This document shows, in pieces, positions 1 to 64,000 of a DNA stretch of 64,000 nucleotides. The position numbers and the translations under genes are program-made. The first letter of the stretch is position 1. Every line of letters starts with the position of its first letter. Source of the DNA: Thiogranum sp. (GTDB taxonomy: Bacteria; Pseudomonadota; Gammaproteobacteria; DSM-19610); contig JAGXGS010000032.1 of assembly GCA_024636585.1 (NCBI GenBank), positions 1 through 64,000 on the forward strand, given 5' to 3'. Under the pieces are notes generated by a model, which was not told where the DNA came from, searched no databases, and saw only the letters and a program-made list of their open reading frames with translations.

Positions 1-662
1 ACCGGGAAATGCGTGACATGTCCCAGCGCGGGACTCAACAGATCGGCGCGAACCCGATTGCCGGCGTTGTACATGTGGCAATCGGCGCACGCCATGTTGA
101 GCTGACCACGTTTTCCATAGAAGTGTTCCTTGCCCCGCTCATAGGCTGCCATGGCAGCCGGATCGGATGGAATCACGACATTCATTTTGTTGCCACGTGA
201 AGTGTAGGCCATATAACCGGAAATATCGGCTATGGCACCCTTCTTCCAGCCTAATGGTTCTTCACCATTAGCTTCCCGGCAGGCGTTGATGGCGCCTTCC
301 AGCGTAACGACCTTGCCGCTGGCTGTATCGAAACGCGGGTAATCCTGCCGCACGCCTATACCGCCATTCCGGAAGCAACTTCCATAGGTCTTGCCGTTCT
401 TGAACGGCTTGTTGAATAGTGCTTTGCCCCTTTCGATGTTCAGCTCATAGGGCGGGAACTCTTCTATGGATTCCCACTCCTGGCGCGACGCCTCGTCAAT
501 GGCGTATACGCCATTGACGAAGTCACTGAACTTCACGTCCGGAAATCGTTCGGCGTAATAGCTGCGGAATTCCTGCAGGTCCTGCTGGGGTCCAGCCAGA
601 CTTACGGCTGACGCACTACCTAATATGCCGAGCGCGGCAACGATGCTAAGCAGTTTTTTCAT
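1..662 (-). CDS. soxA: SoxA, L-cysteine S-thiosulfotransferase catalytic cytochrome c subunit (3' part outside window)
   Basis: SoxA pairs with SoxX in the periplasm and joins thiosulfate to the SoxY carrier cysteine. The gene starts at an ATG (660-662) behind a GGAGG site and runs off the left edge, leaving about 220 codons. The start encodes a Sec signal (MKKLLSIVAALGILGSASA). One heme-binding CADCH motif lies near positions 75-90. Where diheme SoxA has its first CxxCH, this protein reads GSCFRNGG, so it looks like the monoheme type in which that heme is lost and the cysteine remains. The C-terminal active-site cysteine lies outside the window. It is last of four same-strand genes soxX-Y-Z-A. 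The reading frame is my own translation. Confidence 0.93.
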   Translation of the reverse strand, partial: MKKLLSIVAALGILGSASAVSLAGPQQDLQEFRSYYAERFPDVKFSDFVNGVYAIDEASRQEWESIEEFPPYELNIERGKALFNKPFKNGKTYGSCFRNGGIGVRQDYPRFDTASGKVVTLEGAINACREANGEEPLGWKKGAIADISGYMAYTSRGNKMNVVIPSDPAAMAAYERGKEHFYGKRGQLNMACADCHMYNAGNRVRADLLSPALGHVTHFP

Positions 663-708
663 TGGTTCTCCACCTCCGGGTGTCGATTAATTTCAGCAGC
701 ATGGCTGC

Positions 709-1017
709 TCAGCTGATCTGTACTTTGGTCGAATCCTTTTCGCCTTTGTTATCGACCCAGGTCAGTTGCAGTGAATCGCCCGGTTTGGCGCCCGAAAACT
801 TGAAAGACAGGTAAGGGTTCTTGGAAATAGCGACGCCCCACAGCGCTGTCATGACATTGTTGCCGTTATGTTCACAGACTACTTCCTGAATGAAATGTGC
901 GGGGATTACTGCTCCTGATTTATCCTTGCGTTGCCCCGTTTCCATGGGGTGACTGATCAGCGCCTTTACAGTAGTGACGCCACCTTCGGCTTTCGCCCGA
1001 ATCTTTATCGATGCCAT
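709..1017 (-). CDS. soxZ: SoxZ, thiosulfate-oxidation carrier complex subunit
   Basis: A 102-aa protein that forms the SoxYZ heterodimer, on whose SoxY arm the sulfur substrate travels between Sox enzymes in the periplasm. The sequence matches SoxZ in length and in segments such as the N-terminal IKIRAKAEGG and the HPMETG stretch. It has no signal peptide, as expected, since SoxZ is exported together with Tat-targeted SoxY. A GAGGA site precedes the ATG. It lies 20 bases after soxY and 46 bases before soxA. Confidence 0.96.
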   Translation of the reverse strand: MASIKIRAKAEGGVTTVKALISHPMETGQRKDKSGAVIPAHFIQEVVCEHNGNNVMTALWGVAISKNPYLSFKFSGAKPGDSLQLTWVDNKGEKDSTKVQIS

Positions 1018-1037
1018 TGCAAATATCCTCTACTGGT

Positions 1038-1511
1038 TTAACCGCCGCAGCCACCGATGGTGACTTTGACTTCTTTGCTGGTGCTATACAGTTTGCCGTT
1101 GGCCTTGACGACCGCAACCACGTCCGACGTCTTGCCCAGCTTGATCCGGGTCGAGACGAAGCCCTCGGTGCTGGAACCGAGCACGAACGATGCAACCATC
1201 GGAGAAGCGTTTTGCCTGGCAATAATGCTGATGCTTTCCGGGTTGGCAATATCTGTGGTTACCGTAACCGGGACCACAGCACCGTTCTCCGCAATATCCG
1301 GGGCACGGATGTCTATTTTGTCCGACTCTTCCATTTGCTGTGAGCCCAGCAGCTCATTCAGAGCTGCGTCGACAGATTCTGCATTGAAAGCTGCCGAAGG
1401 CCAGGCTGCCAGCACCATCCGCGGGGTTAGCAAGCCAACGCCTATCGCGGCGCTGACGGCTCCTGCCGCCATGGTGCCCTTGAGAAAGGTTCTGCGTTTG
1501 GTGTTAGTCAC
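1038..1511 (-). CDS. soxY: SoxY, thiosulfate-oxidation sulfur carrier protein
   Basis: SoxY carries the thiosulfate-derived sulfur on a cysteine at the end of a flexible C-terminal arm. The 157-aa product ends in the diagnostic GGCGG (residues 153-157). The N-terminus has a Tat signal (KRRTFLKG followed by a hydrophobic stretch) ending near residue 35. The start codon is GTG (1509-1511) with GAGGAGA nine bases upstream. It sits between soxX and soxZ. Confidence 0.97.
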   Translation of the reverse strand: MTNTKRRTFLKGTMAAGAVSAAIGVGLLTPRMVLAAWPSAAFNAESVDAALNELLGSQQMEESDKIDIRAPDIAENGAVVPVTVTTDIANPESISIIARQNASPMVASFVLGSSTEGFVSTRIKLGKTSDVVAVVKANGKLYSTSKEVKVTIGGCGG

Positions 1512-1541
1512 TTGTGTCTCTCCTCATTGAATCTGCACGTC

Positions 1542-1925
1542 CTACAACGTGTAGATGAACTCCACAATCTTGTCGATTTCGCTTTCCGTCAGCACCTGAT
1601 GGCGCCCAAAGGGCGGCATGATGCTGCCAGGATTGACCTTGGTTGAATCCCAGATCTGGGCGCGTAGCCTGGCCTTGTCCGGGAACCTTGCTTTCATTGC
1701 GACCAGCGGTGGTCCGACATTACCCGGTAATGCACCACCCTCGATAGCATGGCAGGCGAGACAGTTGCCCTTCTTGCGATCAAAAGCGATTTCTTTTCCC
1801 TGCTCGACTACGGAAAGGCTTTCGCCTTCCGCCGCATTACCGGCGACCGGGAACAGCATCAGGCCGCCCGCCAGCGCCAATACAGAACTTGCGGTTTTTA
1901 ATGCGATTGTAACTCTCCGCATCAT
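1542..1925 (-). CDS. soxX: SoxX, monoheme cytochrome c of the SoxAX complex
   Basis: A 127-aa periplasmic cytochrome c that takes up electrons when SoxA couples thiosulfate to SoxY. A signal peptide covers about residues 1-32, heme binding is at CLACH (55-59), and the likely axial methionine is Met103 in the SIMPPFG segment. Two ATGs are adjacent (1925 and 1922). The strong AAAGGAGG site is three bases from the first and six from the second, so the second may be used. It is first in the soxXYZA operon, downstream of the promoter at 2047-2075. Confidence 0.95.
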   Translation of the reverse strand: MMRRVTIALKTASSVLALAGGLMLFPVAGNAAEGESLSVVEQGKEIAFDRKKGNCLACHAIEGGALPGNVGPPLVAMKARFPDKARLRAQIWDSTKVNPGSIMPPFGRHQVLTESEIDKIVEFIYTL

Positions 1926-2018
1926 GTTCCTCCTTTAGGCATGTTGAAGGTGTTAATAATGCCAGCTTTCTGGCGGTTGACTACGAAGCAGGGCACACTT
2001 CGCTCGGGTTGAAACACA

Positions 2019-2033
2019 CGAACCACAGGTTCG
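2019..2033. promoter_or_regulatory. Inverted repeat in the sox leader, candidate operator
   Basis: CGAACC-ACA-GGTTCG is a perfect 6-bp inverted repeat with a 3-base spacer. It starts roughly seven bases downstream of the transcription start predicted from the sox promoter. A symmetrical site there would suit a dimeric repressor; an ArsR-type SoxR is known to control sox genes in other bacteria. The regulator is not in this window and the assignment is inference. Confidence 0.4.
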
Positions 2034-2046
2034 ATACGCACCTATG

Positions 2047-2075
2047 ACTATAGTTCCCGGTAATTCGGCAGTCAA
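2047..2075 (-). promoter_or_regulatory. Sigma70-type promoter of soxXYZA
   Basis: On the minus strand, TTGACT (2075-2070) and TATAGT (2052-2047) are separated by exactly 17 bases. Each hexamer matches the consensus at five of six positions. Transcription would start near 2040, about 115 bases before the soxX start. It is the only convincing promoter in the soxX-bepA gap. Confidence 0.6.
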
Positions 2076-2175
2076 AGTGAGTAGTCTGATCTGGCAGGCT
2101 ACCACGCAGTAACGAAATCAACTCAGTCTAAGCGCGAGACGGGAGCGTCATGACTTTTATTCCGAATGCGTTCCG

Positions 2176-3639
2176 TTATTTTTTGTTTCGTTCCTCGATC
2201 GCCGCCTTGAATTCCTTCAGCCGGGCGCGCACCCGAGCCTCATCATAGTGGCTCAACTCCGGGTATTTGAGCGCCTGTTCGAGTTGCTCGACAGCCAGCG
2301 GGAAATTGCCTCTGAGGAAGTGCAGTTCCGCTGAGGCCTGTCGGGTCTCCCACTCCGGACCGGCGATACGCGCTGCCTTGCCCCAGAGTTCATACATGGC
2401 GGGCGTACGCGCCTGGCGGTCGCGCAACATGTCCAGAACCTGGGAGCGTGCCGCTCCTGCCTGGCCCGTGCGTAGCAAGGCAGATGCGTAATATTCGCCA
2501 ACCTCCAGATCGCCGGGATACAGCGCCAGTGTTTCCTTATACAGCTGGAGTGCCTCGCGTGGGTTCCCGGCTTCCATCTGCAACTCGGCCAGGGTGGTGC
2601 GGTACAAAATACGGTCAGGGTCTGACGCCAGCAGATTCTGCAGCAGCTCGCGTGCGGCGGCGGTCTCGCCATTACGCCATTTTGCCAGAGCCAGTCCATA
2701 ATGATCGGCGGGGCCGGCGTCTGGTTTTGCACTCAGTGCTGCATACTCCCGCAGCACTGGCCGGGTATCGTTTGCCGTGGTGACTTTGAGCCGTGCCCGT
2801 GCCAGCTGAAATTCTGTTGAGTCATTTTCCCGTGCATTACCGAATTGCGCGGCGCGTTCCATGGTTTCGGCAATACGATCCGAGGTGACCGGATGGGTGC
2901 TGAGAAATTCCGGAATACTGGCGCTGCCATACAGGCGGGTGGACTGGTACAGGCGTTCGAAGAAACTGGGCATGCCATAGGGATCGAAGCCGCTGCGCTC
3001 AAGCGTCTGAATGCCGATGCGATCAGCCTCTTTTTCGTTGGCTCGTGTGAAATTCAACTGATGCTGAATGTTGCCCGCCTGGATTGCCGACGCCGCGGCG
3101 ATGCCCGCATCGCTGCCGGTCGCCGCACCAAGCAGCAGGGCGGCGATAGTGGCCGCGGCAGTCGGCAGGCTGAGTTGTTGCGCTGATTCGTAGGCGCGTA
3201 GCAGGTGCCGCTGGGTGACGTGCGCAATTTCATGCGCCAGCACCCCGGCCAGTTCACTTTCGTTGCGCGCCGCCAATATCAGGCCGGTGTGGACGCCAAT
3301 GTAGCCGCCCGGCCCGGCAAAAGCATTGACCGATGAATCCTCGATGACAAAAAAGGTGAACGGGTAGCGCGGTGCATCGCTGTGCGACACCAGCCGTTCT
3401 CCCAGGCGTCGAATGTACTGGTGGATATGCGGGTCATCCACCAGCCGCACCTGCGCTGTCACGCTGCGCATGAATTCCCTGCCGAGCTCGAATTCTCTGG
3501 TGGGAGAAATCAGGCTGCCACTCGAATCTCCGAAATCGGGCAGATTGTCACCTGCGTCACCTGCGTCGCCAGGCGCTACAACAGGATTCAATGCGAGTAT
3601 TCCTGCCAGAGAGATGATTTTCAGGAGATGTGATTTCAT
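2176..3639 (-). CDS. bepA: BepA-like periplasmic M48 metalloprotease with TPR repeats
   Basis: Outer-membrane quality-control protease and chaperone, related to E. coli BepA/YfgC, which helps LptD mature and degrades stalled barrels. From the ATG at 3639 the product is 487 aa, the same length as E. coli BepA. It shows a signal peptide (1-22), a zinc site HEIAH (136-140) with the third ligand in NEKEAD (Glu204), and a helical TPR-rich C-terminal half. The frame stays open upstream to 3903, but that part overlaps the divergent rhodanese and has no export signal, so I reject the longer start. The Shine-Dalgarno site is weak. Confidence 0.9.
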   Translation of the reverse strand: MKSHLLKIISLAGILALNPVVAPGDAGDAGDNLPDFGDSSGSLISPTREFELGREFMRSVTAQVRLVDDPHIHQYIRRLGERLVSHSDAPRYPFTFFVIEDSSVNAFAGPGGYIGVHTGLILAARNESELAGVLAHEIAHVTQRHLLRAYESAQQLSLPTAAATIAALLLGAATGSDAGIAAASAIQAGNIQHQLNFTRANEKEADRIGIQTLERSGFDPYGMPSFFERLYQSTRLYGSASIPEFLSTHPVTSDRIAETMERAAQFGNARENDSTEFQLARARLKVTTANDTRPVLREYAALSAKPDAGPADHYGLALAKWRNGETAAARELLQNLLASDPDRILYRTTLAELQMEAGNPREALQLYKETLALYPGDLEVGEYYASALLRTGQAGAARSQVLDMLRDRQARTPAMYELWGKAARIAGPEWETRQASAELHFLRGNFPLAVEQLEQALKYPELSHYDEARVRARLKEFKAAIEERNKK

Positions 3640-3759
3640 TCGGTTTAAGAATACCTTAGCCTGGAGAAGCTCACCACTGGGTGCCATGCCGACCGACTTG
3701 ACGGCATAGCCTGATTCGAGAACAATATCAGCTTTCTCTAATATAGATGATGATCTGGT

Positions 3760-4131
3760 ATGAAGAGTTTCCCTGAAATCGACGCGCGGCAACTGGATAG
3801 TTTGATCCGGGGCGCACAGGAAAGTTTCTCTCTGATTGATGTGCGGAGTATGGAGGAAATGGCCCAGGGTATGTTGCCGAATGCGGAGCCGGTACCTATG
3901 CATTTGATTCCTTTAAAGATAAATGAGCTGCGCGAGCGCGAGAAACTGATTTTCTATTGCCGGTCGGGCGCCCGTTCTGCGCAGGTATGCCGGTATCTGT
4001 TACTGCAAGGCGTGGATCGGGTGACTAACCTGAGGGGCGGAATCACTGCCTGGTGCCGCGATGGTCTTCATATAGAAACGCTGATGTTCTCAAGTCCCGT
4101 TGAACAGGCCGCTAACTTCAGCCGCGACTAA
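3760..4131 (+). CDS. Single-domain rhodanese sulfurtransferase
   Basis: A 123-aa cytoplasmic rhodanese. The active-site loop CRSGARS begins at Cys67, where persulfide would form, and the IDVR motif (26-29) is the usual N-terminal marker. It is divergent from bepA and 127 bases upstream of tusA. In sulfur oxidisers, rhodanese and TusA pass sulfane sulfur toward cytoplasmic oxidation, so with sox nearby a role in sulfur trafficking is likely; this is inference from context. A clear ribosome site is lacking before the ATG. Confidence 0.88.
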   Translation: MKSFPEIDARQLDSLIRGAQESFSLIDVRSMEEMAQGMLPNAEPVPMHLIPLKINELREREKLIFYCRSGARSAQVCRYLLLQGVDRVTNLRGGITAWCRDGLHIETLMFSSPVEQAANFSRD

Positions 4132-4258
4132 CCGCGGCGCGTACGCACTGTTGCGGTAGAGCTGGACTTGCGTTTATTGCCCACTTACCTTATAAGTACG
4201 GGCCTTCAAGAACACCACATACACAGATCAAAAGCTTAACGTTAAGGAGCGCTTTAAG

Positions 4259-4489
4259 ATGGCAAATTTTGACCAAGAACTTGATGCATCCGGCCTGAAC
4301 TGTCCACTGCCGATTCTGCGGGCGAAGAAAGCGCTTGGAACGATTACCAGTGGCCAGGTACTGCATATCATCGCGACTGACCCGGGTTCCGTGAAGGATT
4401 TCGAAGCCTTCGCCAAACAGACCGGTAATGAATTGCTCGAATCCAAGGAAGCGGGCGGCAAGTACGAGTTTCTTATCAAGAAAGCTTGA
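4259..4489 (+). CDS. tusA: TusA-family sulfur carrier protein
   Basis: A 76-aa sulfur relay protein with the TusA signature CPLPILRAKKAL; Cys15 is the sulfur-binding residue. TusA proteins deliver persulfide sulfur for tRNA thiolation and, in sulfur oxidisers, to DsrEFH or sHdr systems. AAGGAG lies just upstream of the ATG. It follows the rhodanese and ends before a strong terminator, so the two probably form a short unit. Which of the two TusA roles applies cannot be told from this window. Confidence 0.92.
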   Translation: MANFDQELDASGLNCPLPILRAKKALGTITSGQVLHIIATDPGSVKDFEAFAKQTGNELLESKEAGGKYEFLIKKA

Positions 4490-4506
4490 GCTGCTGCATA
4501 CGCCTG

Positions 4507-4548
4507 AAGACGGGGCCGGTGCTGGTGCACTGGTCCCGTCTTTTTTTT
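4507..4548 (+). terminator. Rho-independent terminator after tusA
   Basis: A GACGGGGCC / GGTCCCGTC stem (one G-U pair) is followed by eight T residues (4541-4548). It begins 18 bases after the tusA stop codon. Confidence 0.9.
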
Positions 4549-4909
4549 GTCTGTACTCGTTGGCCATTGCCAGAAAACTGGCAGTTCCAGGCATGATTGT
4601 CGTGATACCGGCGCATGCACCCTTTGCAGTAATTATCGGCGGTTTTGTGGTATAGCCGCCACGATACGGCAGAATGCGCCCGAAAAATCCCTCTGCCTCG
4701 CAATATATCCGCTGATTTACTCGCAGAATATCTCCTAAGTGCTGGAGAAATGATTCAGATAATTTGCGGCACAAGTTTTGCTATAGCTCATGGGGGAATT
4801 GACAACGCTAGGTGTTTTGTTTCATGTTTGTGCTAATACCCCGGGGGGTTGTTGTTAAAAACCAACAGATTAGACGGACAATACACCAAATCAGATGAGG
4901 AAAGGACTT
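4549..4909. other. Non-coding gap between tusA terminator and the FadL-type gene
   Basis: No open frame here has a credible ribosome site or family resemblance. A TTGACA hexamer at 4799-4804 could be a -35 box for the outer-membrane protein gene, but no good -10 lies 16-18 bases downstream. The extended element TGCTAATAC at 4831-4839 is an alternative weak -10. No RNA gene was recognised. Confidence 0.5.
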
Positions 4910-6409
4910 ATGAATCGCACTCTGAAACGCACATTGGCCTTCAGTGCCGTGGCTACCGCGCTGGCGATCGCGCCGATAGCGCAAGCAACGAATGGATATT
5001 TCAAGATCGGTTATGGCTCCAAAAACCGCGGTATGGCCGGAGCGGGCATGGCTTTCGGTCAGGACTCTCTGGCTCCCGCAATTAATCCGGCCACCCTTAT
5101 CGGGATCGGTGACCGCGTTGATGCCGGCGTCGAGCTGTTCAATCCGCAGCGCGAGGGGGCGGTTGATGCGAGGGGTATGTTTGTGCCAGATCTTGGCGGC
5201 GCAGGTCCACGTCAGGGCACCAACTCCCGGGAAGACAGTGGCGCGACAGTTTTTGCGATTCCGAATTTTGGCATGAGCCGGGAATTGAACAACCGCATGA
5301 CAGTCGGCCTCGCGGTAGTCGCCAACGGCGGCATGAATACCCGTTATGGTGATCCGGATGACGGTACCGGTAATATTTATACCGATGCGTTTGCGCCGGT
5401 GATCGGCGATACGTCGACCGCCGCTTTCCAGCCAGGCCCTTCAGGCTTCGCGGGCTTTCTCGAAGCTTTCGGTGAGCCCGCCGCGAATATCGATCCTAAC
5501 CTCGCAAACCTGTACATGAATCCGAATACCTCGCCGTCACTCGGCGTCAACCTGGTTCAGTTGCTCATTACCCCGACCGTTGCCTATCGGTTGAGCGATA
5601 ATCATTCGATTGGCGTTGCGCCGGTTATTGGTTACCAGCGTTTCCGGGCCTACGGTCTCGGTCTGTTCCAGGCGTTCTCGAGTGATCCGGCGAACGTTAC
5701 CAACAAGGGCGATGATGACGCCTGGGGGCTGGGCGGCCGTATCGGCTATCAGGGTAACTTCGGCTGGTTGTCCATCGGTGCGTCTTATACCTCGCAGATC
5801 TACATGCAGGAATTTGACGACTACGCCGGTTTGTTTGCAGAAGAGGGTGATTTTGATATTCCTTCGACCTATGGCATAGGTCTCGCTATTTCGCCCACCT
5901 CCAGCCTTACAATCGCCGCTGATGTCACGCGAATCAACTACAGTGATGTAGCCGCGATCAATAACGAAGGTCCGACGGCTGATGAGTTCTTCAACGCCTT
6001 TAGGGGCGCATTGATCGGTAATCCGGCTCTGGTGTCCAATCCCCTGGGTACCGATGATGGCTGGGGTTTTGGCTGGGACGACGTTACCGTCTATAAGATC
6101 GGTGTGGATTATGCGTATAGCAACCAGTGGACGTTCCGCGCAGGCTACAATTATGCGGAGTCTCCATACGATGATGATCAGGTGCTCTTCAACGTGCTTG
6201 CACCCGGACTCGTCGAGCAGCATGCTACAGTCGGCTTCACCTATATGCCGACGCCGAATAATGAGCTGACCGTGACCTACATGCACGCATTCCGCAATGA
6301 TCAGTCATTTGATTATCAGGGCACCGGCGGTTTCGCCGACTTCGGTTATTCAGTCGAAAACGCCATGAGCCAGAATGCGATCGAGGCCAGTTATGCCTGG
6401 AGGTTCTAG
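4910..6409 (+). CDS. OmpP1/FadL/TodX-family outer-membrane transporter
   Basis: A roughly 499-aa outer-membrane barrel of the FadL family, which lets hydrophobic compounds cross the outer membrane. The signal peptide (1-26, ending IAQA) is followed by the family opening of glycine-rich GYGSKNRGMAGAGMAFG and the SLAPAINPATL segment; the protein ends in aromatic-rich strands and a terminal Arg-Phe (AWRF), typical of barrels. I place the start at 4910, where AGGAAAGG precedes the ATG, rather than at the ATG at 4895. The gene stands alone, with a terminator just downstream. The substrate is unknown; hydrophobic sulfur or lipid compounds would be guesses. Confidence 0.88.
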   Translation: MNRTLKRTLAFSAVATALAIAPIAQATNGYFKIGYGSKNRGMAGAGMAFGQDSLAPAINPATLIGIGDRVDAGVELFNPQREGAVDARGMFVPDLGGAGPRQGTNSREDSGATVFAIPNFGMSRELNNRMTVGLAVVANGGMNTRYGDPDDGTGNIYTDAFAPVIGDTSTAAFQPGPSGFAGFLEAFGEPAANIDPNLANLYMNPNTSPSLGVNLVQLLITPTVAYRLSDNHSIGVAPVIGYQRFRAYGLGLFQAFSSDPANVTNKGDDDAWGLGGRIGYQGNFGWLSIGASYTSQIYMQEFDDYAGLFAEEGDFDIPSTYGIGLAISPTSSLTIAADVTRINYSDVAAINNEGPTADEFFNAFRGALIGNPALVSNPLGTDDGWGFGWDDVTVYKIGVDYAYSNQWTFRAGYNYAESPYDDDQVLFNVLAPGLVEQHATVGFTYMPTPNNELTVTYMHAFRNDQSFDYQGTGGFADFGYSVENAMSQNAIEASYAWRF

Positions 6410-6446
6410 GTGCAGTTCTGAACATCGATCCATGATCTGAAAAAAT

Positions 6447-6478
6447 AAAAAGGGTCACGGTCTTGTGGCCCTTTTTTT
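6447..6478 (+). terminator. Rho-independent terminator after the FadL-type gene
   Basis: An AGGGTCAC / GTGGCCCT stem (6451-6458 with 6465-6472, one G-U pair) has a 6-base loop and a T run to 6478. A run of A upstream may let it also act in reverse. Confidence 0.88.
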
Positions 6479-6495
6479 ACTTGTAAAATGCGGTC

Positions 6496-6537
6496 GTAAT
6501 TCCGGCGGCAATTGTCTAGAATCCATTGCGGAATTAC
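6496..6537 (+). promoter_or_regulatory. Long interrupted inverted repeat upstream of the exported-protein gene
   Basis: GTAATTCCG (6496-6504) is perfectly repeated inverted as CGGAATTAC (6529-6537). A second inner pairing of GCAAT with ATTGC gives a 13-bp stem with a 4-base bulge and a 12-base loop. Inside the loop, TAGAAT (6517-6522) could be a -10 box. The arms would then lie at about -35 and +1, so the element may be a pair of operator half-sites or, if transcribed, a leader hairpin 26 bases before the ATG. Confidence 0.5.
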
Positions 6538-6563
6538 ACCGGTAAAGGGGTAAGGAGAGAGGA

Positions 6564-7493
6564 ATGAATATGATTAAACGAATGACAGGGGCATTACTCG
6601 GCGTGACAATCATGCTGATACCGATGATGGCTGCTCAGGCGGCAGAGACTTTCAATCCATTTGTCCTGGCATCGAAGGGGCCGGGGAATTTTGATCAGAA
6701 GGTGACGGCCACTAAAGCGGCATTGACTGACGCGGGTTTTGAAGTGTTGGGCGAATACACGCCCTACGAAGACACTTTTGTCGACAAGGCGCACGTTATT
6801 GTTGTCACCAATGATGAACTGAAGAAAGTAGCGACAATGTCAGACAATGGTGGTTTCGCCGCACCGTGGCGAGTTGGTGTCACCAAAGTCGGTGATGAGA
6901 TCCAGGTCAGCTATGTCAATCCTGCCTATATTGCGAATGCTTACCTGCTGAAGTCTGATCTGGCGGAGGTTTCCGAATCCCTCAAGCAAGCGCTTGGAGA
7001 ACAGGAGACTTTTGGTGCGGGCGATGGTTTATCCGCTCGTAAGTTGCGTAAATACAAGTACACCTTCGGCATGGAAAGGTTTGACGATGTTTATGAGTTG
7101 GCCGAATACGACAGTCACAAGAAAGCGGTCCAGACCCTGGAGAAGAACCTTGCGGCCGGCGTCGCAGGTGTGACTAAAGTGTATCGTCTTGATCTCCCGA
7201 ACCAGGTCACGATATTTGGTGTGGCGCGCAAGGCTCTGACCGAAGATGACAAGGATATGGACGAGAACCACATAATGAGTGTGGTGGATTTTAGTGAACT
7301 CAAGGGCACACCGTACCTGCCTTATGAAATCATGGTTGATGGCGGCAAGATTAGAGCCCTGCATATGCGTTTCCGCATGGCGGTGCATTATCCGGATTTG
7401 AAGATGATGGGTTCAAACAGTTTTATGAACATCATGCCGAGCCCAAACGCGATTTACAAAGCGCTGGAAGCGGCTGCAGGTGGCTCCAACTGA
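6564..7493 (+). CDS. Exported protein of unknown function
   Basis: A 309-aa protein whose family I cannot name with confidence. An N-terminal signal peptide (about 1-27, ending AAQAA) predicts a periplasmic or secreted product. The mature part has a ferredoxin-like alternation in the first third (TKAALTDAGFEVLGEYTPYED, then AHVIVVTNDEL), a weak resemblance to DUF302-type domains. The C-terminal part contains SNSFMNIMPSPNAIYKALE. There are no cysteines or membrane spans after the signal. The ATG at 6564 follows AAGGAGAGAGG, and a second ATG lies two codons on. It is monocistronic between two terminators, with an inverted repeat upstream. Confidence 0.75.
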   Translation: MNMIKRMTGALLGVTIMLIPMMAAQAAETFNPFVLASKGPGNFDQKVTATKAALTDAGFEVLGEYTPYEDTFVDKAHVIVVTNDELKKVATMSDNGGFAAPWRVGVTKVGDEIQVSYVNPAYIANAYLLKSDLAEVSESLKQALGEQETFGAGDGLSARKLRKYKYTFGMERFDDVYELAEYDSHKKAVQTLEKNLAAGVAGVTKVYRLDLPNQVTIFGVARKALTEDDKDMDENHIMSVVDFSELKGTPYLPYEIMVDGGKIRALHMRFRMAVHYPDLKMMGSNSFMNIMPSPNAIYKALEAAAGGSN

Positions 7494-7519
7494 CACTTGC
7501 ATAGCTGGATAGTAACCGG

Positions 7520-7543
7520 CCCCGCTTCGGCGGGGTTTTTTTT
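7520..7543 (+). terminator. Rho-independent terminator after the exported-protein gene
   Basis: CCCCGC-TTCG-GCGGGG with a very stable UUCG-type tetraloop, followed directly by eight T residues. Confidence 0.95.
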
Positions 7544-7797
7544 GTCCATCGAAAATTTGCATTCTGTAAAGATTGGCGCATGCCACGCCGTTAGCGAGAG
7601 CCTGCTGACTTTAACGCCTGGTGGAAGTGCCAAAATACCATCCCCGCGTCGACAACTACTGCCGAGAAACTGACGCAAATTTCCGGAGATTTAAAGCGCT
7701 TAGAGCATTAAGTTGTTCATGCTAGCGCCGAAACAATGACCGGGCCTGTGTCGAGCGCCACCGAAATTCGACTATTACAGCAGTGAGCATATTGATT
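7544..7797. other. Non-coding gap before the chemoreceptor gene
   Basis: No credible gene, RNA or clear promoter pair was seen. A GTG at 7783 is in frame with the chemoreceptor and could be an alternative start. Confidence 0.45.
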
Positions 7798-8976
7798 ATG
7801 AAACCCAGCATTCTACGGAACTTGTTGATTAGTTGTGTACTGTCCGGATTGGCAATGGGGGCACTGTTCCCGTTCTTCGCCGGCCTCTTTGTTGAAGCAA
7901 AGGAAGGTATGTTCGGCTGGTTTGTCGGGGCCTGTCTCGTGGCCGGTATAATCTGTGGCGGGGGTATCTACGGCCTTGTGCACGTGGTGCTGTTGAAACG
8001 TCTGAAAAGTATCTCTGAAATCGCCAATGCGATCAGTCAGAACGACATATCGCATGAGTGCACAATGCAGAGCCACGATATGATTGGCGAAATCATAGAC
8101 GCCTTTAATCAGATGGCGGCGAATCTACGCAACATGATCGGGCAGATCAGCGGTGCAACCACGCAACTGGCAGCGGCTGCGGAAGAAACCTCCACCATAA
8201 CGGACGAGACCAGTCGTGGTGTGAAAGCGCAGCAGGCGGAAATCGACAGCATCGCCTCGGCCATGAATGAAATGACTGCCACGGTTCAGGAAGTGGCGCG
8301 GAATGCGGCCGATGCATCGCATGCGGCAGACAAGGCTGACAGCGAAGCCAAAAGCGGCGCGCTGACGGCCACCGAAGCGATCGGCGGCATCGAGTCGCTG
8401 GTCAATGAAGTCAATGCGGCATCAAAGGTTATTCGCAATCTCGAAAAGGAAAGCGAGAACATCGGGTCGGTGCTCGACGTGATTCGCGGCATCGCAGAGC
8501 AGACCAACCTGCTTGCCCTGAACGCGGCAATTGAAGCGGCTCGAGCAGGAGAACAGGGACGAGGCTTCGCAGTGGTTGCTGACGAGGTGCGGACATTGGC
8601 CAGCCGTACCCAGCAGTCGACCCAGGAAATTCAGGACATGATTCAACGTCTGCAGGATGGGGCGGTAAATGCCGTGAAAGTCATGGACGGTGCTCAGCGA
8701 AAGGCGCAGGACAGTTCCGATCTGGTCGAAAAAGCAGCCGAATCACTGGCGATGATTGCCGGATCGGTGTCAGCGATCAATGACATGAGCACCATGATTG
8801 CAAGTGCGGCGGAAGAGCAGAGTGCAGTGGCCGGTGAAATGCAATCGAACATGAACAACATCAGGGAAGTGGCGGATCGTTCCGCAGAGGGCGCCCAGCA
8901 GACGGCGCTCGCAAGCGAGGAGCTGGCGCGTCTGGCGGCGGAGCAGCAGGCGTTGATGTCGCAGTTCAAGATGTAA
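7798..8976 (+). CDS. Methyl-accepting chemotaxis protein without periplasmic sensor domain
   Basis: A 392-aa chemoreceptor. Two membrane spans (about 9-31 and 38-62) are joined by only a few residues, then a HAMP-like segment (about 65-115) and a long coiled-coil signalling domain. Its hairpin tip carries the highly conserved [21 protein letters not shown] and FAVVADEVR motifs that bind CheA and CheW. With almost no periplasmic loop, it must sense through the membrane, the HAMP region or the cytoplasm. The ATG at 7798 is preferred over an in-frame GTG at 7783; neither has a strong ribosome site. No other chemotaxis gene lies nearby. Confidence 0.92.
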
Positions 8977-9004
8977 GGGACCAAGAACAACAACAGGGCA
9001 ACTG

Positions 9005-9033
9005 GCCAGGCGGGCAACCGTCTGGCTTTTTTT
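9005..9033 (+). terminator. Rho-independent terminator after the chemoreceptor gene
   Basis: GCCAGGCGG-GCAA-CCGTCTGGC (one G-U pair) followed by seven T residues. Confidence 0.93.
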
Positions 9034-9176
9034 ATCCCTTTTGGGAGGGTAGAAAACGCATGCAAATCACCTTCTACTAATGTATCGTTCGCGACCTGAT
9101 CAAATATTTTTATTGTATCGAAAAATTTCCCAGTGGGTGTTTCCATCACCCTGCAAGCGCATAGGGCTAGTGATTC

Positions 9177-10085
9177 ATGTCAGATCGTAGACTGCAGGTT
9201 TTCCACACCGTTGCGCGCCTCCTGAGTTTTACCAAGGCGGCCGAGAGCCTGCACATGACTCAGCCGGCAGTGACTTTCCAGGTCAGGCAGCTCGAGGAGC
9301 AGTTTAACACCCGTCTGTTCGACCGCACACACAACCGCATCAGCCTCACAGAAGCCGGGAAGCGGGTCTATGGATTTTCCGATCGGATATTCGAACTGTA
9401 TTCGGAAATGGATAATGCAGTTCGCGAGATGACTGGAGACGTCAGCGGCATGCTGATGATTGGCGCGAGCACCACCATCGCCGAATACATGTTGCCGGCA
9501 CTGCTGGGTGATTTCAAAAAGAAGTATCCCGATGTCAATGTGCAGCTTAAGGTGTCCAATTCCGAGGGCATCGTGCATATGGTCGAGAACAACGTGATCG
9601 ATCTGGGCGTGGTCGAAGCGCCGGTGATGAACAAGAATCTGGTGGTCGAGGTTTGCCGCATGGACCAGCTGGTCGCAGTCTTGCCGACTCAGCACCCATT
9701 GGCGGACCGGGAGGCTATCAGCATCGTGGAGCTGCTCGAGTATCCCTATATCTGTCGCGAGGAAGGTTCAGGTACACGTGAAGTTATAGCGGACTACATG
9801 ACGGAACTTGGCGTGAATGCCAGTCATATGAATCTGACTATGGAGCTTGGTAGTCCGGAATCGATTAAAGGGGCAGTAGAAGCGGGTATGGGTGTCTCTA
9901 TCGTATCTCTCGCCACTGTTCAGAAGGAGCTCAGGCTCGGCACCCTGATTTCGCTCACCCTCGAGCCGACCCTCGAGCGGCCCTTCTCCTTCGTGCACCA
10001 GAAGCAGAAATTTCGACATCGCGCCATGGATGAATTGCTCGACTTCGCCAGAAACTACTGCAAATCGCACCCAGCCGCGGTATAA
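9177..10085 (+). CDS. LysR-family transcriptional regulator
   Basis: A 302-aa activator/repressor. The N-terminal winged helix-turn-helix (about 1-60) contains the family motif SFTKAAESLHMTQPAVTFQVRQLE. A substrate-binding domain of two alpha/beta lobes follows (about 90-295), with the GASTTIAEYMLP and EGSGTREVI ligand-pocket segments seen in the CysL/YeiE-like branch. That branch often controls sulfur or anion metabolism, which would fit this genome, but no ligand or target can be read from the sequence. The next gene starts nine bases after its stop, so co-transcription is likely. Confidence 0.92.
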   Translation: MSDRRLQVFHTVARLLSFTKAAESLHMTQPAVTFQVRQLEEQFNTRLFDRTHNRISLTEAGKRVYGFSDRIFELYSEMDNAVREMTGDVSGMLMIGASTTIAEYMLPALLGDFKKKYPDVNVQLKVSNSEGIVHMVENNVIDLGVVEAPVMNKNLVVEVCRMDQLVAVLPTQHPLADREAISIVELLEYPYICREEGSGTREVIADYMTELGVNASHMNLTMELGSPESIKGAVEAGMGVSIVSLATVQKELRLGTLISLTLEPTLERPFSFVHQKQKFRHRAMDELLDFARNYCKSHPAAV

Positions 10086-10093
10086 ACCGGTTT

Positions 10094-10477
10094 ATGGATC
10101 ACGATCGTTCGGAAACTTTCCTGGAGATATTCCAGCAGCTGTCTGCTGTGGATCAGGCGGCTGTACAAAGTTTTGCAGAGTTCCTTTTGAGCCGCTCTGG
10201 CTCGGGTGGCGTCCCTGCTGAAGTCGCTCCTCAAGTCAGGCAGCGAGAGATTCCAGTCCCGGAACCACTGCCCCGCCCGCAAGACGAGAAAGTCGTTGCC
10301 GCTGTGAAGCGGCTGTCGAAAACCTACTTCATGCTCGACAAGACCAAAATGCTTGGTGCGACCTCGGACCTGGTTACGCAGCATGTATTGCACAGGCGTG
10401 CCGCCGCCGAGGTTATTGACGAGCTGGAGCATCTATTCGAGGATCAGTATCAAAAGCTGAAAAAGGACGAAGACTAG
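10094..10477 (+). CDS. Small protein of unknown function upstream of a PerM-type permease
   Basis: A 127-aa soluble protein I do not recognise. It has an acidic helical N-terminus (about 1-32), a Pro/Gln-rich linker (38-63), a central segment RLSKTYFMLDKTKMLGATSDLVTQHVLHR, and a charged helical C-terminus ending KKLKKDED-like. It has no membrane span or cysteine. The start ATG is just after the LysR stop, and the permease ATG follows two bases after its own stop, so it is translationally linked to both neighbours. Coding is supported by this tight packing rather than by a known domain. Confidence 0.72.
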   Translation: MDHDRSETFLEIFQQLSAVDQAAVQSFAEFLLSRSGSGGVPAEVAPQVRQREIPVPEPLPRPQDEKVVAAVKRLSKTYFMLDKTKMLGATSDLVTQHVLHRRAAAEVIDELEHLFEDQYQKLKKDED

Positions 10478-10479
10478 CA

Positions 10480-11556
10480 ATGGAACTGCTGCGGCGCTGG
10501 TTCATGCACTATTTTTCCAATCCCCAGGTGGTCATCCTGGTGCTGTTGCTGCTGGTCGGTTTCGTGGTGGTTCTGACCCTGGGCCAGATGCTGGCGCCGG
10601 TATTGGCAGCACTGGTGCTCGCCTACCTGCTGGAAGGCATCGCAAGTTTTCTGCAGCGGCACGGAGTGCCCCGGATGTGGGCAGTGGTGCTGGTCTTTAT
10701 CGCCTTCATGTTTTTCCTGACTTTTGCCTTGCTGGGATTGTTGCCGCGTCTCTCCTACCAGGTGACACAACTGGTGCAGCAGTTGCCGCATATCATCAGC
10801 AGGGGCCAGGACGCCATCATGGCTTTACCGCAAAGCTATCCTGAATTGTTCAGCGAACAGCAGGTGCGGGATGTGGTTAACGCCATTCGCGCCGATGTCG
10901 GAAACCTCGGGCAGAACTTGCTGACGCTGTCCCTCGCCTCAGTAGTCGGCGTGATCACTCTGATGGTTTACCTGATCCTGGTGCCGGTGCTGGTGTTCTT
11001 TTTCCTCAAGGATAAAGAGCGCATCATTCAGTGGTTAACTGCGTACCTGCCGGATGACCGCGCCCTCACTACGCGCGTGTGGCATGAGGTCCATATTCAG
11101 ATCGGTAACTACGTGCGCGGCAAAATCTGGGAAATCCTGCTGGTCGGATTGGTTACCTACCTGACGTTTGTGGCAATGAATCTGCAGTATGCAGTGCTGT
11201 TAGCCACCCTGGTGGGTCTGTCAGTAGTTATTCCTTATATTGGCGCGGCTGCGGTCACTATACCGATTGCGGCGATTGCCTGGTTCCAGTGGGGGTGGAG
11301 TCCTGAATTCGGTTACGTGCTGATCGCCTACGGCATCATTCAGGCGCTCGACGGCAATGTGCTGGTCCCGCTGCTATTTTCCGAGGTTGTTAACCTGCAT
11401 CCGGTGGCGATCATTATTGCTGTGCTGGTGTTCGGCGGTATCTGGGGCTTCTGGGGAGTGTTTTTTGCTATTCCATTGGCGACTCTGGTGCAGGCGGTGT
11501 TGCGCGCCCTGCCGCGTGGGCATTCGCCGGGCGAGCCGGTGCAGGAACAGGGCTGA
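10480..11556 (+). CDS. AI-2E/PerM-family membrane transporter
   Basis: A 358-aa inner-membrane protein with about eight spans: a paired hydrophobic hairpin at the start (about 14-50), a span near 65-90, a long soluble segment, and five or so spans from about 150 to the end. The family includes PerM, YdiK and TqsA; members export autoinducer-2 or act as proton or sodium antiporters, so the substrate cannot be told. Typical motifs are the DGNVLVPLLFSEVVNLHP stretch and the GGIWGFWGVFFAIPLA end. It ends 23 bases from the convergent PIN-PhoH gene. Confidence 0.9.
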   Translation: MELLRRWFMHYFSNPQVVILVLLLLVGFVVVLTLGQMLAPVLAALVLAYLLEGIASFLQRHGVPRMWAVVLVFIAFMFFLTFALLGLLPRLSYQVTQLVQQLPHIISRGQDAIMALPQSYPELFSEQQVRDVVNAIRADVGNLGQNLLTLSLASVVGVITLMVYLILVPVLVFFFLKDKERIIQWLTAYLPDDRALTTRVWHEVHIQIGNYVRGKIWEILLVGLVTYLTFVAMNLQYAVLLATLVGLSVVIPYIGAAAVTIPIAAIAWFQWGWSPEFGYVLIAYGIIQALDGNVLVPLLFSEVVNLHPVAIIIAVLVFGGIWGFWGVFFAIPLATLVQAVLRALPRGHSPGEPVQEQG

Positions 11557-11578
11557 GCCGGGTAGTTTTCGCCTTGAT

Positions 11579-12994
11579 TTAGAGAATTTCGGAGGCGTAG
11601 TCGGCCAGACGCGAGCGTTCTCCACGGGTCAGGATAATGTGCCCGCTGTGCGCCCAGTTCTTGAATCGATCCACCACATAGGTCAACCCGGAACTCGTTT
11701 CTGTGATGTATGGCGTGTCGATTTGCGCCACGTTTCCGAGGCAGACTACTTTTGTGCCGGGTCCCGCACGGGTTACCAGCGTTTTCATTTGCTTTGGCGT
11801 CAGGTTCTGCGCCTCATCCAGGATCAGGTATTTGTTCAGAAAAGTACGGCCACGCATGAAGTTCATGGAGCGAATCTTGATGCGGTTGCTCAGCAGGTCA
11901 TTGGTGGCGGCGCGTGCCCAGTCGCCACCTACATCGCTGCGGGTAAGCACCTCCAGGTTGTCCATCAGAGCCCCCATCCAGGGCGTCATTTTTTCCTCTT
12001 CCGTGCCGGGCAGGAAACCAATGTCTTCACCTACTGGAACCGTCACCCGGGTCATGATGATTTCTTTGTAGCGATTTTCTTCCAGGGTCTGGGTCAGCCC
12101 CGCTGCCAACGCCAGCAGCGTCTTGCCGGTGCCGGCGGTACCGACCAGGCTCACAAAATCGATGTCCGGATCCATCAGCAGGTTGAGCGCGAAATTCTGT
12201 TCGCGATTGCGGGCACTGATGCCCCAGATGGTATGGCGACTGCCGCGGTAATCCACAGTGCTTTCCAGTACTGCAGTGTTCCCGTCAGTCTCGCGCACCA
12301 GCGCCTCGAAACCCTGCTCCTCGGGCAGGTAGACGCATTCGTTTGCATGCCAGGACCCAACCAGCGGGCCCTTGACCCGGTAATAATTGCGCCCATCCTG
12401 CTGCCAGGATTCCAGACTGTCACTGTGCTGCTGCCAGAAGTCTGCCGGCAGTGCCTTGACTCCGGCGAACAGCAGGTTGACGTCTTCCAGCACCTGGTCG
12501 TTGAAAAAATCTTCCGCGTGAATGCCAAGTACCGTGGCCTTGATGCGCAGGTTGATGTCTTTTGAAACCAGAGTGACGGCGAGGTCAGCGTGTTCGTTTT
12601 GCAGCGCCAGTGCAGTGGCGAGAATGTTGTTGTCGGGTTTGCTTCCAGGCAGGGCGTCCGGCAGCGCGCTGGTGAGCGCATGGGTCTGAAAGAACAGGCG
12701 CCCGCATTCGCTTTCGCCAACACCCTCGAGCAGCCTGCGATTGTCCAGCGGGATACCCTGCCGGATCTGCTCTATGTCGACATTCTGCATCAGTTCATCA
12801 AGAAACCGGCTGACCTGGCGGACATTGCGCGCTACTTCTGACACGCCTTTTTTGCCGGCATCCATCTCCTCGAGTACGACCATGGGCAGGTAGATGTCAT
12901 GTTCCTTGAATCGGAACAGTGCGGTAGGGTCGTGCATCAGCACGTTCGTATCGAGAATGAACAGACGCTTGACGGAATTCTCGTTAAGACTCAT
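11579..12994 (-). CDS. PIN-PhoH fusion protein (PhoH2/YlaK type), probable RNA helicase-ribonuclease
   Basis: A 471-aa cytoplasmic protein. Residues 1-150 form a PIN ribonuclease domain opening FILDTNVLMHD (Asp15), and residues 250-471 form a PhoH ATPase with Walker A GTAGTGKT (285-292) and Walker B LILDEAQN. Proteins of this PhoH2 arrangement have ATP-dependent RNA-unwinding and cleaving activity. The frame is open 40 codons further upstream, but AGGTGAAA before the ATG at 12994 marks the start, and the extension would overlap bcp. It is downstream of gcvR-like and bcp on the same strand. Confidence 0.9.
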   Translation of the reverse strand: MSLNENSVKRLFILDTNVLMHDPTALFRFKEHDIYLPMVVLEEMDAGKKGVSEVARNVRQVSRFLDELMQNVDIEQIRQGIPLDNRRLLEGVGESECGRLFFQTHALTSALPDALPGSKPDNNILATALALQNEHADLAVTLVSKDINLRIKATVLGIHAEDFFNDQVLEDVNLLFAGVKALPADFWQQHSDSLESWQQDGRNYYRVKGPLVGSWHANECVYLPEEQGFEALVRETDGNTAVLESTVDYRGSRHTIWGISARNREQNFALNLLMDPDIDFVSLVGTAGTGKTLLALAAGLTQTLEENRYKEIIMTRVTVPVGEDIGFLPGTEEEKMTPWMGALMDNLEVLTRSDVGGDWARAATNDLLSNRIKIRSMNFMRGRTFLNKYLILDEAQNLTPKQMKTLVTRAGPGTKVVCLGNVAQIDTPYITETSSGLTYVVDRFKNWAHSGHIILTRGERSRLADYASEIL

Positions 12995-13041
12995 TTTCAC
13001 CTGCCGGAATGCGAGGGTTCGGAGTGAGCGATGCGCAAGGC

Positions 13042-13518
13042 TCAGCTGCGGTTCAGTTCGCGCGCCGCTTCCAGTACCTCGGCCACGTGTCCATCGACCT
13101 TGACCTTGCGCCATTCCCGGTGCAGTTTTCCATCAGCGTCGATCAGGAAGGTGCTGCGTTCGATACCCATCACCTTTTTGCCGTACATGTTCTTTTCCTT
13201 GATCACATCGAACAATGTACAGATTTTTTCGTCACTGTCGGAGATGAGGTCAAAAGGAAATTCGTGCTCGCTGCGAAATTTTTCGTGCGAGGCGAGACTG
13301 TCCCGCGAAACGCCAACCACCAGTGTGTTATTGCGGGCAAACTCCGCCTGATTATCCCGAAAATCCTGACCTTCCAATGTGCAACCCGATGTACTGTCTT
13401 TGGGATAGAAGTAGATTACGACATTCGTGCCCCGATGATCCGATAATGTGAATGTCTGATCGCTGGTCGCGGGCGCACTGAAATCCGGTATCTGTTTGTT
13501 CAACTCTACACTGCTCAT
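13042..13518 (-). CDS. bcp: Thiol peroxidase of the BCP/PrxQ family
   Basis: A 158-aa peroxiredoxin that reduces peroxides with thioredoxin. The peroxidatic cysteine is Cys46 in STSGCTLEG. The resolving cysteine five residues later, found in many PrxQ proteins, is absent, so this is an atypical or 1-Cys form; the next cysteine is near residue 101. Both GTG (13521) and ATG (13518) are possible starts, with AGGGA just upstream inside the end of the gcvR-like gene, so translation is probably coupled to it. Confidence 0.93.
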   Translation of the reverse strand: MSSVELNKQIPDFSAPATSDQTFTLSDHRGTNVVIYFYPKDSTSGCTLEGQDFRDNQAEFARNNTLVVGVSRDSLASHEKFRSEHEFPFDLISDSDEKICTLFDVIKEKNMYGKKVMGIERSTFLIDADGKLHREWRKVKVDGHVAEVLEAARELNRS

Positions 13519-13522
13519 CACT

Positions 13523-14053
13523 TCATCCCTTGATCGGTTCTATAACGGCGTCCAGATTCAACCGGTCACAGAAGTCCAGAAATTCATCTCGCAGCGTGGC
13601 GATATGGGTATCGGTCGGGACGTCCAGACTCAGGTGAACGGAAAACATTTCGGTACCGGTATGCGCCGCAGCATAACTCGATGTCGAAAGATCCTGAATA
13701 TTGATATTGCGGCGCGAAAAGAAGTTCGCCAGATTGTGTACGATGCCCGGGTGATCGAGCGCGACTACGTCAACGCCATAAGGCAGGAAGCCGCCGTGTC
13801 GCTCCTTCTCCTCGGTGCGCCTGATGTTCAGCGTCATGCCCAGTTGATCCTGCACCTGCTCGAGCTGATTTTCCAGCCTGGCGAGCTTGTTCCAGTTGCC
13901 GGTAACCAGTAACAGTACGGCGAATTCACCCCCCATTACCATCATTCGGCTGTCTGCAATATTGCAGTCGCTGTCCAGAACCCAGCGCGAAAGTTTTTCT
14001 ACCAGACCGGGTCGGTCTTCACCAAGGGCAGCAATAACAAGTTGATTTGTCAT
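13523..14053 (-). CDS. gcvR: GcvR-like protein with two ACT domains
   Basis: A 176-aa cytoplasmic regulator. Two ACT domains (about 1-80 and 90-170) begin with the pattern VIAALGEDRPGLVEKLS and with VVALDHPGIVHNLANFFSRRNINI. In E. coli, GcvR binds glycine and holds back GcvA, the activator of the glycine-cleavage operon; here neither gcvA nor gcv genes are seen. In many gammaproteobacteria gcvR-like genes sit beside bcp and are unlinked to glycine cleavage, as here. Stop and bcp start nearly overlap. Confidence 0.85.
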   Translation of the reverse strand: MTNQLVIAALGEDRPGLVEKLSRWVLDSDCNIADSRMMVMGGEFAVLLLVTGNWNKLARLENQLEQVQDQLGMTLNIRRTEEKERHGGFLPYGVDVVALDHPGIVHNLANFFSRRNINIQDLSTSSYAAAHTGTEMFSVHLSLDVPTDTHIATLRDEFLDFCDRLNLDAVIEPIKG

Positions 14054-14068
14054 GGCGTCAGTCTATCA

Positions 14069-15151
14069 CTAATCGAGTTCGACAGCGCGAAGCCGGGCCG
14101 CCGCCTGCTCCGGACTGATGGTGCTGACGAACAGCCCGGAGCCGAGTTCGAACCCGGTTGGTATGCTGGTGCGAGGACAGATTTCCAGGTGCCAGTGATA
14201 ACTGTTGTGGCAGTTCGCGAAGTCATTGTTGTGCGGAATAGAGTGCAGGAAGAAATTGTACTGGGCGCCGCCTATGACTGCGTCGAGTCTGGCCATGGCA
14301 CGTTTCAGCACTACGGCCATATCATCGCGTTCCTCATCGCTGATATCAATAAAGTCGCTGCGGTGCCGGAGTGGCAGTATGTGTATTTCCCACTCATAGC
14401 GGCTGGCGAACGGTTTGATCGCGACAAAATGCCTGCCGCGTTCGATAACGTATTGTCCGACGCCGATCTGTCGGCGTATCGACCCGGACTCGCGGTCGTA
14501 AATAGTTGCTTCGAACGTCAGCGCCTCATCGATCAGGGAGCAGAAAATGCACTGACGGTTTTTCTCGTAATAAAGGCGACTGTGAGCCACTTCGTTATAA
14601 ACATTCTCCGGCACCACCGGCATGGCAATCACCTGGCTGTGGGTGTGGGCGATACTCGCGCCGGCGGCCGGCCCGAAGTTCTTGAACACCAGCACATACT
14701 GGATGCGGGAGTCGGCGCTGTAGAGCGCGCGAATGCGGTCACGGTATACCTCGAGCAACGTCACGAGGTGTTCGACCGACATGTCCTGTATTGTGATGCT
14801 GTGCTCGGGGTGGTCGACGATCACCTCGTGACGACCGTAGCCGTCGATCGCCTGCTGCAGGCCGAACACCAGGTTCGACGACGTGCTGTCATCGCCCAGC
14901 ACCGGAAAAAGGTTTTCCACCACCCGGACCTGCCAGTTATCGCTGTCAGGCGCCGCCGTCACAGTCGGTGGCGTCATGTGCTCATTACCGGTGCAGAAGG
15001 GGCATTTGTCGACATGTTTGCGGGTATCGCGGGGCGCCGGCTCTTCCTCCTTGCGCGGGCGCATGCCGCGGGCTGTCGACACCAGTACCGATTCGCAGGG
15101 AACCACCGGGTTGATACGAATCTCGCGAATCGGGGGCGCTTTTTCAGTCAT
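14069..15151 (-). CDS. GalT-like nucleotidyltransferase of the HIT superfamily
   Basis: A 360-aa protein resembling galactose-1-phosphate uridylyltransferase. It shows a zinc-site CPFC pair near the N-terminus, the AHTHSQ motif in the middle, and NSYHWHLEI, whose His-x-His is the catalytic motif that carries the UMP intermediate in GalT. No galactose gene is nearby, so the true substrate may be another sugar phosphate or a dinucleotide. The ATGs at 15154 and 15151 both lie next to GAGGA; I chose the second for spacing. It is 15 bases upstream of the gcvR-like gene. Confidence 0.82.
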   Translation of the reverse strand: MTEKAPPIREIRINPVVPCESVLVSTARGMRPRKEEEPAPRDTRKHVDKCPFCTGNEHMTPPTVTAAPDSDNWQVRVVENLFPVLGDDSTSSNLVFGLQQAIDGYGRHEVIVDHPEHSITIQDMSVEHLVTLLEVYRDRIRALYSADSRIQYVLVFKNFGPAAGASIAHTHSQVIAMPVVPENVYNEVAHSRLYYEKNRQCIFCSLIDEALTFEATIYDRESGSIRRQIGVGQYVIERGRHFVAIKPFASRYEWEIHILPLRHRSDFIDISDEERDDMAVVLKRAMARLDAVIGGAQYNFFLHSIPHNNDFANCHNSYHWHLEICPRTSIPTGFELGSGLFVSTISPEQAAARLRAVELD

Positions 15152-15403
15152 CATTCCTCGGCTCATGCATGTCTGGAACGGGCAATTATCACCAGGCCCG
15201 CGGTAAAGGCCACAAGGCGCTCTTGAAGCAGGCATCAAAACGATTGATCGATGGCGACTGTTCAGCATCACGACAGGCCGTGCCGGTCACCCTGACCGGC
15301 AGTCTACCCGCGCCTTCAGATCGGGGAAAGCGCCTCCATGGCGGCTTGTATCGTCCGGGCCGGAAAAGTACCATGCGTTTTGTTTTGTGTTCCGGAGATG
15401 TCG

Positions 15404-16297
15404 ATGTTTCACGGCAGTATGGTTGCGCTCGTCACGCCTATGCAGGAAGACGGTGCGATCGATGAAGACAGCCTGGAGGCGCTGCTTGAATTCCACATCA
15501 GCTCCGGTACGGATGCCATTGTGGCGGTTGGCACCACCGGGGAATCCGCGACGCTGAACGAAAAGGAGCATTGCGGGCTGCTGCGGCGGGTTGTGGAAAT
15601 GATTCGCGGCCGGATACCTGTAATTGCTGGAACCGGCGCTAACTGCACCCAGGAAGCTATAGAACTCACCCGCTGTGGCATGGAAGCGGGTGCCGATGCC
15701 TGTCTGCTGGTGGCACCTTATTATAATAAGCCCACCCAGGAAGGGCTTTACCGCCACTTCCGGGCGATTGCCGAAGCGGTGCCGATACCGCAGATCCTGT
15801 ATAACGTTCCCGGACGCACAGTGTGCGACCTGCTGCCTGAAACCATCGCCCGTCTTGCGCCGGTTTCCAATATCGTCGGTATCAAGGAGGCGACCGGCGA
15901 TCTCGAGCGGGGCCGCCGAATCCTGGAACTGTGCGGCGATCAACTGGACCTGTACAGCGGTGATGATGCAACCGCCATGGAACTGATCCTGCTTGGCGCC
16001 AAAGGCGACATCTCGGTGACCGCCAATGTGGCGCCGAAAGCAATGCACGAGATGTGCGCCGCCGCTCTGGCCGGCGACCGGGCACTGGCGGAGCGCCTCG
16101 ATCAGCCGCTGCGTGCGTTGCACCGCGATCTGTTCATAGAATCCAGCCCTATCCCGGTGAAATGGGCATTGCACGAAATGGGATTGATACCGCCGGGGCT
16201 GCGTCTGCCCCTTACTCCGCTGTCGGAGCATTGTCACACGCAGGTCCGCGACGCGCTGCGTCAGGCCGGCGTGCTCAAGACTGCTGCTGCTAAATGA
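15404..16297 (+). CDS. dapA: 4-hydroxy-tetrahydrodipicolinate synthase
   Basis: First committed enzyme of the lysine and meso-diaminopimelate branch, condensing pyruvate with aspartate semialdehyde. The 297-aa barrel has the Schiff-base lysine Lys161 in GIKEATGD, the catalytic Tyr133 in YNVPGRT, and the GTTGES phosphate-like loop (43-48). GGAG six bases before the ATG at 15404 fixes the start; the frame extends further up without a signal. bamC follows after 22 bases, the same order as in E. coli. Confidence 0.97.
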   Translation: MFHGSMVALVTPMQEDGAIDEDSLEALLEFHISSGTDAIVAVGTTGESATLNEKEHCGLLRRVVEMIRGRIPVIAGTGANCTQEAIELTRCGMEAGADACLLVAPYYNKPTQEGLYRHFRAIAEAVPIPQILYNVPGRTVCDLLPETIARLAPVSNIVGIKEATGDLERGRRILELCGDQLDLYSGDDATAMELILLGAKGDISVTANVAPKAMHEMCAAALAGDRALAERLDQPLRALHRDLFIESSPIPVKWALHEMGLIPPGLRLPLTPLSEHCHTQVRDALRQAGVLKTAAAK

Positions 16298-16319
16298 TAA
16301 AGAGGTTTAACTGACACTC

Positions 16320-17450
16320 ATGCCACGAATCGAATTCGCCAGCCGTACGTTGGCGCTCGTTGTTTTGTTCCTGTCGATAACAGCCTGCGGTACGCTGAAC
16401 TCCCTGTTTCCGGACCGCAGCAAAGAGTACAAAAAAGCCAGAGTATCCGCTCCCCTGGAAGTGCCTCCCGATCTGACCAGCCTGCCGACCAGCGATATGC
16501 TGGACGTGCCGGAAGGCGGAGCCACGCTGTCGGAATACACCAGCGGACGGAAGGTGCCGGCGACGGAGACGGAGAGCGGAGTGCTGCCGACCCCGGAAGA
16601 CATAAAGCTGGCACGCGATCGCGATCGGCGCTGGCTGGAGATCGATGCGGACCCGGCCGCGGTGTGGCCGTTGGCGAGGGACTTCTGGCTGGAAAATGAA
16701 TTCCTGCTGGTGCGCGAAGACCCGACTGCCGGAGTGCTGGAGACTGAATGGATCGATAGCCGGGCTGACGTGCCGCAGGGAGTCATTCGCAGCGTTATCA
16801 GCCGGGCGTTCGAGAATGCCTATTCCTCCGCTTATCGCGATCGCTACCGCATGCGCATGGAACGCGGCGAACAGCCGGGCACCACCGAGATCTTTATTAC
16901 CCATCAGGGTATCCAGGAGACCTTGCGGGGTCGTCAGGACGAGGTGCAGACATCGGTCTGGGAGCCACGTCCCGTGGATCCGGGTCTGGAAGCCGAAATG
17001 CTGAAGAAAATGATGATCTGGCTGGGCATGAAACCGCAGCAGGCTGATCAGCAGCTGGCAAAAACCCGTGCCGCACCCGGTCCCGCCCGTGCCGAGCTGG
17101 TGCAGCAGGACTCCGAACAGCCGTACCTGGTAGTACACGAAGATTTCCTGACGGCCTGGCGCAGCGTTGGCATCACCCTGGATCGCATCGATTTCGCCGT
17201 CGAGGATCGCGACCGCTCGGGCGGTATTTATTATGTCCGTTACAATGATCCGCTGCAGGACGAAGGCAAAAAAGGTCTTTCAAGGCTGGCCTTCTGGTCC
17301 AGCGATGACGAGCCGGTAGATACCTACCAGATCAAGCTGTATGACGATGGCACCAGGACCCGTGTACAGGTACTGAATGCTGATGGGGGGCCGGCGGCCT
17401 CCGACACCGCAACGCGCATACTCAAGTTGCTGGAGGAACAGTTGAGGTAG
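16320..17450 (+). CDS. bamC: BamC lipoprotein of the outer-membrane assembly complex
   Basis: A 376-aa lipoprotein of the BAM machine, which inserts beta-barrel proteins into the outer membrane. The lipobox is at SITAC, with Cys23 as the lipidated residue. After it comes the unstructured proline-rich stretch EVPPDLTSLPTSD that contacts BamD, then two helix-grip domains (about 100-220 and 265-376). It is directly after dapA, as in other gammaproteobacteria. The next gene begins five bases after its stop. Confidence 0.92.
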   Translation: MPRIEFASRTLALVVLFLSITACGTLNSLFPDRSKEYKKARVSAPLEVPPDLTSLPTSDMLDVPEGGATLSEYTSGRKVPATETESGVLPTPEDIKLARDRDRRWLEIDADPAAVWPLARDFWLENEFLLVREDPTAGVLETEWIDSRADVPQGVIRSVISRAFENAYSSAYRDRYRMRMERGEQPGTTEIFITHQGIQETLRGRQDEVQTSVWEPRPVDPGLEAEMLKKMMIWLGMKPQQADQQLAKTRAAPGPARAELVQQDSEQPYLVVHEDFLTAWRSVGITLDRIDFAVEDRDRSGGIYYVRYNDPLQDEGKKGLSRLAFWSSDDEPVDTYQIKLYDDGTRTRVQVLNADGGPAASDTATRILKLLEEQLR

Positions 17451-17455
17451 CGGGA

Positions 17456-18217
17456 GTGCGTTTTGCTTCTCTGGGTAGCGGCAGTCGGGGTAATGCCACC
17501 GTCGTCGAGTCCGGTACCACGCGCGTCCTCATCGACTGTGGCTTCTCCTGCGCGGAGACAGAGCGACGCCTGGCGAGGCTGTCGCTGCAGCCTCAGGATC
17601 TGAATGGCATTCTGGTGACCCACGAGCACAGCGACCACATAGCCGGTGTCGCGAGGCTGTCGCGGCGCCACCGCATTCCGGTGTGGATGACTGCCGGCAC
17701 TGAAGCCATGCACCAGGGCGGCGAACTGGCAGCCTGGCATTGTTTCAGCAGTCATCGATCTTTCGCCATCGGCGATCTTGAAATCAATCCTTTTCCGGTA
17801 CCGCATGATGCGCGTGAGCCCTGTCAGTTTGTCCTGTCAGATGGTGGGTTGCGTCTTGGCGTGCTGACCGATGTCGGCAGCATCACGCCGCACATGCTGC
17901 AGTCGCTGGATGGTCTGGACGGGCTGCTTCTGGAGTGCAACCACGACGTTGAAATGCTTGCCAACGGGTCTTATCCGCCCGCATTGAAAAAACGTGTGGG
18001 TGGACCGTTCGGACATTTGAGTAACGATCAGGCCGCTGAAATTCTGGCCAAAGTCGACATCTCCAGTCTGCAACAACTGGTGGCGGCGCATCTCAGCGAC
18101 AAGAATAATCATCCCGACCTGGTGCGCAGCGCGCTGGCTGCGGTGCTGGGTTGCGCGGCATCCGAAGTTCGAGTCGCGGATCAGCAGGCGGGAATCGCCT
18201 GGAGCGTAATGCGCTGA
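17456..18217 (+). CDS. Metallo-beta-lactamase-fold hydrolase, YycJ/WalJ-like
   Basis: A 253-aa cytoplasmic metallohydrolase. The N-terminus reads FASLGSGSRGNATVVE and the metal-binding HEHSDH lies at 56-61, with further ligands in LLECNHD and AHLSDKNNHP. It resembles the YycJ/WalJ group, members of which act as exonucleases in mismatch repair or cell-wall homeostasis; the role here is unproven. The start codon is GTG, five bases after the bamC stop, with GGGAG overlapping that stop region, so it is probably co-transcribed with dapA-bamC. Confidence 0.88.
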   Translation: MRFASLGSGSRGNATVVESGTTRVLIDCGFSCAETERRLARLSLQPQDLNGILVTHEHSDHIAGVARLSRRHRIPVWMTAGTEAMHQGGELAAWHCFSSHRSFAIGDLEINPFPVPHDAREPCQFVLSDGGLRLGVLTDVGSITPHMLQSLDGLDGLLLECNHDVEMLANGSYPPALKKRVGGPFGHLSNDQAAEILAKVDISSLQQLVAAHLSDKNNHPDLVRSALAAVLGCAASEVRVADQQAGIAWSVMR

Positions 18218-18322
18218 ATGCACTGCCGCGGGTGCTATACCCTCATCCGGGCATCCAGTATCATTGCGATTTTCCTCAACGGAACCTGCTTGACGCGGGC
18301 TCCTGACTGATAGCGATCTTCC

Positions 18323-21300
18323 ATGCTGCAACTGCCCGGCGCACCTGCTTTTTCAAATTTCCGTATTCAGAAGCTCTGTGAGCGTGTCCGCAGTATCGAC
18401 CCGCGGATCAGCTCGCTGGACGCACGTTTCATGCACTTCGTGGAGCTGGAGCAGGCGCTGTCGGATGCACAGCAGCACATTCTGCAGCGCCTGCTTGAAA
18501 GCGATATGCCGGTTGCTGAAGCGACACCGCACACCTTCTGGGTGGTGCCGCGGATCGGCACTATTTCGCCCTGGTCCAGCAAAGCCACAGACATTGCCCA
18601 TAATTGCGGGCTCACATCGATCAGGCGCATCGAGCGTGGAATCCGTTTCGATCTGGAGCTGGCGGAGGATGCCGTAATCGGACCAGCCGATCTGGATGCC
18701 ATCCTGGCATTGCTGCACGATCGCATGACCGAGTCGGTTCTGAGTACTGTCGACGATGTGCAAATGCTGTTCCGGCAGGCCGAGCCTGCTCCCTTCATCA
18801 GCGTTGATGTATTGCACGGTGGACGTGTCGCCCTGGAGCGGGCCAACGGCGAACTCGGCCTGGCACTGTCGGACGATGAAATCGATTATCTGGCCGAAAG
18901 TTTTCTCGATCTGGGGCGCAACCCGACTGACGTTGAACTGATGATGTTCGCGCAGGCCAACTCCGAGCATTGTCGCCACAAGATTTTCAACGCCAACTGG
19001 GTCATCGACGGCGTCGAGCAGGGCACCACGCTGTTCAATATGATTCGCGCCACCCACCGCGCCAGTCCCGAGGGTGTGCTCTCGGCTTATCATGATAACT
19101 CCGCGGTGATAGCGGGCGGCACTGCGGAACGGTTTTTCGCTACCGCGCAGGATGGCCAGTACCGCGCCAGTGAAGAACCCGCGCATATCCAGATCAAGGT
19201 GGAAACCCATAATCACCCGACTGCGATCTCGCCGTTTCCGGGTGCCGCCACCGGTTCCGGCGGCGAAATCCGTGACGAGGGCGCGACCGGACGAGGCGCC
19301 AAACCCAAGGCCGGGTTGTGTGGTTTTTCGGTGTCCAATCTGCGGATTCCGGACTTCGTTCAGCCATGGGAAACTGATCATGGCCGACCTGATCGTATCG
19401 TATCGGCGCTCGACATCATGATCGACGGGCCACTGGGTGCGGCCGCCTTCAATAACGAGTTCGGCCGTCCCAATCTGTGTGGCTATTTCCGTACCTTTGA
19501 GGAACGTGTGCCGGGACCCGAAGGGCCGGATCTGCGTGGCTATCATAAGCCGATCATGATCGCTGGCGGTTACGGCAACATCCGCGAACAGCATATCGAC
19601 AAGCTGGCGCTGCCGGTCGGGGCCCAGATCATCGTGCTGGGCGGGCCGTCGATGCTGATCGGTCTGGGTGGCGGCGCCGCGTCATCCATGTCCAGTGGCA
19701 CCAGTGCCGAGCACCTGGATTTTGCTTCGGTGCAGCGCGGTAATCCGGAAATGGAGCGTCGCTGCCAGGAAGTAATCGATCGCTGCTGGGCAATGGGCGC
19801 CGATAATCCGATCCTGTCGATTCACGACGTGGGTGCCGGTGGACTTTCCAATGCAGTGCCCGAGCTGGTCAATGACGCCGGCCGTGGCGGCAGTTTTGAG
19901 CTGCGTGCAGTGCCGAATGATGAGCCCGGCATGTCGCCCATGCAGATCTGGTGCAACGAATCACAGGAACGCTACGTGCTGGCGGTGCTGCTGGAGCGGC
20001 TCGACGAGTTTCAGGCCCTGTGCGAGCGTGAGCGGTGTCCGTTCGAAGTGCTGGGTGAGGCGACCGAAGACCAGCAACTGGTGCTGGGCGATGGTTTCTT
20101 TGATAACACGCCCATTGACCTGCCGATGTCCCTGTTGCTCGGAAAACCGCCCAAGATGTTGCGCGATGTGCACCATCGCACTTTTTCGAAAGCCGAACTG
20201 GAGCTGCCGACCGATCTTGCTGAGATCGTTCCGCGGCTGCTGCGCCTGCCTTCGGTGGCGAGTAAAAAATTCCTGATCACGATCGGTGACCGCTCGATCA
20301 CCGGACAGGTGACGCGCGACCAGATGGTCGGTCCCTGGCAGGTGCCGGTGGCGGATGTGGCGGTGACCTGCGCCGATTACCGGGGGTTTCGCGGCGAAGC
20401 CATGGCGATGGGCGAACGGCCGCCGCTGGCGCTATCGGAGCCGGCGGCATCCGGGCGCATGGCGGTCGGTGAGGCAATCACAAATCTGGCGGCGGCGCGT
20501 ATCGACAAGCTGTCCGACATCCGTCTGTCGGCGAACTGGATGGCGGCAGCCGGGCATCCCGGAGAGGACGCCGGTCTGTTTGATACCGTGCGCGCGGTCG
20601 GTGAAGAGCTATGCCCGCGTCTCGGTATTGCGATTCCAGTGGGGAAGGACTCCCTGTCGATGAAGACAGTGTGGCAGCAGGATGGAGAGCAGCGCAGTGT
20701 GACCGGGCCTTTGTCGGTGATCATTACCGGCTTCGCGCCGGTTTCGGATGTCCGCCTTACCCTCACACCGCAGCTGCGCACGGATTGTGGTGATACCGAC
20801 CTGATACTCATCGATCTTGGCAAGGGGCGTAACCGGCTCGCCGGCTCGGCGCTGGCCCAGGTCTACAAACAGCTGGGGCATCAGGTTCCCGATCTGGATG
20901 ATCCTCAGGCGCTGAAGGACTTTTTCGCGACCATTCAGGATCTCAATCAGGCCGATCTGTTGCTTGCTTATCACGATCGTTCCGACGGCGGGTTGTTCAC
21001 CACATTGTGCGAAATGGCGTTTGCCGCTCACAGTGGGCTTGATATTCAGCTGGACGAGCTGGGTGACGATCAGGTTGCCGCCCTGTTCAATGAAGAACTC
21101 GGTGCGGTGATTCAGGTGCGGCATTGCGATACCGACGCGGTCCTGCAGTCGCTGCATGCTGTGGGGCTGGGTCACCATAGTCATGTGATCGGAACCTTGC
21201 GTGATGATGACCGGATTGTCCTGACCTGTGCGCGCAAGGCGCTGTTCGAGGAACGCTGGGTAGACCTGCAGCGCGCCTGGTCGGAAACCAGCTATCAGGT

Positions 21301-22213
21301 GCAGGCGCTGCGCGATAATCCGGAGTGCGCCCAACAGGAGTTTGCAGCACTGCTCGACAGCAGCGATCCGGGCATGCAGCCGCATCTGGGCTTCGATCCC
21401 GATGAAAATCCCGCTGCACCGATGATCGCCACTGGCGTGCGACCGAAGATTGCCATACTGCGGGAGCAGGGCGTCAATGGTCAGGTGGAGATGGCCGCAG
21501 CTTTCGATCAGGCCGGCTTTGCCTGCCACGATGTGCACATGAGTGATGTCATCGAAGGGCGCACGGATCTGAGCGAGTTCAGCGGACTGGTGGCGTGCGG
21601 CGGGTTTTCCTATGGTGATGTGCTGGGCGCCGGGCAGGGCTGGGCGAAGTCTATTCTGTTCAATTCGCGTGCCCGTGATGCGTTCAGCGCGTTCTTTGCG
21701 CGCCCGGACAGCTGGGGACTGGGTGTCTGCAACGGCTGTCAGATGCTGTCGGGGCTGACTGAAATCATTCCTGGCACGACCGGTTGGCCGCGCTTTGTTC
21801 GTAATGCATCGGAACAGTTCGAGGCGCGTTTCTCGATGGTCGAGATTGCTGCTTCACCGTCGCTGCTACTGGATGGCATGAGCGGTTCGCGTTTGCCGAT
21901 CGCAGTGGCGCACGGTGAAGGCCGGGCGCAGTTTGCAGCGCCGGGCCAGGCCGATGTGGCTTTGCAGCAGCAGCTGGTCACACTGCGCTATCTCGACAAC
22001 TATGGCGCCGCGACGGAAAACTATCCGTTTAATCCGAACGGATCTCCCCAGGGAATCGCAGGTCTGTGCAATGAGGATGGCCGCTTCACCATCATGATGC
22101 CGCACCCGGAGCGAGTCTTCCGGACCGTGCAGAATTCCTGGCACCCGGATGACTGGGGTCCGGATGGACCCTGGATGCGGATGTTCCGCAATGCCCGCAA
22201 GCAGCTAGGCTAG
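18323..22213 (+). CDS. purL: Phosphoribosylformylglycinamidine synthase, large single-chain form
   Basis: Fourth step of purine synthesis: FGAR plus glutamine and ATP give FGAM. At 1296 aa it is the fused form typical of gammaproteobacteria. An N-terminal PurS-like domain (about 1-150) is followed by a linker and two AIRS-type halves; [11 protein letters not shown] and [17 protein letters not shown] mark the first ATP site. The C-terminal glutaminase has its nucleophile Cys1136 in GVCNGCQ and the MPHPERV His/Glu motif. The ribosome site before the ATG is weak. It is a single gene with about 100 bases on each side. Confidence 0.98.
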
Positions 22214-22305
22214 GGCGCCAGTCGCGGGTGCTGTGGTTCGCGAACGGGAACTCGCGCGTCGCAATTCGGTCACAACTTTATCGATAACCTTGCAGGGGAA
22301 CGCGT

Positions 22306-23250
22306 GTGCTGATCAGAAAGTCTGGTCGTTTGACTGAATCTGATGTGACACCGGTGGAAATTTACCGGCGCCGCCGGGAGTTCATGAAATCCGGACTCAT
22401 GCTGGCCGGCGCGGCAGTGGGGGCCATGCTGCTGCCGAAGCACGCGACCGGCAAGCTGAAGCTGGATGAAGTCACGCCCGGCCCCTTCAGCAGCAATGAA
22501 GAGACCACCCCGCGCAAGGACATCATCAGCTATAACAACTTCTACGAGTTCGGTGTCGACAAATCCGATCCGGCTCGCCACGCACATGCCATGCAAACGG
22601 ATCCCTGGTCATTACGCATTCAGGGCGAGGCGGAAACAACCGGCACTTTTACGCTGGAAGACATTCTCAAAGGACGCCAGCTTGAGGAACGCATTTACCG
22701 GATGCGCTGCGTGGAAGGATGGTCCATGGTCATTCCCTGGATCGGTTTCCCGCTCGCGGACCTGGTCAAACGCTTTCAGCCGACGTCGAAGGCGAAGTAT
22801 CTTCGCTTCGAAACCCTGTACGATCCCGAGCAGATGCCGGGTCAGCGGCGCAACGTACTGGACTGGCCGTACGTCGAAGGTCTGCGAATGGATGAGGCGA
22901 TGCATCCGCTGACGATGCTGGCAGTCGGCCTGTATGGCGACGTGCTACCCAATCAGAACGGCGCGCCCATACGCCTGGTGGTGCCATGGAAGTATGGCTT
23001 CAAAAGCATCAAGTCGATCGTCAGTATCGATTTCACCGCTACCCAGCCTGTCACTTCCTGGATGCGCGCCGGGCCGGCAGAATATGGATTTTATTCGAAT
23101 GTGAATCCGCAGGTGCCACATCCCCGCTGGAGTCAGAAGCGCGAGCGGCGCATCGGTGAATTGCGTAAGCGGAAAACGCTGATGTTCAATGGTTATGCGG
23201 AGCAGGTGGCGTCGCTGTATACGGGCATGGATCTGGTGAAGAATTTCTAG
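22306..23250 (+). CDS. msrP: MsrP, periplasmic protein-methionine-sulfoxide reductase catalytic subunit
   Basis: A 314-aa molybdopterin enzyme (YedY) that repairs oxidised methionines in periplasmic proteins, with electrons from the heme membrane protein MsrQ. It has a Tat-type signal ([10 protein letters not shown] plus a hydrophobic stretch, to about residue 48) and the molybdenum-ligand Cys135 in [10 protein letters not shown]. The conserved end [17 protein letters not shown] is typical. The start is GTG with AGGGGA upstream. Its partner msrQ lies about 1 kb away, separated by an opposite-strand HDOD gene. Confidence 0.95.
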
Positions 23251-23265
23251 CGGTACCTGTACGTT

Positions 23266-24135
23266 TCAGGCGGTGCGCAGGTTTGGCAGCAGCAGATTCA
23301 CAGTTTCCGTCAGCTGATGGTTGGCGGTAATTTCAATGTTATCCAGTGTTTCTTTATTCAGCTGGATCTGCTGTGTGGCAAACAAGTCGATCAACGGCAA
23401 GGCGTCTGCCGCCTGATCGCGCTTCTCTATCACTGAGGAAATGATGCGTGCGGCGTGAACAATGGCTGTCTCCAGCGAAAAGCGCCGGGCCTGCTCCGGC
23501 TCGTTGTGGTGCCGGATGATCTCGCTGAGCATGGGGGGAAGGTTCCAGCGCTGCAGCAGCAGGCTACCGACGTCGGCATAATCGTAGCCGAAGAACAGTT
23601 CCCGCTCGACTGCCGCAAGTGATCGACCTTGCGCCTCGGCGCAGGCTTCCGCCTCGGCGGTGGGCCCGGGCATCAACTGGTACATCACGAGGTGACCGAT
23701 ATCATTCAACAGGCCGGCCACAAACACACGTTCGTTTCCCAGTACATTGCAGTTGATCGCAATCAGTCGCGCGATAATCGCGCAGCGTGTGCTGCGGAGC
23801 CAGAACCGGTTGAGGTCAGGGCGTGGCTCTGGCAGATCGACGAAAGCGGAAGTCACCGAAGTGGCGAGCAGGAAATCATGCAGGTGCTGAGTGCCCATGA
23901 TGGCGACGGCCCGGCCGATGGTGTCGATTCTTGCGGCCATGCCGAAGTACGGGCTGTTGGCGATCTTCAGCAGACGTGCCGTGAGTACCGGGTCAGTATT
24001 GATGATTCGGCCGATATCAGCCGCCGATGTATTGCTGTCATTAAGCAGTTGTTGAACACGCAGGTAAACTTCAGGCAGGACTACCAGTTCGGTGACGTGG
24101 TCTACGAGCGCGGTAGCATCGGAAAAAGGGCCCAT
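23266..24135 (-). CDS. HDOD-domain signalling protein
   Basis: A 289-aa cytoplasmic protein made almost entirely of an HDOD domain (about 15-215), a degenerate relative of HD phosphohydrolases. Recognisable segments are the VLPEVYLRVQQLLND opening, DPVLTARLLKIANSPYF and LLNDIGHLVMYQL, then a shorter helical tail. HDOD proteins usually act as adaptors in cell-cycle, motility or c-di-GMP signalling; the partner here is unknown. It is convergent with msrP (15-base gap) and divergent from msrQ, so it splits an otherwise usual pair. Confidence 0.9.
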   Translation of the reverse strand: MGPFSDATALVDHVTELVVLPEVYLRVQQLLNDSNTSAADIGRIINTDPVLTARLLKIANSPYFGMAARIDTIGRAVAIMGTQHLHDFLLATSVTSAFVDLPEPRPDLNRFWLRSTRCAIIARLIAINCNVLGNERVFVAGLLNDIGHLVMYQLMPGPTAEAEACAEAQGRSLAAVERELFFGYDYADVGSLLLQRWNLPPMLSEIIRHHNEPEQARRFSLETAIVHAARIISSVIEKRDQAADALPLIDLFATQQIQLNKETLDNIEITANHQLTETVNLLLPNLRTA

Positions 24136-24238
24136 CAGGTTCTATTGCTTATCCAGTCTTCAATAACTTCATTCAGCCCGATGGAATCTATTAGCAACCC
24201 ATTCGGTTGTCAAATAAAGCCTGTGTCCTGCGTCCGGA

Positions 24239-24847
24239 ATGAGAGGTTTGGGCTCTGTGGTAGTGCGCATGTTGCATAGATACTGGTTGAAGCCTGTGGT
24301 TTTTGCGGCTTGCCTGTTGCCGATGGCGACGCTCGTATGGCAGGCATACAGCGATCAGCTGGGTGCTAATCCGATTGAAGCAATCACGCATCATACAGGG
24401 GAATGGACGCTGCGCTTTCTGTTGTTGACGCTGCTGATGACGCCGTTGAAGCGCTTCAGCGGCTGGTTATGGCCGGTGCGTTTGCGACGCATGCTCGGTT
24501 TGTATGCTTTTTTTTATGCCTCCCTGCATCTGGCGACGTATCTGTGGCTGGACCAGTTTTTCCTCTGGGATGAGATCTGGCTGGATATCATTGACCGGCC
24601 GTTTATCACCGTAGGTATGCTCGCTTACCTGCTGCTGTTGCCGCTGGCGCTCACGTCGAACCGCTACATGATTCGGCGTCTCGGCAAAAACTGGAAACGC
24701 CTGCACCGGCTGGCCTATGTCGTACCCGCACTCGGGGTGCTGCATTTCTGGTGGCTGGTGAAAGCCGACATACTGGAACCACTGGTATACGGGCTGTTGC
24801 TGGCGGGCCTGTTGCTGGCGAGATTGAGAAAAGCGCCGGGTCGATAA
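24239..24847 (+). CDS. msrQ: MsrQ, heme-binding membrane subunit of the MsrPQ system
   Basis: A 202-aa inner-membrane protein (YedZ) that carries electrons from the quinone pool or flavin reductase to MsrP. About six membrane spans are visible, with conserved heme-ligand histidines in HTGEW, ASLHLATYLWLD and the HRLAYVVPALGVLHFWW segment. The start is uncertain: an ATG at 24239, one at 24269 and GTGs between them are all possible, and none has a convincing ribosome site. The gene lies downstream of, and divergent to, the HDOD gene. Confidence 0.92.
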   Translation: MRGLGSVVVRMLHRYWLKPVVFAACLLPMATLVWQAYSDQLGANPIEAITHHTGEWTLRFLLLTLLMTPLKRFSGWLWPVRLRRMLGLYAFFYASLHLATYLWLDQFFLWDEIWLDIIDRPFITVGMLAYLLLLPLALTSNRYMIRRLGKNWKRLHRLAYVVPALGVLHFWWLVKADILEPLVYGLLLAGLLLARLRKAPGR

Positions 24848-24889
24848 GATAGTCACGCTGGCGAAATTGCCAGCGTGACTGCTGTCATC

Positions 24890-26554
24890 CTAGCCCAAAC
24901 GTTTGTACTTGATGCGGTGCGGCTGCTCCGCTTCGCTACCCAGGCGGCGCTTGCGATCGGCTTCATAGTCCGCGTAATTGCCTTCGAACCAGACCACTTC
25001 ACTGTCACCCTCGAATGCCAGCATATGTGTCGCAATACGATCCAGAAACCATCGATCATGCGAAATAACCACGGCACAGCCCGGGAAGTCGAGCAGTGCT
25101 TCCTCGAGGGCGCGCAAGGTTTCCACGTCCAGATCATTGGTAGGCTCATCGAGCAGCAGCAGGTTGCCGCCGCTGCGCAGCAGTTTGGCCAGGTGTACGC
25201 GATTGCGTTCGCCGCCGGACAGGTCTCCGACGCGTTTTTGCTGTTCGCTGCCGGCGAAATTGAAGCGTGCAGCATAGGCGCGCGAATTCACTTCGTATTT
25301 GCCGACAGTGATAATGTCCTGACCATCGGAAATTTCTTCCCAGACGCTCTTGCTGCCATCCAGCGCATCGCGACTCTGATCCACATAGGCCATCTGCACT
25401 GTGTCACCGATGCGCAGTTCACCGCCGTCGATCGGTTCGGCGCCAGTGAGCATGCGGAACAGTGTAGTTTTACCGGCGCCATTGGGCCCGATGATGCCGA
25501 CGATGCCACCCTGCGGCAGCTGGAAATTCAGGTCATTGATCAACAGCCGGTCGCCGAAGGCCTTGGAGATATGATTCGCCTCGATCACCAGTTCGCCCAG
25601 GCGCGGGCCCGGCGGAATGTACAGTGCCTTGGTCTCGTTTCGTTTCTGGTTTTCCTGTGAAGACAGGTCTTCAAATCGCGCCAGCCGTGCCTTGCTCTTG
25701 GCGTGCCGGCCCTTGGGATTGCTGCGCACCCATTCCAGCTCGGCTTTCATGGCTTTCTGGCGAGCGCTTTCGGTTTTCTCTTCCTGTTGCAGGCGCGTCT
25801 CTTTCTGTTCCAGCCAGGAAGAATAATTTCCTTCCCAGGGAATGCCGTGGCCGCGATCCAGTTCCAGTATCCAGCCGGCGACATTGTCCAGAAAATAGCG
25901 ATCATGGGTGACGGCTACCACAGTGCCGGCATAATCATGAAGAAAATGCTCCAGCCAGGCGACGCTTTCCGCATCGAGGTGGTTGGTCGGTTCATCGAGC
26001 AGCAACATGTCCGGCTTTGACAGCAGCAGCTTGCACAGCGCCACGCGACGTTTTTCACCGCCGGACAGCTTGCTGACATCGGCCTCCCAGGGCGGTAGTC
26101 GCAGTGCATCGGCAGCGACTTCCAGTGTGCGTTCCAGGTTATGCCCGCCGGTCGCCTGCAGAATGTTTTCCAGTTTTGCCTGTTCGGCGGCCAGAGCATC
26201 AAAATCAGCATCCGGCTCTGCATAGGCGGCATAGACTTCGTCGAGTCGGCTTTGCGCAGCGGTAATTTCCGCGAGTGCTTCTTCAACGTTGCCGCGCACG
26301 TCCTTGCTTTCATCCAGTTGCGGTTCCTGCGACAGATAACCGATGTTGATGCCGGCCTGCGGTCTCGCCTCGCCATTTATGTCGGTATCGATCCCGGCCA
26401 TGATCCGCAGCAGGGTAGACTTGCCGGAACCGTTCAGTCCCAGTACGCCGATCTTGGCGCCGGGGAAAAAAGACAGGGAGATGTTGCGCAGGATTTCGCG
26501 TTTGGGCGGCACGACTTTGCCGACCTGGTTCATGGTATATACGTACTGGGCCAT
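24890..26554 (-). CDS. ettA: EttA, ABC-F energy-dependent translational throttle protein
   Basis: A 554-aa cytoplasmic ABC-F ATPase that binds the ribosomal E site and gates translation by energy status. Two nucleotide-binding domains carry Walker [10 protein letters not shown] and GPNGAGKTT, signature LSGGEKRRV and LSGGERNRV, and Walker [11 protein letters not shown] and [10 protein letters not shown]. Between them lies the long charged P-site tRNA interaction linker. The length matches E. coli EttA. The start ATG at 26554 opens the usual [18 protein letters not shown]; the frame stays open another 270 codons upstream but that part is antisense to the next gene. Confidence 0.97.
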
Positions 26555-26701
26555 TGAATAAGAGTCGCCGGTAAAAAATGAACTGCCATTATAACGCGAT
26601 AACGCGTGCTGCGAAGGGGCGTGCCGCCAGTCCGGCACTACAGGCTGTACGGGAGTTTGTTTGCTAGGCTTGTACTGTGCTCGGTATCGAAGGCGCACGT
26701 C

Positions 26702-27658
26702 ATGCAGCAATTTCCGGTCAGTGTTTATGTCGGCCCCGCGCTGGCGAGCTATGGCTTCGGCGAAGGACATCCATTCGGACCGGATCGCATGGCTGCCTTC
26801 TGGCAGCGCATGACAGAAACCGGTCTGGACAAGCGGGTCGAGGTGCATGCGCCGGTCCAGGCCAGCGATCTTCAGATCCTGCGTTTCCATACTGCCGCGT
26901 ATCTGGAGCGGGTAAAGCAGCAATCGCAAACCGGTTCCGGTTATCTCGATGCGGGTGACACGCCGGCTTTCAAAGGGGTCTACGAGGCGGCGGCGGTGGT
27001 GGTTGGCACCACGCTCGAGGCTCTGGATTGCATTATGCGAGGTGATTGCCGGCGCGCGTTTGTGCCGATCGCCGGTTTGCACCATGCGCGCCGGGATAGT
27101 GCCGCCGGTTTCTGCGTGTTCAATGATTGCGGTGTCGCAATCGAGACGCTGCGCAGCCAGTACGGCATCCGTCGCCTGGCTTATGTGGATATAGACGCTC
27201 ATCACGGCGACGGGGTGTTTTACGCATTCGAGGACGACCCCGATCTTGTGTTTGTCGACCTTCATGAGGATGGCCATTATCTGTATCCCGGCACCGGGTT
27301 CAGCGATGAGACCGGGCGCGGTGCAGCGCAGGGCAGCAAACTGAATATTCCTGTGCCGCCGCATGCCGGTGACGAAACCTTTTTCAGGCTATGGGAATCG
27401 GCGGAGCGTTTTATCGAACAGGCGCAGCCGGAATTCCTGCTTCTGCAGTGCGGCGCCGACAGCCTTGCCGGTGACCCGATCACGCACCTGAATTATTCCT
27501 CCGCAGCGCACCATTTCGCGGCGCAACGCCTGGTGGTGCTGGCCGAGCGCTATTGCCGGGGACGCCTGCTGGCGCTTGGCGGCGGAGGGTACAATCGCGC
27601 CAACCTGGCTGCTGCCTGGACCGCGGTGGTCGAAGCCTTACTGGGCGAAAGCAGCTAA
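26702..27658 (+). CDS. Histone-deacetylase-family amidohydrolase
   Basis: A 318-aa zinc-dependent deacetylase-fold enzyme. The active-site pair HH is at 127-128, the metal site is DIDAHHGDG (Asp165, His167), with the further ligand in [10 protein letters not shown] and the transition-state Tyr in GGGGYN. Bacterial members include acetoin-utilisation AcuC, acetylpolyamine hydrolases and lysine deacetylases; the substrate is not decided here. The ATG at 26702 has AAGG upstream; an earlier in-frame ATG at 26606 would add a 32-residue tail without support. It is divergent from ettA. Confidence 0.9.
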
Positions 27659-27664
27659 ATCCAG

Positions 27665-27670
27665 TATAAT
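27665..27670 (+). promoter_or_regulatory. Perfect -10 box upstream of glyA
   Basis: TATAAT lies 33 bases before the glyA start. No good -35 is found 16-18 bases upstream, so an activator may be needed or the match may be chance. Confidence 0.4.
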
Positions 27671-27702
27671 TCCGCTTTTTTCAGCCGTACCGGGGACACC
27701 GA

Positions 27703-28956
27703 ATGTTCAGTAAAGACATGACCATCGCGGGATTCGATGACGAACTCGCCGCCGCCATTGCGGGAGAAATCACCCGCCAGGAAGAACACATCGAGTTAAT
27801 TGCCTCGGAAAATTACGCCAGCCCACGCGTTATGGAAGCCCAGGGCTCGGTACTGACCAACAAGTATGCGGAAGGCTATCCCGCCAAACGTTACTACGGT
27901 GGTTGTGAGTTCGTCGACCAGGCCGAGCAGCTAGCCATCGAGCGGGTCAAGCAGCTGTTTGGTGCCGATTATGCCAACGTACAGCCGCATTCCGGTTCGC
28001 AGGCCAATGCCGCCGTCTACCTCGCGCTTTGTACTCCGGGCGACACTATTCTCGGCATGAGCCTTGCCGATGGCGGTCACCTTACCCACGGTTCAAAGGT
28101 GAATTTCTCCGGCAAAATATTCAACGCTGTTCAGTACGGTTTGAATGCGGCCACCGGAGAGATCGACTACGAGCAGATGGAAGCGCTGGCCCTCGAGCAC
28201 AAGCCGAAAATGGTGGTCGCAGGTTTCTCGGCCTATTCCCGCGTCGTTGACTGGGAGCGCTGTCGCCGTATCGCGGATTCAGTCGGCGCCTACCTGTTTG
28301 TCGACATGGCTCACGTTGCTGGTCTGATCGCCACCGGTCATTATCCCAGCCCTGTGCAGATTGCGGATGTCACGACTACCACCACGCACAAAACCCTGCG
28401 CGGTCCGCGTGGCGGCCTGATTCTGGCCAAAGCCAATGCGGATATTGAAAAGAAGCTCAATTCGGCAGTGTTCCCCGGTACCCAGGGCGGTCCGCTCATG
28501 CACGTGATTGCCGCCAAAGCGGTGGCCTTCAAGGAAGCGTTACAGCCGGAATTCAGCGAATACCAGGGCAAGGTGCTGGCCAATGCGCGCGCCATGGCGG
28601 ATGTATTCATGCAGCGCGGTTACAAGGTCGTCTCGGGCGGCACGGATGACCACCTGTTCCTGGTCGATCTGATCGACAAGGGCATTACCGGCAAAGCGGC
28701 CGACGCCGCACTGGGTGCTGCCAATATCACTGTCAACAAGAATGCGGTGCCGAACGATCCGCAGTCGCCGTTCGTGACCAGTGGTATCCGTATCGGCACT
28801 CCGGCAGTCACCACGCGCGGTTTTGGCGAGGCGGAAGTCAGGGAGCTGGCCGGCTGGATGTGCGACATCATGGATGACCTGGAAAAGCCGGACATGATCA
28901 AACAGGTGCAGGGCAAGGTGCTGGAGATTTGCAAACGTTTTCCGGTGTACGGCTAA
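27703..28956 (+). CDS. glyA: Serine hydroxymethyltransferase
   Basis: A PLP enzyme that turns serine and tetrahydrofolate into glycine and methylene-THF, the main one-carbon source. The 417-aa protein is full length. The PLP lysine is Lys230 in [14 protein letters not shown], and [13 protein letters not shown] lies near the start. It heads the run glyA-nrdR-ribD-ribE-ribBA-ribH-nusB-thiL-pgpA, an order widely found in proteobacteria. Confidence 0.98.
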
Positions 28957-28986
28957 GTCAGTCGACCCGGCGGAGAGTAACCGTTC

Positions 28987-29508
28987 ATGCGCTGCCCGTT
29001 TTGCGGACATCTCGATACCCGGGTTATCGATTCACGCCTCGCCAGTGATGGTTTGCAGGTGCGAAGGCGGCGCGAATGCAGTGAGTGCGGCGATCGTTTT
29101 ACGACCTACGAGAGCGCCGAAGTGGTCATGCCGCGCATCGTCAAAAGTGATGGTACACGTGAGCCTTTCAACGAAGAAAAGTTGCTGACGGGCGTGCTGC
29201 GGGCGCTTGAAAAACGTCCGGTGGATACTGACAGTGTGGAGGCCGCCATCGGCCGCATCCAGCATCGTCTGCAGTCCTGTGGCGAGCGCGAGATTCAGTC
29301 GCGGGTACTCGGCGAATGGGTGATGGGGGAATTACGGAACCTGGACCAGGTCGCATTCGTGCGTTTTGCCTCCGTCTATCGCAGCTTTCAGGATGTCAGC
29401 GAGTTTCGTGAGGAAATCGATCGGCTGGAGCGGCAGCCGACGCCCGAGGAACGTCGCAACCAGATGCATCTTCTGCCTGACGAAGGCGATACCTCCTCTG
29501 ATGAGTAA
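28987..29508 (+). CDS. nrdR: NrdR, ribonucleotide reductase transcriptional repressor
   Basis: A 173-aa regulator that senses ATP/dATP and represses ribonucleotide reductase genes. A zinc ribbon is formed by CPFC (3-6) and CSEC (near 31-34). An ATP-cone domain follows (about 48-140), containing the motifs [20 protein letters not shown] and [19 protein letters not shown]. The C-terminal tail is acidic. It is 30 bases after glyA; ribD follows directly. Confidence 0.97.
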
Positions 29509-29538
29509 GTGCCATTGCGGCCGGTCGGGGCAGCCCTG

Positions 29539-30636
29539 ATGGATCATGAATACATGGCGCAGGCGGTCCGGCTGGCGGCGCGCGGAATCTACAGTACGCA
29601 TCCGAATCCGAATGTCGGCTGTGTGATCGTAAATCAGGGCGCCGTGGTCGGCACTGGCTGGCATCGGCAGGCGGGCGGCCCGCACGCGGAAGTTTTCGCA
29701 TTGCGTGAGGCGGGTGAACTTGCTCGCGGCGCGGATGTTTACCTTACGCTGGAACCCTGTAGTCATCACGGGCGCACACCTCCATGTGCCGACGCGCTGA
29801 TCGCGGCCGGGGTGAAGCGCGTCGTGGTTGCCGGCCAGGATCCCGATCCACGGGTGGCAGGGCAGGGTCTGGAACGCCTGAGAGCTGCGGGTATTACAGT
29901 TGAAACCGGTGTGCTGGAAGCGCAGGCGGCGGCATTGAATCCGGGCTTTATTGCACGGATGCGCCTGGGCCGGCCCTGGGTGCGGGTCAAGCTGGCGTCG
30001 AGTCTGGACGGCCGCACCGCCATGGAATCGGGCGAAAGCCGCTGGATCAGTGACCCGGCAGCGCGTCGGGATGTGCAGTTGCTGAGGGCGCGCAGTTCCG
30101 CTGTGGTAACCGGCATCGGTACGGTGCTGGCTGACGATCCTTCGCTGAATGTGCGGCTTGCGGCGGACGAGTTGCAGGGTGTCGAGCCGCTGCGGCAGCC
30201 GCTGCGGGTGGTGCTCGATTCCGGGCTGCGCATGCCGGAAGACGCGCGCATGCTGACATTGCCGGGACAGACGCTGGTGCTCACCACGGTGCCGGACAAT
30301 GACCGTTGGCAGGCGCTGCAGCGCGCCGGTGCTGAGGTTATGGCCATCGCCACGGAGCAGGATCGGCCGGCGCCTGCTGCGGTGTTGCAGGAACTCGCGG
30401 CGCGGGATGTGAACGAGGTGTTGCTTGAATGTGGTCCGGCACTGGCGGGGAGTTTTCTGGCCGCCGGCCTGGTCGATGAATTGATTCTGTATCTGGCGCC
30501 GCACCTGATGGGTGATGCCGGGCGCGGCATGTTCAGTCTGCCGGGCCTGCAACAGATGAGCGACCGCATTGCACTGGAATGGCTTGACGTGCGGCGCGTG
30601 AGCAGCGCACTGCGCATTACCGCGAGACCGGTTTAA
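29539..30636 (+). CDS. ribD: RibD, bifunctional pyrimidine deaminase/reductase of riboflavin synthesis
   Basis: Deaminates and then reduces the GTP-derived pyrimidine intermediate. In the 365-aa product, the N-terminal deaminase domain has the zinc site HAE (49-51) with PC...C (Cys74, Cys83), and the C-terminal reductase domain begins near 150 (WVRVKLASSLDG). I take the ATG at 29539; a GTG directly after the nrdR stop (29509) is in frame but would add ten residues before the conserved start. Confidence 0.95.
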   Translation: MDHEYMAQAVRLAARGIYSTHPNPNVGCVIVNQGAVVGTGWHRQAGGPHAEVFALREAGELARGADVYLTLEPCSHHGRTPPCADALIAAGVKRVVVAGQDPDPRVAGQGLERLRAAGITVETGVLEAQAAALNPGFIARMRLGRPWVRVKLASSLDGRTAMESGESRWISDPAARRDVQLLRARSSAVVTGIGTVLADDPSLNVRLAADELQGVEPLRQPLRVVLDSGLRMPEDARMLTLPGQTLVLTTVPDNDRWQALQRAGAEVMAIATEQDRPAPAAVLQELAARDVNEVLLECGPALAGSFLAAGLVDELILYLAPHLMGDAGRGMFSLPGLQQMSDRIALEWLDVRRVSSALRITARPV

Positions 30637-30639
30637 ATT

Positions 30640-31308
30640 ATGTTTACAGGTATTATTCAGGCGGTTGGAACCGTTGCTGCGCTGGAGCCCAGAACCGGCG
30701 ACCTGCGTTTGCGCATTCATACCGGTTCGCTGGATCTGGCCGGACTGGCACTGGGTGACAGCGTCGCCACCAGTGGCGTGTGTCTGACAGTGGTGGCACT
30801 GCCGGGTGATGGATTCTGGGCGGATGTTTCTGCGGAGACGCTCGCCTGCAGTTGCACCGGTTCGCTGAAGATCGGCCACCAGGTCAACCTCGAAAAGGCC
30901 CTGACGCTCGCCACCCCGCTCGGCGGCCATCTGGTGAGTGGACATGTCGATGGCATCGGGGAAGTGGTATCCCGTCGCGATGAAGGCCGCTCGGTGCGTT
31001 TTCGCATGCGTGCGCCCGACTCACTGGCCCGCTATATTGCCGCCAAGGGTTCAGTCTGCGTGGATGGCATAAGCCTTACTGTGAATCGGGTGGAAGGGGC
31101 GGAGTTCGAACTGAATATCGTGCCGCATACGCTGCGCGAAACCACCATGGGTAATCTGCAGGCCGGAAGCGCCTTCAATCTCGAAGTCGATATCATCGCG
31201 CGGTATCTGGAGCGGCTGGTGCTCGGCGAGCAGGCCGCGGTAACCGGCGCCGGTATCACCCGGGAATTATTACAGCGCCACGGATTTCTCCACGGCGCCA
31301 ACGAGTAG
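30640..31308 (+). CDS. ribE: Riboflavin synthase alpha chain
   Basis: Catalyses the last step, dismutation of two lumazines to riboflavin. The 222-aa protein opens MFTGIIQAVGTV and consists of two homologous lumazine-binding barrels (about 1-97 and 98-195), each with its own GVCLTV or GISLTVN motif. It starts three bases after ribD. Confidence 0.97.
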   Translation: MFTGIIQAVGTVAALEPRTGDLRLRIHTGSLDLAGLALGDSVATSGVCLTVVALPGDGFWADVSAETLACSCTGSLKIGHQVNLEKALTLATPLGGHLVSGHVDGIGEVVSRRDEGRSVRFRMRAPDSLARYIAAKGSVCVDGISLTVNRVEGAEFELNIVPHTLRETTMGNLQAGSAFNLEVDIIARYLERLVLGEQAAVTGAGITRELLQRHGFLHGANE

Positions 31309-31319
31309 AATGTAAACAT

Positions 31320-32432
31320 ATGCAATTAAGCAGTATCGAAGAGATTATCGCCGATATCCGCGCCGGCGGGATGGTCGTTATCATGGACGACGAAGACCGT
31401 GAGAACGAGGGAGACCTGTTGATGGCGGCGAGCCTGGTGCGCCCGCAGGACATCAACTTCATGGCTACCCACGGGCGCGGGCTGATTTGCCTGACACTGG
31501 CGCCGGAGCGTTGCAGACAGCTGTCACTGCCATTGATGGTGAATGATAACCAGGCACAGATGGCGACCAACTTCACGGTATCGATCGAAGCCGCAGAAGG
31601 AGTCACGACGGGAATTTCGGCGTACGATCGCGCGCATACCGTGCGCACTGCGGTGAAGCCGGATGCGCGCCCGCAGGACCTGGTGCAGCCGGGGCATATT
31701 TTCCCGCTGATGGCACAGCCCGGTGGCGTGCTGACACGCGCCGGTCACACCGAGGCTGGCTGCGACCTGGCGCGGCTCGCGGATCTCGAGCCTGCCGCAG
31801 TGATCGTGGAAATTCTCAATGAAGATGGCACCATGGCACGGCGGCCCGACCTGGAGAAGTTCGCCGCCGAGCATGGGCTTAAAGTCGGTACCATTGCCGA
31901 TCTGATTCACTATCGCATTGCCAATGAAAAGAGCGTTGAACGTGTGGCCGAGTGCGATCTCGATACTGAGTTTGGCGAATTCCGCCTGTATGCCTATCAG
32001 GATATTGTGCACGAGGGTTTGCACCTGGCGCTGGTAAAGGGCGCAATTGATCCCGGCGAGCCGACCCTGGTGCGGGTGCATGTGCAGAATGCGCTGGGCG
32101 ATCTGTTCGGCGCGCAAATGAAAGACAGCGGCTGGCCGTTGCGTGATGTCATGCGGCGTGTGGCGAAGAACGGCAAGGGTGTCATTGTGGTGCTGGGTCA
32201 ACACGAGTCACCCAAGGACCTGGTGCAACGCATTCGCAGTTACGACGAGCACGAAAAGAGTGGTGAACCGGTCATCCGCGAGGAGCGTCACGAACTGCGC
32301 ACCTATGGCATCGGTGCGCAGATTCTCACCGATCTTGGCGTTAGCCGCATGCGCGTGCTGAGTGCGCCAATGGTGGTGCACGGCCTGTCCGGCTTCGGCC
32401 TCGAAGTTGTGGAATATGTGAGCGGCGACTAG
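31320..32432 (+). CDS. ribBA: DHBP synthase fused to a degenerate GTP cyclohydrolase II domain (RibBX type)
   Basis: A 370-aa protein. The N-terminal domain (about 1-203) is 3,4-dihydroxy-2-butanone-4-phosphate synthase with [15 protein letters not shown] and [13 protein letters not shown] active-site segments, so it should be active. The C-terminal domain resembles GTP cyclohydrolase II but reads [15 protein letters not shown] where the active enzyme has three zinc cysteines, and it also lacks the downstream RQEGRGIGL-type motif. It therefore cannot be the GTP cyclohydrolase II; a separate ribA is needed elsewhere. It lies between ribE and ribH. Confidence 0.94.
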
Positions 32433-32463
32433 CCGCAGAAAAATTAAATCCTGGAGCGAAACC

Positions 32464-32940
32464 ATGAACGGCATAGAAGAAATCGAAGGGCAACTGACAA
32501 TCCGCGGCGCGCGCGTGGCGCTGCTGGTAGCGCGTTTCAACAGTTTTGTCGTTGAAAGCCTGCTGAGCGGAGCCATCGATACTTTCCGCCGACACGGTGC
32601 GGAGAACAGTGACCTGCAGATTATCCGGGTGCCAGGCGCTTTCGAGATGCCACTTGCTGCGCAGCGTCTCGCTGCAACCAAGCGCTACGATGCCATCGTG
32701 GCACTGGGTGCAGTGATTCGTGGCGGTACGCCGCATTTCGAGTATGTGGCAGGTGAATGCACCAAGGGGCTGGCGGCGGTATCGATGCAGTACGACATAC
32801 CAGTGACATTCGGTGTGCTCACGGTCGACAGCATCGAGCAGGCGATCGAACGCGCCGGTACCAAGGCCGGGAACAAAGGTGTCGAGGCGGCAATGTCCGC
32901 GATAGAAATGATCAACGTACTCCGCGAAATCGGCAAGTAG
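32464..32940 (+). CDS. ribH: 6,7-dimethyl-8-ribityllumazine synthase
   Basis: Condenses the RibD product with the RibB product to lumazine. The 158-aa subunit has the conserved [15 protein letters not shown] start, the [10 protein letters not shown] loop and the catalytic-histidine region GGTPHFEYV. Thirty-one bases separate it from ribBA, with GGAG before the ATG; nusB follows after six bases. Confidence 0.97.
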
Positions 32941-32946
32941 GAACAC

Positions 32947-33429
32947 ATGAGTGTGATGGACCAGGACAAAACCCAGGCGCCTCTGCGCACCCGCGCGCGA
33001 CGCCTGGCCATGCAGGCGCTGTACCAGTGGGATCTCTCCGGCAGCGATCTGGAAGTCATCGAGGCCCAGTTTCTCGAAGACGAGGATTTTTCCAAAGCCG
33101 ACCAGAGCTATTTTCATGAGCTGCTGTACCGGACGCCGGCATGTCTGGAAGAAGTCGAAGCGGCCTTTTCCGGATATCTCGACCGGCCATCAGCGGAACT
33201 CGATCCGGTGGAGCGGGCCGTGCTGCGCATGGCCGTCTACGAACTGATGGTGCGCATCGATGTGCCGTACAAGGTGATCATCAATGAAGCGGTCAATCTG
33301 ACCAAGAAATTCGGCGCTGAACAGGCACACAAGTACGTCAACGGCGTGCTGGATCAGGCAGCGCGCCGGCTGCGGGCGGTGGAGCATCCGCAAGGTCAGG
33401 GCGGCAGCGGTCTGCTGAAAAAGAAGTAG
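32947..33429 (+). CDS. nusB: NusB, transcription antitermination factor
   Basis: A 160-aa helical protein that binds boxA RNA with NusE (S10) and supports rRNA antitermination. Typical segments are RARRLAMQALYQWDLSG near the N-terminus and VIINEAVNLTKKFG and HKYVNGVLDQAAR near the C-terminus. ribH-nusB-thiL order is standard in proteobacteria. Confidence 0.96.
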   Translation: MSVMDQDKTQAPLRTRARRLAMQALYQWDLSGSDLEVIEAQFLEDEDFSKADQSYFHELLYRTPACLEEVEAAFSGYLDRPSAELDPVERAVLRMAVYELMVRIDVPYKVIINEAVNLTKKFGAEQAHKYVNGVLDQAARRLRAVEHPQGQGGSGLLKKK

Positions 33430-33443
33430 GCGCGGCGCGCGCA

Positions 33444-34403
33444 ATGACAATCTCCGAATTCGATGTCATCGCGCGTTTCTTTACGCGCCCCGGCCGACAT
33501 CGCGACGATGTGTTGCTTGGAGTCGGCGATGACGCCGCACTGCTGCAGGTGGCCGCAGACCGGGTGCTGGTCGTAGCCATGGATACCCTGGTGGCGGGCC
33601 GCCATTTTCCCGAAACCACGAATCCCGAAGACATCGGTTTCAAGTCGCTGGCGGTCAATCTCAGCGACCTTGCCGCGATGGGCGCAATACCTGCCTGGGC
33701 GACCCTGTCTTTGACCCTGCCGGCGGTTGATGAGTCCTGGCTGGAGGCATTCGCCAGCGGGTTTTTTGAGCTGGCTGACCGCTTCGGCATGGAGCTGGTG
33801 GGCGGTGATACGACCCGTGGCCCGTTGAGCGTGACAGTGCAGGCGCATGGCCTGATCGAGCCGGACAAGGTGCTGCGCCGCGATCGGGCGCGGCCGGGAC
33901 AAAAGCTTTTCGTTACCGGCACGCTCGGTGATGCGGCACTGGCACTGCACCAGCTGTCGCATGGCGAGCCGGCGGCAGCCGAGCTGCGGCGGTGTCTTGA
34001 TCGCCCTGAACCGCGGGTAGCCTTTGGTGCTGTGCTGGCACAGCTTGGAGCTGCTGCCATCGATGTCTCCGATGGCCTGGTTGCTGATCTGGGTCATTTG
34101 CTCGATGCAAGCGGTTGCGGTGCCAGCATCCGGCTGGATCGCCTGCCGAAATCGGCGGCGCTTGCCGGAGCGCCCGATGCGCTGGCGCGCGACTGTCAGC
34201 TGGCGGGTGGTGATGATTACGAGTTGTGTTTTGCGCTCGACGCAGACGCTGTGGATCGCATGCGCGCCGGTGCGGCTGAACAGTCTCTCGACGTCACGGA
34301 AATCGGCTCTATCGAAGCGCTTCCGGGCCTCCGTTGCCTCCATGAGGATGGCTCGATTCATGTGCCACAGAATAGGGGTTTCGATCACTTTGGCGGCGCA
34401 TGA
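33444..34403 (+). CDS. thiL: Thiamine-monophosphate kinase
   Basis: Phosphorylates thiamine monophosphate to the active cofactor. The 319-aa protein shows the PurM-like fold markers GVGDDAALL, the metal site MDTLVAGRHFP, GGDTTRGPLS and AIDVSDGLVADLGHL. Its last 44 bases overlap the start of pgpA, suggesting coupled translation. Confidence 0.95.
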   Translation: MTISEFDVIARFFTRPGRHRDDVLLGVGDDAALLQVAADRVLVVAMDTLVAGRHFPETTNPEDIGFKSLAVNLSDLAAMGAIPAWATLSLTLPAVDESWLEAFASGFFELADRFGMELVGGDTTRGPLSVTVQAHGLIEPDKVLRRDRARPGQKLFVTGTLGDAALALHQLSHGEPAAAELRRCLDRPEPRVAFGAVLAQLGAAAIDVSDGLVADLGHLLDASGCGASIRLDRLPKSAALAGAPDALARDCQLAGGDDYELCFALDADAVDRMRAGAAEQSLDVTEIGSIEALPGLRCLHEDGSIHVPQNRGFDHFGGA

Positions 34404-34887
34404 ACTAAACCGGGTCGCCGCGCGGCAGGTGCTGCGAAGTCCGCTGCTGTTGCTGGCGTTCGGGTTTGGTTCGGGGCTGGCGCCACGCGCGCCGGGTACC
34501 GCCGGCACGCTGGCCGCCGTGCCGCTGTACCTGCTACTCGTTCAAGCGGGCTTTACCGTTTATCTGGCGCTGGTCGTATTTGTTTGTGTGGTCGGTATTG
34601 CCATCTGCGGCGGCGCCGCGCGCCGGCTGGGCGTGCACGATCATCCCGGCATTGTCTGGGACGAATTTGCGGGTTTTCTGATCACCATGCTGGCGGCGCC
34701 GCCCGGCTGGATTGGCGTGGTTGCGGGGTTCTGCCTGTTCCGGTTGTTCGACATCTGGAAGCCCTGGCCGATTTCCTGGGTCGACCGCAAAGTGAGCGGT
34801 GGGACAGGCATCATGCTGGACGATGTGATCGCGGGGGTGTTCGCGGCCATCATTCTCCATCTGGCGATGCGGGCGCAGATACTCTAG
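34360..34887 (+). CDS. pgpA: Phosphatidylglycerophosphatase A
   Basis: Removes the phosphate from phosphatidylglycerophosphate in the inner membrane. From the ATG at 34360 the product is 175 aa, close to the family length, with several spans and the motifs [34 protein letters not shown] and [11 protein letters not shown] that hold the catalytic Asp/Glu residues. The start is inside thiL, with GAGG about eleven bases upstream. The stop codon overlaps that of convergent folE2. Confidence 0.92.
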
Positions 34888-35723
34888 TCGGTGGTATTGT
34901 AATTCGGAGCCGGTTTTGACTTGTCGCGCTCTATGAGCGCATATGCCGAGTGGTTGTGGATGGATTCAAAATTTTCCGACTCCACGGTATAGGCGGAGAC
35001 GCGGTCATCGGCATTGAGCCTCGCAGCGATATCCCGCACCATGTCCTCGACAAATTTCGGATTGTCATAGGCACGCTCGGTAACGTACTTTTCATCGGGG
35101 CGCTTGAGCAGACCGTAGAGTTCGCAGGAAGCCTGCTTTTCCACCAGTTCAATCAATTCCTCGATCCAGATGAAGCCCGTGGTGGTAGCGCTGACAGTGA
35201 CGTGGGAGCGCTGGTTATGGGCGCCACGTTCGGAGATTTTCTTTGAGCACGGGCACAGGCTGGTCACCGGCACCACGACCTTGATCTTCATTTGCGGCTT
35301 GCCATCGCTGATTTCGCCGATGAATGAAACCTCGTAGTCCAGCAGGCTTTGCACACCGGATACCGGTGCAGTCTTGTTGACGAAATAAGGAAAGCTCATT
35401 TCAATGTGGCCGGCCTCGGCTTCCAGGCGTTCGGTCATTTCGCCCAGCATTTCCTTGAACGACTCGACGCTGATTTCACGTTCGTGCAGATTGAGAATCT
35501 CCACGAAACGCGACATGTGCGTGCCTTTGAAATTATGCGGCAGGTTCACATACATATTGAAATTCGCGATCGTGTGCTGCTCACCCTCGGCGCGGTCCTT
35601 GACCCGTACCGGGTGGCGGATGTCTTTGATACCGACTTTGTCGATAGCGATACAGCGGGTGTCGACGCTACTCTGTACGTCCTCGATTTTACTTACCGCG
35701 GCCACAGCTTGCTGCTTTTTCAT
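34884..35723 (-). CDS. folE2: GTP cyclohydrolase FolE2 (type IB)
   Basis: Makes dihydroneopterin triphosphate, the entry point to folate and queuosine. The 279-aa protein carries the family's SLCPCSK motif, whose first cysteine (Cys157) is catalytic, and the [15 protein letters not shown] and NQRSHVTV segments. FolE2 can use metals other than zinc and often replaces FolE1 when zinc is short. It starts three bases after queD, so the two consecutive pathway enzymes are translated together. Confidence 0.95.
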
Positions 35724-35726
35724 ATT

Positions 35727-36104
35727 TCAGTCCTCAGCATAACGCACACAGGCGCGTTCGGTTTCCCAGAGAGTGACGGCATGAACTTTCAGATGCTCGG
35801 TGTTCAGCTGCGCCGCGAGTTCCTGATAGAAGTACGCAGCAATGTTTTCCGCCGTCGGATTAATCCGGGTAAAAGGTTCCACTTCATTCAGGTAGCGATG
35901 ATCCAGGCGCTCGGCGATGTCCCGTGTAGCCTGCTTGATCGCCTTGAAATCAACCGCCATACCAAGCGCATCGAGTTGCGTGGCAATGACTTCGGCTTCG
36001 ATTTTCCAGTTGTGACCGTGCATGCGCGCACAGGCACCCGGATAATCGCGCAGGGTATGAGCCGACGCGAAATCCGACAGAATTTTCAAGGTATAACTAC
36101 CCAC
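35727..36104 (-). CDS. queD: 6-carboxytetrahydropterin synthase family protein (QueD)
   Basis: Converts dihydroneopterin triphosphate to 6-carboxytetrahydropterin for queuosine. The 125-aa protein has the zinc/catalytic motif CARMHGH (Cys25, His29, His31), an upstream zinc His16, and WETERACVRY near the end. The start is GTG with AGGA six bases before it; an ATG two bases further up is out of frame. It is downstream of dxs and directly upstream of folE2. Confidence 0.92.
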   Translation of the reverse strand: MGSYTLKILSDFASAHTLRDYPGACARMHGHNWKIEAEVIATQLDALGMAVDFKAIKQATRDIAERLDHRYLNEVEPFTRINPTAENIAAYFYQELAAQLNTEHLKVHAVTLWETERACVRYAED

Positions 36105-36132
36105 ATTAATTCCTGAGTGAAATAGTCAAATA

Positions 36133-38022
36133 TTAATCGACGGTTCGCAACGTTGCAATTCTATCAGCCAATTCCCGTTGTACCCGGTGGAATATCGCCT
36201 CGGCATCCAGGCCGCATTCGGCCAGCTGTTCCTCGCGTTGCGCATGCTCGATAAAACGATCGGGTATGCCCAGCATGATCAGGCCGGCAGTTTGCCGGTG
36301 CTGTGCCAGCAGCTCGGCAACGGCGCTGCCGGCGCCACCGGCGATGGCGTTATCTTCGAGTGTCACCAGCAGCGTGTGGCTGGCTGCAAGCTCGAGAATG
36401 CACTCGGCGTCCAGAGGTTTGACGAAGCGCATGCTGACCACGGTTGCGTCCAGACGTTCCGCGACCTCCAGCGCTTCGCGCAACGGACTGCCAAAGGCCA
36501 GCAGGGCGACATCCTTGCCGTGGCGGCGTATTTCCGCCTTGCCGACCGGCAGTGTCTCCAGTCCGGCAAGGCTGTCGGTGCCGGGGCCGCTGCCGCGCGG
36601 ATAACGTACCGTGGCTGGACTGTTCAGCTGGAAACCGGTCGAGAGCATGCGTCGGCATTCATCCTGATCGGCGGGTGTCATGATGGTCATGTTGGGAATG
36701 CAGCGCAGAAAGCTGAGATCGTAATTGCCTGAATGCGTCGGTCCGTCGGCGCCGACCAGGCCGCCGCGGTCGATGGCGAAAAGCACCGGCAGGTTTTGCA
36801 GCGCCACGTCGTGAATCAGCTGATCATAGCCACGTTGCAGGAATGTCGAGTAAATGGCCAGCACCGGCTTCAGTCCGTCGCAGGCCATACCGGCCGCCAG
36901 CGTCACGCTGTGCTGTTCGGCTATGCCCACATCGAAATAGCGGGTCGGAAATGCCTCGGAAAATTTCACCAGCCCGGAGCCTTCGCGCATTGCCGGCGTA
37001 ATCGCCGTCAGGCGCGGGTCCGCCAGCCCCATGTCGCAGATCCAGTCGCTGAAAACCTGCGTATAGGTTTTGGCGCCGCCTCCGGAGGCTTGCCCGATAC
37101 CGGTCTGCGGATCGAACTGACCGACGCCATGAAATTTGCACGGGTTCTGTTCGGCCGGGAGATAACCCTTGCCCTTGCGCGTCACGACATGCAGCAGCTG
37201 GGGACCCTTCAGTGCGCGCAGATTGCGGAGCGTCCTGAGCAGTGCCCCGAGATCATGCCCGTCCACCGGACCGATGTAGTTGAACCCGAGTTCTTCAAAC
37301 AGGGTTCCCGGGACCATCATGCCTTTCATATGTTCTTCGGCGCGCCGCGCCAGCTCGGATACCGCTGGCATGTTCTGGAGCACTTTTTTGCTGCCTTCGC
37401 GCACCGTCGTGTAGGTGCGTCCCGACAGGATTCTGGCCAGATAATTCGAGAGCCCGCCAACGTTCGGCGAAATCGACATGTCATTGTCGTTCAGTATTAC
37501 CAGCAGATTGGCATCCAGTGTACCGGCGTGATTGAGAGCTTCAAACGCCTGCCCCGCGGTCATGGCGCCATCGCCGATGATCGCGATGATGCGGCGCTGG
37601 CTGTGCTCCTGCGCGGCGGCAAGTGCCATACCCAGGGCTGCACTGATCGAGGTGCTCGAATGGCCGACGCCGAAACTGTCGTGGCGACTCTCGGCGCGCC
37701 GCGGGAAGCCGGCCAGTCCACCTTTCTGGCGCATGCTCCGCATCTGCTCGCGCCGGCCGGTCAGCATCTTGTGCAGGTAGCTCTGGTGTCCGACGTCCCA
37801 GACCAGGGCGTCGTCCGGCGTGTTGAAGACATAGTGCAGCGCCAGTGTCAGCTCCACGGTGCCGAGATTGGCCGCCAGGTGCCCACCGGTTTCGGCCACC
37901 GACCGGATGAGAAAGCCGCGTGCCTCAGCAGCCAGCTCGGTCAATTGATGACTGGACAGCCTGCGCAGGTCAGCAGGGGAGTCGATGCGTTCGAGAAGCG
38001 GAAATTCAGTTCGGGTATACAT
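36133..38022 (-). CDS. dxs: 1-deoxy-D-xylulose-5-phosphate synthase
   Basis: First and rate-limiting enzyme of the MEP isoprenoid pathway, joining pyruvate and glyceraldehyde-3-phosphate with thiamine diphosphate. The 629-aa protein has the ThDP/Mg site [18 protein letters not shown]...NDNDMSIS, the VGHQSY histidine region near the start, and the transketolase-type middle domain ([32 protein letters not shown]). It follows ispA on the same strand. Confidence 0.98.
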
Positions 38023-38091
38023 AGGAAAAGGCTTGCGGCAAGAGCCGAATTATCGGCGCTATGCCGTGGCGAGGCAAGTAAAACGCGGGCA

Positions 38092-38997
38092 TCAGGTGCC
38101 GCGATCGATGATGTATTCAGCCAGCTGGCGCAGTGGATCGGCGCGCCGGTCCAGGACTTCCAGGCTTGCCAGTGCGCTCTGTTGCAGTTCCCGCGCACGC
38201 TCGCGTGCTCCATGAAGCCCCAGTAATGCAGGATAGGTAGGTTTATTCAGGGCCAGGTCGGCGCCGGCCTGTTTGCCGAGTTCGCTGGTTTCGCCAACCA
38301 CATCGAGAATATCGTCCTGCACCTGGAACGCCAGACCGATGTATTTCCCATAGTGATCCAGTGCCTTGCGTTCGGCGTCCGAGTATTCGGTGCTGCACAG
38401 CACGCCCAGCAGGACGGAGGTGCGGATCAGCGCGCCGGTCTTGTGAATGTGCATGTTTTCCAGTTCCGGCAAGGTCAGTTCGCGGCCGACCGCAGCGAGG
38501 TCCACCGACTGGCCGCCAACCATGCCCCGCGAGCCTGAGGCACCGGCAAGCAATTCGACCATCTCAAGGCGCCGTTCGGCGAGCAATGCACCCATGTCGG
38601 CATGCGCGAGGATGTGGAAGGCCAGAGTTTGCAGCGCATCGCCGGCGAGAATCGCCTGCGCTTCACCGAACGCCGCGTGGCAACTGGGTTTGCCGCGCCG
38701 TAGCGCATCGTCATCCATGGCCGGCAGATCGTCATGTACGAGCGAGTAGGCATGGATGCACTCGACGGCACAGGCCGCGGCATCCAGTGCTGTTTCGTCA
38801 GCTCCCAGTGCCTGGCCGGCGCCATAAACCAGTAGTGGTCGTACCCGCTTGCCGCCATTCAGGGTGGCATAGCGCATCGCCTCATGCAGCAGGGCAGGGT
38901 AGGTATGTGTGGTGGGCAGCGCAGCGTCCAGCGCAGCTTCGATGCGTTGCTGACAGGTCGTTACGAAACGGGTGAAGTCCGGGTTTTTACTCGTCAC
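38092..38997 (-). CDS. ispA: Farnesyl diphosphate synthase (polyprenyl synthetase family)
   Basis: Builds farnesyl diphosphate from IPP and DMAPP. The 301-aa protein has the first Asp-rich motif DDLPAMDDD, the GKRVRPLLVYGAG substrate region and the second Asp motif QVQDDILD. The xseB-ispA-dxs order is common in proteobacteria; its start overlaps the xseB end by 11 bases. Confidence 0.96.
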   Translation of the reverse strand: MTSKNPDFTRFVTTCQQRIEAALDAALPTTHTYPALLHEAMRYATLNGGKRVRPLLVYGAGQALGADETALDAAACAVECIHAYSLVHDDLPAMDDDALRRGKPSCHAAFGEAQAILAGDALQTLAFHILAHADMGALLAERRLEMVELLAGASGSRGMVGGQSVDLAAVGRELTLPELENMHIHKTGALIRTSVLLGVLCSTEYSDAERKALDHYGKYIGLAFQVQDDILDVVGETSELGKQAGADLALNKPTYPALLGLHGARERARELQQSALASLEVLDRRADPLRQLAEYIIDRGT

Positions 38998-39226
38998 TGT
39001 CGAGCGGCTCGAGCGTTTCCTGACCGTTTTTTTCCAGCAACAGCTGTACTTTTTGCTCGGCGGCCTGTAGCGCCTGCTGGCAGGAGCGGGTCAATTGCAC
39101 GCCGCGCTCGAATTGTTGCAGCGAGTCGTCAAGGCTCATGTTGCCCTGCTCCATTTTCTCTACCAGCGCTTCCAGTTCTGCAAGCGCGGTTTCGAAATCC
39201 GGTGTTTTTTGCTGTCGTTTGGCCAA
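38987..39226 (-). CDS. xseB: Exodeoxyribonuclease VII small subunit
   Basis: A 79-aa helical subunit of ExoVII, which degrades single-stranded DNA; the large subunit XseA is not in the window. The sequence shows the family pattern FETALAELEALVEKMEQGNMSLDDSL followed by FERGVQLTRSCQQALQAAEQKV. It is first in the minus-strand run leading to folE2, with a possible promoter just upstream. Confidence 0.95.
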   Translation of the reverse strand: MAKRQQKTPDFETALAELEALVEKMEQGNMSLDDSLQQFERGVQLTRSCQQALQAAEQKVQLLLEKNGQETLEPLDSDE

Positions 39227-39261
39227 GGTCGCACCGAGTGCCCGATTGAATAAAGGCCGCT

Positions 39262-39290
39262 ACGTTACCGTCGGTTCCTGAGCGGGTCAA
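39262..39290 (-). promoter_or_regulatory. Possible promoter of xseB-ispA-dxs-queD-folE2
   Basis: On the minus strand TTGACC (39290-39285) and TAACGT (39267-39262) are 17 bases apart. The -35 is good (5 of 6), the -10 poor (3 of 6). The predicted start lies about 30 bases before xseB. Confidence 0.35.
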
Positions 39291-39325
39291 TGACACCCGA
39301 TCGTCTGCGGGGCACTCGCGCCGGT

Positions 39326-39790
39326 TTATTTCCGTCGCCGGCGCCCCACGGTACCCATGCCGATGATGCCAATGCCGACAAGCCATGCCAGCGTTTTCAG
39401 GGTTACGGACGCCGTATCCTCAGCCGGCCTGTTAAGGTCTGCTGTGCCAGGATCCTGATCGATATCCAGCGTTGCATTAACCGGTTGGAAGCTCGCCACG
39501 ACCAGGCTTTTGAACTCGCTTTGCCAGAAGCCTGGCAGCGCCGGATTGCCGACATCATCTGCCGCCGACGCCGGGATGTTGTGGTTTGTGCTGGCAACCG
39601 GCGGGTCCGCTACGGCTGCATTCTGTAACTGTAGGGCCTGCGCAACGCCGCCCGTAAACAGAAATAATATGAGTCCGCCCAACCATCCTTGCACGCTTTT
39701 ACGGCGCGATGCCGGAATCGGCGTCGAAGCACGGAACCCGGTCGGATTTCTGGTTGCAACGCCTTCATGGAAAAAAGAAATACTCATCAT
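39326..39790 (-). CDS. Small exported protein with C-terminal membrane anchor and Arg cluster
   Basis: A 154-aa protein of no family I recognise. A hydrophobic stretch (36-49) ending VAQA looks like a signal peptide preceded by a long, basic N-region. The exported middle (about 53-128) is Ala/Pro/Asp-rich with no cysteine. The end is a single span (about 132-147) followed by RRRRK. That layout resembles C-terminal sorting tails of the PEP-CTERM kind, but no Pro-Glu-Pro is present. AGGTGG five bases before the ATG and a perfect TATAAT further up support real expression; GTG codons at 39799 and 39796 are alternative starts. Confidence 0.68.
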   Translation of the reverse strand: MMSISFFHEGVATRNPTGFRASTPIPASRRKSVQGWLGGLILFLFTGGVAQALQLQNAAVADPPVASTNHNIPASAADDVGNPALPGFWQSEFKSLVVASFQPVNATLDIDQDPGTADLNRPAEDTASVTLKTLAWLVGIGIIGMGTVGRRRRK

Positions 39791-39807
39791 ACTCACCACC
39801 TGTATTG

Positions 39808-39813
39808 ATTATA
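39808..39813 (-). promoter_or_regulatory. Perfect -10 box of the small exported-protein gene
   Basis: TATAAT on the minus strand, 18 bases before the ATG, gives a very short leader. The -35 region is weak (CCGACA with a 19-base spacer), and a palindrome lies immediately upstream of it. Confidence 0.5.
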
Positions 39814-39837
39814 GACCCGGATATTTCGCAGGTGTCG

Positions 39838-39851
39838 GAGTATGGATACTC
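39838..39851. repeat. Palindrome GAGTAT-GG-ATACTC, candidate activator site
   Basis: A perfect 6-bp inverted repeat with a 2-base centre, positioned just upstream of the weak -35 region of the small exported-protein gene. A dimeric activator binding here would explain the good -10 paired with a poor -35; this is inference. Confidence 0.35.
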
Positions 39852-39940
39852 ACGTTCAGTTTTTTTTCGGATGCTGTTGTTTCCTGGCAACGCGGTGGCG
39901 TACTCTGCTAAAAGGGGGATAGCCGAAGGAGTGAATCAAC

Positions 39941-39976
39941 ATGGTTTCTTCGGCGAATGGCGGTGGCTCGCGTTGA
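39941..39976 (+). CDS. Possible 11-codon micro-ORF upstream of the rubrerythrin promoter
   Basis: ATG at 39941 follows a near-perfect GAAGGAG with a 9-base gap and encodes MVSSANGGGSR before TGA at 39974-39976. The Shine-Dalgarno site and part of the frame lie in the arms of a GCCGAAG/CTTCGGC hairpin (39922-39928 with 39948-39954). The stop overlaps the -35 box of the next promoter, so it would need its own upstream transcript. It may be chance. Confidence 0.2.
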   Translation: MVSSANGGGSR

Positions 39977-40001
39977 CATGCTGGATCTACTCAGCTAAAT
40001 T
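39973..40001 (+). promoter_or_regulatory. Sigma70-type promoter of the rubrerythrin cluster
   Basis: A perfect TTGACA (39973-39978) and TAAATT (39996-40001, 4 of 6) are separated by exactly 17 bases. Transcription would start near 40008, giving a leader of about 66 bases that contains the palindrome at 40013-40029. Confidence 0.65.
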
Positions 40002-40012
40002 TACCACCCTCG

Positions 40013-40029
40013 TTTAGACTAAGTCTAAA
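40013..40029. promoter_or_regulatory. 17-bp palindrome, candidate operator of the rubrerythrin cluster
   Basis: TTTAGACT-A-AGTCTAAA is a perfect inverted repeat centred at 40021, about +13 from the predicted start. A dimeric repressor bound here would block early transcription. The GACT/AGTC core recalls Rrf2/IscR-type sites, but the flanks differ, so the regulator is unknown. Confidence 0.6.
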
Positions 40030-40073
40030 ACGCTGGTGACAGTATTTTCCCTATCGCTCGGAGGTTACGACTA

Positions 40074-40493
40074 ATGGATCTCAAAGGAAGTAAGACAGAA
40101 GAAAACCTGAAGGCCGCGTTCGCCGGTGAATCACAGGCCAATCGCCGCTATCTCTATTTCGCCGCCAAGGCGGATGTGGAAGGCTATAATGATGTGGCTT
40201 CCGTATTCCGCTCTACCGCTGAAGGCGAAACCGGTCACGCCCACGGACATCTTGAATATCTCGAAATCGTTGGCGACCCGGCTACCGGTCTGCCGATAGG
40301 CGGCACCTCGAACAACCTCAAGGCGGCCATTGCCGGTGAAACCCACGAATACACCGATATGTATCCGGGTATGGCGAAATCGGCTCGCGACGAAGGCTTC
40401 GATGAAATCGCCGACTGGTTTGAAACACTGGCCAAGGCAGAGCGCTCCCACGCCAATCGCTTCCAGAAAGCGCTGGATGGTCTGGACGACTGA
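40074..40493 (+). CDS. Rubrerythrin-family diiron protein without rubredoxin domain
   Basis: A 139-aa cytoplasmic ferritin-like four-helix protein. The paired Glu and ExxH metal ligands are visible in [49 protein letters not shown] and [11 protein letters not shown]. Rubrerythrins reduce hydrogen peroxide; the usual C-terminal rubredoxin (two CxxC) is absent, so an external electron donor is needed. The Fe-S protein encoded next is a natural candidate, by context only. GGAGG lies upstream of the ATG. Confidence 0.94.
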
Positions 40494-40585
40494 TCCGGGA
40501 GTGGCAATCAGGTTCCGTCGCGCGCGCGTGCTGAATGCACGCGCCCCTGACGGCTGGCGCCGGGAAACACCCCCAGGAGTAACTA

Positions 40586-41920
40586 ATGGCCGTCCGTGAA
40601 GGCAGTCTGGAAGCACCTACCCGCCATCCGCTCGACTGGCAGAATCCCGAATTTTATAACGAATCCTCGCTGCTGCAGGAGCTGGAGCGGGTATTCGACA
40701 TCTGCCATGGTTGTCGTCGCTGTTTCAGTCTGTGTAATGCTTTTCCTACCTTGTTCGATGCGATCGACGAATCCGAGACGATGGAGCTCGACAGCGTCGA
40801 CAAGCGCGTGTTCCAGGAAGTCGTCGACCACTGTTACCTGTGTGACATGTGCTACATGACCAAGTGTCCTTACGTTCCGCCGCATGAATGGAACGTGGAT
40901 TTTCCGCATCTGATGCTGCGTGCAAAAGCGGTCAGGCATAAGGCTGGCAACACGCGCCTGCGTGACAAGGTCCTGACTTCCACCGACATGGTCGGTACCT
41001 TGGCCGGCATCCCCGTCGTCTCTTCGGTGGTGAATGCCGTGAATCACAACAGCGTGGGCCGCAAAGTCCTTGAGGAAGTCCTCGAGGTTCATCCGGATGC
41101 GCATTTACCGCAGTACCACAGCAAGACTCTGCGCCGCCGCCTCGATGTATCGCGCAATCGTGACGTGAGCGGCGGAACTGTGGCCGGCGCGACGCGCGGC
41201 ATGGTGGCCCTGTTCGGAACCTGTTACGGAAACTACAACGAGCCTGAGCTCGGTGAAGATCTGGTGGCTATCTTCGAGCACAACGACATACCGGTGCGCA
41301 TGTTGGAGACCGAACGCTGTTGCGGCATGCCCAAACTCGAACTGGGAGATCTGGATGCCGTGGCCCGCGCGAAGGATGCCAATATCCCGCATATGGTGGA
41401 ATTGATCGACCAGGGCTGGGATGTAGTAGCGCCGGTGCCATCCTGTGTACTTATGTTCAAGCAGGAACTGCCTTTGATGTTTCCCGATGATGCGGATGTC
41501 GCGAAGGTACGTGACAACATCTACGATCCGTTCGAGTACCTCATGCTGCGTCACAAGCACGGGTTGCTGAATACCAGCTTCAAGCACAGTCTGGGCACGA
41601 TCTCCTATCATGTTGCCTGTCACCTGCGAGTGCAGAACCTGGGTCTGAAAACCCGCGAGGTTTTACAGCTTGTGCCGGATACCGAGGTCGAGGCCATCGA
41701 GCGTTGCTCCGGTCACAACGGCACCTATGCAGTGAAAAAGGAATTTCACGAGATCTCGATGAAAATCGGTAAACCGGTGGTGAATCGGGTGGAAAAAGCT
41801 GCCGCTGATCATTATTGCAGCGATTGCCCGATGGCTGGCCACCAGATCGAGAATGGGCTGGGTCGAGACCGGGCACCGGAACATCCCCTGAAACTGCTGC
41901 GTGCAGCCTACGGAATCTGA
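40586..41920 (+). CDS. GlpC/HdrD-like iron-sulfur protein with two [4Fe-4S] sites and CCG domains
   Basis: A 444-aa cytoplasmic protein. Two ferredoxin-type cluster sites lie at Cys40/43/46/50 (CHGCRRCFSLC) and Cys83/86/89/94 (CYLCDMCYMTKC). Two cysteine-rich CCG-type domains follow, with ERCCGMPK, YHVACHLR and ERCSGHNG. The arrangement matches GlpC, the electron-transfer subunit of anaerobic glycerol-3-phosphate dehydrogenase, and HdrD-like proteins, but no dehydrogenase gene is here. Between rubrerythrin and DUF3501 genes it more likely passes electrons within this small cluster. GGAG precedes the ATG. Confidence 0.88.
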   Translation: MAVREGSLEAPTRHPLDWQNPEFYNESSLLQELERVFDICHGCRRCFSLCNAFPTLFDAIDESETMELDSVDKRVFQEVVDHCYLCDMCYMTKCPYVPPHEWNVDFPHLMLRAKAVRHKAGNTRLRDKVLTSTDMVGTLAGIPVVSSVVNAVNHNSVGRKVLEEVLEVHPDAHLPQYHSKTLRRRLDVSRNRDVSGGTVAGATRGMVALFGTCYGNYNEPELGEDLVAIFEHNDIPVRMLETERCCGMPKLELGDLDAVARAKDANIPHMVELIDQGWDVVAPVPSCVLMFKQELPLMFPDDADVAKVRDNIYDPFEYLMLRHKHGLLNTSFKHSLGTISYHVACHLRVQNLGLKTREVLQLVPDTEVEAIERCSGHNGTYAVKKEFHEISMKIGKPVVNRVEKAAADHYCSDCPMAGHQIENGLGRDRAPEHPLKLLRAAYGI

Positions 41921-41933
41921 GGTTCAAACGAAC

Positions 41934-42518
41934 ATGGAAAAACTGACACGCGATGATCTTTACTCTCTTGAGCAGTATGCCGAGGTGCGGCCGGAGTTTC
42001 GCACCCGGGTCATGGAGCACAAGAAGAACAGGCGAGTGCCCCTGGGTCCTGCGGCAGCATTGTATTTCGAAGATCGACTGACCATGCAGTACCAGATCCA
42101 GGAAATGCTGAGAGCGGAACGCATCTTCGAGGCCGAGGGCATCCAGGAGGAGCTGGATACCTATAATTCGCTGATTCCGGATGGCTGTAATCTGAAGGCA
42201 ACGTTCATGATCGAGGTGCCCGATGAAAATGAACGGCGGGCCAGGCTCGCCACTCTGCAAGGCATAGAAGATGAGGTGTGGATGAGGGTCGAAGGTTTTG
42301 ACCCGGTATTCGCAGTGGCCGATGAGGATCTGGAGCGCAGCAATGAAGAAAAAACCTCATCAGTGCATTTCATGCGCTTTGAACTGACGCCGGAAATGGT
42401 TGAAGCAGCAAAACAGGGTGCAATGCTCGGTGCCGGTATCAGTCACAAGGACTATACGCAGCAACTGGAGCCGTTGCCGGCAACGATTCGGGACGCGCTG
42501 CTCGCCGACTTCGACTAG
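41934..42518 (+). CDS. DUF3501-family protein
   Basis: A 194-aa cytoplasmic protein of unknown function. It opens KLTRDDLYSLEQYAEVRPEFR and has a long helical segment (YFEDRLTMQYQIQEMLRAERIFE), typical of the family as I know it. No cysteine cluster is present. The ATG at 41934 has GAGG eleven bases upstream; a GTG at 41901 inside the previous gene is in frame but unlikely. DUF3501 genes are commonly found beside a rubrerythrin and an HdrD-like Fe-S gene, as here, which suggests a shared redox task. Confidence 0.85.
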   Translation: MEKLTRDDLYSLEQYAEVRPEFRTRVMEHKKNRRVPLGPAAALYFEDRLTMQYQIQEMLRAERIFEAEGIQEELDTYNSLIPDGCNLKATFMIEVPDENERRARLATLQGIEDEVWMRVEGFDPVFAVADEDLERSNEEKTSSVHFMRFELTPEMVEAAKQGAMLGAGISHKDYTQQLEPLPATIRDALLADFD

Positions 42519-42597
42519 GCCTTCTGGAGCTGGCGTGGATTTGATTCGTTGCGCCAAACCGCTAAACTGCGCCGACCTGACGAGAAGGTGCAGTAAA

Positions 42598-43119
42598 TTG
42601 AATGTATTCAGGGTTTTTCTGGTCGTACTGGCTGGCGCTGCGGCCGGGCCGGTGATGGGCGCTTATGGTGACGATGTCTACGGCGAATCCGCCTTGCCGG
42701 CGTTCGAGGAACCGGAGCCGACGCCGGTACAGCCTGTGGCTCTGCCATCCTGGCCTTCGGTCGATGCTTTGCTGCCGATCGATGTCGAGCATGGCGATAA
42801 CAGCGTTGGAGTCTGGATCGATCCCGCATCCATCAGCGTGGGTGGTGATCATATTGTTCGTTACACGGTGGTCATTCGTGCCGGGACAGGTGTCGAGAAC
42901 GTCGTGTATGAAGGACTGCGCTGCGATAGCAGAAAGTATCAACGCTATGCCTACGGTAGCGACGGCACTTTTCGGCCTGTGAGTTCATCAGACTGGAAAT
43001 TCATCAGAAAGACTGCGCGCGACCGTTACCGTGCGATTCTGCTCGATGACTATTTCTGCCCGGTGCCGAAGCACGATGGTGCCGAAAAAATCCGCAAAAG
43101 GCTCTCGGGGCGCCGCTGA
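42598..43119 (+). CDS. CNP1-like exported protein
   Basis: A 173-aa protein. From a TTG start (42598) with AGGTG seven bases upstream it opens with a signal peptide (VFRVFLVVLAGAAAGPVMG), then a Pro/Glu-rich linker and a compact domain with DPASISVGGDHIVRYTVV, two conserved cysteines (CDSRKYQ and YFCPVP) and WKFIRKTARDRYR. The features fit the CNP1-like family, function unknown. A GTG at 42535 with GGAG upstream is a possible longer start. It is 79 bases after the DUF3501 gene, so membership in the same operon is possible but not proven. Confidence 0.75.
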   Translation: MNVFRVFLVVLAGAAAGPVMGAYGDDVYGESALPAFEEPEPTPVQPVALPSWPSVDALLPIDVEHGDNSVGVWIDPASISVGGDHIVRYTVVIRAGTGVENVVYEGLRCDSRKYQRYAYGSDGTFRPVSSSDWKFIRKTARDRYRAILLDDYFCPVPKHDGAEKIRKRLSGRR

Positions 43120-43175
43120 CGCCGACGCCCCGGTGTATTGGAATAGCGATGTTGCCGCGCTTTAGGTAGCATTAG

Positions 43176-45095
<1,920 letters not shown>

Positions 45096-45193
45096 GCGTT
45101 TCCGCTGGTAGTGCTGGCGGTCCTTGTTTCAAGTCTCTGTATCTCAAAAGAAAGGCGAGTTGCCTCAGGGTGAGGCGGGACGGGTAAGGGATT

Positions 45194-47743
45194 ATGGGCG
45201 AAATCGTCGTCAAACACTTCAAGCGCGCCAGCGCTAGCTCGGACGCCAAGGTGCTGGTTACTGAAATAGTCGTGGAAAGCTCGGATACGGGTCGTTTTCT
45301 GGATCGCCTGGAAGAGACCCGGATGATGCGCCCCTGTTTCCAGACACTCGATATGCGCGGCCGGGTTGCCGGAGAATGTCGTCCCTACGCCTTCAATGAT
45401 CGCATCCATTATCTCGATGACATTTCCTTTCAGATGTTCGAACGGGGGCTGAAGGAAAGCAACGGCATTTATACGGTCGGTACTTTCGAGGCCATTATGA
45501 GCGGCGTCCATACGTTGCAGGCTCAGGACGATGCGCGCGAGGCGGCGCAGCGCCGCCGCGAGGAAGTCGAGCAGCGGCGTCTGGAGCGCGTCAGGGCCGC
45601 GGCACTGGAGCGCGCCGATATGGCTGGCCGCGCCGATGTTCCCTCGGAGCACGATCTGGATGCGGAACTGGCCGGCAACCCACCAGTACTGCCACTCGGC
45701 TATTACCGTAAGCGGCAATATCCCCGCATGCAGTTCGCCTGTCCGGTGTCCCTGGAGAGCGGCAATATCAAGACTGCCGCCACAACACGTGATATTTCGG
45801 TTTCAGGCATTCAGGTGCGCATCAAAGGCCTGACCACTTTCAGGAAGGGACAGGAACTCCTGTTGTCTTTCACCGGCCAGTTGCCGGTGGAAACAGCTAA
45901 AAACAGCCTCGTCCGGATTCCTTATCGCATCGTTAGCAGTGAAGAGCGGGAAATCGAAACTGTTCTGAACCTGGTGCGAGTCGACGTCCGGCAGCCGCCA
46001 GGCGTTTCGACGGTTATCGAGGCGCTCATCGACAGTTGCCAACGCAAATACAAGCTCGATGTTGAAGACGAATATCAGTCGGTTTTGAGCTGGTACTATG
46101 AACGCTGTTATGCGCAGAGCGCGACATGCATTCCTTTTTTTGTGGAGGAGTCCGTTGAGTCCGGGCTGAAGGTGCGCTCGGTTGCAATCAGCGAAGGAAA
46201 TGCGCATCTGGCACGCTTTTTCTGTACTGACGAGGATAATTACAACTTCACTCCGGTTTGCCTGCCGGCACGCTTGCAACGGCTCGAGCAACAAAAATCT
46301 TTCCTGCTTGCCATGTACCGCGATCGCGGAGAACGTGATCAGTCTAATCGCATCCATTCCGCTGCTGATTTTGAATGTGCCTCACTGGCAGCGTTTGCGG
46401 ATTTTTCGCGCCACGCGCTCACCTATCCCGAGCATTGCGTCGTGAAAGTTCACGTGAGTCGGATACCGGCCGTGTCTGTGCCGGAGCAGAAGCTGGATGA
46501 GGTTTCGCAGCGATTGCAATACAAATCCGAAGAGAAGATGGTCGAGTTGCGAGGGCTGCTCAAACGACTGCATCTGGTGGGATATCTGGTTGATATTACC
46601 CAGAGCATCGGCGCGGGACCGGGCGCTCCCGGAGATAATGTGCCGGATGCTGAAATGGCGGCCTGGGTGGGGGGGGAGCGACGCCGGATCAGCGATCAGG
46701 CGGTCCTTGAAACGCTAAGCATTGACCCGGAGTTCCTGCGCCCGGAGTTGACCCGTCTGGGTTATGTCGAACGACGGCGCGAAGATCGCTATCTGGCGGA
46801 GACCAGCGTTGTAGTCAAAATCGGCTCGGAAACCAGCAGCGGCACTTCCAGGGATATATCAACACGCGGGATGCGGATTCAATGCGACAAACGTCTCGGT
46901 GCGCGCAAGGGTGCGACAGTCAAGGTCGGATTGATTTCGTTGCAACAGAAAAAAGCGGCAACCAATCTGATGGATATTGCTTACCGGGTGATTGACGCGA
47001 AAGATGAGGAGGACGGTACCCTGTTGATGCTGGAGAGGATACTGGGCAGCGCGCAGGAAGGTCTGAAAGAGTTTTTTGTCGAGTTGATTACCAAGAATCA
47101 GCATAAGCTTGGCGTGGATATCCATGATATATGGGGCGCCACGTCTTCCCGTATCTATGAGGCACTGTTGGCAATCAATACGCCGACGATTCCCCTGTTT
47201 CTTGCTCATAATGCTGATGGCGGTGCACACCTCCAGTACGTCGGTGTGCCGGAGTCGGGAAATCCTCTGATCGATTTTTTTCGCGTTACCGGGGGTTACG
47301 ATTTTTGCTGCCTGAATGAACGCCGCGTTGTCGGTGCGCTACACGATGCGGTGCAGATTCTGTCTCGCCAGAGTCGGGGTACCGGACAGCGACCGACCCC
47401 GTTCGAGATCGAACTGTATGTCTACAAGGAATACGACGCAGTTGTAAAAGAGACGTTTATCCATGCAGCAACGGAACTGGATTTTCCTGATCCGGCCGCG
47501 CGCCGGACGTTCCTTGAGAGATTGCCGGGCTATGATGACTGGCGCTGTATCAAAATTGTAGCCACTTCCATTGACCATCTCGATCAGAAAGTGCTCGACA
47601 AGATGACAGACCTGGTTCGGACCCATTCGAAACACCGGGCTCTCAAGCTCGCTGCGTTGGCGCAGTCCGTGGTCGGCTATGCGGAGCTGGTTGATATCTC
47701 GCCGGAGTGGTTGACCTTGCGTTCGCTGAATCCGGTTGGCTGA
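45194..47743 (+). CDS. Large tandem PilZ protein, probable c-di-GMP receptor with internal duplication
   Basis: An 849-aa cytoplasmic protein. Two PilZ domains each have both binding motifs: RQYPR (174-178) with DISVSG (200-205), and RREDR (528-532) with DISTRG (554-559). Each is followed by a similar region of about 200 residues; compare TCIPFFVE...VAISEGN (311-336) with TIPLFLA...VGVPESGN (665-690), and LVGYLVDIT (461-469) with VVGYAELVDIS (826-836). So a PilZ-plus-alpha/beta module appears duplicated. A charged helical, coiled-coil-like segment (112-145) precedes it. The location between parE and parC may be historical only. Function unproven. Confidence 0.85.
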   Translation: MGEIVVKHFKRASASSDAKVLVTEIVVESSDTGRFLDRLEETRMMRPCFQTLDMRGRVAGECRPYAFNDRIHYLDDISFQMFERGLKESNGIYTVGTFEAIMSGVHTLQAQDDAREAAQRRREEVEQRRLERVRAAALERADMAGRADVPSEHDLDAELAGNPPVLPLGYYRKRQYPRMQFACPVSLESGNIKTAATTRDISVSGIQVRIKGLTTFRKGQELLLSFTGQLPVETAKNSLVRIPYRIVSSEEREIETVLNLVRVDVRQPPGVSTVIEALIDSCQRKYKLDVEDEYQSVLSWYYERCYAQSATCIPFFVEESVESGLKVRSVAISEGNAHLARFFCTDEDNYNFTPVCLPARLQRLEQQKSFLLAMYRDRGERDQSNRIHSAADFECASLAAFADFSRHALTYPEHCVVKVHVSRIPAVSVPEQKLDEVSQRLQYKSEEKMVELRGLLKRLHLVGYLVDITQSIGAGPGAPGDNVPDAEMAAWVGGERRRISDQAVLETLSIDPEFLRPELTRLGYVERRREDRYLAETSVVVKIGSETSSGTSRDISTRGMRIQCDKRLGARKGATVKVGLISLQQKKAATNLMDIAYRVIDAKDEEDGTLLMLERILGSAQEGLKEFFVELITKNQHKLGVDIHDIWGATSSRIYEALLAINTPTIPLFLAHNADGGAHLQYVGVPESGNPLIDFFRVTGGYDFCCLNERRVVGALHDAVQILSRQSRGTGQRPTPFEIELYVYKEYDAVVKETFIHAATELDFPDPAARRTFLERLPGYDDWRCIKIVATSIDHLDQKVLDKMTDLVRTHSKHRALKLAALAQSVVGYAELVDISPEWLTLRSLNPVG

Positions 47744-47842
47744 GTTTCAGTGCACTTTTGAGCTGATGCTGCTCCGATAAGCTTCACTCCCGACCCTCCT
47801 CATCGGTACAATGCCCCATCAAAAGATGGACCCGGAATAGGC

Positions 47843-50086
47843 ATGACTACCGATAGCAAGCTTGAGAATATAGAAACACTCCCTTTGCGCACCTATACCG
47901 AGAAGGCTTACCTGGATTATTCCATGTACGTCATTCTGGACCGCGCGCTTCCCCATATCGGCGACGGGCTGAAGCCGGTGCAGCGACGCATCGTCTACGC
48001 GATGTCGGAGCTGGGCCTGTCGGCGCGAGCCAAGTTCAAGAAATCGGCGCGCACGGTGGGTGATGTGCTCGGCAAGTTTCATCCGCACGGCGACAGTGCG
48101 TGTTATGAGGCGATGGTGCACATGGCGCAGGGTTTCTCGTTTCGCTATCCCTTGATCGATGGACAGGGCAACTGGGGATCGCCGGATGATGCCAAGTCCT
48201 TTGCGGCAATGCGCTATACCGAGGCACGCCTGGCGCCGTTCGCCGATGCGTTGCTATCGGAGCTGGGCGAGGGCACGGTTGACTGGGCTCCTAATTTCGA
48301 CGGCACGCTCAGGGAGCCGACGCTGCTTCCGGCGCGTCTCCCCGCAATATTGCTGAATGGCGCGACCGGAATCGCAGTCGGCATGGCGACTGATATCCCG
48401 CCACATAATCTGCGCGAGGTATCCAGCGCGGCAATTCACCTGCTGGAAAATCCGAAGGCGACGGTCGCCGACCTGTGCTCGCATATTGCCGGCCCTGACT
48501 ATCCTACCGGTGGTGAAATCATCACTCCGCGACAGGATCTGCTGCGCTGCTACGAGACTGGAAACGGCAGTGTGCGGATTCGTGCCAGATACGAGCAGGA
48601 AAATGGCGATATTGTCATCACCGAGCTGCCTTACCAGGTCTCCGGGGCCAGGGTGCTGGAACAGATCGCTGGTCAGATGGCGGCAAAGAAGCTGCCTATG
48701 GTTGCCGATCTGCGGGACGAATCCGATCATGAGAATCCTACCCGTCTATTAATTGTGCCGCGTTCCAGCCGGATCGAGGTGGAGCCACTGATGCTGCACC
48801 TGTTCGCGACCACCGACCTGGAAAAGAGCTACCGCATCAATTTGAACATGATCGGGCTGGACGGGCGTCCCGCGGTGAAGAACTTGCGCACGCTATTGGG
48901 TGAATGGCTGGAGTTTCGCGTCAACACAGTAACGCGGCGGCTCCAGTTTCGCCTCGACAAGGTGCGCGATCGCCTGCATATCCTCGATGGTCTGTTGGTC
49001 GCCTATCTCAATATCGACGAAGTCATAGCGATTATCCGTTCCGAAGATGAGCCCAAGCCGGTGCTGATGCAGCGCTTCAGTCTCAGCGATCGCCAGGCGG
49101 AAGCCATCCTTGATCTGAAACTGCGTCACCTCGCCAGACTCGAGGAAACCCGAATCCGCGCCGAGCAGAAAAAATTGAGCGAGGAGCGCGAAAAGCTCGA
49201 AAAGCTGTTGGCGTCGCCAAAGCGTCTGCGCACTCTGGTGCGCAAGGAGATCGAGGCGGACACCGAAACATTTGCCGATGAACGTCGCTCGCTGATGGTG
49301 GCAAGAAGCGCCGCCCAGGCGCTCGATGAAACAGAACTGGTGCCAAGTGAGCCGGTAACCATCGTTCTGTCGGAGAAAGGCTGGATCCGTTCAGCCAAAG
49401 GGCATGAAATAGATCCCTCGAGCCTCAGTTACAAAGCCGGTGACGCTTTTAAGGCCGCAGCATTCGGACGCAGTAATCAGCAGGTCGTTTTCCTCGATTC
49501 GACCGGTCGCGCCTACACGCTGGCGGCGCATGGATTGCCGTCGGCGCGCGGGCAGGGTGAGCCACTTACGGGCCGGTTCAGTCCCCCGGATAACGCAACT
49601 TTTGTTGGCGTGATGACCGGGGATCCGGATCGACTGTATCTGCTGGCAACCGATGCAGGCTATGGGTTTATCGCCCGGCTAGGTGATCTGGTTGCACGGA
49701 CCAGGAGCGGTAAAACGGTATTATCGGTGCCAAAGGGTGCGCGGGTGCTTGCGCCCGCACCGGTGATTAATCCGGAGACGGATCTCATCGCTGCAGTTAA
49801 TGCGCAAGGGCAGTTGCTGGTGCTTCCGGCATCCGAAATCCCTCGCCTGAACCGGGGAAAGGGCATCAAGATTCAGGGTATCAGCGCTGCAAAACTCGCT
49901 TCTCGAGAGGAGTTCATGGTGGGCATCGCCAGCGTGCCGAGCGATGGATCACTGGTTATCCAGGCAGGCAAACGGCATCTGCGCCTGAAGCCGGCAGATC
50001 TCGATCCTTACCGCGGGGATCGCGGTCGCAAGGGAAACAAATTGCCGCGCGGTTTGCAGCGCGTCGATGGGATATATGCTGAATAG
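47843..50086 (+). CDS. parC: DNA topoisomerase IV subunit A
   Basis: DNA-cleaving subunit of topoisomerase IV. The 747-aa protein has the catalytic Tyr125 in [10 protein letters not shown], the winged-helix region [13 protein letters not shown], and a C-terminal beta-pinwheel domain. In the quinolone-resistance region Ser85 and Glu89 match the usual susceptible residues. It is preceded by the tandem PilZ gene and followed by htpX. Confidence 0.97.
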
Positions 50087-50151
50087 ATCTTGAAAAGCAC
50101 CTTTGCGGTAACCATATTTCCGGGACTATGACAGTTGCGGGATGAGCTGAT

Positions 50152-51042
50152 ATGAAGCGAATTGTTTTGTTTCTGGCGACAAACATTGCCGTTCTGGCAG
50201 TGTTGAGTATTGTGTTCCAGCTTTTTGGCATAAAAGGGTTGCTTGACGAGCAGGGAGTCGACCTTGATCTGTCGGCACTGCTGGTATTTTCGGCCGTTAT
50301 CGGGATGGGCGGTTCCTTCATATCGTTGGCGATATCCAAATGGTCGGCGAAGCGAATGACCGGGGCACAAGTGATCGAGCGACCCGGAAACGAGATGGAA
50401 GCCTGGCTGGTGGATACCGTTGCGCGGCAGGCACAGAGCGCCGGCATAGGTATGCCAGAAGTTGCGATATTCGAGTCCCCTGATCCAAATGCGTTCGCTA
50501 CCGGCATGCGTCGTAACAGCGCGCTGGTGGCGGTAAGCACCGGCTTGCTCCGCAATATGCGGCGTGATGAAGTCGAGGCGGTCCTGGGTCATGAAATAAG
50601 CCATGTTGCCAACGGAGATATGGTGACGCTGGGCCTGGTACAGGGCGTGGTGAATACCTTCGTTATCTTTCTTTCCCGGGTCGTCGGCCACACCGTTGAC
50701 CGTGTAGTCTTTAAAACAGAACGCGGCCATGGCCCTGCCTTCTGGATCACCTCGATTGTCGCTCAGATAGTGCTGGGAATCCTCGCCAGCATGATCGTCA
50801 TGTGGTTCTCGCGATGGAGAGAATTCCGCGCTGATGCTGGCGGTGCCAGGCTTGCGGGACGTGAGAAAATGGTTTCCGCATTGCAGCGACTGCAGGTTGC
50901 CGCCGGGCAGGCAGAGCTGCCTGACCAGCTTGCTGCTTTTGGTATATCCGGCCGCATGGCCGAAGGGTTCAAGCGACTGTTTCTTTCGCACCCGCCACTG
51001 GCAGAAAGAATCGCGGCGCTGCAGGCTCAGGACGCGGAATAG
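50152..51042 (+). CDS. htpX: HtpX, membrane-bound M48 zinc metalloprotease
   Basis: A 296-aa inner-membrane protease that clears misfolded membrane proteins together with FtsH. Two N-terminal spans (about 4-24 and 39-62) come before the zinc site HEISH (147-151), with a further hydrophobic pair (about 160-215) and the third ligand region [12 protein letters not shown]. Length matches E. coli HtpX. Confidence 0.95.
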
Positions 51043-51120
51043 CTGGCGCAGGTATAACTGTCGTGCCACCCCGGGTAGAATAAGCGGCCCTTGAGTGAAT
51101 TGATCAGGATTTCATAGATT

Positions 51121-52353
51121 ATGCCTTTGATTCGACCCTTTGCCGGCCTGCGTCCGGCTACCAGCCGTGCCGACGACGTGCTAGCCCCGCCTTATGATGT
51201 CCTGAACAGTGATGAAGCGCGCCAGCGCGCCGAGGGTCGACCATGGAGTTTTCTGCATATCTCCAAAGCGGAAATTGACTTGCCGGCTGGCACCGATCCC
51301 TATGATCCTGCTGTGTATGCGAAGGCGGCGGAAAACCTGCAGACAATGATTGCGCAGGGGATACTGATACGTGACGATGAATCCTGTTATTACGTGTATC
51401 GCCTCACCATGGGCGACCATGTGCAGACGGGCCTGGTTGCTGCGGCATCAGTCACCGATTACGACAGTAATCGGATCAGAAAGCACGAATTTACCCGACC
51501 TGCCAAGGAAGACGATCGCGTTCGACAGATCGAGGCATTAAATGCCCAGACCGGCCCGGTACTACTGGCTTACCGGTCGCAGCCGGATATCGATCAGTTG
51601 CTTGCGACCGTGACCACAGCGACGCCGGAATATGATCTCAAGGCTGACGACGGTGTCGGCCATACGTTCTGGGTGGTGCGGGACCGGGCGCTTATCGAAC
51701 AGCTGAGCAACGGGTTCGATAGTATGGACGCTCTCTATATCGCCGACGGGCATCATCGCTCAGCGGCTGCATCTCGCATTGCAGCCGCGCTGGGTCGTCA
51801 GCCCGAGGCCATGAGCAATTATTTCCTGTCGGTTATATTCCCTCACAATCAGATGAAAATCCTCGACTACAACCGGGCGGTTAAAGACCTGAACGGTTTG
51901 TCAGCTGGCCAGCTGCTGGAGAAGGTCGCCATGGCGTTTGATGTCAGGGAAGAGCAGGGCGCGTATGCGCCTGCGCAGCCCGGTGAATTCGGCATGTATC
52001 TGCAGGGGCGGTGGCATCGCCTTGTTATTCATCCCGATCTGGTGCCGGAGGATCCGGTTGCACGCCTCGACGTCAGCCTGCTCGCCAGTCACCTGCTCGA
52101 GCCGGTGCTTGGTATCAGTGACCCCCGTCGCGATCCCCGTATTGACTTTATTGGTGGTATCCGAGGTCTGGGTGAGCTGGAAAAGCGGGTTGATAGCGGT
52201 GAGATGGCGGTGGCGTTTTCGATGTATCCGACCAGCATGGATGATCTGATGGCGGTGGCGGACGCCAATGAGGTGATGCCGCCGAAATCAACCTGGTTCG
52301 AGCCGAAGCTGGCTGACGGGCTGATTTCCCATGTGCTCGACGACGATCGCTAA
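51121..52353 (+). CDS. DUF1015-family protein
   Basis: A 410-aa cytoplasmic protein of the DUF1015 family, opening with MPLIRPFAGLRPATSRADDVLAPPYDVL. The conserved IADGHHRSAAASR segment carries a Gly-His-His-Arg like the GxHR motif of ParB/sulfiredoxin-fold phosphotransfer enzymes, and some DUF1015 relatives have been linked to serine phosphorylation; here the activity is unknown. GYRP-like and KHEFTR segments are also typical. It ends overlapping the last four bases of convergent fimX. Confidence 0.85.
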   Translation: MPLIRPFAGLRPATSRADDVLAPPYDVLNSDEARQRAEGRPWSFLHISKAEIDLPAGTDPYDPAVYAKAAENLQTMIAQGILIRDDESCYYVYRLTMGDHVQTGLVAAASVTDYDSNRIRKHEFTRPAKEDDRVRQIEALNAQTGPVLLAYRSQPDIDQLLATVTTATPEYDLKADDGVGHTFWVVRDRALIEQLSNGFDSMDALYIADGHHRSAAASRIAAALGRQPEAMSNYFLSVIFPHNQMKILDYNRAVKDLNGLSAGQLLEKVAMAFDVREEQGAYAPAQPGEFGMYLQGRWHRLVIHPDLVPEDPVARLDVSLLASHLLEPVLGISDPRRDPRIDFIGGIRGLGELEKRVDSGEMAVAFSMYPTSMDDLMAVADANEVMPPKSTWFEPKLADGLISHVLDDDR

Positions 52354-54437
52354 GCAACCTCACCCGAGAAATCATAGTTCAAAGCTTCGCTGGGTTCCTG
52401 CAGGAAATTGCCCTGGATATAGTCGATGCCGCTCTGCCAGAGTACCGCGAGGCTATGCGCGTCCTGGACATATTCCGCTATACATTCCTTGTTCATTGAA
52501 CTGGCCGTATCGAGGATTGACTTGACCGTCGCCTGGTTATCATTGTTGGTCGCCAGGTTGTGTATAAAGGAACCATCGATCTTGAGGAAGTCTACTGGCA
52601 GGTGCTTTAGCAACTGGAAGGAATTGGCCCCGGCACCAAAGTGTTCAAGCGCAATCTTGCAATGCAGTTGCTGAAGTGTCTTGACAAAGACTTTTGCATG
52701 TTTCAAATGCTGGGCGGCTTCTTTTTCAGCGATCTCGAATATCAGCGCATCGCCAGGCAGGCGGGATTCTTTCAGGCAGTCATGGATAAAACCAACCAGC
52801 TTTTCATCCAGCAGTGTGGAGCCGGAAATCTTGATGAAGAATTGTGTTTCGACGCCCTTGGCACGATGCTCGGCCAGGGCGTCGATCGCATGTCGGAGTA
52901 CCCATCGGTCGATTTCGACCAATTGCCCGGTGTGTTCGGAGATGGACAGGAACTGCGAGGGCAGAATATGCTCTCCTTCATCATTGAGCATGCGCAGCAG
53001 TACTTCATATTTTTCACCACCGGCGCCCTGCAGGCTGACAATGGGCTGGAAGAGCAGCTGGAACTGATCTTTTTCCAGGGACTCCTTGATCAGCGTGTGC
53101 ATTTGCTGATCGCGCTCCTTGCCGATCTTCTCGTCGACAACCGGGTTGTGAACATGAATTCTGTTGCCGCCGGCTGAACGGGCAACTTCACATGCCAGAT
53201 CGGCGCGTGATATCACTTCGTGTGAAGATGGTGTGCTTTCGGCAACACAGCTTATCCCTACACTGCAGGTTGTTGTGATCGACTGGCCTTCTGATTCAGT
53301 AATATGATGCTCGACCACCGCGCGGAGTTTTTCGCCCAGTTGCTGAAAGGAGTCTACGTCGCACTGTTTGCGCAGAATCGTGAACGAATGGTCACCAAAA
53401 CGCGCAACAATGTCATCATCTGATGTGTGTTCGCGAAGCAGTTCAGCAATGTCGCGGATAACAATATCGGCTACACCGATACCTACTTTGTCCTTGATCT
53501 CCTTGAAGTTGTCCATCAGCAGGTAGAGCACGGCCGAGCTGCTTGAACCGTTGATCGCATCAGTCACGGCCAGCTCCAGTTCCTCCATGAAATACTGGCG
53601 ATTGAACAGGCTGGTAAGCACGTCCTGCTTGCTCAGATACTTCAGCTTTTGTTCCAGTTCCCGGTTTGATGCGCCCTGGCTGCGGATGATGATTTGAGTG
53701 CATGGCTCACCGTCGATGCTGGCAAGCATGAATTCCATCTGCGCATCGAACTGCTTGCCGTCGGGCAGCATGCCGTGTGTTTCCAACTGGCCGTTCTGTT
53801 CATCATCCTTGCCGTAGTTGCGCAGAAACTCCTTGAACGTGGCATGATCTTCCGGCGCTACCATGTCAAGTATTGGAGTGCCTTCAATTTCTTCCAGGCT
53901 GTCGAAGCCGAACATTTCAAGATAGGAACTGTTGGCGAAAATGTGCATTCCTTCGTGCACATAAGCGATTGCATCACGGGAGCTGGCCATTAACAGGCGG
54001 GCACGTTTTTCGCTTTCGTGAAACTTCAGCTCGAAGCTTCGTGCGTTCTGGCAAGCCTTGAGCTGGGACAGCTCACGCCGCACGACCAGTTGAAGGTGGT
54101 CTGGCTGGTCGTAGGAACAGAGATCGCTGGCGCCATCGCGCATGGCTGCAATGGTGGCGACTTCATCAGCTGATTCACCGACTGCAATGATAGGAATGTG
54201 CAGCTGACGTTGTTCCAGCAACAAGGTGACATCCGTCAGTTGAATCGTACTCAGGCCCGTTGCACACAGGAGCAGGTCAGGAACCTGTTTCTCCAGAAGG
54301 TCTTCCAGATCCTCCAGATCCTCCGCATAACTGAGCCTTGATGCTTGCCCGGCATTTCTCAGAATATTGGCGAGAGCTTCAGCATCGTTGCGGGATTCCT
54401 CGATGACGAGTAGTCGCAACGTTTGATCCATGTCCAT
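52350..54437 (-). CDS. fimX: FimX-like degenerate GGDEF-EAL c-di-GMP effector (REC-PAS-GGDEF-EAL)
   Basis: A 695-aa cytoplasmic protein; FimX of Pseudomonas is about the same size and controls type IV pilus assembly. The domains are a receiver-like domain (1-125) without the phospho-Asp, PAS (145-255), GGDEF (265-430) reading FGDHS near 347-351, and EAL (445-690) reading EVL at 478-480. The metal-binding DDFG is EHFG, so neither synthesis nor hydrolysis of c-di-GMP is expected; binding is. The start is either ATG at 54437 or 54431; an open extension to 54551 lacks a ribosome site. Nearby parC/parE recalls the Pseudomonas order. Confidence 0.88.
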   Translation of the reverse strand: MDMDQTLRLLVIEESRNDAEALANILRNAGQASRLSYAEDLEDLEDLLEKQVPDLLLCATGLSTIQLTDVTLLLEQRQLHIPIIAVGESADEVATIAAMRDGASDLCSYDQPDHLQLVVRRELSQLKACQNARSFELKFHESEKRARLLMASSRDAIAYVHEGMHIFANSSYLEMFGFDSLEEIEGTPILDMVAPEDHATFKEFLRNYGKDDEQNGQLETHGMLPDGKQFDAQMEFMLASIDGEPCTQIIIRSQGASNRELEQKLKYLSKQDVLTSLFNRQYFMEELELAVTDAINGSSSSAVLYLLMDNFKEIKDKVGIGVADIVIRDIAELLREHTSDDDIVARFGDHSFTILRKQCDVDSFQQLGEKLRAVVEHHITESEGQSITTTCSVGISCVAESTPSSHEVISRADLACEVARSAGGNRIHVHNPVVDEKIGKERDQQMHTLIKESLEKDQFQLLFQPIVSLQGAGGEKYEVLLRMLNDEGEHILPSQFLSISEHTGQLVEIDRWVLRHAIDALAEHRAKGVETQFFIKISGSTLLDEKLVGFIHDCLKESRLPGDALIFEIAEKEAAQHLKHAKVFVKTLQQLHCKIALEHFGAGANSFQLLKHLPVDFLKIDGSFIHNLATNNDNQATVKSILDTASSMNKECIAEYVQDAHSLAVLWQSGIDYIQGNFLQEPSEALNYDFSGEVA

Positions 54438-54646
54438 GTGCTGGAATTTCTCCTGTTGGGTTCCATGAGCTGGAATGATGGCAGCGCGCCAACCTGTTTC
54501 GGCATTGACGTCAGGAATCTTTACCCTTGTAGCCGTGTCTTTGACCAGCATCTGCCGGTTTTCTCAGCGCTTTTCCGAACAGTGATTTCCTGCTAGCATC
54601 GCAGCTAAGATCGCTCGAGTTTGCTGAACAGCCAGGAATCGGATAT

Positions 54647-55168
54647 ATGGAACAGATCAAAGTTAGAGCCGAAACACCGACAGATTTTCGTGCCATCGAT
54701 GTTGTCAATCTGAGCGCTTTTCAGGGCGAAGAAGAAGCTCAATTGATCGCAGAATTACGTAAGTCAAAGGAGTTTATCCCGGATTTATCGTTGGTCGCTG
54801 AGCTCAATGGCCGGATCGTGGGTCATGTCGTGCTGTCGAAGGTGCAGTTGAAATCAGGGCAGAGCAACACGGAGGTGTTGGCATTGGGCCCCATGTCAGT
54901 CGTACCCTCGCAATCGCATCGTGGAATCGGCTCCGAGCTGATAAACGCCGCAGTGGCGCGTGCCAGACCCTTATGCTATCCCGCAATCATCGTGGCTGGA
55001 CGTCCGGATTATTATTTGCGGTTTGGTTTTCAGCCCATCAGCGCCTGGTCCCTGACCTGCAATCTTGCCATCCCTGAGGATGCCCTGACGGCCATGGAAC
55101 TGGTGGAGGGGGCGCTCCGTGAAGGCGGAAATATTGAATATCCAGACATATTCAAAGCACTCTTCTGA
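54647..55168 (+). CDS. GNAT-family N-acetyltransferase (YhbS-like)
   Basis: A 173-aa acetyltransferase using acetyl-CoA. The CoA loop appears as SQSHRGIGSELI (Q/R-x-x-G-x-G/A type), preceded by the beta strand LALGPMSVVP and followed by YYLRFGFQP, as in YhbS-like proteins. The substrate is unknown. It stands alone, divergent from fimX and tail-to-tail with the 597-aa gene. Confidence 0.88.
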   Translation: MEQIKVRAETPTDFRAIDVVNLSAFQGEEEAQLIAELRKSKEFIPDLSLVAELNGRIVGHVVLSKVQLKSGQSNTEVLALGPMSVVPSQSHRGIGSELINAAVARARPLCYPAIIVAGRPDYYLRFGFQPISAWSLTCNLAIPEDALTAMELVEGALREGGNIEYPDIFKALF

Positions 55169-55179
55169 ACGGGTCCGGT

Positions 55180-56973
55180 TCAGATAAGCTCCCAGACATC
55201 GTCAAAATCGCTCGATTTAAAGCCTTTTACCGCTTTCACAGATTTAGTCTGTGGGATCTCACCCAGTGAGCAAAACTGGAACTGAGCGAAGCTGCCAGTG
55301 TTTTCCACAAGTTTTGTCAGCTTTATCCGGATATCTTTCCCGTGGCAGTTGACCCTGACATTATCCCCGGTCTTGAATGGCGGCGATGACAGCAGCATGG
55401 TCGCTTTTTGCTGAATTGAAGCAACTTCCGGCAACAACAGGCCGCGCACATAATCCTCATCGGTTTTCTGACGGCCATCGAGTTGAGCTGCGACTGCAAC
55501 AGCGCCAGGCGATAACATCTGGACGCCGAGTTGCAATCCCTCCTTTTCAGCGAACTTCAACCAGCGCGTCACCCCAAGGCGCCAGTGAAATGTGTCCGGA
55601 TCGCTTTGTTCACGTATGCCCAACAGTTCGCCAACCTGCGAGCGGGTGGTTTCGGGATTATCCCACAACAGGCAATAGCCGCCAGCACTGACATTGACCA
55701 TTTTCCAGCTGTGAGTGCGGTGGTTGGTATCTATTTGCAAACCGGATGTTGCGCTGGTGGCTTCGGGATTCTCCGGATCGACCGCAGCGGGGATGAAGGC
55801 ATTGATGTCCCAGACATCCGGGGTTTTTCCGCCGGTTTCTCTGGCCTGAAAATGTGCGCGGTCCTGCAGGCGGGGGCGCTGGGCGGCGCCCTGACTGGTG
55901 GTATCGGTGAGGGTGTAGTTTCTCTTGTCACTGAAAGCGAATTCGCCACTGACGAAATAGTGGATGGAACTGAGCCCTGTGGCCACGATGATCTGTGAAT
56001 GCTCGGCGGTCCGGGAGTACCGGCGTTTGGGCATGATGCCCCAGGTCAGCATCATGTGTTTCAATGCGCTGGTACTGATCTTGCCGGCGCCGGTCATTGG
56101 AGTACCGGAGGTTCGGGATGCAGAGAGTGCCGCGCGCACCTGCTCGGCAAGCTGTGCAGTATTCAGGACCCGGCAGGTACTGCGATTTTCATTAGCATCG
56201 CGTAGAACCAGATAGGTGGGCGGCTGATCTGTATCAAGGTTGGTGCAAAAGAGGCCGGCACCGTTTTCTCCGATCAGCCCCAGCTTTGCATAGGGCGCCC
56301 ATTTTTCCAGCAGGTCATATACGATTGCCGCTTCGCCGTGACGCAGGCGGTAAGGACAGGCCAGGGCGAGCAGAAGAATCTGCTTGTAGTTATCTGCAAT
56401 TGTCGACAGCGTTTCGCTCGAAGCAAACTCATCCGTGACCTCTCGTGTGTGCAGGCGATTACTTTCCGCGTGACGGTAAATGGAATGGATTTCTAGCCAC
56501 ACCGTCTCCGGATAGGGTTCATAAACCTGGCATGCCTTCAGTAGCACCTGTCCCTGTAGCTTGATTGCCCTTTGCATGCAGGTGACGAGTAATTTTTTGT
56601 CGTCGCGCGCGACACCGGCAATCTGCTCCATGACGAGTATTTTATAGCCGGTTGCGAGGACCCGGATGAGTTCTCGGGAAAGACGGGCAATTTTCAGGTT
56701 TTTCTCGGCGAGCGGGAGCGGCTTTCCGACGAAGTGCCGAGTCATGTTCTCGGAGACGAAAGTCACTGGTTTGCGCAACAGCTCGAGCGCCTTGAAGCGC
56801 TGTTGGGCGGGAATATCCTGGTGGTTCAGTTCAGTCAGTGCAGTGAACAGCAGCCGTGCAGTTGCTCCGATATTCGCCATCGGAAGGTGCTCGATCCACT
56901 GTTTGACCTGATTCGGAGTGCTATCAAATGATCCCTTCTTTGGAATCATTCGATCGGGTACTGAAAGCCGCAT
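55180..56973 (-). CDS. Protein of unknown function with PilZ-like C-terminal motif
   Basis: A 597-aa cytoplasmic protein. The first 400 residues are mostly helical with no known motif; the C-terminal part holds WKMVNVSAGGYCLLW, in which NVSAGG (427-432) fits the second PilZ signature, followed by FHWRLGVTRWLKF. The first signature (RxxxR) is not clear. Similar large proteins in pseudomonads (PA2989-like) are counted among PilZ proteins, so c-di-GMP binding is plausible. AGGGA precedes the ATG. It is downstream of epmB but separated by a likely terminator. Confidence 0.75.
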   Translation of the reverse strand: MRLSVPDRMIPKKGSFDSTPNQVKQWIEHLPMANIGATARLLFTALTELNHQDIPAQQRFKALELLRKPVTFVSENMTRHFVGKPLPLAEKNLKIARLSRELIRVLATGYKILVMEQIAGVARDDKKLLVTCMQRAIKLQGQVLLKACQVYEPYPETVWLEIHSIYRHAESNRLHTREVTDEFASSETLSTIADNYKQILLLALACPYRLRHGEAAIVYDLLEKWAPYAKLGLIGENGAGLFCTNLDTDQPPTYLVLRDANENRSTCRVLNTAQLAEQVRAALSASRTSGTPMTGAGKISTSALKHMMLTWGIMPKRRYSRTAEHSQIIVATGLSSIHYFVSGEFAFSDKRNYTLTDTTSQGAAQRPRLQDRAHFQARETGGKTPDVWDINAFIPAAVDPENPEATSATSGLQIDTNHRTHSWKMVNVSAGGYCLLWDNPETTRSQVGELLGIREQSDPDTFHWRLGVTRWLKFAEKEGLQLGVQMLSPGAVAVAAQLDGRQKTDEDYVRGLLLPEVASIQQKATMLLSSPPFKTGDNVRVNCHGKDIRIKLTKLVENTGSFAQFQFCSLGEIPQTKSVKAVKGFKSSDFDDVWELI

Positions 56974-56989
56974 TAGTTTGTTGTCCCTG

Positions 56990-57012
56990 AAAACCGGCGC
57001 TCGATGCGCCGG
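56990..57012 (-). terminator. Probable terminator after epmB
   Basis: On the minus strand CCGGCGC-ATCGA-GCGCCGG is a perfect 7-bp stem followed by four T residues. The short T run lowers confidence. It separates epmB from the 597-aa protein gene. Confidence 0.6.
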
Positions 57013-57118
57013 GATGTTCCATTACAGAGGCTGCGATTGTTCACGCAGACCTGTCTGCTTCCCGGTTCGGGCTATCGTCCGGGTGTGTGAAAACTGAATA
57101 AGTAGGCTTCGGGCATGG

Positions 57119-58129
57119 CTAGAGCGGCGTCTTGGCTGATTTGTGCGGCTCTTCCCGTACCAGTCTGGGAAGTAAATAGCCGGGTAGCCGGTCGCGCATC
57201 GTATCGAGCAGCTGTTTCGCTCTTGTGTCACTGACTGAAAAATGCGCCGCACCCTGAACCCTGTCGAGCTGATGGAGGTAATAAGGGAGTACGCCAGCCT
57301 CTAATAATCTTTTGCTTAAATTAACCAGGCTGTCGCTGTTGTCGTTGATTCCGCGCAACAGAACCGACTGGTTGAGTAGCGTTGCACCGGCAGACCGTAA
57401 CGCGCGCATGGCCTCGATGACATGCCCATCGATTTCGTTGGCGTGATTGCAGTGGATGACAACGACCACGTTGAGAGACGTGGCGGCGATCCAGTCCAGC
57501 AGTTCGGGAACCACCCTTTCCGGCAGCACCACGGGTACCCGGGTATGAATTCTCAGCGTCTCCAGCTGTGCCAGCGTCCCAAGGTCAGAAACCAGGCTGC
57601 CCAAACGCTGGTCAGATAATGTCAGCGGATCGCCGCCGCTGAGTATCACCTCGGTGATCTGGGTATTCTGGCGTAGATAGTCCAGGCTGCTGTGCCAATG
57701 CTCGCGAGCAGGGTTGGCCTCGGTATATGGATAGTGACGGCGAAAGCAGTACCGACAGTGCACGGCGCAGGCACCAGTCATGGTGAGCAGAATGCGGCCC
57801 TGGTACTTGTGCAGCAGTCCCGGCACCGGCATGGATTCCCGCTCGCTGAGGGGATCCAGGCTGAATCCGGTGCTCTCGACCAGCTCATCATCGAGTGGAA
57901 GCACCTGCCTGAGCAGAGGGTCCTGCAGATCCTGCTTGGCCATTCGCGCAACGAAGCTCCGCGGGACTTTCAGCCGGAAGCTGGCAGAGGCCCTGATTGC
58001 CTGCGGCAACAGCTCCGGCGATAACTCGAGTGCTTCGAGTAACCGCGCCGGGTCGGTGATGGCATCCGCCAGCAGGGATTGCCAGCGTGTCGGCTGTTGC
58101 AGGCGCTGGCTTCGGGTTATCATATGCAT
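57119..58129 (-). CDS. epmB: EpmB, EF-P lysine 2,3-aminomutase
   Basis: A radical-SAM/PLP enzyme that turns alpha-lysine into beta-lysine for EF-P modification. The 336-aa protein has the cluster motif CAVHCRYC (Cys121/125/128), SGGDPL and the LPYYLHQLDRVQGAAHF end typical of EpmB rather than larger catabolic aminomutases. It is divergent from efp with only 38 bases between starts, so both promoters must lie in or near that space. ATGs at 58129 and 58123 are both possible starts. Confidence 0.95.
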   Translation of the reverse strand: MHMITRSQRLQQPTRWQSLLADAITDPARLLEALELSPELLPQAIRASASFRLKVPRSFVARMAKQDLQDPLLRQVLPLDDELVESTGFSLDPLSERESMPVPGLLHKYQGRILLTMTGACAVHCRYCFRRHYPYTEANPAREHWHSSLDYLRQNTQITEVILSGGDPLTLSDQRLGSLVSDLGTLAQLETLRIHTRVPVVLPERVVPELLDWIAATSLNVVVVIHCNHANEIDGHVIEAMRALRSAGATLLNQSVLLRGINDNSDSLVNLSKRLLEAGVLPYYLHQLDRVQGAAHFSVSDTRAKQLLDTMRDRLPGYLLPRLVREEPHKSAKTPL

Positions 58130-58167
58130 CTTGTTATATTTCCGGTTGATTCACTTTCAGGTGCTAA

Positions 58168-58737
58168 ATGGCGACCTACAGTACAAATGAGTTCAAGAGC
58201 GGCCTCAAAATCATGCTGGATGGAGATCCCTGCTCCATCATTGAAAACGAGTTCGTGAAGCCCGGCAAGGGCCAGGCTTTCAATCGCGTAAAAATTCGCA
58301 ATCTAAAGACCGGGCGGGTGATTGATCGTACCTTCAAGTCCAATGAATCTGTCGAGGCCGCCGACGTCGTTGAAACCGATCTGCAATACCTCTACAACGA
58401 TGGTGAATTCTGGCACTTCATGGACCCGCAAAGCTATGAGCAACTGGCTTCTGGCGAGCCGGCGGTCGCTGACGCCAAAAAGTGGCTGAAAGAGCAGGAC
58501 ATCTGCACCGTGACCCTGTGGAACGGTGTGCCGCTCAGCGTTGCGGTTCCAAATTTCGTGCTGCTGAAGATCGTCGACACTGACCCCGGTGTGCGCGGCG
58601 ATACCTCGGGCGGCGGCGGCAAGCCGGCGACGCTGGAAACGGGTGCCGTGGTGCGTGTTCCGCTGTTTGTTGATATTGGGGAACTGGTAAAAGTCGACAC
58701 CCGAACCGGCGAATATGTGGGCCGTGCCAAAGACTGA
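58168..58737 (+). CDS. efp: Elongation factor P
   Basis: Relieves ribosome stalling at polyproline stretches. The 189-aa three-barrel protein has the modified lysine Lys34 in KPGKGQAF; the presence of epmA and epmB beside it indicates beta-lysylation. It opens [17 protein letters not shown]. Its last 23 bases overlap epmA. Confidence 0.98.
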
Positions 58738-59719
58738 GAGTTGCGACTGGCGACCCCATGCCGATCTGAATATCTTGCGGATGCGCGCCATGCTGATGGC
58801 GCGCATCCGTTCGTTTTTTTTACATCGCGATGTGCTGGAAGTCGATACGCCGGTTCTGTCCCGGTCTGGAACGGTTGATCCGGCGATTGAAAGCTTCCGG
58901 ACGTCCTATTCCGGGCCGGGTCATACCGATCAATTGCCGTTGTACCTGCACACCTCTCCCGAATTCTTTATGAAACGCCTGTTGGCTGCGGATAGTGGCG
59001 CGATTTACCAGCTGGGACATGTGTTTCGTAATGGCGAAGCCGGAGTCCGGCATAATCCCGAATTCATGCTGCTGGAGTGGTATCAGCCGGGTATGGACCA
59101 TCACCAGTTGATGAGCGAAGTCGACGATCTGCTGAAGTGGGTTCTGGACGATATCTGTGTTTACAGCACGCCTGAGCGTGTCAGCTATCGACAATGGTTC
59201 CTCGATGAAACCGGCCTGGACCCATGGACTGATGACATCGCGTCATTCCGGAGTTTTGCATATCGGCAGCTGACTTCGGTGCCGACAGGTATGGATGATG
59301 ACGGACTGGACGTGTGGCTGGATCTGATTGTGAGTCACTGGCTCGAGCCGCGGCTTGGCGACCGCAATCTGTTTGTTTATGGATACCCTCTCAGTCAGGC
59401 ATCGCTGGCGCGGGTGCGAATTGACGAGGTTGCCGTCGCCGATCGCTTTGAGCTTTACCTGAAGGGAATGGAGCTGGTCAATGGGTACTATGAACTGGCG
59501 GATCCGGTCGAGCAGCATCGTCGCTTCGAATCCGATAATGCAATTCGCCAGAGTTCCGGCCGGCAGTCCGTGAACATGGATCACTGCCTGCTCTCGGCGC
59601 TGGATGCGGGCCTGCCTGACTGCAGTGGTGTGGCGCTGGGCTTCGATCGACTGGTGATGCTGGCTGCCGGTTTGCCGGATATCGCCTCGGCCATGCCATT
59701 CGGCTTCACCAGGATCTAG
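58715..59719 (+). CDS. epmA: EpmA, EF-P--(R)-beta-lysine ligase
   Basis: A lysyl-tRNA-synthetase paralogue (PoxA/GenX) that attaches beta-lysine to EF-P Lys34. The 334-aa protein has class II motif 1-3 features ([56 protein letters not shown]) and lacks the tRNA anticodon-binding domain. The start overlaps efp; an ATG at 58715 or the GTG at 58724 could be used, neither with a clear ribosome site. The third enzyme, epmC, is not in the window. Confidence 0.95.
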
Positions 59720-59720
59720 T

Positions 59721-60437
59721 GTGATACAGCCCCGTTTTGTTCTCATAAACACCAGCCATCCCGGCAATATAGGTGCGGTCGCGCGGGCCATGAAAAATAT
59801 GGGATTACAGGAGCTGCACCTGGTTGAGCCGCAACAGTTTCCCAGTGCAGAGGCCACCGCGCGGGCGTCTGGCGCCGATGATCTGCTGGCTGCCGCACAT
59901 TGTTATGACAGTCTCGATGATGCGATTGGTGACGCAGTCATGGTGATCGGTGCCAGTGCGCGCAGCCGTACTCTGCCGATGTCTACGCTCGACCCACGGG
60001 CCTGCGCCGCGCTCATTGCCGCGCAAGCCGAGCCGGATCGAACCGCGATTCTGTTTGGACGCGAGCGTACCGGACTGACGAATGAGGAGCTCGACCGTTG
60101 TCATCATCTGGTCCAGATCCCCGCCAATCCGGATTATCCATCCCTGAACATTGCCGCCGCGGCACAGGTTATCGCTTATGAATTGCGCATGACCGAGCTG
60201 GGCCGGCAGCAATCGGCAGATGAGCCGCTGGAGACGGATTTTGCCACCGATCGACAGCTCGAGCAGTTCTACGAACACCTGCAGCAAACGCTGGTGGAGC
60301 TGGAATTTCTGGACCCGCAACAGCCGAAGCACCTGATGCGTCGTCTGCGCCGCCTGTTTACACGCTCCCGACTGGATCAGAAAGAGGTGAATATTCTGCG
60401 CGGCATTCTCACTGCAGCGGGAAAAAAAACGCAGTGA
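59721..60437 (+). CDS. trmJ: TrmJ, tRNA Cm32/Um32 methyltransferase
   Basis: A SPOUT-type enzyme that methylates the 2'-hydroxyl of tRNA position 32. The 238-aa protein opens FVLINTSHPGNIGAVARAMKNMG and has FGRERTGLTNEEL and NPDYPSLNIAAAAQ from the knot region. The start codon is GTG, one base after the epmA stop. Together with cysE and iscR it keeps the order known from Azotobacter and pseudomonads. Confidence 0.95.
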   Translation: MIQPRFVLINTSHPGNIGAVARAMKNMGLQELHLVEPQQFPSAEATARASGADDLLAAAHCYDSLDDAIGDAVMVIGASARSRTLPMSTLDPRACAALIAAQAEPDRTAILFGRERTGLTNEELDRCHHLVQIPANPDYPSLNIAAAAQVIAYELRMTELGRQQSADEPLETDFATDRQLEQFYEHLQQTLVELEFLDPQQPKHLMRRLRRLFTRSRLDQKEVNILRGILTAAGKKTQ

Positions 60438-60513
60438 GTGGCGGTGCCTGGCGCAAAGCCTATAATAAGCACCTGATTTTTATTGCAACCTAACGAAAGT
60501 ATGCAGGTAAATT

Positions 60514-61338
60514 ATGTGGGAACGCTTGCGCGAAGATCTTGACTGCGTATTCGAACGCGATCCAGCGGCCCGAACCCGTCTGGAAGTTATCACTACCTAT
60601 CCGGGGTTCCATGCGGTCCTGATGCATCGCCTCACCCATGCGATGTGGCGCAACGGGCTGTTGTGGCTGGCGCGGGTTGTATCGAATATCGTGCGATTGT
60701 TCACCGGGATCGAGATACATCCGGGCGCTACGATCGGGCGGCGTTTTTTTATCGATCACGGTATGGGTGTTGTAATCGGAGAAACCGCCGAGATCGGCGA
60801 TGACTGCACGCTTTACCATGGCGTAACGCTGGGCGGCACCAGTTGGGATAAAGGCAAGCGCCACCCCACGCTCGGTCGAAACGTGGTGATAGGTGCCGGT
60901 GCTAAAGTGCTGGGTCCTGTTACTATCGGAGATGACGTGCGCATCGGTTCGAACGCAGTTGTTTTAAAGGATGTCCATGCTGGCGCGACGGTAGTCGGCG
61001 TTCCGGGGCGGATAGTCGGCGGGAGTGCCAGCGAGCAGGAAAGACGCCGCGAAGCGATTGCCAGAAAGATGGGCTTCGATGCCTACGGCAGCACCCAGGA
61101 TGCTCCGGATCCGGTCGCCAGCGCGATCAACAGCATGCTCGACCACATTCACGTCATGGATCAACGGCTGGAAGATATGTGCCGCAGCCTGAAAAGCCTT
61201 GGCGCCGAAGTGGCCGATCTCAACCTGCCCGATCTGGGGCCGTGCGAGCTCGACAGTTCCGCGACCGCCCAGCCAGTGGACACCGGCGAAGCGCATCTCA
61301 GTCAACCTGATGAACCTCCTGCTGACCCCAAAAGCTGA
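60514..61338 (+). CDS. cysE: Serine O-acetyltransferase
   Basis: First step of cysteine synthesis, acetylating serine. The 274-aa protein has the N-terminal helical domain and the left-handed hexapeptide-repeat domain (about 65-175) with [18 protein letters not shown] and [18 protein letters not shown]. After residue 180 a longer, more variable tail follows. AGGTAA lies before the ATG. Its position ahead of iscR links cysteine supply to Fe-S assembly. Confidence 0.94.
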
Positions 61339-61401
61339 TATCGCCCATTCGCCGCTGGTGCGTGCAAAGGCGGCTCAACCACGGCCGCCCGGAGGTTGTT
61401 A

Positions 61402-61426
61402 ATTCTTGACTGATTTACTTGGTTAT
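61402..61426 (+). promoter_or_regulatory. Candidate type 1 IscR-binding site upstream of iscR
   Basis: Compared with the 25-base type 1 IscR consensus (ATASYYGACT, four W/R/Y positions, AGTCRRSTAT), this stretch agrees at 21 of 25 positions by my count, including GACT at 61408-61411 and the terminal TAT. TTGACT (61406-61411) within it may be the -35 of the iscR promoter, though no clear -10 lies 17 bases on. This is the position expected for [2Fe-2S]-IscR autorepression. Confidence 0.6.
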
Positions 61427-61472
61427 GGCACCTTATTGGGGTTTTCTGGCAGTTGAATCAGGGTATTATGGT

Positions 61473-61955
61473 ATGAAATTGACCAGCAAGGGCCGCTATG
61501 CGGTAACGGCGATGTTGGATCTCGCGCTCCACGCCGACGAAGGGCCGGTAACACTGGCGGGTATATCGGAGCGCCAGGGCATCTCGCTGTCCTATCTTGA
61601 GCAACTGTTTACGCGTTTGCGCAAGCAGGGGCTGGTGACGAGCACGCGCGGCCCGGGTGGTGGTTATACGCTGAGCCGCTCTGCATACCTGATTCCCGTA
61701 TCTGACGTTGTGACTGCCGTTGACGAAAGTGTCGATGCGACTCGCTGTGGCGGACGTGGTGACTGCCAGGGCGGAAAACGTTGCCTGACCCACGATCTGT
61801 GGACTGAGTTGAGCGAGCAGATCTACTCGTTTCTCAACGAGATAACGCTGGGCAATCTGGTCGATCAAGGTATGGCCAGACAGGCGGCCCTGCAGGACGC
61901 CGAACAACAGGGCGTCGCCGTCGAATTGCAATCGCGGGCATTTGTTACCGTCTGA
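61473..61955 (+). CDS. iscR: IscR, Fe-S cluster-sensing Rrf2-family regulator
   Basis: A 160-aa regulator that represses isc genes when it holds a [2Fe-2S] cluster. The winged helix (about 1-70) opens [19 protein letters not shown], and the cluster ligands Cys92, Cys98, Cys104 and His107 are all present and numbered as in E. coli. I take the ATG at 61473; earlier in-frame codons precede the conserved start. The matching operator lies just upstream. Confidence 0.97.
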
Positions 61956-61983
61956 ACTTCCGCTGCACGCCCAATAAATTTTT

Positions 61984-61999
61984 CCGGCCCAACGGCCGG
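61984..61999. promoter_or_regulatory. Hairpin between iscR and iscS
   Basis: CCGGCC-CAAC-GGCCGG is a perfect 6-bp stem with a 4-base loop and no T run after it, so it is not a terminator. In E. coli a structure in the same gap protects the iscR part of the message when the rest is degraded. A similar role here is inference. Confidence 0.45.
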
Positions 62000-62033
62000 C
62001 AATGAACAGTGTGTTTTGCCAGGTGTAACCAAA

Positions 62034-63254
62034 ATGACTTTGAAAAAGCCAATTTACCTCGATTATTCGGCAACGACGCCGGTCGACCCCCGCGTTGCAG
62101 AAGTGATGTGTAGTTACCTGACGCCCGATGGTCGCTTCGGCAATCCAGCGTCCCGCTCGCACAGCTTCGGCTGGGATGCGGATACTGCGGTGGAAGAGGC
62201 GCGCGCCAACGTCGCAGCGCTCATCAATGCCGATCCCAGAGAAATCGTCTGGACCAGCGGCGCCACCGAATCAGACAATCTGGCGATCAAAGGTGTGGCG
62301 CACTTTTACAAGAAGAACGGTAACCACATCGTCACGGTCAAAACAGAGCATAAGGCGGTGCTGGACTCATGCCGGCAACTGGAGCGTGAAGGGTACGACG
62401 TTACGTATCTCGATCCGGAACCCTCGGGATTGCTGGACCTGGACAAATTCCGCGCTGCATTGCGTGACGATACGATCCTGGTCAGCGTCATGCATGTGAA
62501 CAACGAAGTCGGTGTAATTCAGGACATCGCCGCGATCGGCGAAATCTGCCGTGACCGCAAAATCATATTCCATGTCGACGCCGCGCAGAGCGCAGGCAAA
62601 GTGGCCATAGACCTGCAGGCCATGAAGGTCGATCTGATGTCGTTTTCCGCGCATAAGATTTATGGCCCGAAGGGCATTGGCGCCCTGTATGTGCGTCGCA
62701 AGCCTCGCGTGCGCCTGGAGGCGCAGATGCATGGCGGCGGTCACGAACGCGGCATGCGCTCAGGCACGCTGGCCACCCACCAGATCGTGGGCATGGGCGA
62801 AGCATTTCGTCTCGCCAATGAAGAGATGGATGTTGATAATGCCCGTCTGCTGGTGTTGCGCAAGCGTCTGGAAGAAGGTTTCCGGGATGTCGAGGAGGTC
62901 TATATCAACGGCGATCTCGACCACCGTATCGCGGGAAATCTCAACATCAGTTTCAATTTTGTGGAAGGTGAGAGCTTGATCATGGCGCTCAAGGATCTGG
63001 CGGTCTCGTCCGGATCGGCCTGCACCAGTGCCAGCCTGGAGCCTTCCTATGTGCTGCGCGCCCTGGGTCGCAACGATGAACTGGCGCATAGCTCCATACG
63101 TTTTACCATTGGCCGCTTCACCACGCCCGAAGAGATCGATTACACCATCGAGCTGGTCAAGAGCAAGATCGGCAAGCTGCGCGAGCTGTCTCCTCTGTGG
63201 GAAATGTATCAGGATGGTGTCGATCTTGATTCAGTGAAGTGGGCTGCCCACTGA
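62034..63254 (+). CDS. iscS: Cysteine desulfurase IscS
   Basis: Takes sulfur from cysteine for Fe-S clusters and tRNA thiolation. The 406-aa PLP enzyme has the cofactor lysine Lys208 in SFSAHK and the persulfide Cys330 in [22 protein letters not shown] lies nine bases before the ATG at 62034. It is directly followed by iscA, with iscU missing between. Confidence 0.97.
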
Positions 63255-63267
63255 ACCGGAGTGTGAA

Positions 63268-63591
63268 ATGGCAATCAGTTTGACACCAGCAGCAGCGAAT
63301 CATGTAAAGAGCTTTCTGGAACAGCGTGGAAGCGGGGTTGCCCTGCGCCTCGGCGTCCGCACTTCGGGCTGTTCGGGCATGGCTTATGTGCTTGAGTTTG
63401 CAGATGTGATCGAGGACACGGATGTGGTCTTCGAGAACCTCGGCGTGAAGGTCGTTATCGATCCGAAGAGCCTCGTGTACCTGGATGGCACCGAACTCGA
63501 CTATGGAAAGGAAGGTCTTAACGAAGGCTTCAAGTTCAACAACCCGAACGTCAAGGACGCGTGCGGTTGTGGCGAAAGTTTTAACGTTTAG
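63268..63591 (+). CDS. iscA: IscA, A-type Fe-S carrier protein
   Basis: A 107-aa carrier that delivers clusters to target proteins. The three conserved cysteines are Cys35 (TSGCSGMAY), Cys99 and Cys101 (ACGCGESF). The sequence is clearly A-type: nothing resembles the IscU motifs. It begins 14 bases after iscS with GGAG before the ATG. Confidence 0.96.
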
Positions 63592-63632
63592 GGAAAGCTG
63601 AAGCGAAACCCGATCCGGCTTCGCAAGTTGTT

Positions 63633-64000
63633 ATGTCGTCCGTTCTTGCACAGAATCACTTCGAAATCTTTTCCCTGCCGCAGAGCTACGCACTGGACAG
63701 GGCGCTTCTCGATGCGCGCTATCGTGAACTGCAGCGCGCGTTTCATCCGGACCGTTTTGCCAGCGCCGGAGATCATGAGCGGCGGGTTTCCATCCAGCAG
63801 GCGGCGCAGATCAACGAAGCCTACCAGGTGCTGAAGGACCCGCTCAGGCGTGGGCAGTACCTGCTTGAGTTGCGCGGCAAAGTCATCAATGATGAGCAGG
63901 ATACGCACCAGGACCCGGTGTTTTTGATGCAGCAGATCGAGCTGCGTGAAGCGCTGGGCGAGGTGCGCGGACTCCCCGATCCGCTGGCTGCGCTGGAAAC
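63633..64000 (+). CDS. hscB: HscB, J-domain co-chaperone of Fe-S assembly (3' end outside window)
   Basis: HscB recruits IscU and stimulates HscA. The visible 122 codons contain the J domain with HPD (38-40) in RAFHPDRFA and the QAAQINEAYQVLKDPLRRGQYLLEL helix, then the start of the IscU-binding C-terminal domain. The ribosome site is weak. A GCGAA/TTCGC imperfect hairpin lies between iscA and this gene (about 63603-63624). Confidence 0.95.
   Translation, partial: MSSVLAQNHFEIFSLPQSYALDRALLDARYRELQRAFHPDRFASAGDHERRVSIQQAAQINEAYQVLKDPLRRGQYLLELRGKVINDEQDTHQDPVFLMQQIELREALGEVRGLPDPLAALE

Follow-up and report, generated by a model that had tools for sequence, protein, structure and literature searches.

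A tandem PilZ protein family of Gammaproteobacteria with two conserved c-di-GMP motif sets and a tentative link to flagellar motility

The locus and the layout of the protein

The window considered here is the whole stretch of 64,000 nucleotides that was analysed, namely positions 1 to 64,000 of contig JAGXGS010000032.1 from a Thiogranum sp. genome (assembly GCA_024636585.1). At 45194–47743 on the forward strand, it contains one open frame with an ATG start that encodes a tandem PilZ protein of 849 residues. The gene lies on the same strand as its two neighbours, parE (topoisomerase IV subunit B, 43209–45095, read by sequence from the list of open reading frames) with a gap of 98 bp upstream, and parC (topoisomerase IV subunit A, 47843–50086, assigned from the same list and from neighbourhood comparison) with a gap of 99 bp downstream. 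Directly past the parE stop, a hairpin followed by a T-rich stretch (45102–45120) is terminator-like by consensus only, and it may uncouple the PilZ gene from upstream transcription or attenuate read-through.

The protein is organized as an N-terminal domain, a helix, a first PilZ domain (PilZ1), a first domain of a type called X here (X1), a linker, a second PilZ domain (PilZ2), and a second X domain (X2). The N-terminal domain (residues of about 25–110, 45266–45523) is specific to the family, while the long helix that leads from it to PilZ1 (residues 105–143, 45506–45622) is predicted by a low-confidence full-length model and is poorly conserved in sequence. PilZ1 (residues 165–265, 45686–45988; Pfam PF07238) carries the two sequence motifs of c-di-GMP binding, RxxxR as R174-QYP-R178 (45713–45727) and DxSxxG as D200, S202, and G205 (45791–45808). 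It is followed by X1, an unnamed alpha/beta domain (residues 268–473, 45995–46612) identified by self-comparison and profile matching. PilZ2 (residues 519–616, 46748–47041), recognized by Pfam PF07238, by a PilZ search of the genome itself, and in an AlphaFold2 model of half the protein, again has RxxxR (R528-RED-R532, 46775–46789) and DxSxxG (D554, S556, and G559, 46853–46870), and X2 closes the protein (residues 622–843, 47057–47722; self-comparison, half model, and profile match).

The Pfam search of the 849-residue frame returned exactly two PilZ stretches (E 1.6e-19, 70.5 bits against a cut-off of 22.5), and neither a GNAT acetyltransferase nor the PilZN/YcgR domain was matched in it. When nine diverse members of the family were compared with Pfam and NCBIfam, PilZ alone was named, and the N-terminal and X domains had no confident match. 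Searches of the PDB by sequence with full-length, X, and N-domain profiles found nothing, with no match for the N-domain below E 0.1.

Further along the window, the fourth gene downstream encodes a FimX-like protein of 733 residues with receiver, PAS, GGDEF, and EAL domains (52350–54551, reverse strand), and elsewhere in the genus, too, a gene of this type is found close to parE, the PilZ gene, and parC. Close to it, a protein of 597 residues (55180–56973, reverse strand) has no confident Pfam match; its C-terminal segment NVSAGGYCL resembles the second PilZ motif, and judged by sequence it is possibly a divergent PilZ protein. The strongest PilZ match in the genome of the window (L001) is an FHA-PilZ protein of 327 residues on contig C60.

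Duplication, structure, and range of the family

A preliminary description of this DNA held that the protein arose by internal duplication, with the same domain placed after each PilZ domain, and both points were borne out. The N-terminal part (residues 1–515) and the C-terminal part (residues 516–849) align over 328 residues at 24% identity (BLASTP E 2e-20; phmmer E 5e-20). With the PilZ domains left out, residues 276–490 and 626–849 align with a score of 103, compared with 30 ± 4.8 for shuffled sequences (z = 15; none of 500 shuffles reached 103). Similarity is therefore present outside the PilZ domains, the point on which the description had staked the duplication in a self-alignment, and the duplication stands. 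The profiles of the family agree, since X1 matches X2 with a probability of 99.9% (E 2.2e-31) and PilZ1 matches PilZ2 at E 8.9e-28, whereas the N-domain profile matches neither PilZ nor X in profile–profile comparison. Sequence comparison thus strongly supports the duplication, within the protein, of a unit made up of PilZ and the domain after it, and the N-domain and helix, which the preliminary description did not mention, fall outside the duplicated part. Of the paired segments it had cited, GYLVDIT and GYAELVDIS do align, with a gap of two residues, while SEGN and ESGN lie one residue out of register. Its statement that both PilZ copies keep both c-di-GMP signatures is correct and extends to the family as a whole.

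The PilZ2-X2 half was modelled with AlphaFold2 from 16 sequences with fair confidence (pLDDT 79.6), and it shows a PilZ barrel joined to an alpha/beta domain (X) of about six strands and several helices; the full-length model was poor (pLDDT 55, eight sequences) and was left out of the fold search. This search retrieved PilZ structures, nearly all over 90–170 columns, the best being MotI/DgrA (E 2e-5), a c-di-GMP flagellar regulator whose match spans the PilZ part only. There was no credible fold match for X, and the earlier admission that the domain after PilZ cannot be named still applies, given that Pfam, NCBIfam, and PDB sequence searches gave nothing significant and the fold search reached the PilZ part alone. 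A GAF identity for X was considered and set aside, as phytochrome (GAF/PHY) matches had TM scores of about 0.15–0.2 and probabilities below 0.4.

Homologues occur in 16 of the 19 other genomes sampled from the GTDB order of the window, with Thiogranum and Thiohalobacter metagenome-assembled genomes as the named relatives, and when the copies of 15 of these 16 genomes were aligned with that of the window, every motif residue was kept. More broadly, 29 of 369 sampled genomes of Gammaproteobacteria, spread over many families, contain family matches. A phylum sample of 399 genomes added about 27 strong matches from the same class, in frames of 780–880 residues; outside Gammaproteobacteria it gave weak matches only, confined to the PilZ part. 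In an alignment of 45 near-full-length members, each with two PilZ-X units, 43 first and 45 second PilZ copies retain all five motif residues, the exceptions being two genomes of family f3 whose first copy reads D-A-A, with loss of the serine and glycine. The most conserved region is the N-domain, with a mean pairwise identity of 36% over 20 representatives, compared with 24–28% for PilZ (24.1% for PilZ1 and 27.7% for PilZ2) and 19–22% for X; its near-invariant positions are C/DMRGKV/C/DD/FTVG-E. Among the sample genomes it occurs in this tandem family only, and it is missing from the one full-length member of family f98 (L086). A search of 274 genomes with the X profile also gave matches in the tandem family only, every complete gene having two copies, except that two f3 genomes list one match each.

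A quick tree of the separated halves set nearly all second halves off from the first halves as one group with support 95, the only misplaced half being a long-branched first half from f78. The simplest reading of these sequences is a single duplication that preceded the spread of the family, and since the family has a wide range in Gammaproteobacteria and keeps the tandem form in nearly all cases, the duplication is taken to be old, probably older than the sampled radiation. The alternative that it is a recent oddity of the genome of the window is ruled out by the same age. A literature search of limited reach found no published description of proteins with the order N-[PilZ-X]x2, which apparently form a widespread and unstudied bacterial family.

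The gene context varies by lineage. The order parE-[tandem PilZ]-parC is found in the GTDB family of the window and in two others (f1, f122, and f83 together). In 22 genomes of another group (f139, f184, f193, f194, f199, and f203), the gene adjoins a divergent radA, and in 21 of these serB is convergent with it; such loci often continue with a membrane-protein gene and deo genes (all names read from sequence), and in several, another, small PilZ gene flanks radA on its far side (e.g., L079 and L154). The remaining loci have varied contexts with unrelated neighbours. In four of the loci examined (L071, L072, L073, and L075), the tandem gene is followed by a small conserved protein (cluster 22) that by eye resembles MbcA/ParS/Xre antitoxins. 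Across the lineages examined there is no constant operon partner, so that any partner is probably encoded elsewhere, and in no locus examined does the gene lie inside a flagellar cluster.

Association with flagellar genes

A FliG_C match, used as a marker of flagella, was found in 193 of the 369 Gammaproteobacteria genomes. Among genomes at least 90% complete, fliG is present in 22 of 22 with the tandem gene and in 153 of 291 without it (p 1.5e-6), the latter set including three genomes with broken copies (G053, G116, and G380). For the entire sample the figures are 24 of 26 and 169 of 343 (p 7.7e-6); both tests treat related genomes as independent, include no control PilZ protein, and draw on few cases of loss. 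Of the two genomes that have the tandem gene but no fliG, G204 (81% complete) does contain flhA and fliD, and in the phylum sample all 12 further family-positive genomes have fliG. Since about half of the genomes without the gene are flagellated, the gene is not required for flagella.

At a completeness of at least 90%, 25 genomes match the family, 22 with fliG (among them G366, whose gene has one frameshift, and G086, whose gene is cut by a contig end) and three without. In these three, G053, G116, and G380, all near-complete, searches for FliG, FliM, FlhA, FliF, and FliD gave no match, and each has a broken tandem gene. The copy of G380 has an internal deletion of about 380 residues together with stops, that of G116 is half a gene with a stop, a remnant near a contig end, and that of G053 has three frame changes, which could in principle be sequencing errors, while the neighbouring genes read as intact frames. 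With G366 counted as broken, although it has fliG, all three fliG-negative genomes fall within the four broken copies among the 25, for which the chance probability is 4/2300 = 0.0017. G053 keeps a full-length pilM, and has thus lost its flagellum while retaining type IV pili; in G380 pilM is itself broken, and in G116 the sole pilM match is weak.

An exception that counts against the flagellar link is the genome of the window (83% complete, 93 contigs), where the gene is intact and there is no match to FliG, FliM, FlhA, FliF, or FliD, which a missing contig could explain, or the species could be without flagella. In the tree of halves, the second half of the window protein sits on a terminal branch (0.34) longer than any other in its genus, and this could reflect relaxed constraint after flagellar loss.

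Proposed function, competing readings, and known systems

The best-known receptors of c-di-GMP are PilZ proteins. In their known structures, the RxxxR motif is part of the hinge that precedes the barrel, and binding of c-di-GMP draws the preceding domain against PilZ. The tandem protein very probably binds c-di-GMP, and with both sites conserved over many families, two functional sites are likely; such conservation has no bearing on the cooperative response that the preliminary description had suggested. We infer a mechanism in which c-di-GMP would bind each RxxxR hinge, before PilZ1 (after the helix) and before PilZ2 (after X1), and would clamp what precedes it (the N-domain and helix in one case, X1 in the other) against the PilZ barrel, in the manner of YcgR/PlzD-type proteins. 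This would re-orient the N-domain and both X domains and expose or hide a surface for a partner. One chain would hold two switchable joints, with the N-domain and X as the parts that putatively bind a partner, and its output would most likely be flagellar motility. Because both the presence and the decay of the gene track the flagellum, the protein is probably a motility regulator, and our preferred reading, to which we assign a probability of about 0.45, is a cytoplasmic effector with two PilZ sites for c-di-GMP, built from one old PilZ-X duplication and the N-domain, that most likely acts on flagellar motility. A more ambitious version, in which the family would be a second flagellar c-di-GMP effector class in Gammaproteobacteria, unrelated to YcgR and giving a sharper response than single-site brakes through two full sites and two copies of the output domain, is rather doubtful.

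Flagella and c-di-GMP proteins may co-occur for reasons of lifestyle, and it is conceivable, if less probable, that the protein is a general c-di-GMP effector with another output (transcription, polysaccharide, or RNA/DNA binding as in PlzA/MrkH), the flagellar link reflecting a motile, c-di-GMP-rich lifestyle. The absence of a partner gene conserved throughout, with neighbours that vary by lineage, would fit such a role, as would an X and an N-domain devoid of known relatives that would indicate the output; against it, broken copies in genomes that have no flagellar markers are a more specific signal than lifestyle alone would give, but there are just three such cases. An effector of type IV pili or surface motility that works with the neighbouring FimX-like protein seems unlikely. 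The FimX-like gene recurs near the locus in the genus of the window and almost nowhere else (weak matches in L068 and L160), and a PilM match in 32 of 33 family-positive genomes is weakly informative, because PilM is common and control matches in E. coli, B. subtilis, and others suggest that its model picks up further actin-like proteins as well; G053, moreover, keeps pilM while its tandem gene is broken.

The parE-PilZ-parC order in three families (f1, f122, and f83), together with the close spacing in the window (about 100 bp on either side), invites the idea that the protein couples c-di-GMP to topoisomerase IV, and we reject this as very improbable in view of the radA-serB location in another large group, the unrelated neighbours elsewhere, and a decay that tracks flagella. 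The sites themselves might also be unequal, one binding c-di-GMP and the other serving as a structural pseudo-copy, which is compatible with any output. The slightly higher conservation of PilZ2 (27.7 versus 24.1% mean identity), the loss of serine and glycine from PilZ1 in the two f3 genomes, and the unequal roles of the sites in PixB of Myxococcus (PMC8316039) lean that way; retention of all five motif residues in 43 of 45 first copies speaks against it, and we regard this inequality as unlikely. V. cholerae PlzA (VC0697), which keeps its motifs yet was negative in DRaCALA (PMC4624772), was considered as a possible relative.

By architecture, the tandem protein is a PilZ protein that is neither a YcgR-type brake nor PixB. 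The effectors YcgR, FlgZ, PlzD, and MotI share with it the RxxxR hinge after an N-terminal domain and, as proposed here, the flagellar link, but they have one canonical PilZ domain in about 220–260 residues and an N-terminal domain that is PilZ-like, whereas the family of the window has two canonical PilZ domains, and neither its N-domain nor X matches PilZ by profile. PixB of Myxococcus xanthus, which binds c-di-GMP and acts on motility and development, is likewise a cytoplasmic protein with a pair of PilZ domains; it differs in its C-terminal GNAT acetyltransferase, in having no X repeats or N-domain described, and in PilZ domains that lack the serine of the second motif (PMC8316039). PlzA of Borrelia also has two PilZ-related domains in tandem (xPilZ-PilZ), but its first copy is a degenerate xPilZ, and the protein is small and without an X domain (PMC10333796). 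The leptospiral YcgR combines PilZ with an extra alpha/beta, GAF-like domain (GAZ), which is inserted within the N-terminal PilZ domain and does not follow each PilZ (PMC11800159).

Every tandem PilZ protein for which we found a description has degeneration in one copy or in both, and a widespread family with two complete sites and two unnamed domains is therefore a good case for two-site reading of c-di-GMP. If the flagellar link is true, many environmental Gammaproteobacteria would have an extra motility effector, and the hosts include complete genomes of 4–5 Mb in which genetics should be easy. Among the annotated PilZ proteins of Shewanella putrefaciens, none is reported to resemble YcgR, FlgZ, or MotI, and none, including Sputcn32_2813 and Sputcn32_2815, had been studied in detail according to the paper on MotL (PMC8203827). 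These two PilZ genes lie one gene apart, which would fit the arrangement [tandem PilZ]-radA-[small PilZ], and by gene order, the only feature compared, they may include a member of the tandem family.
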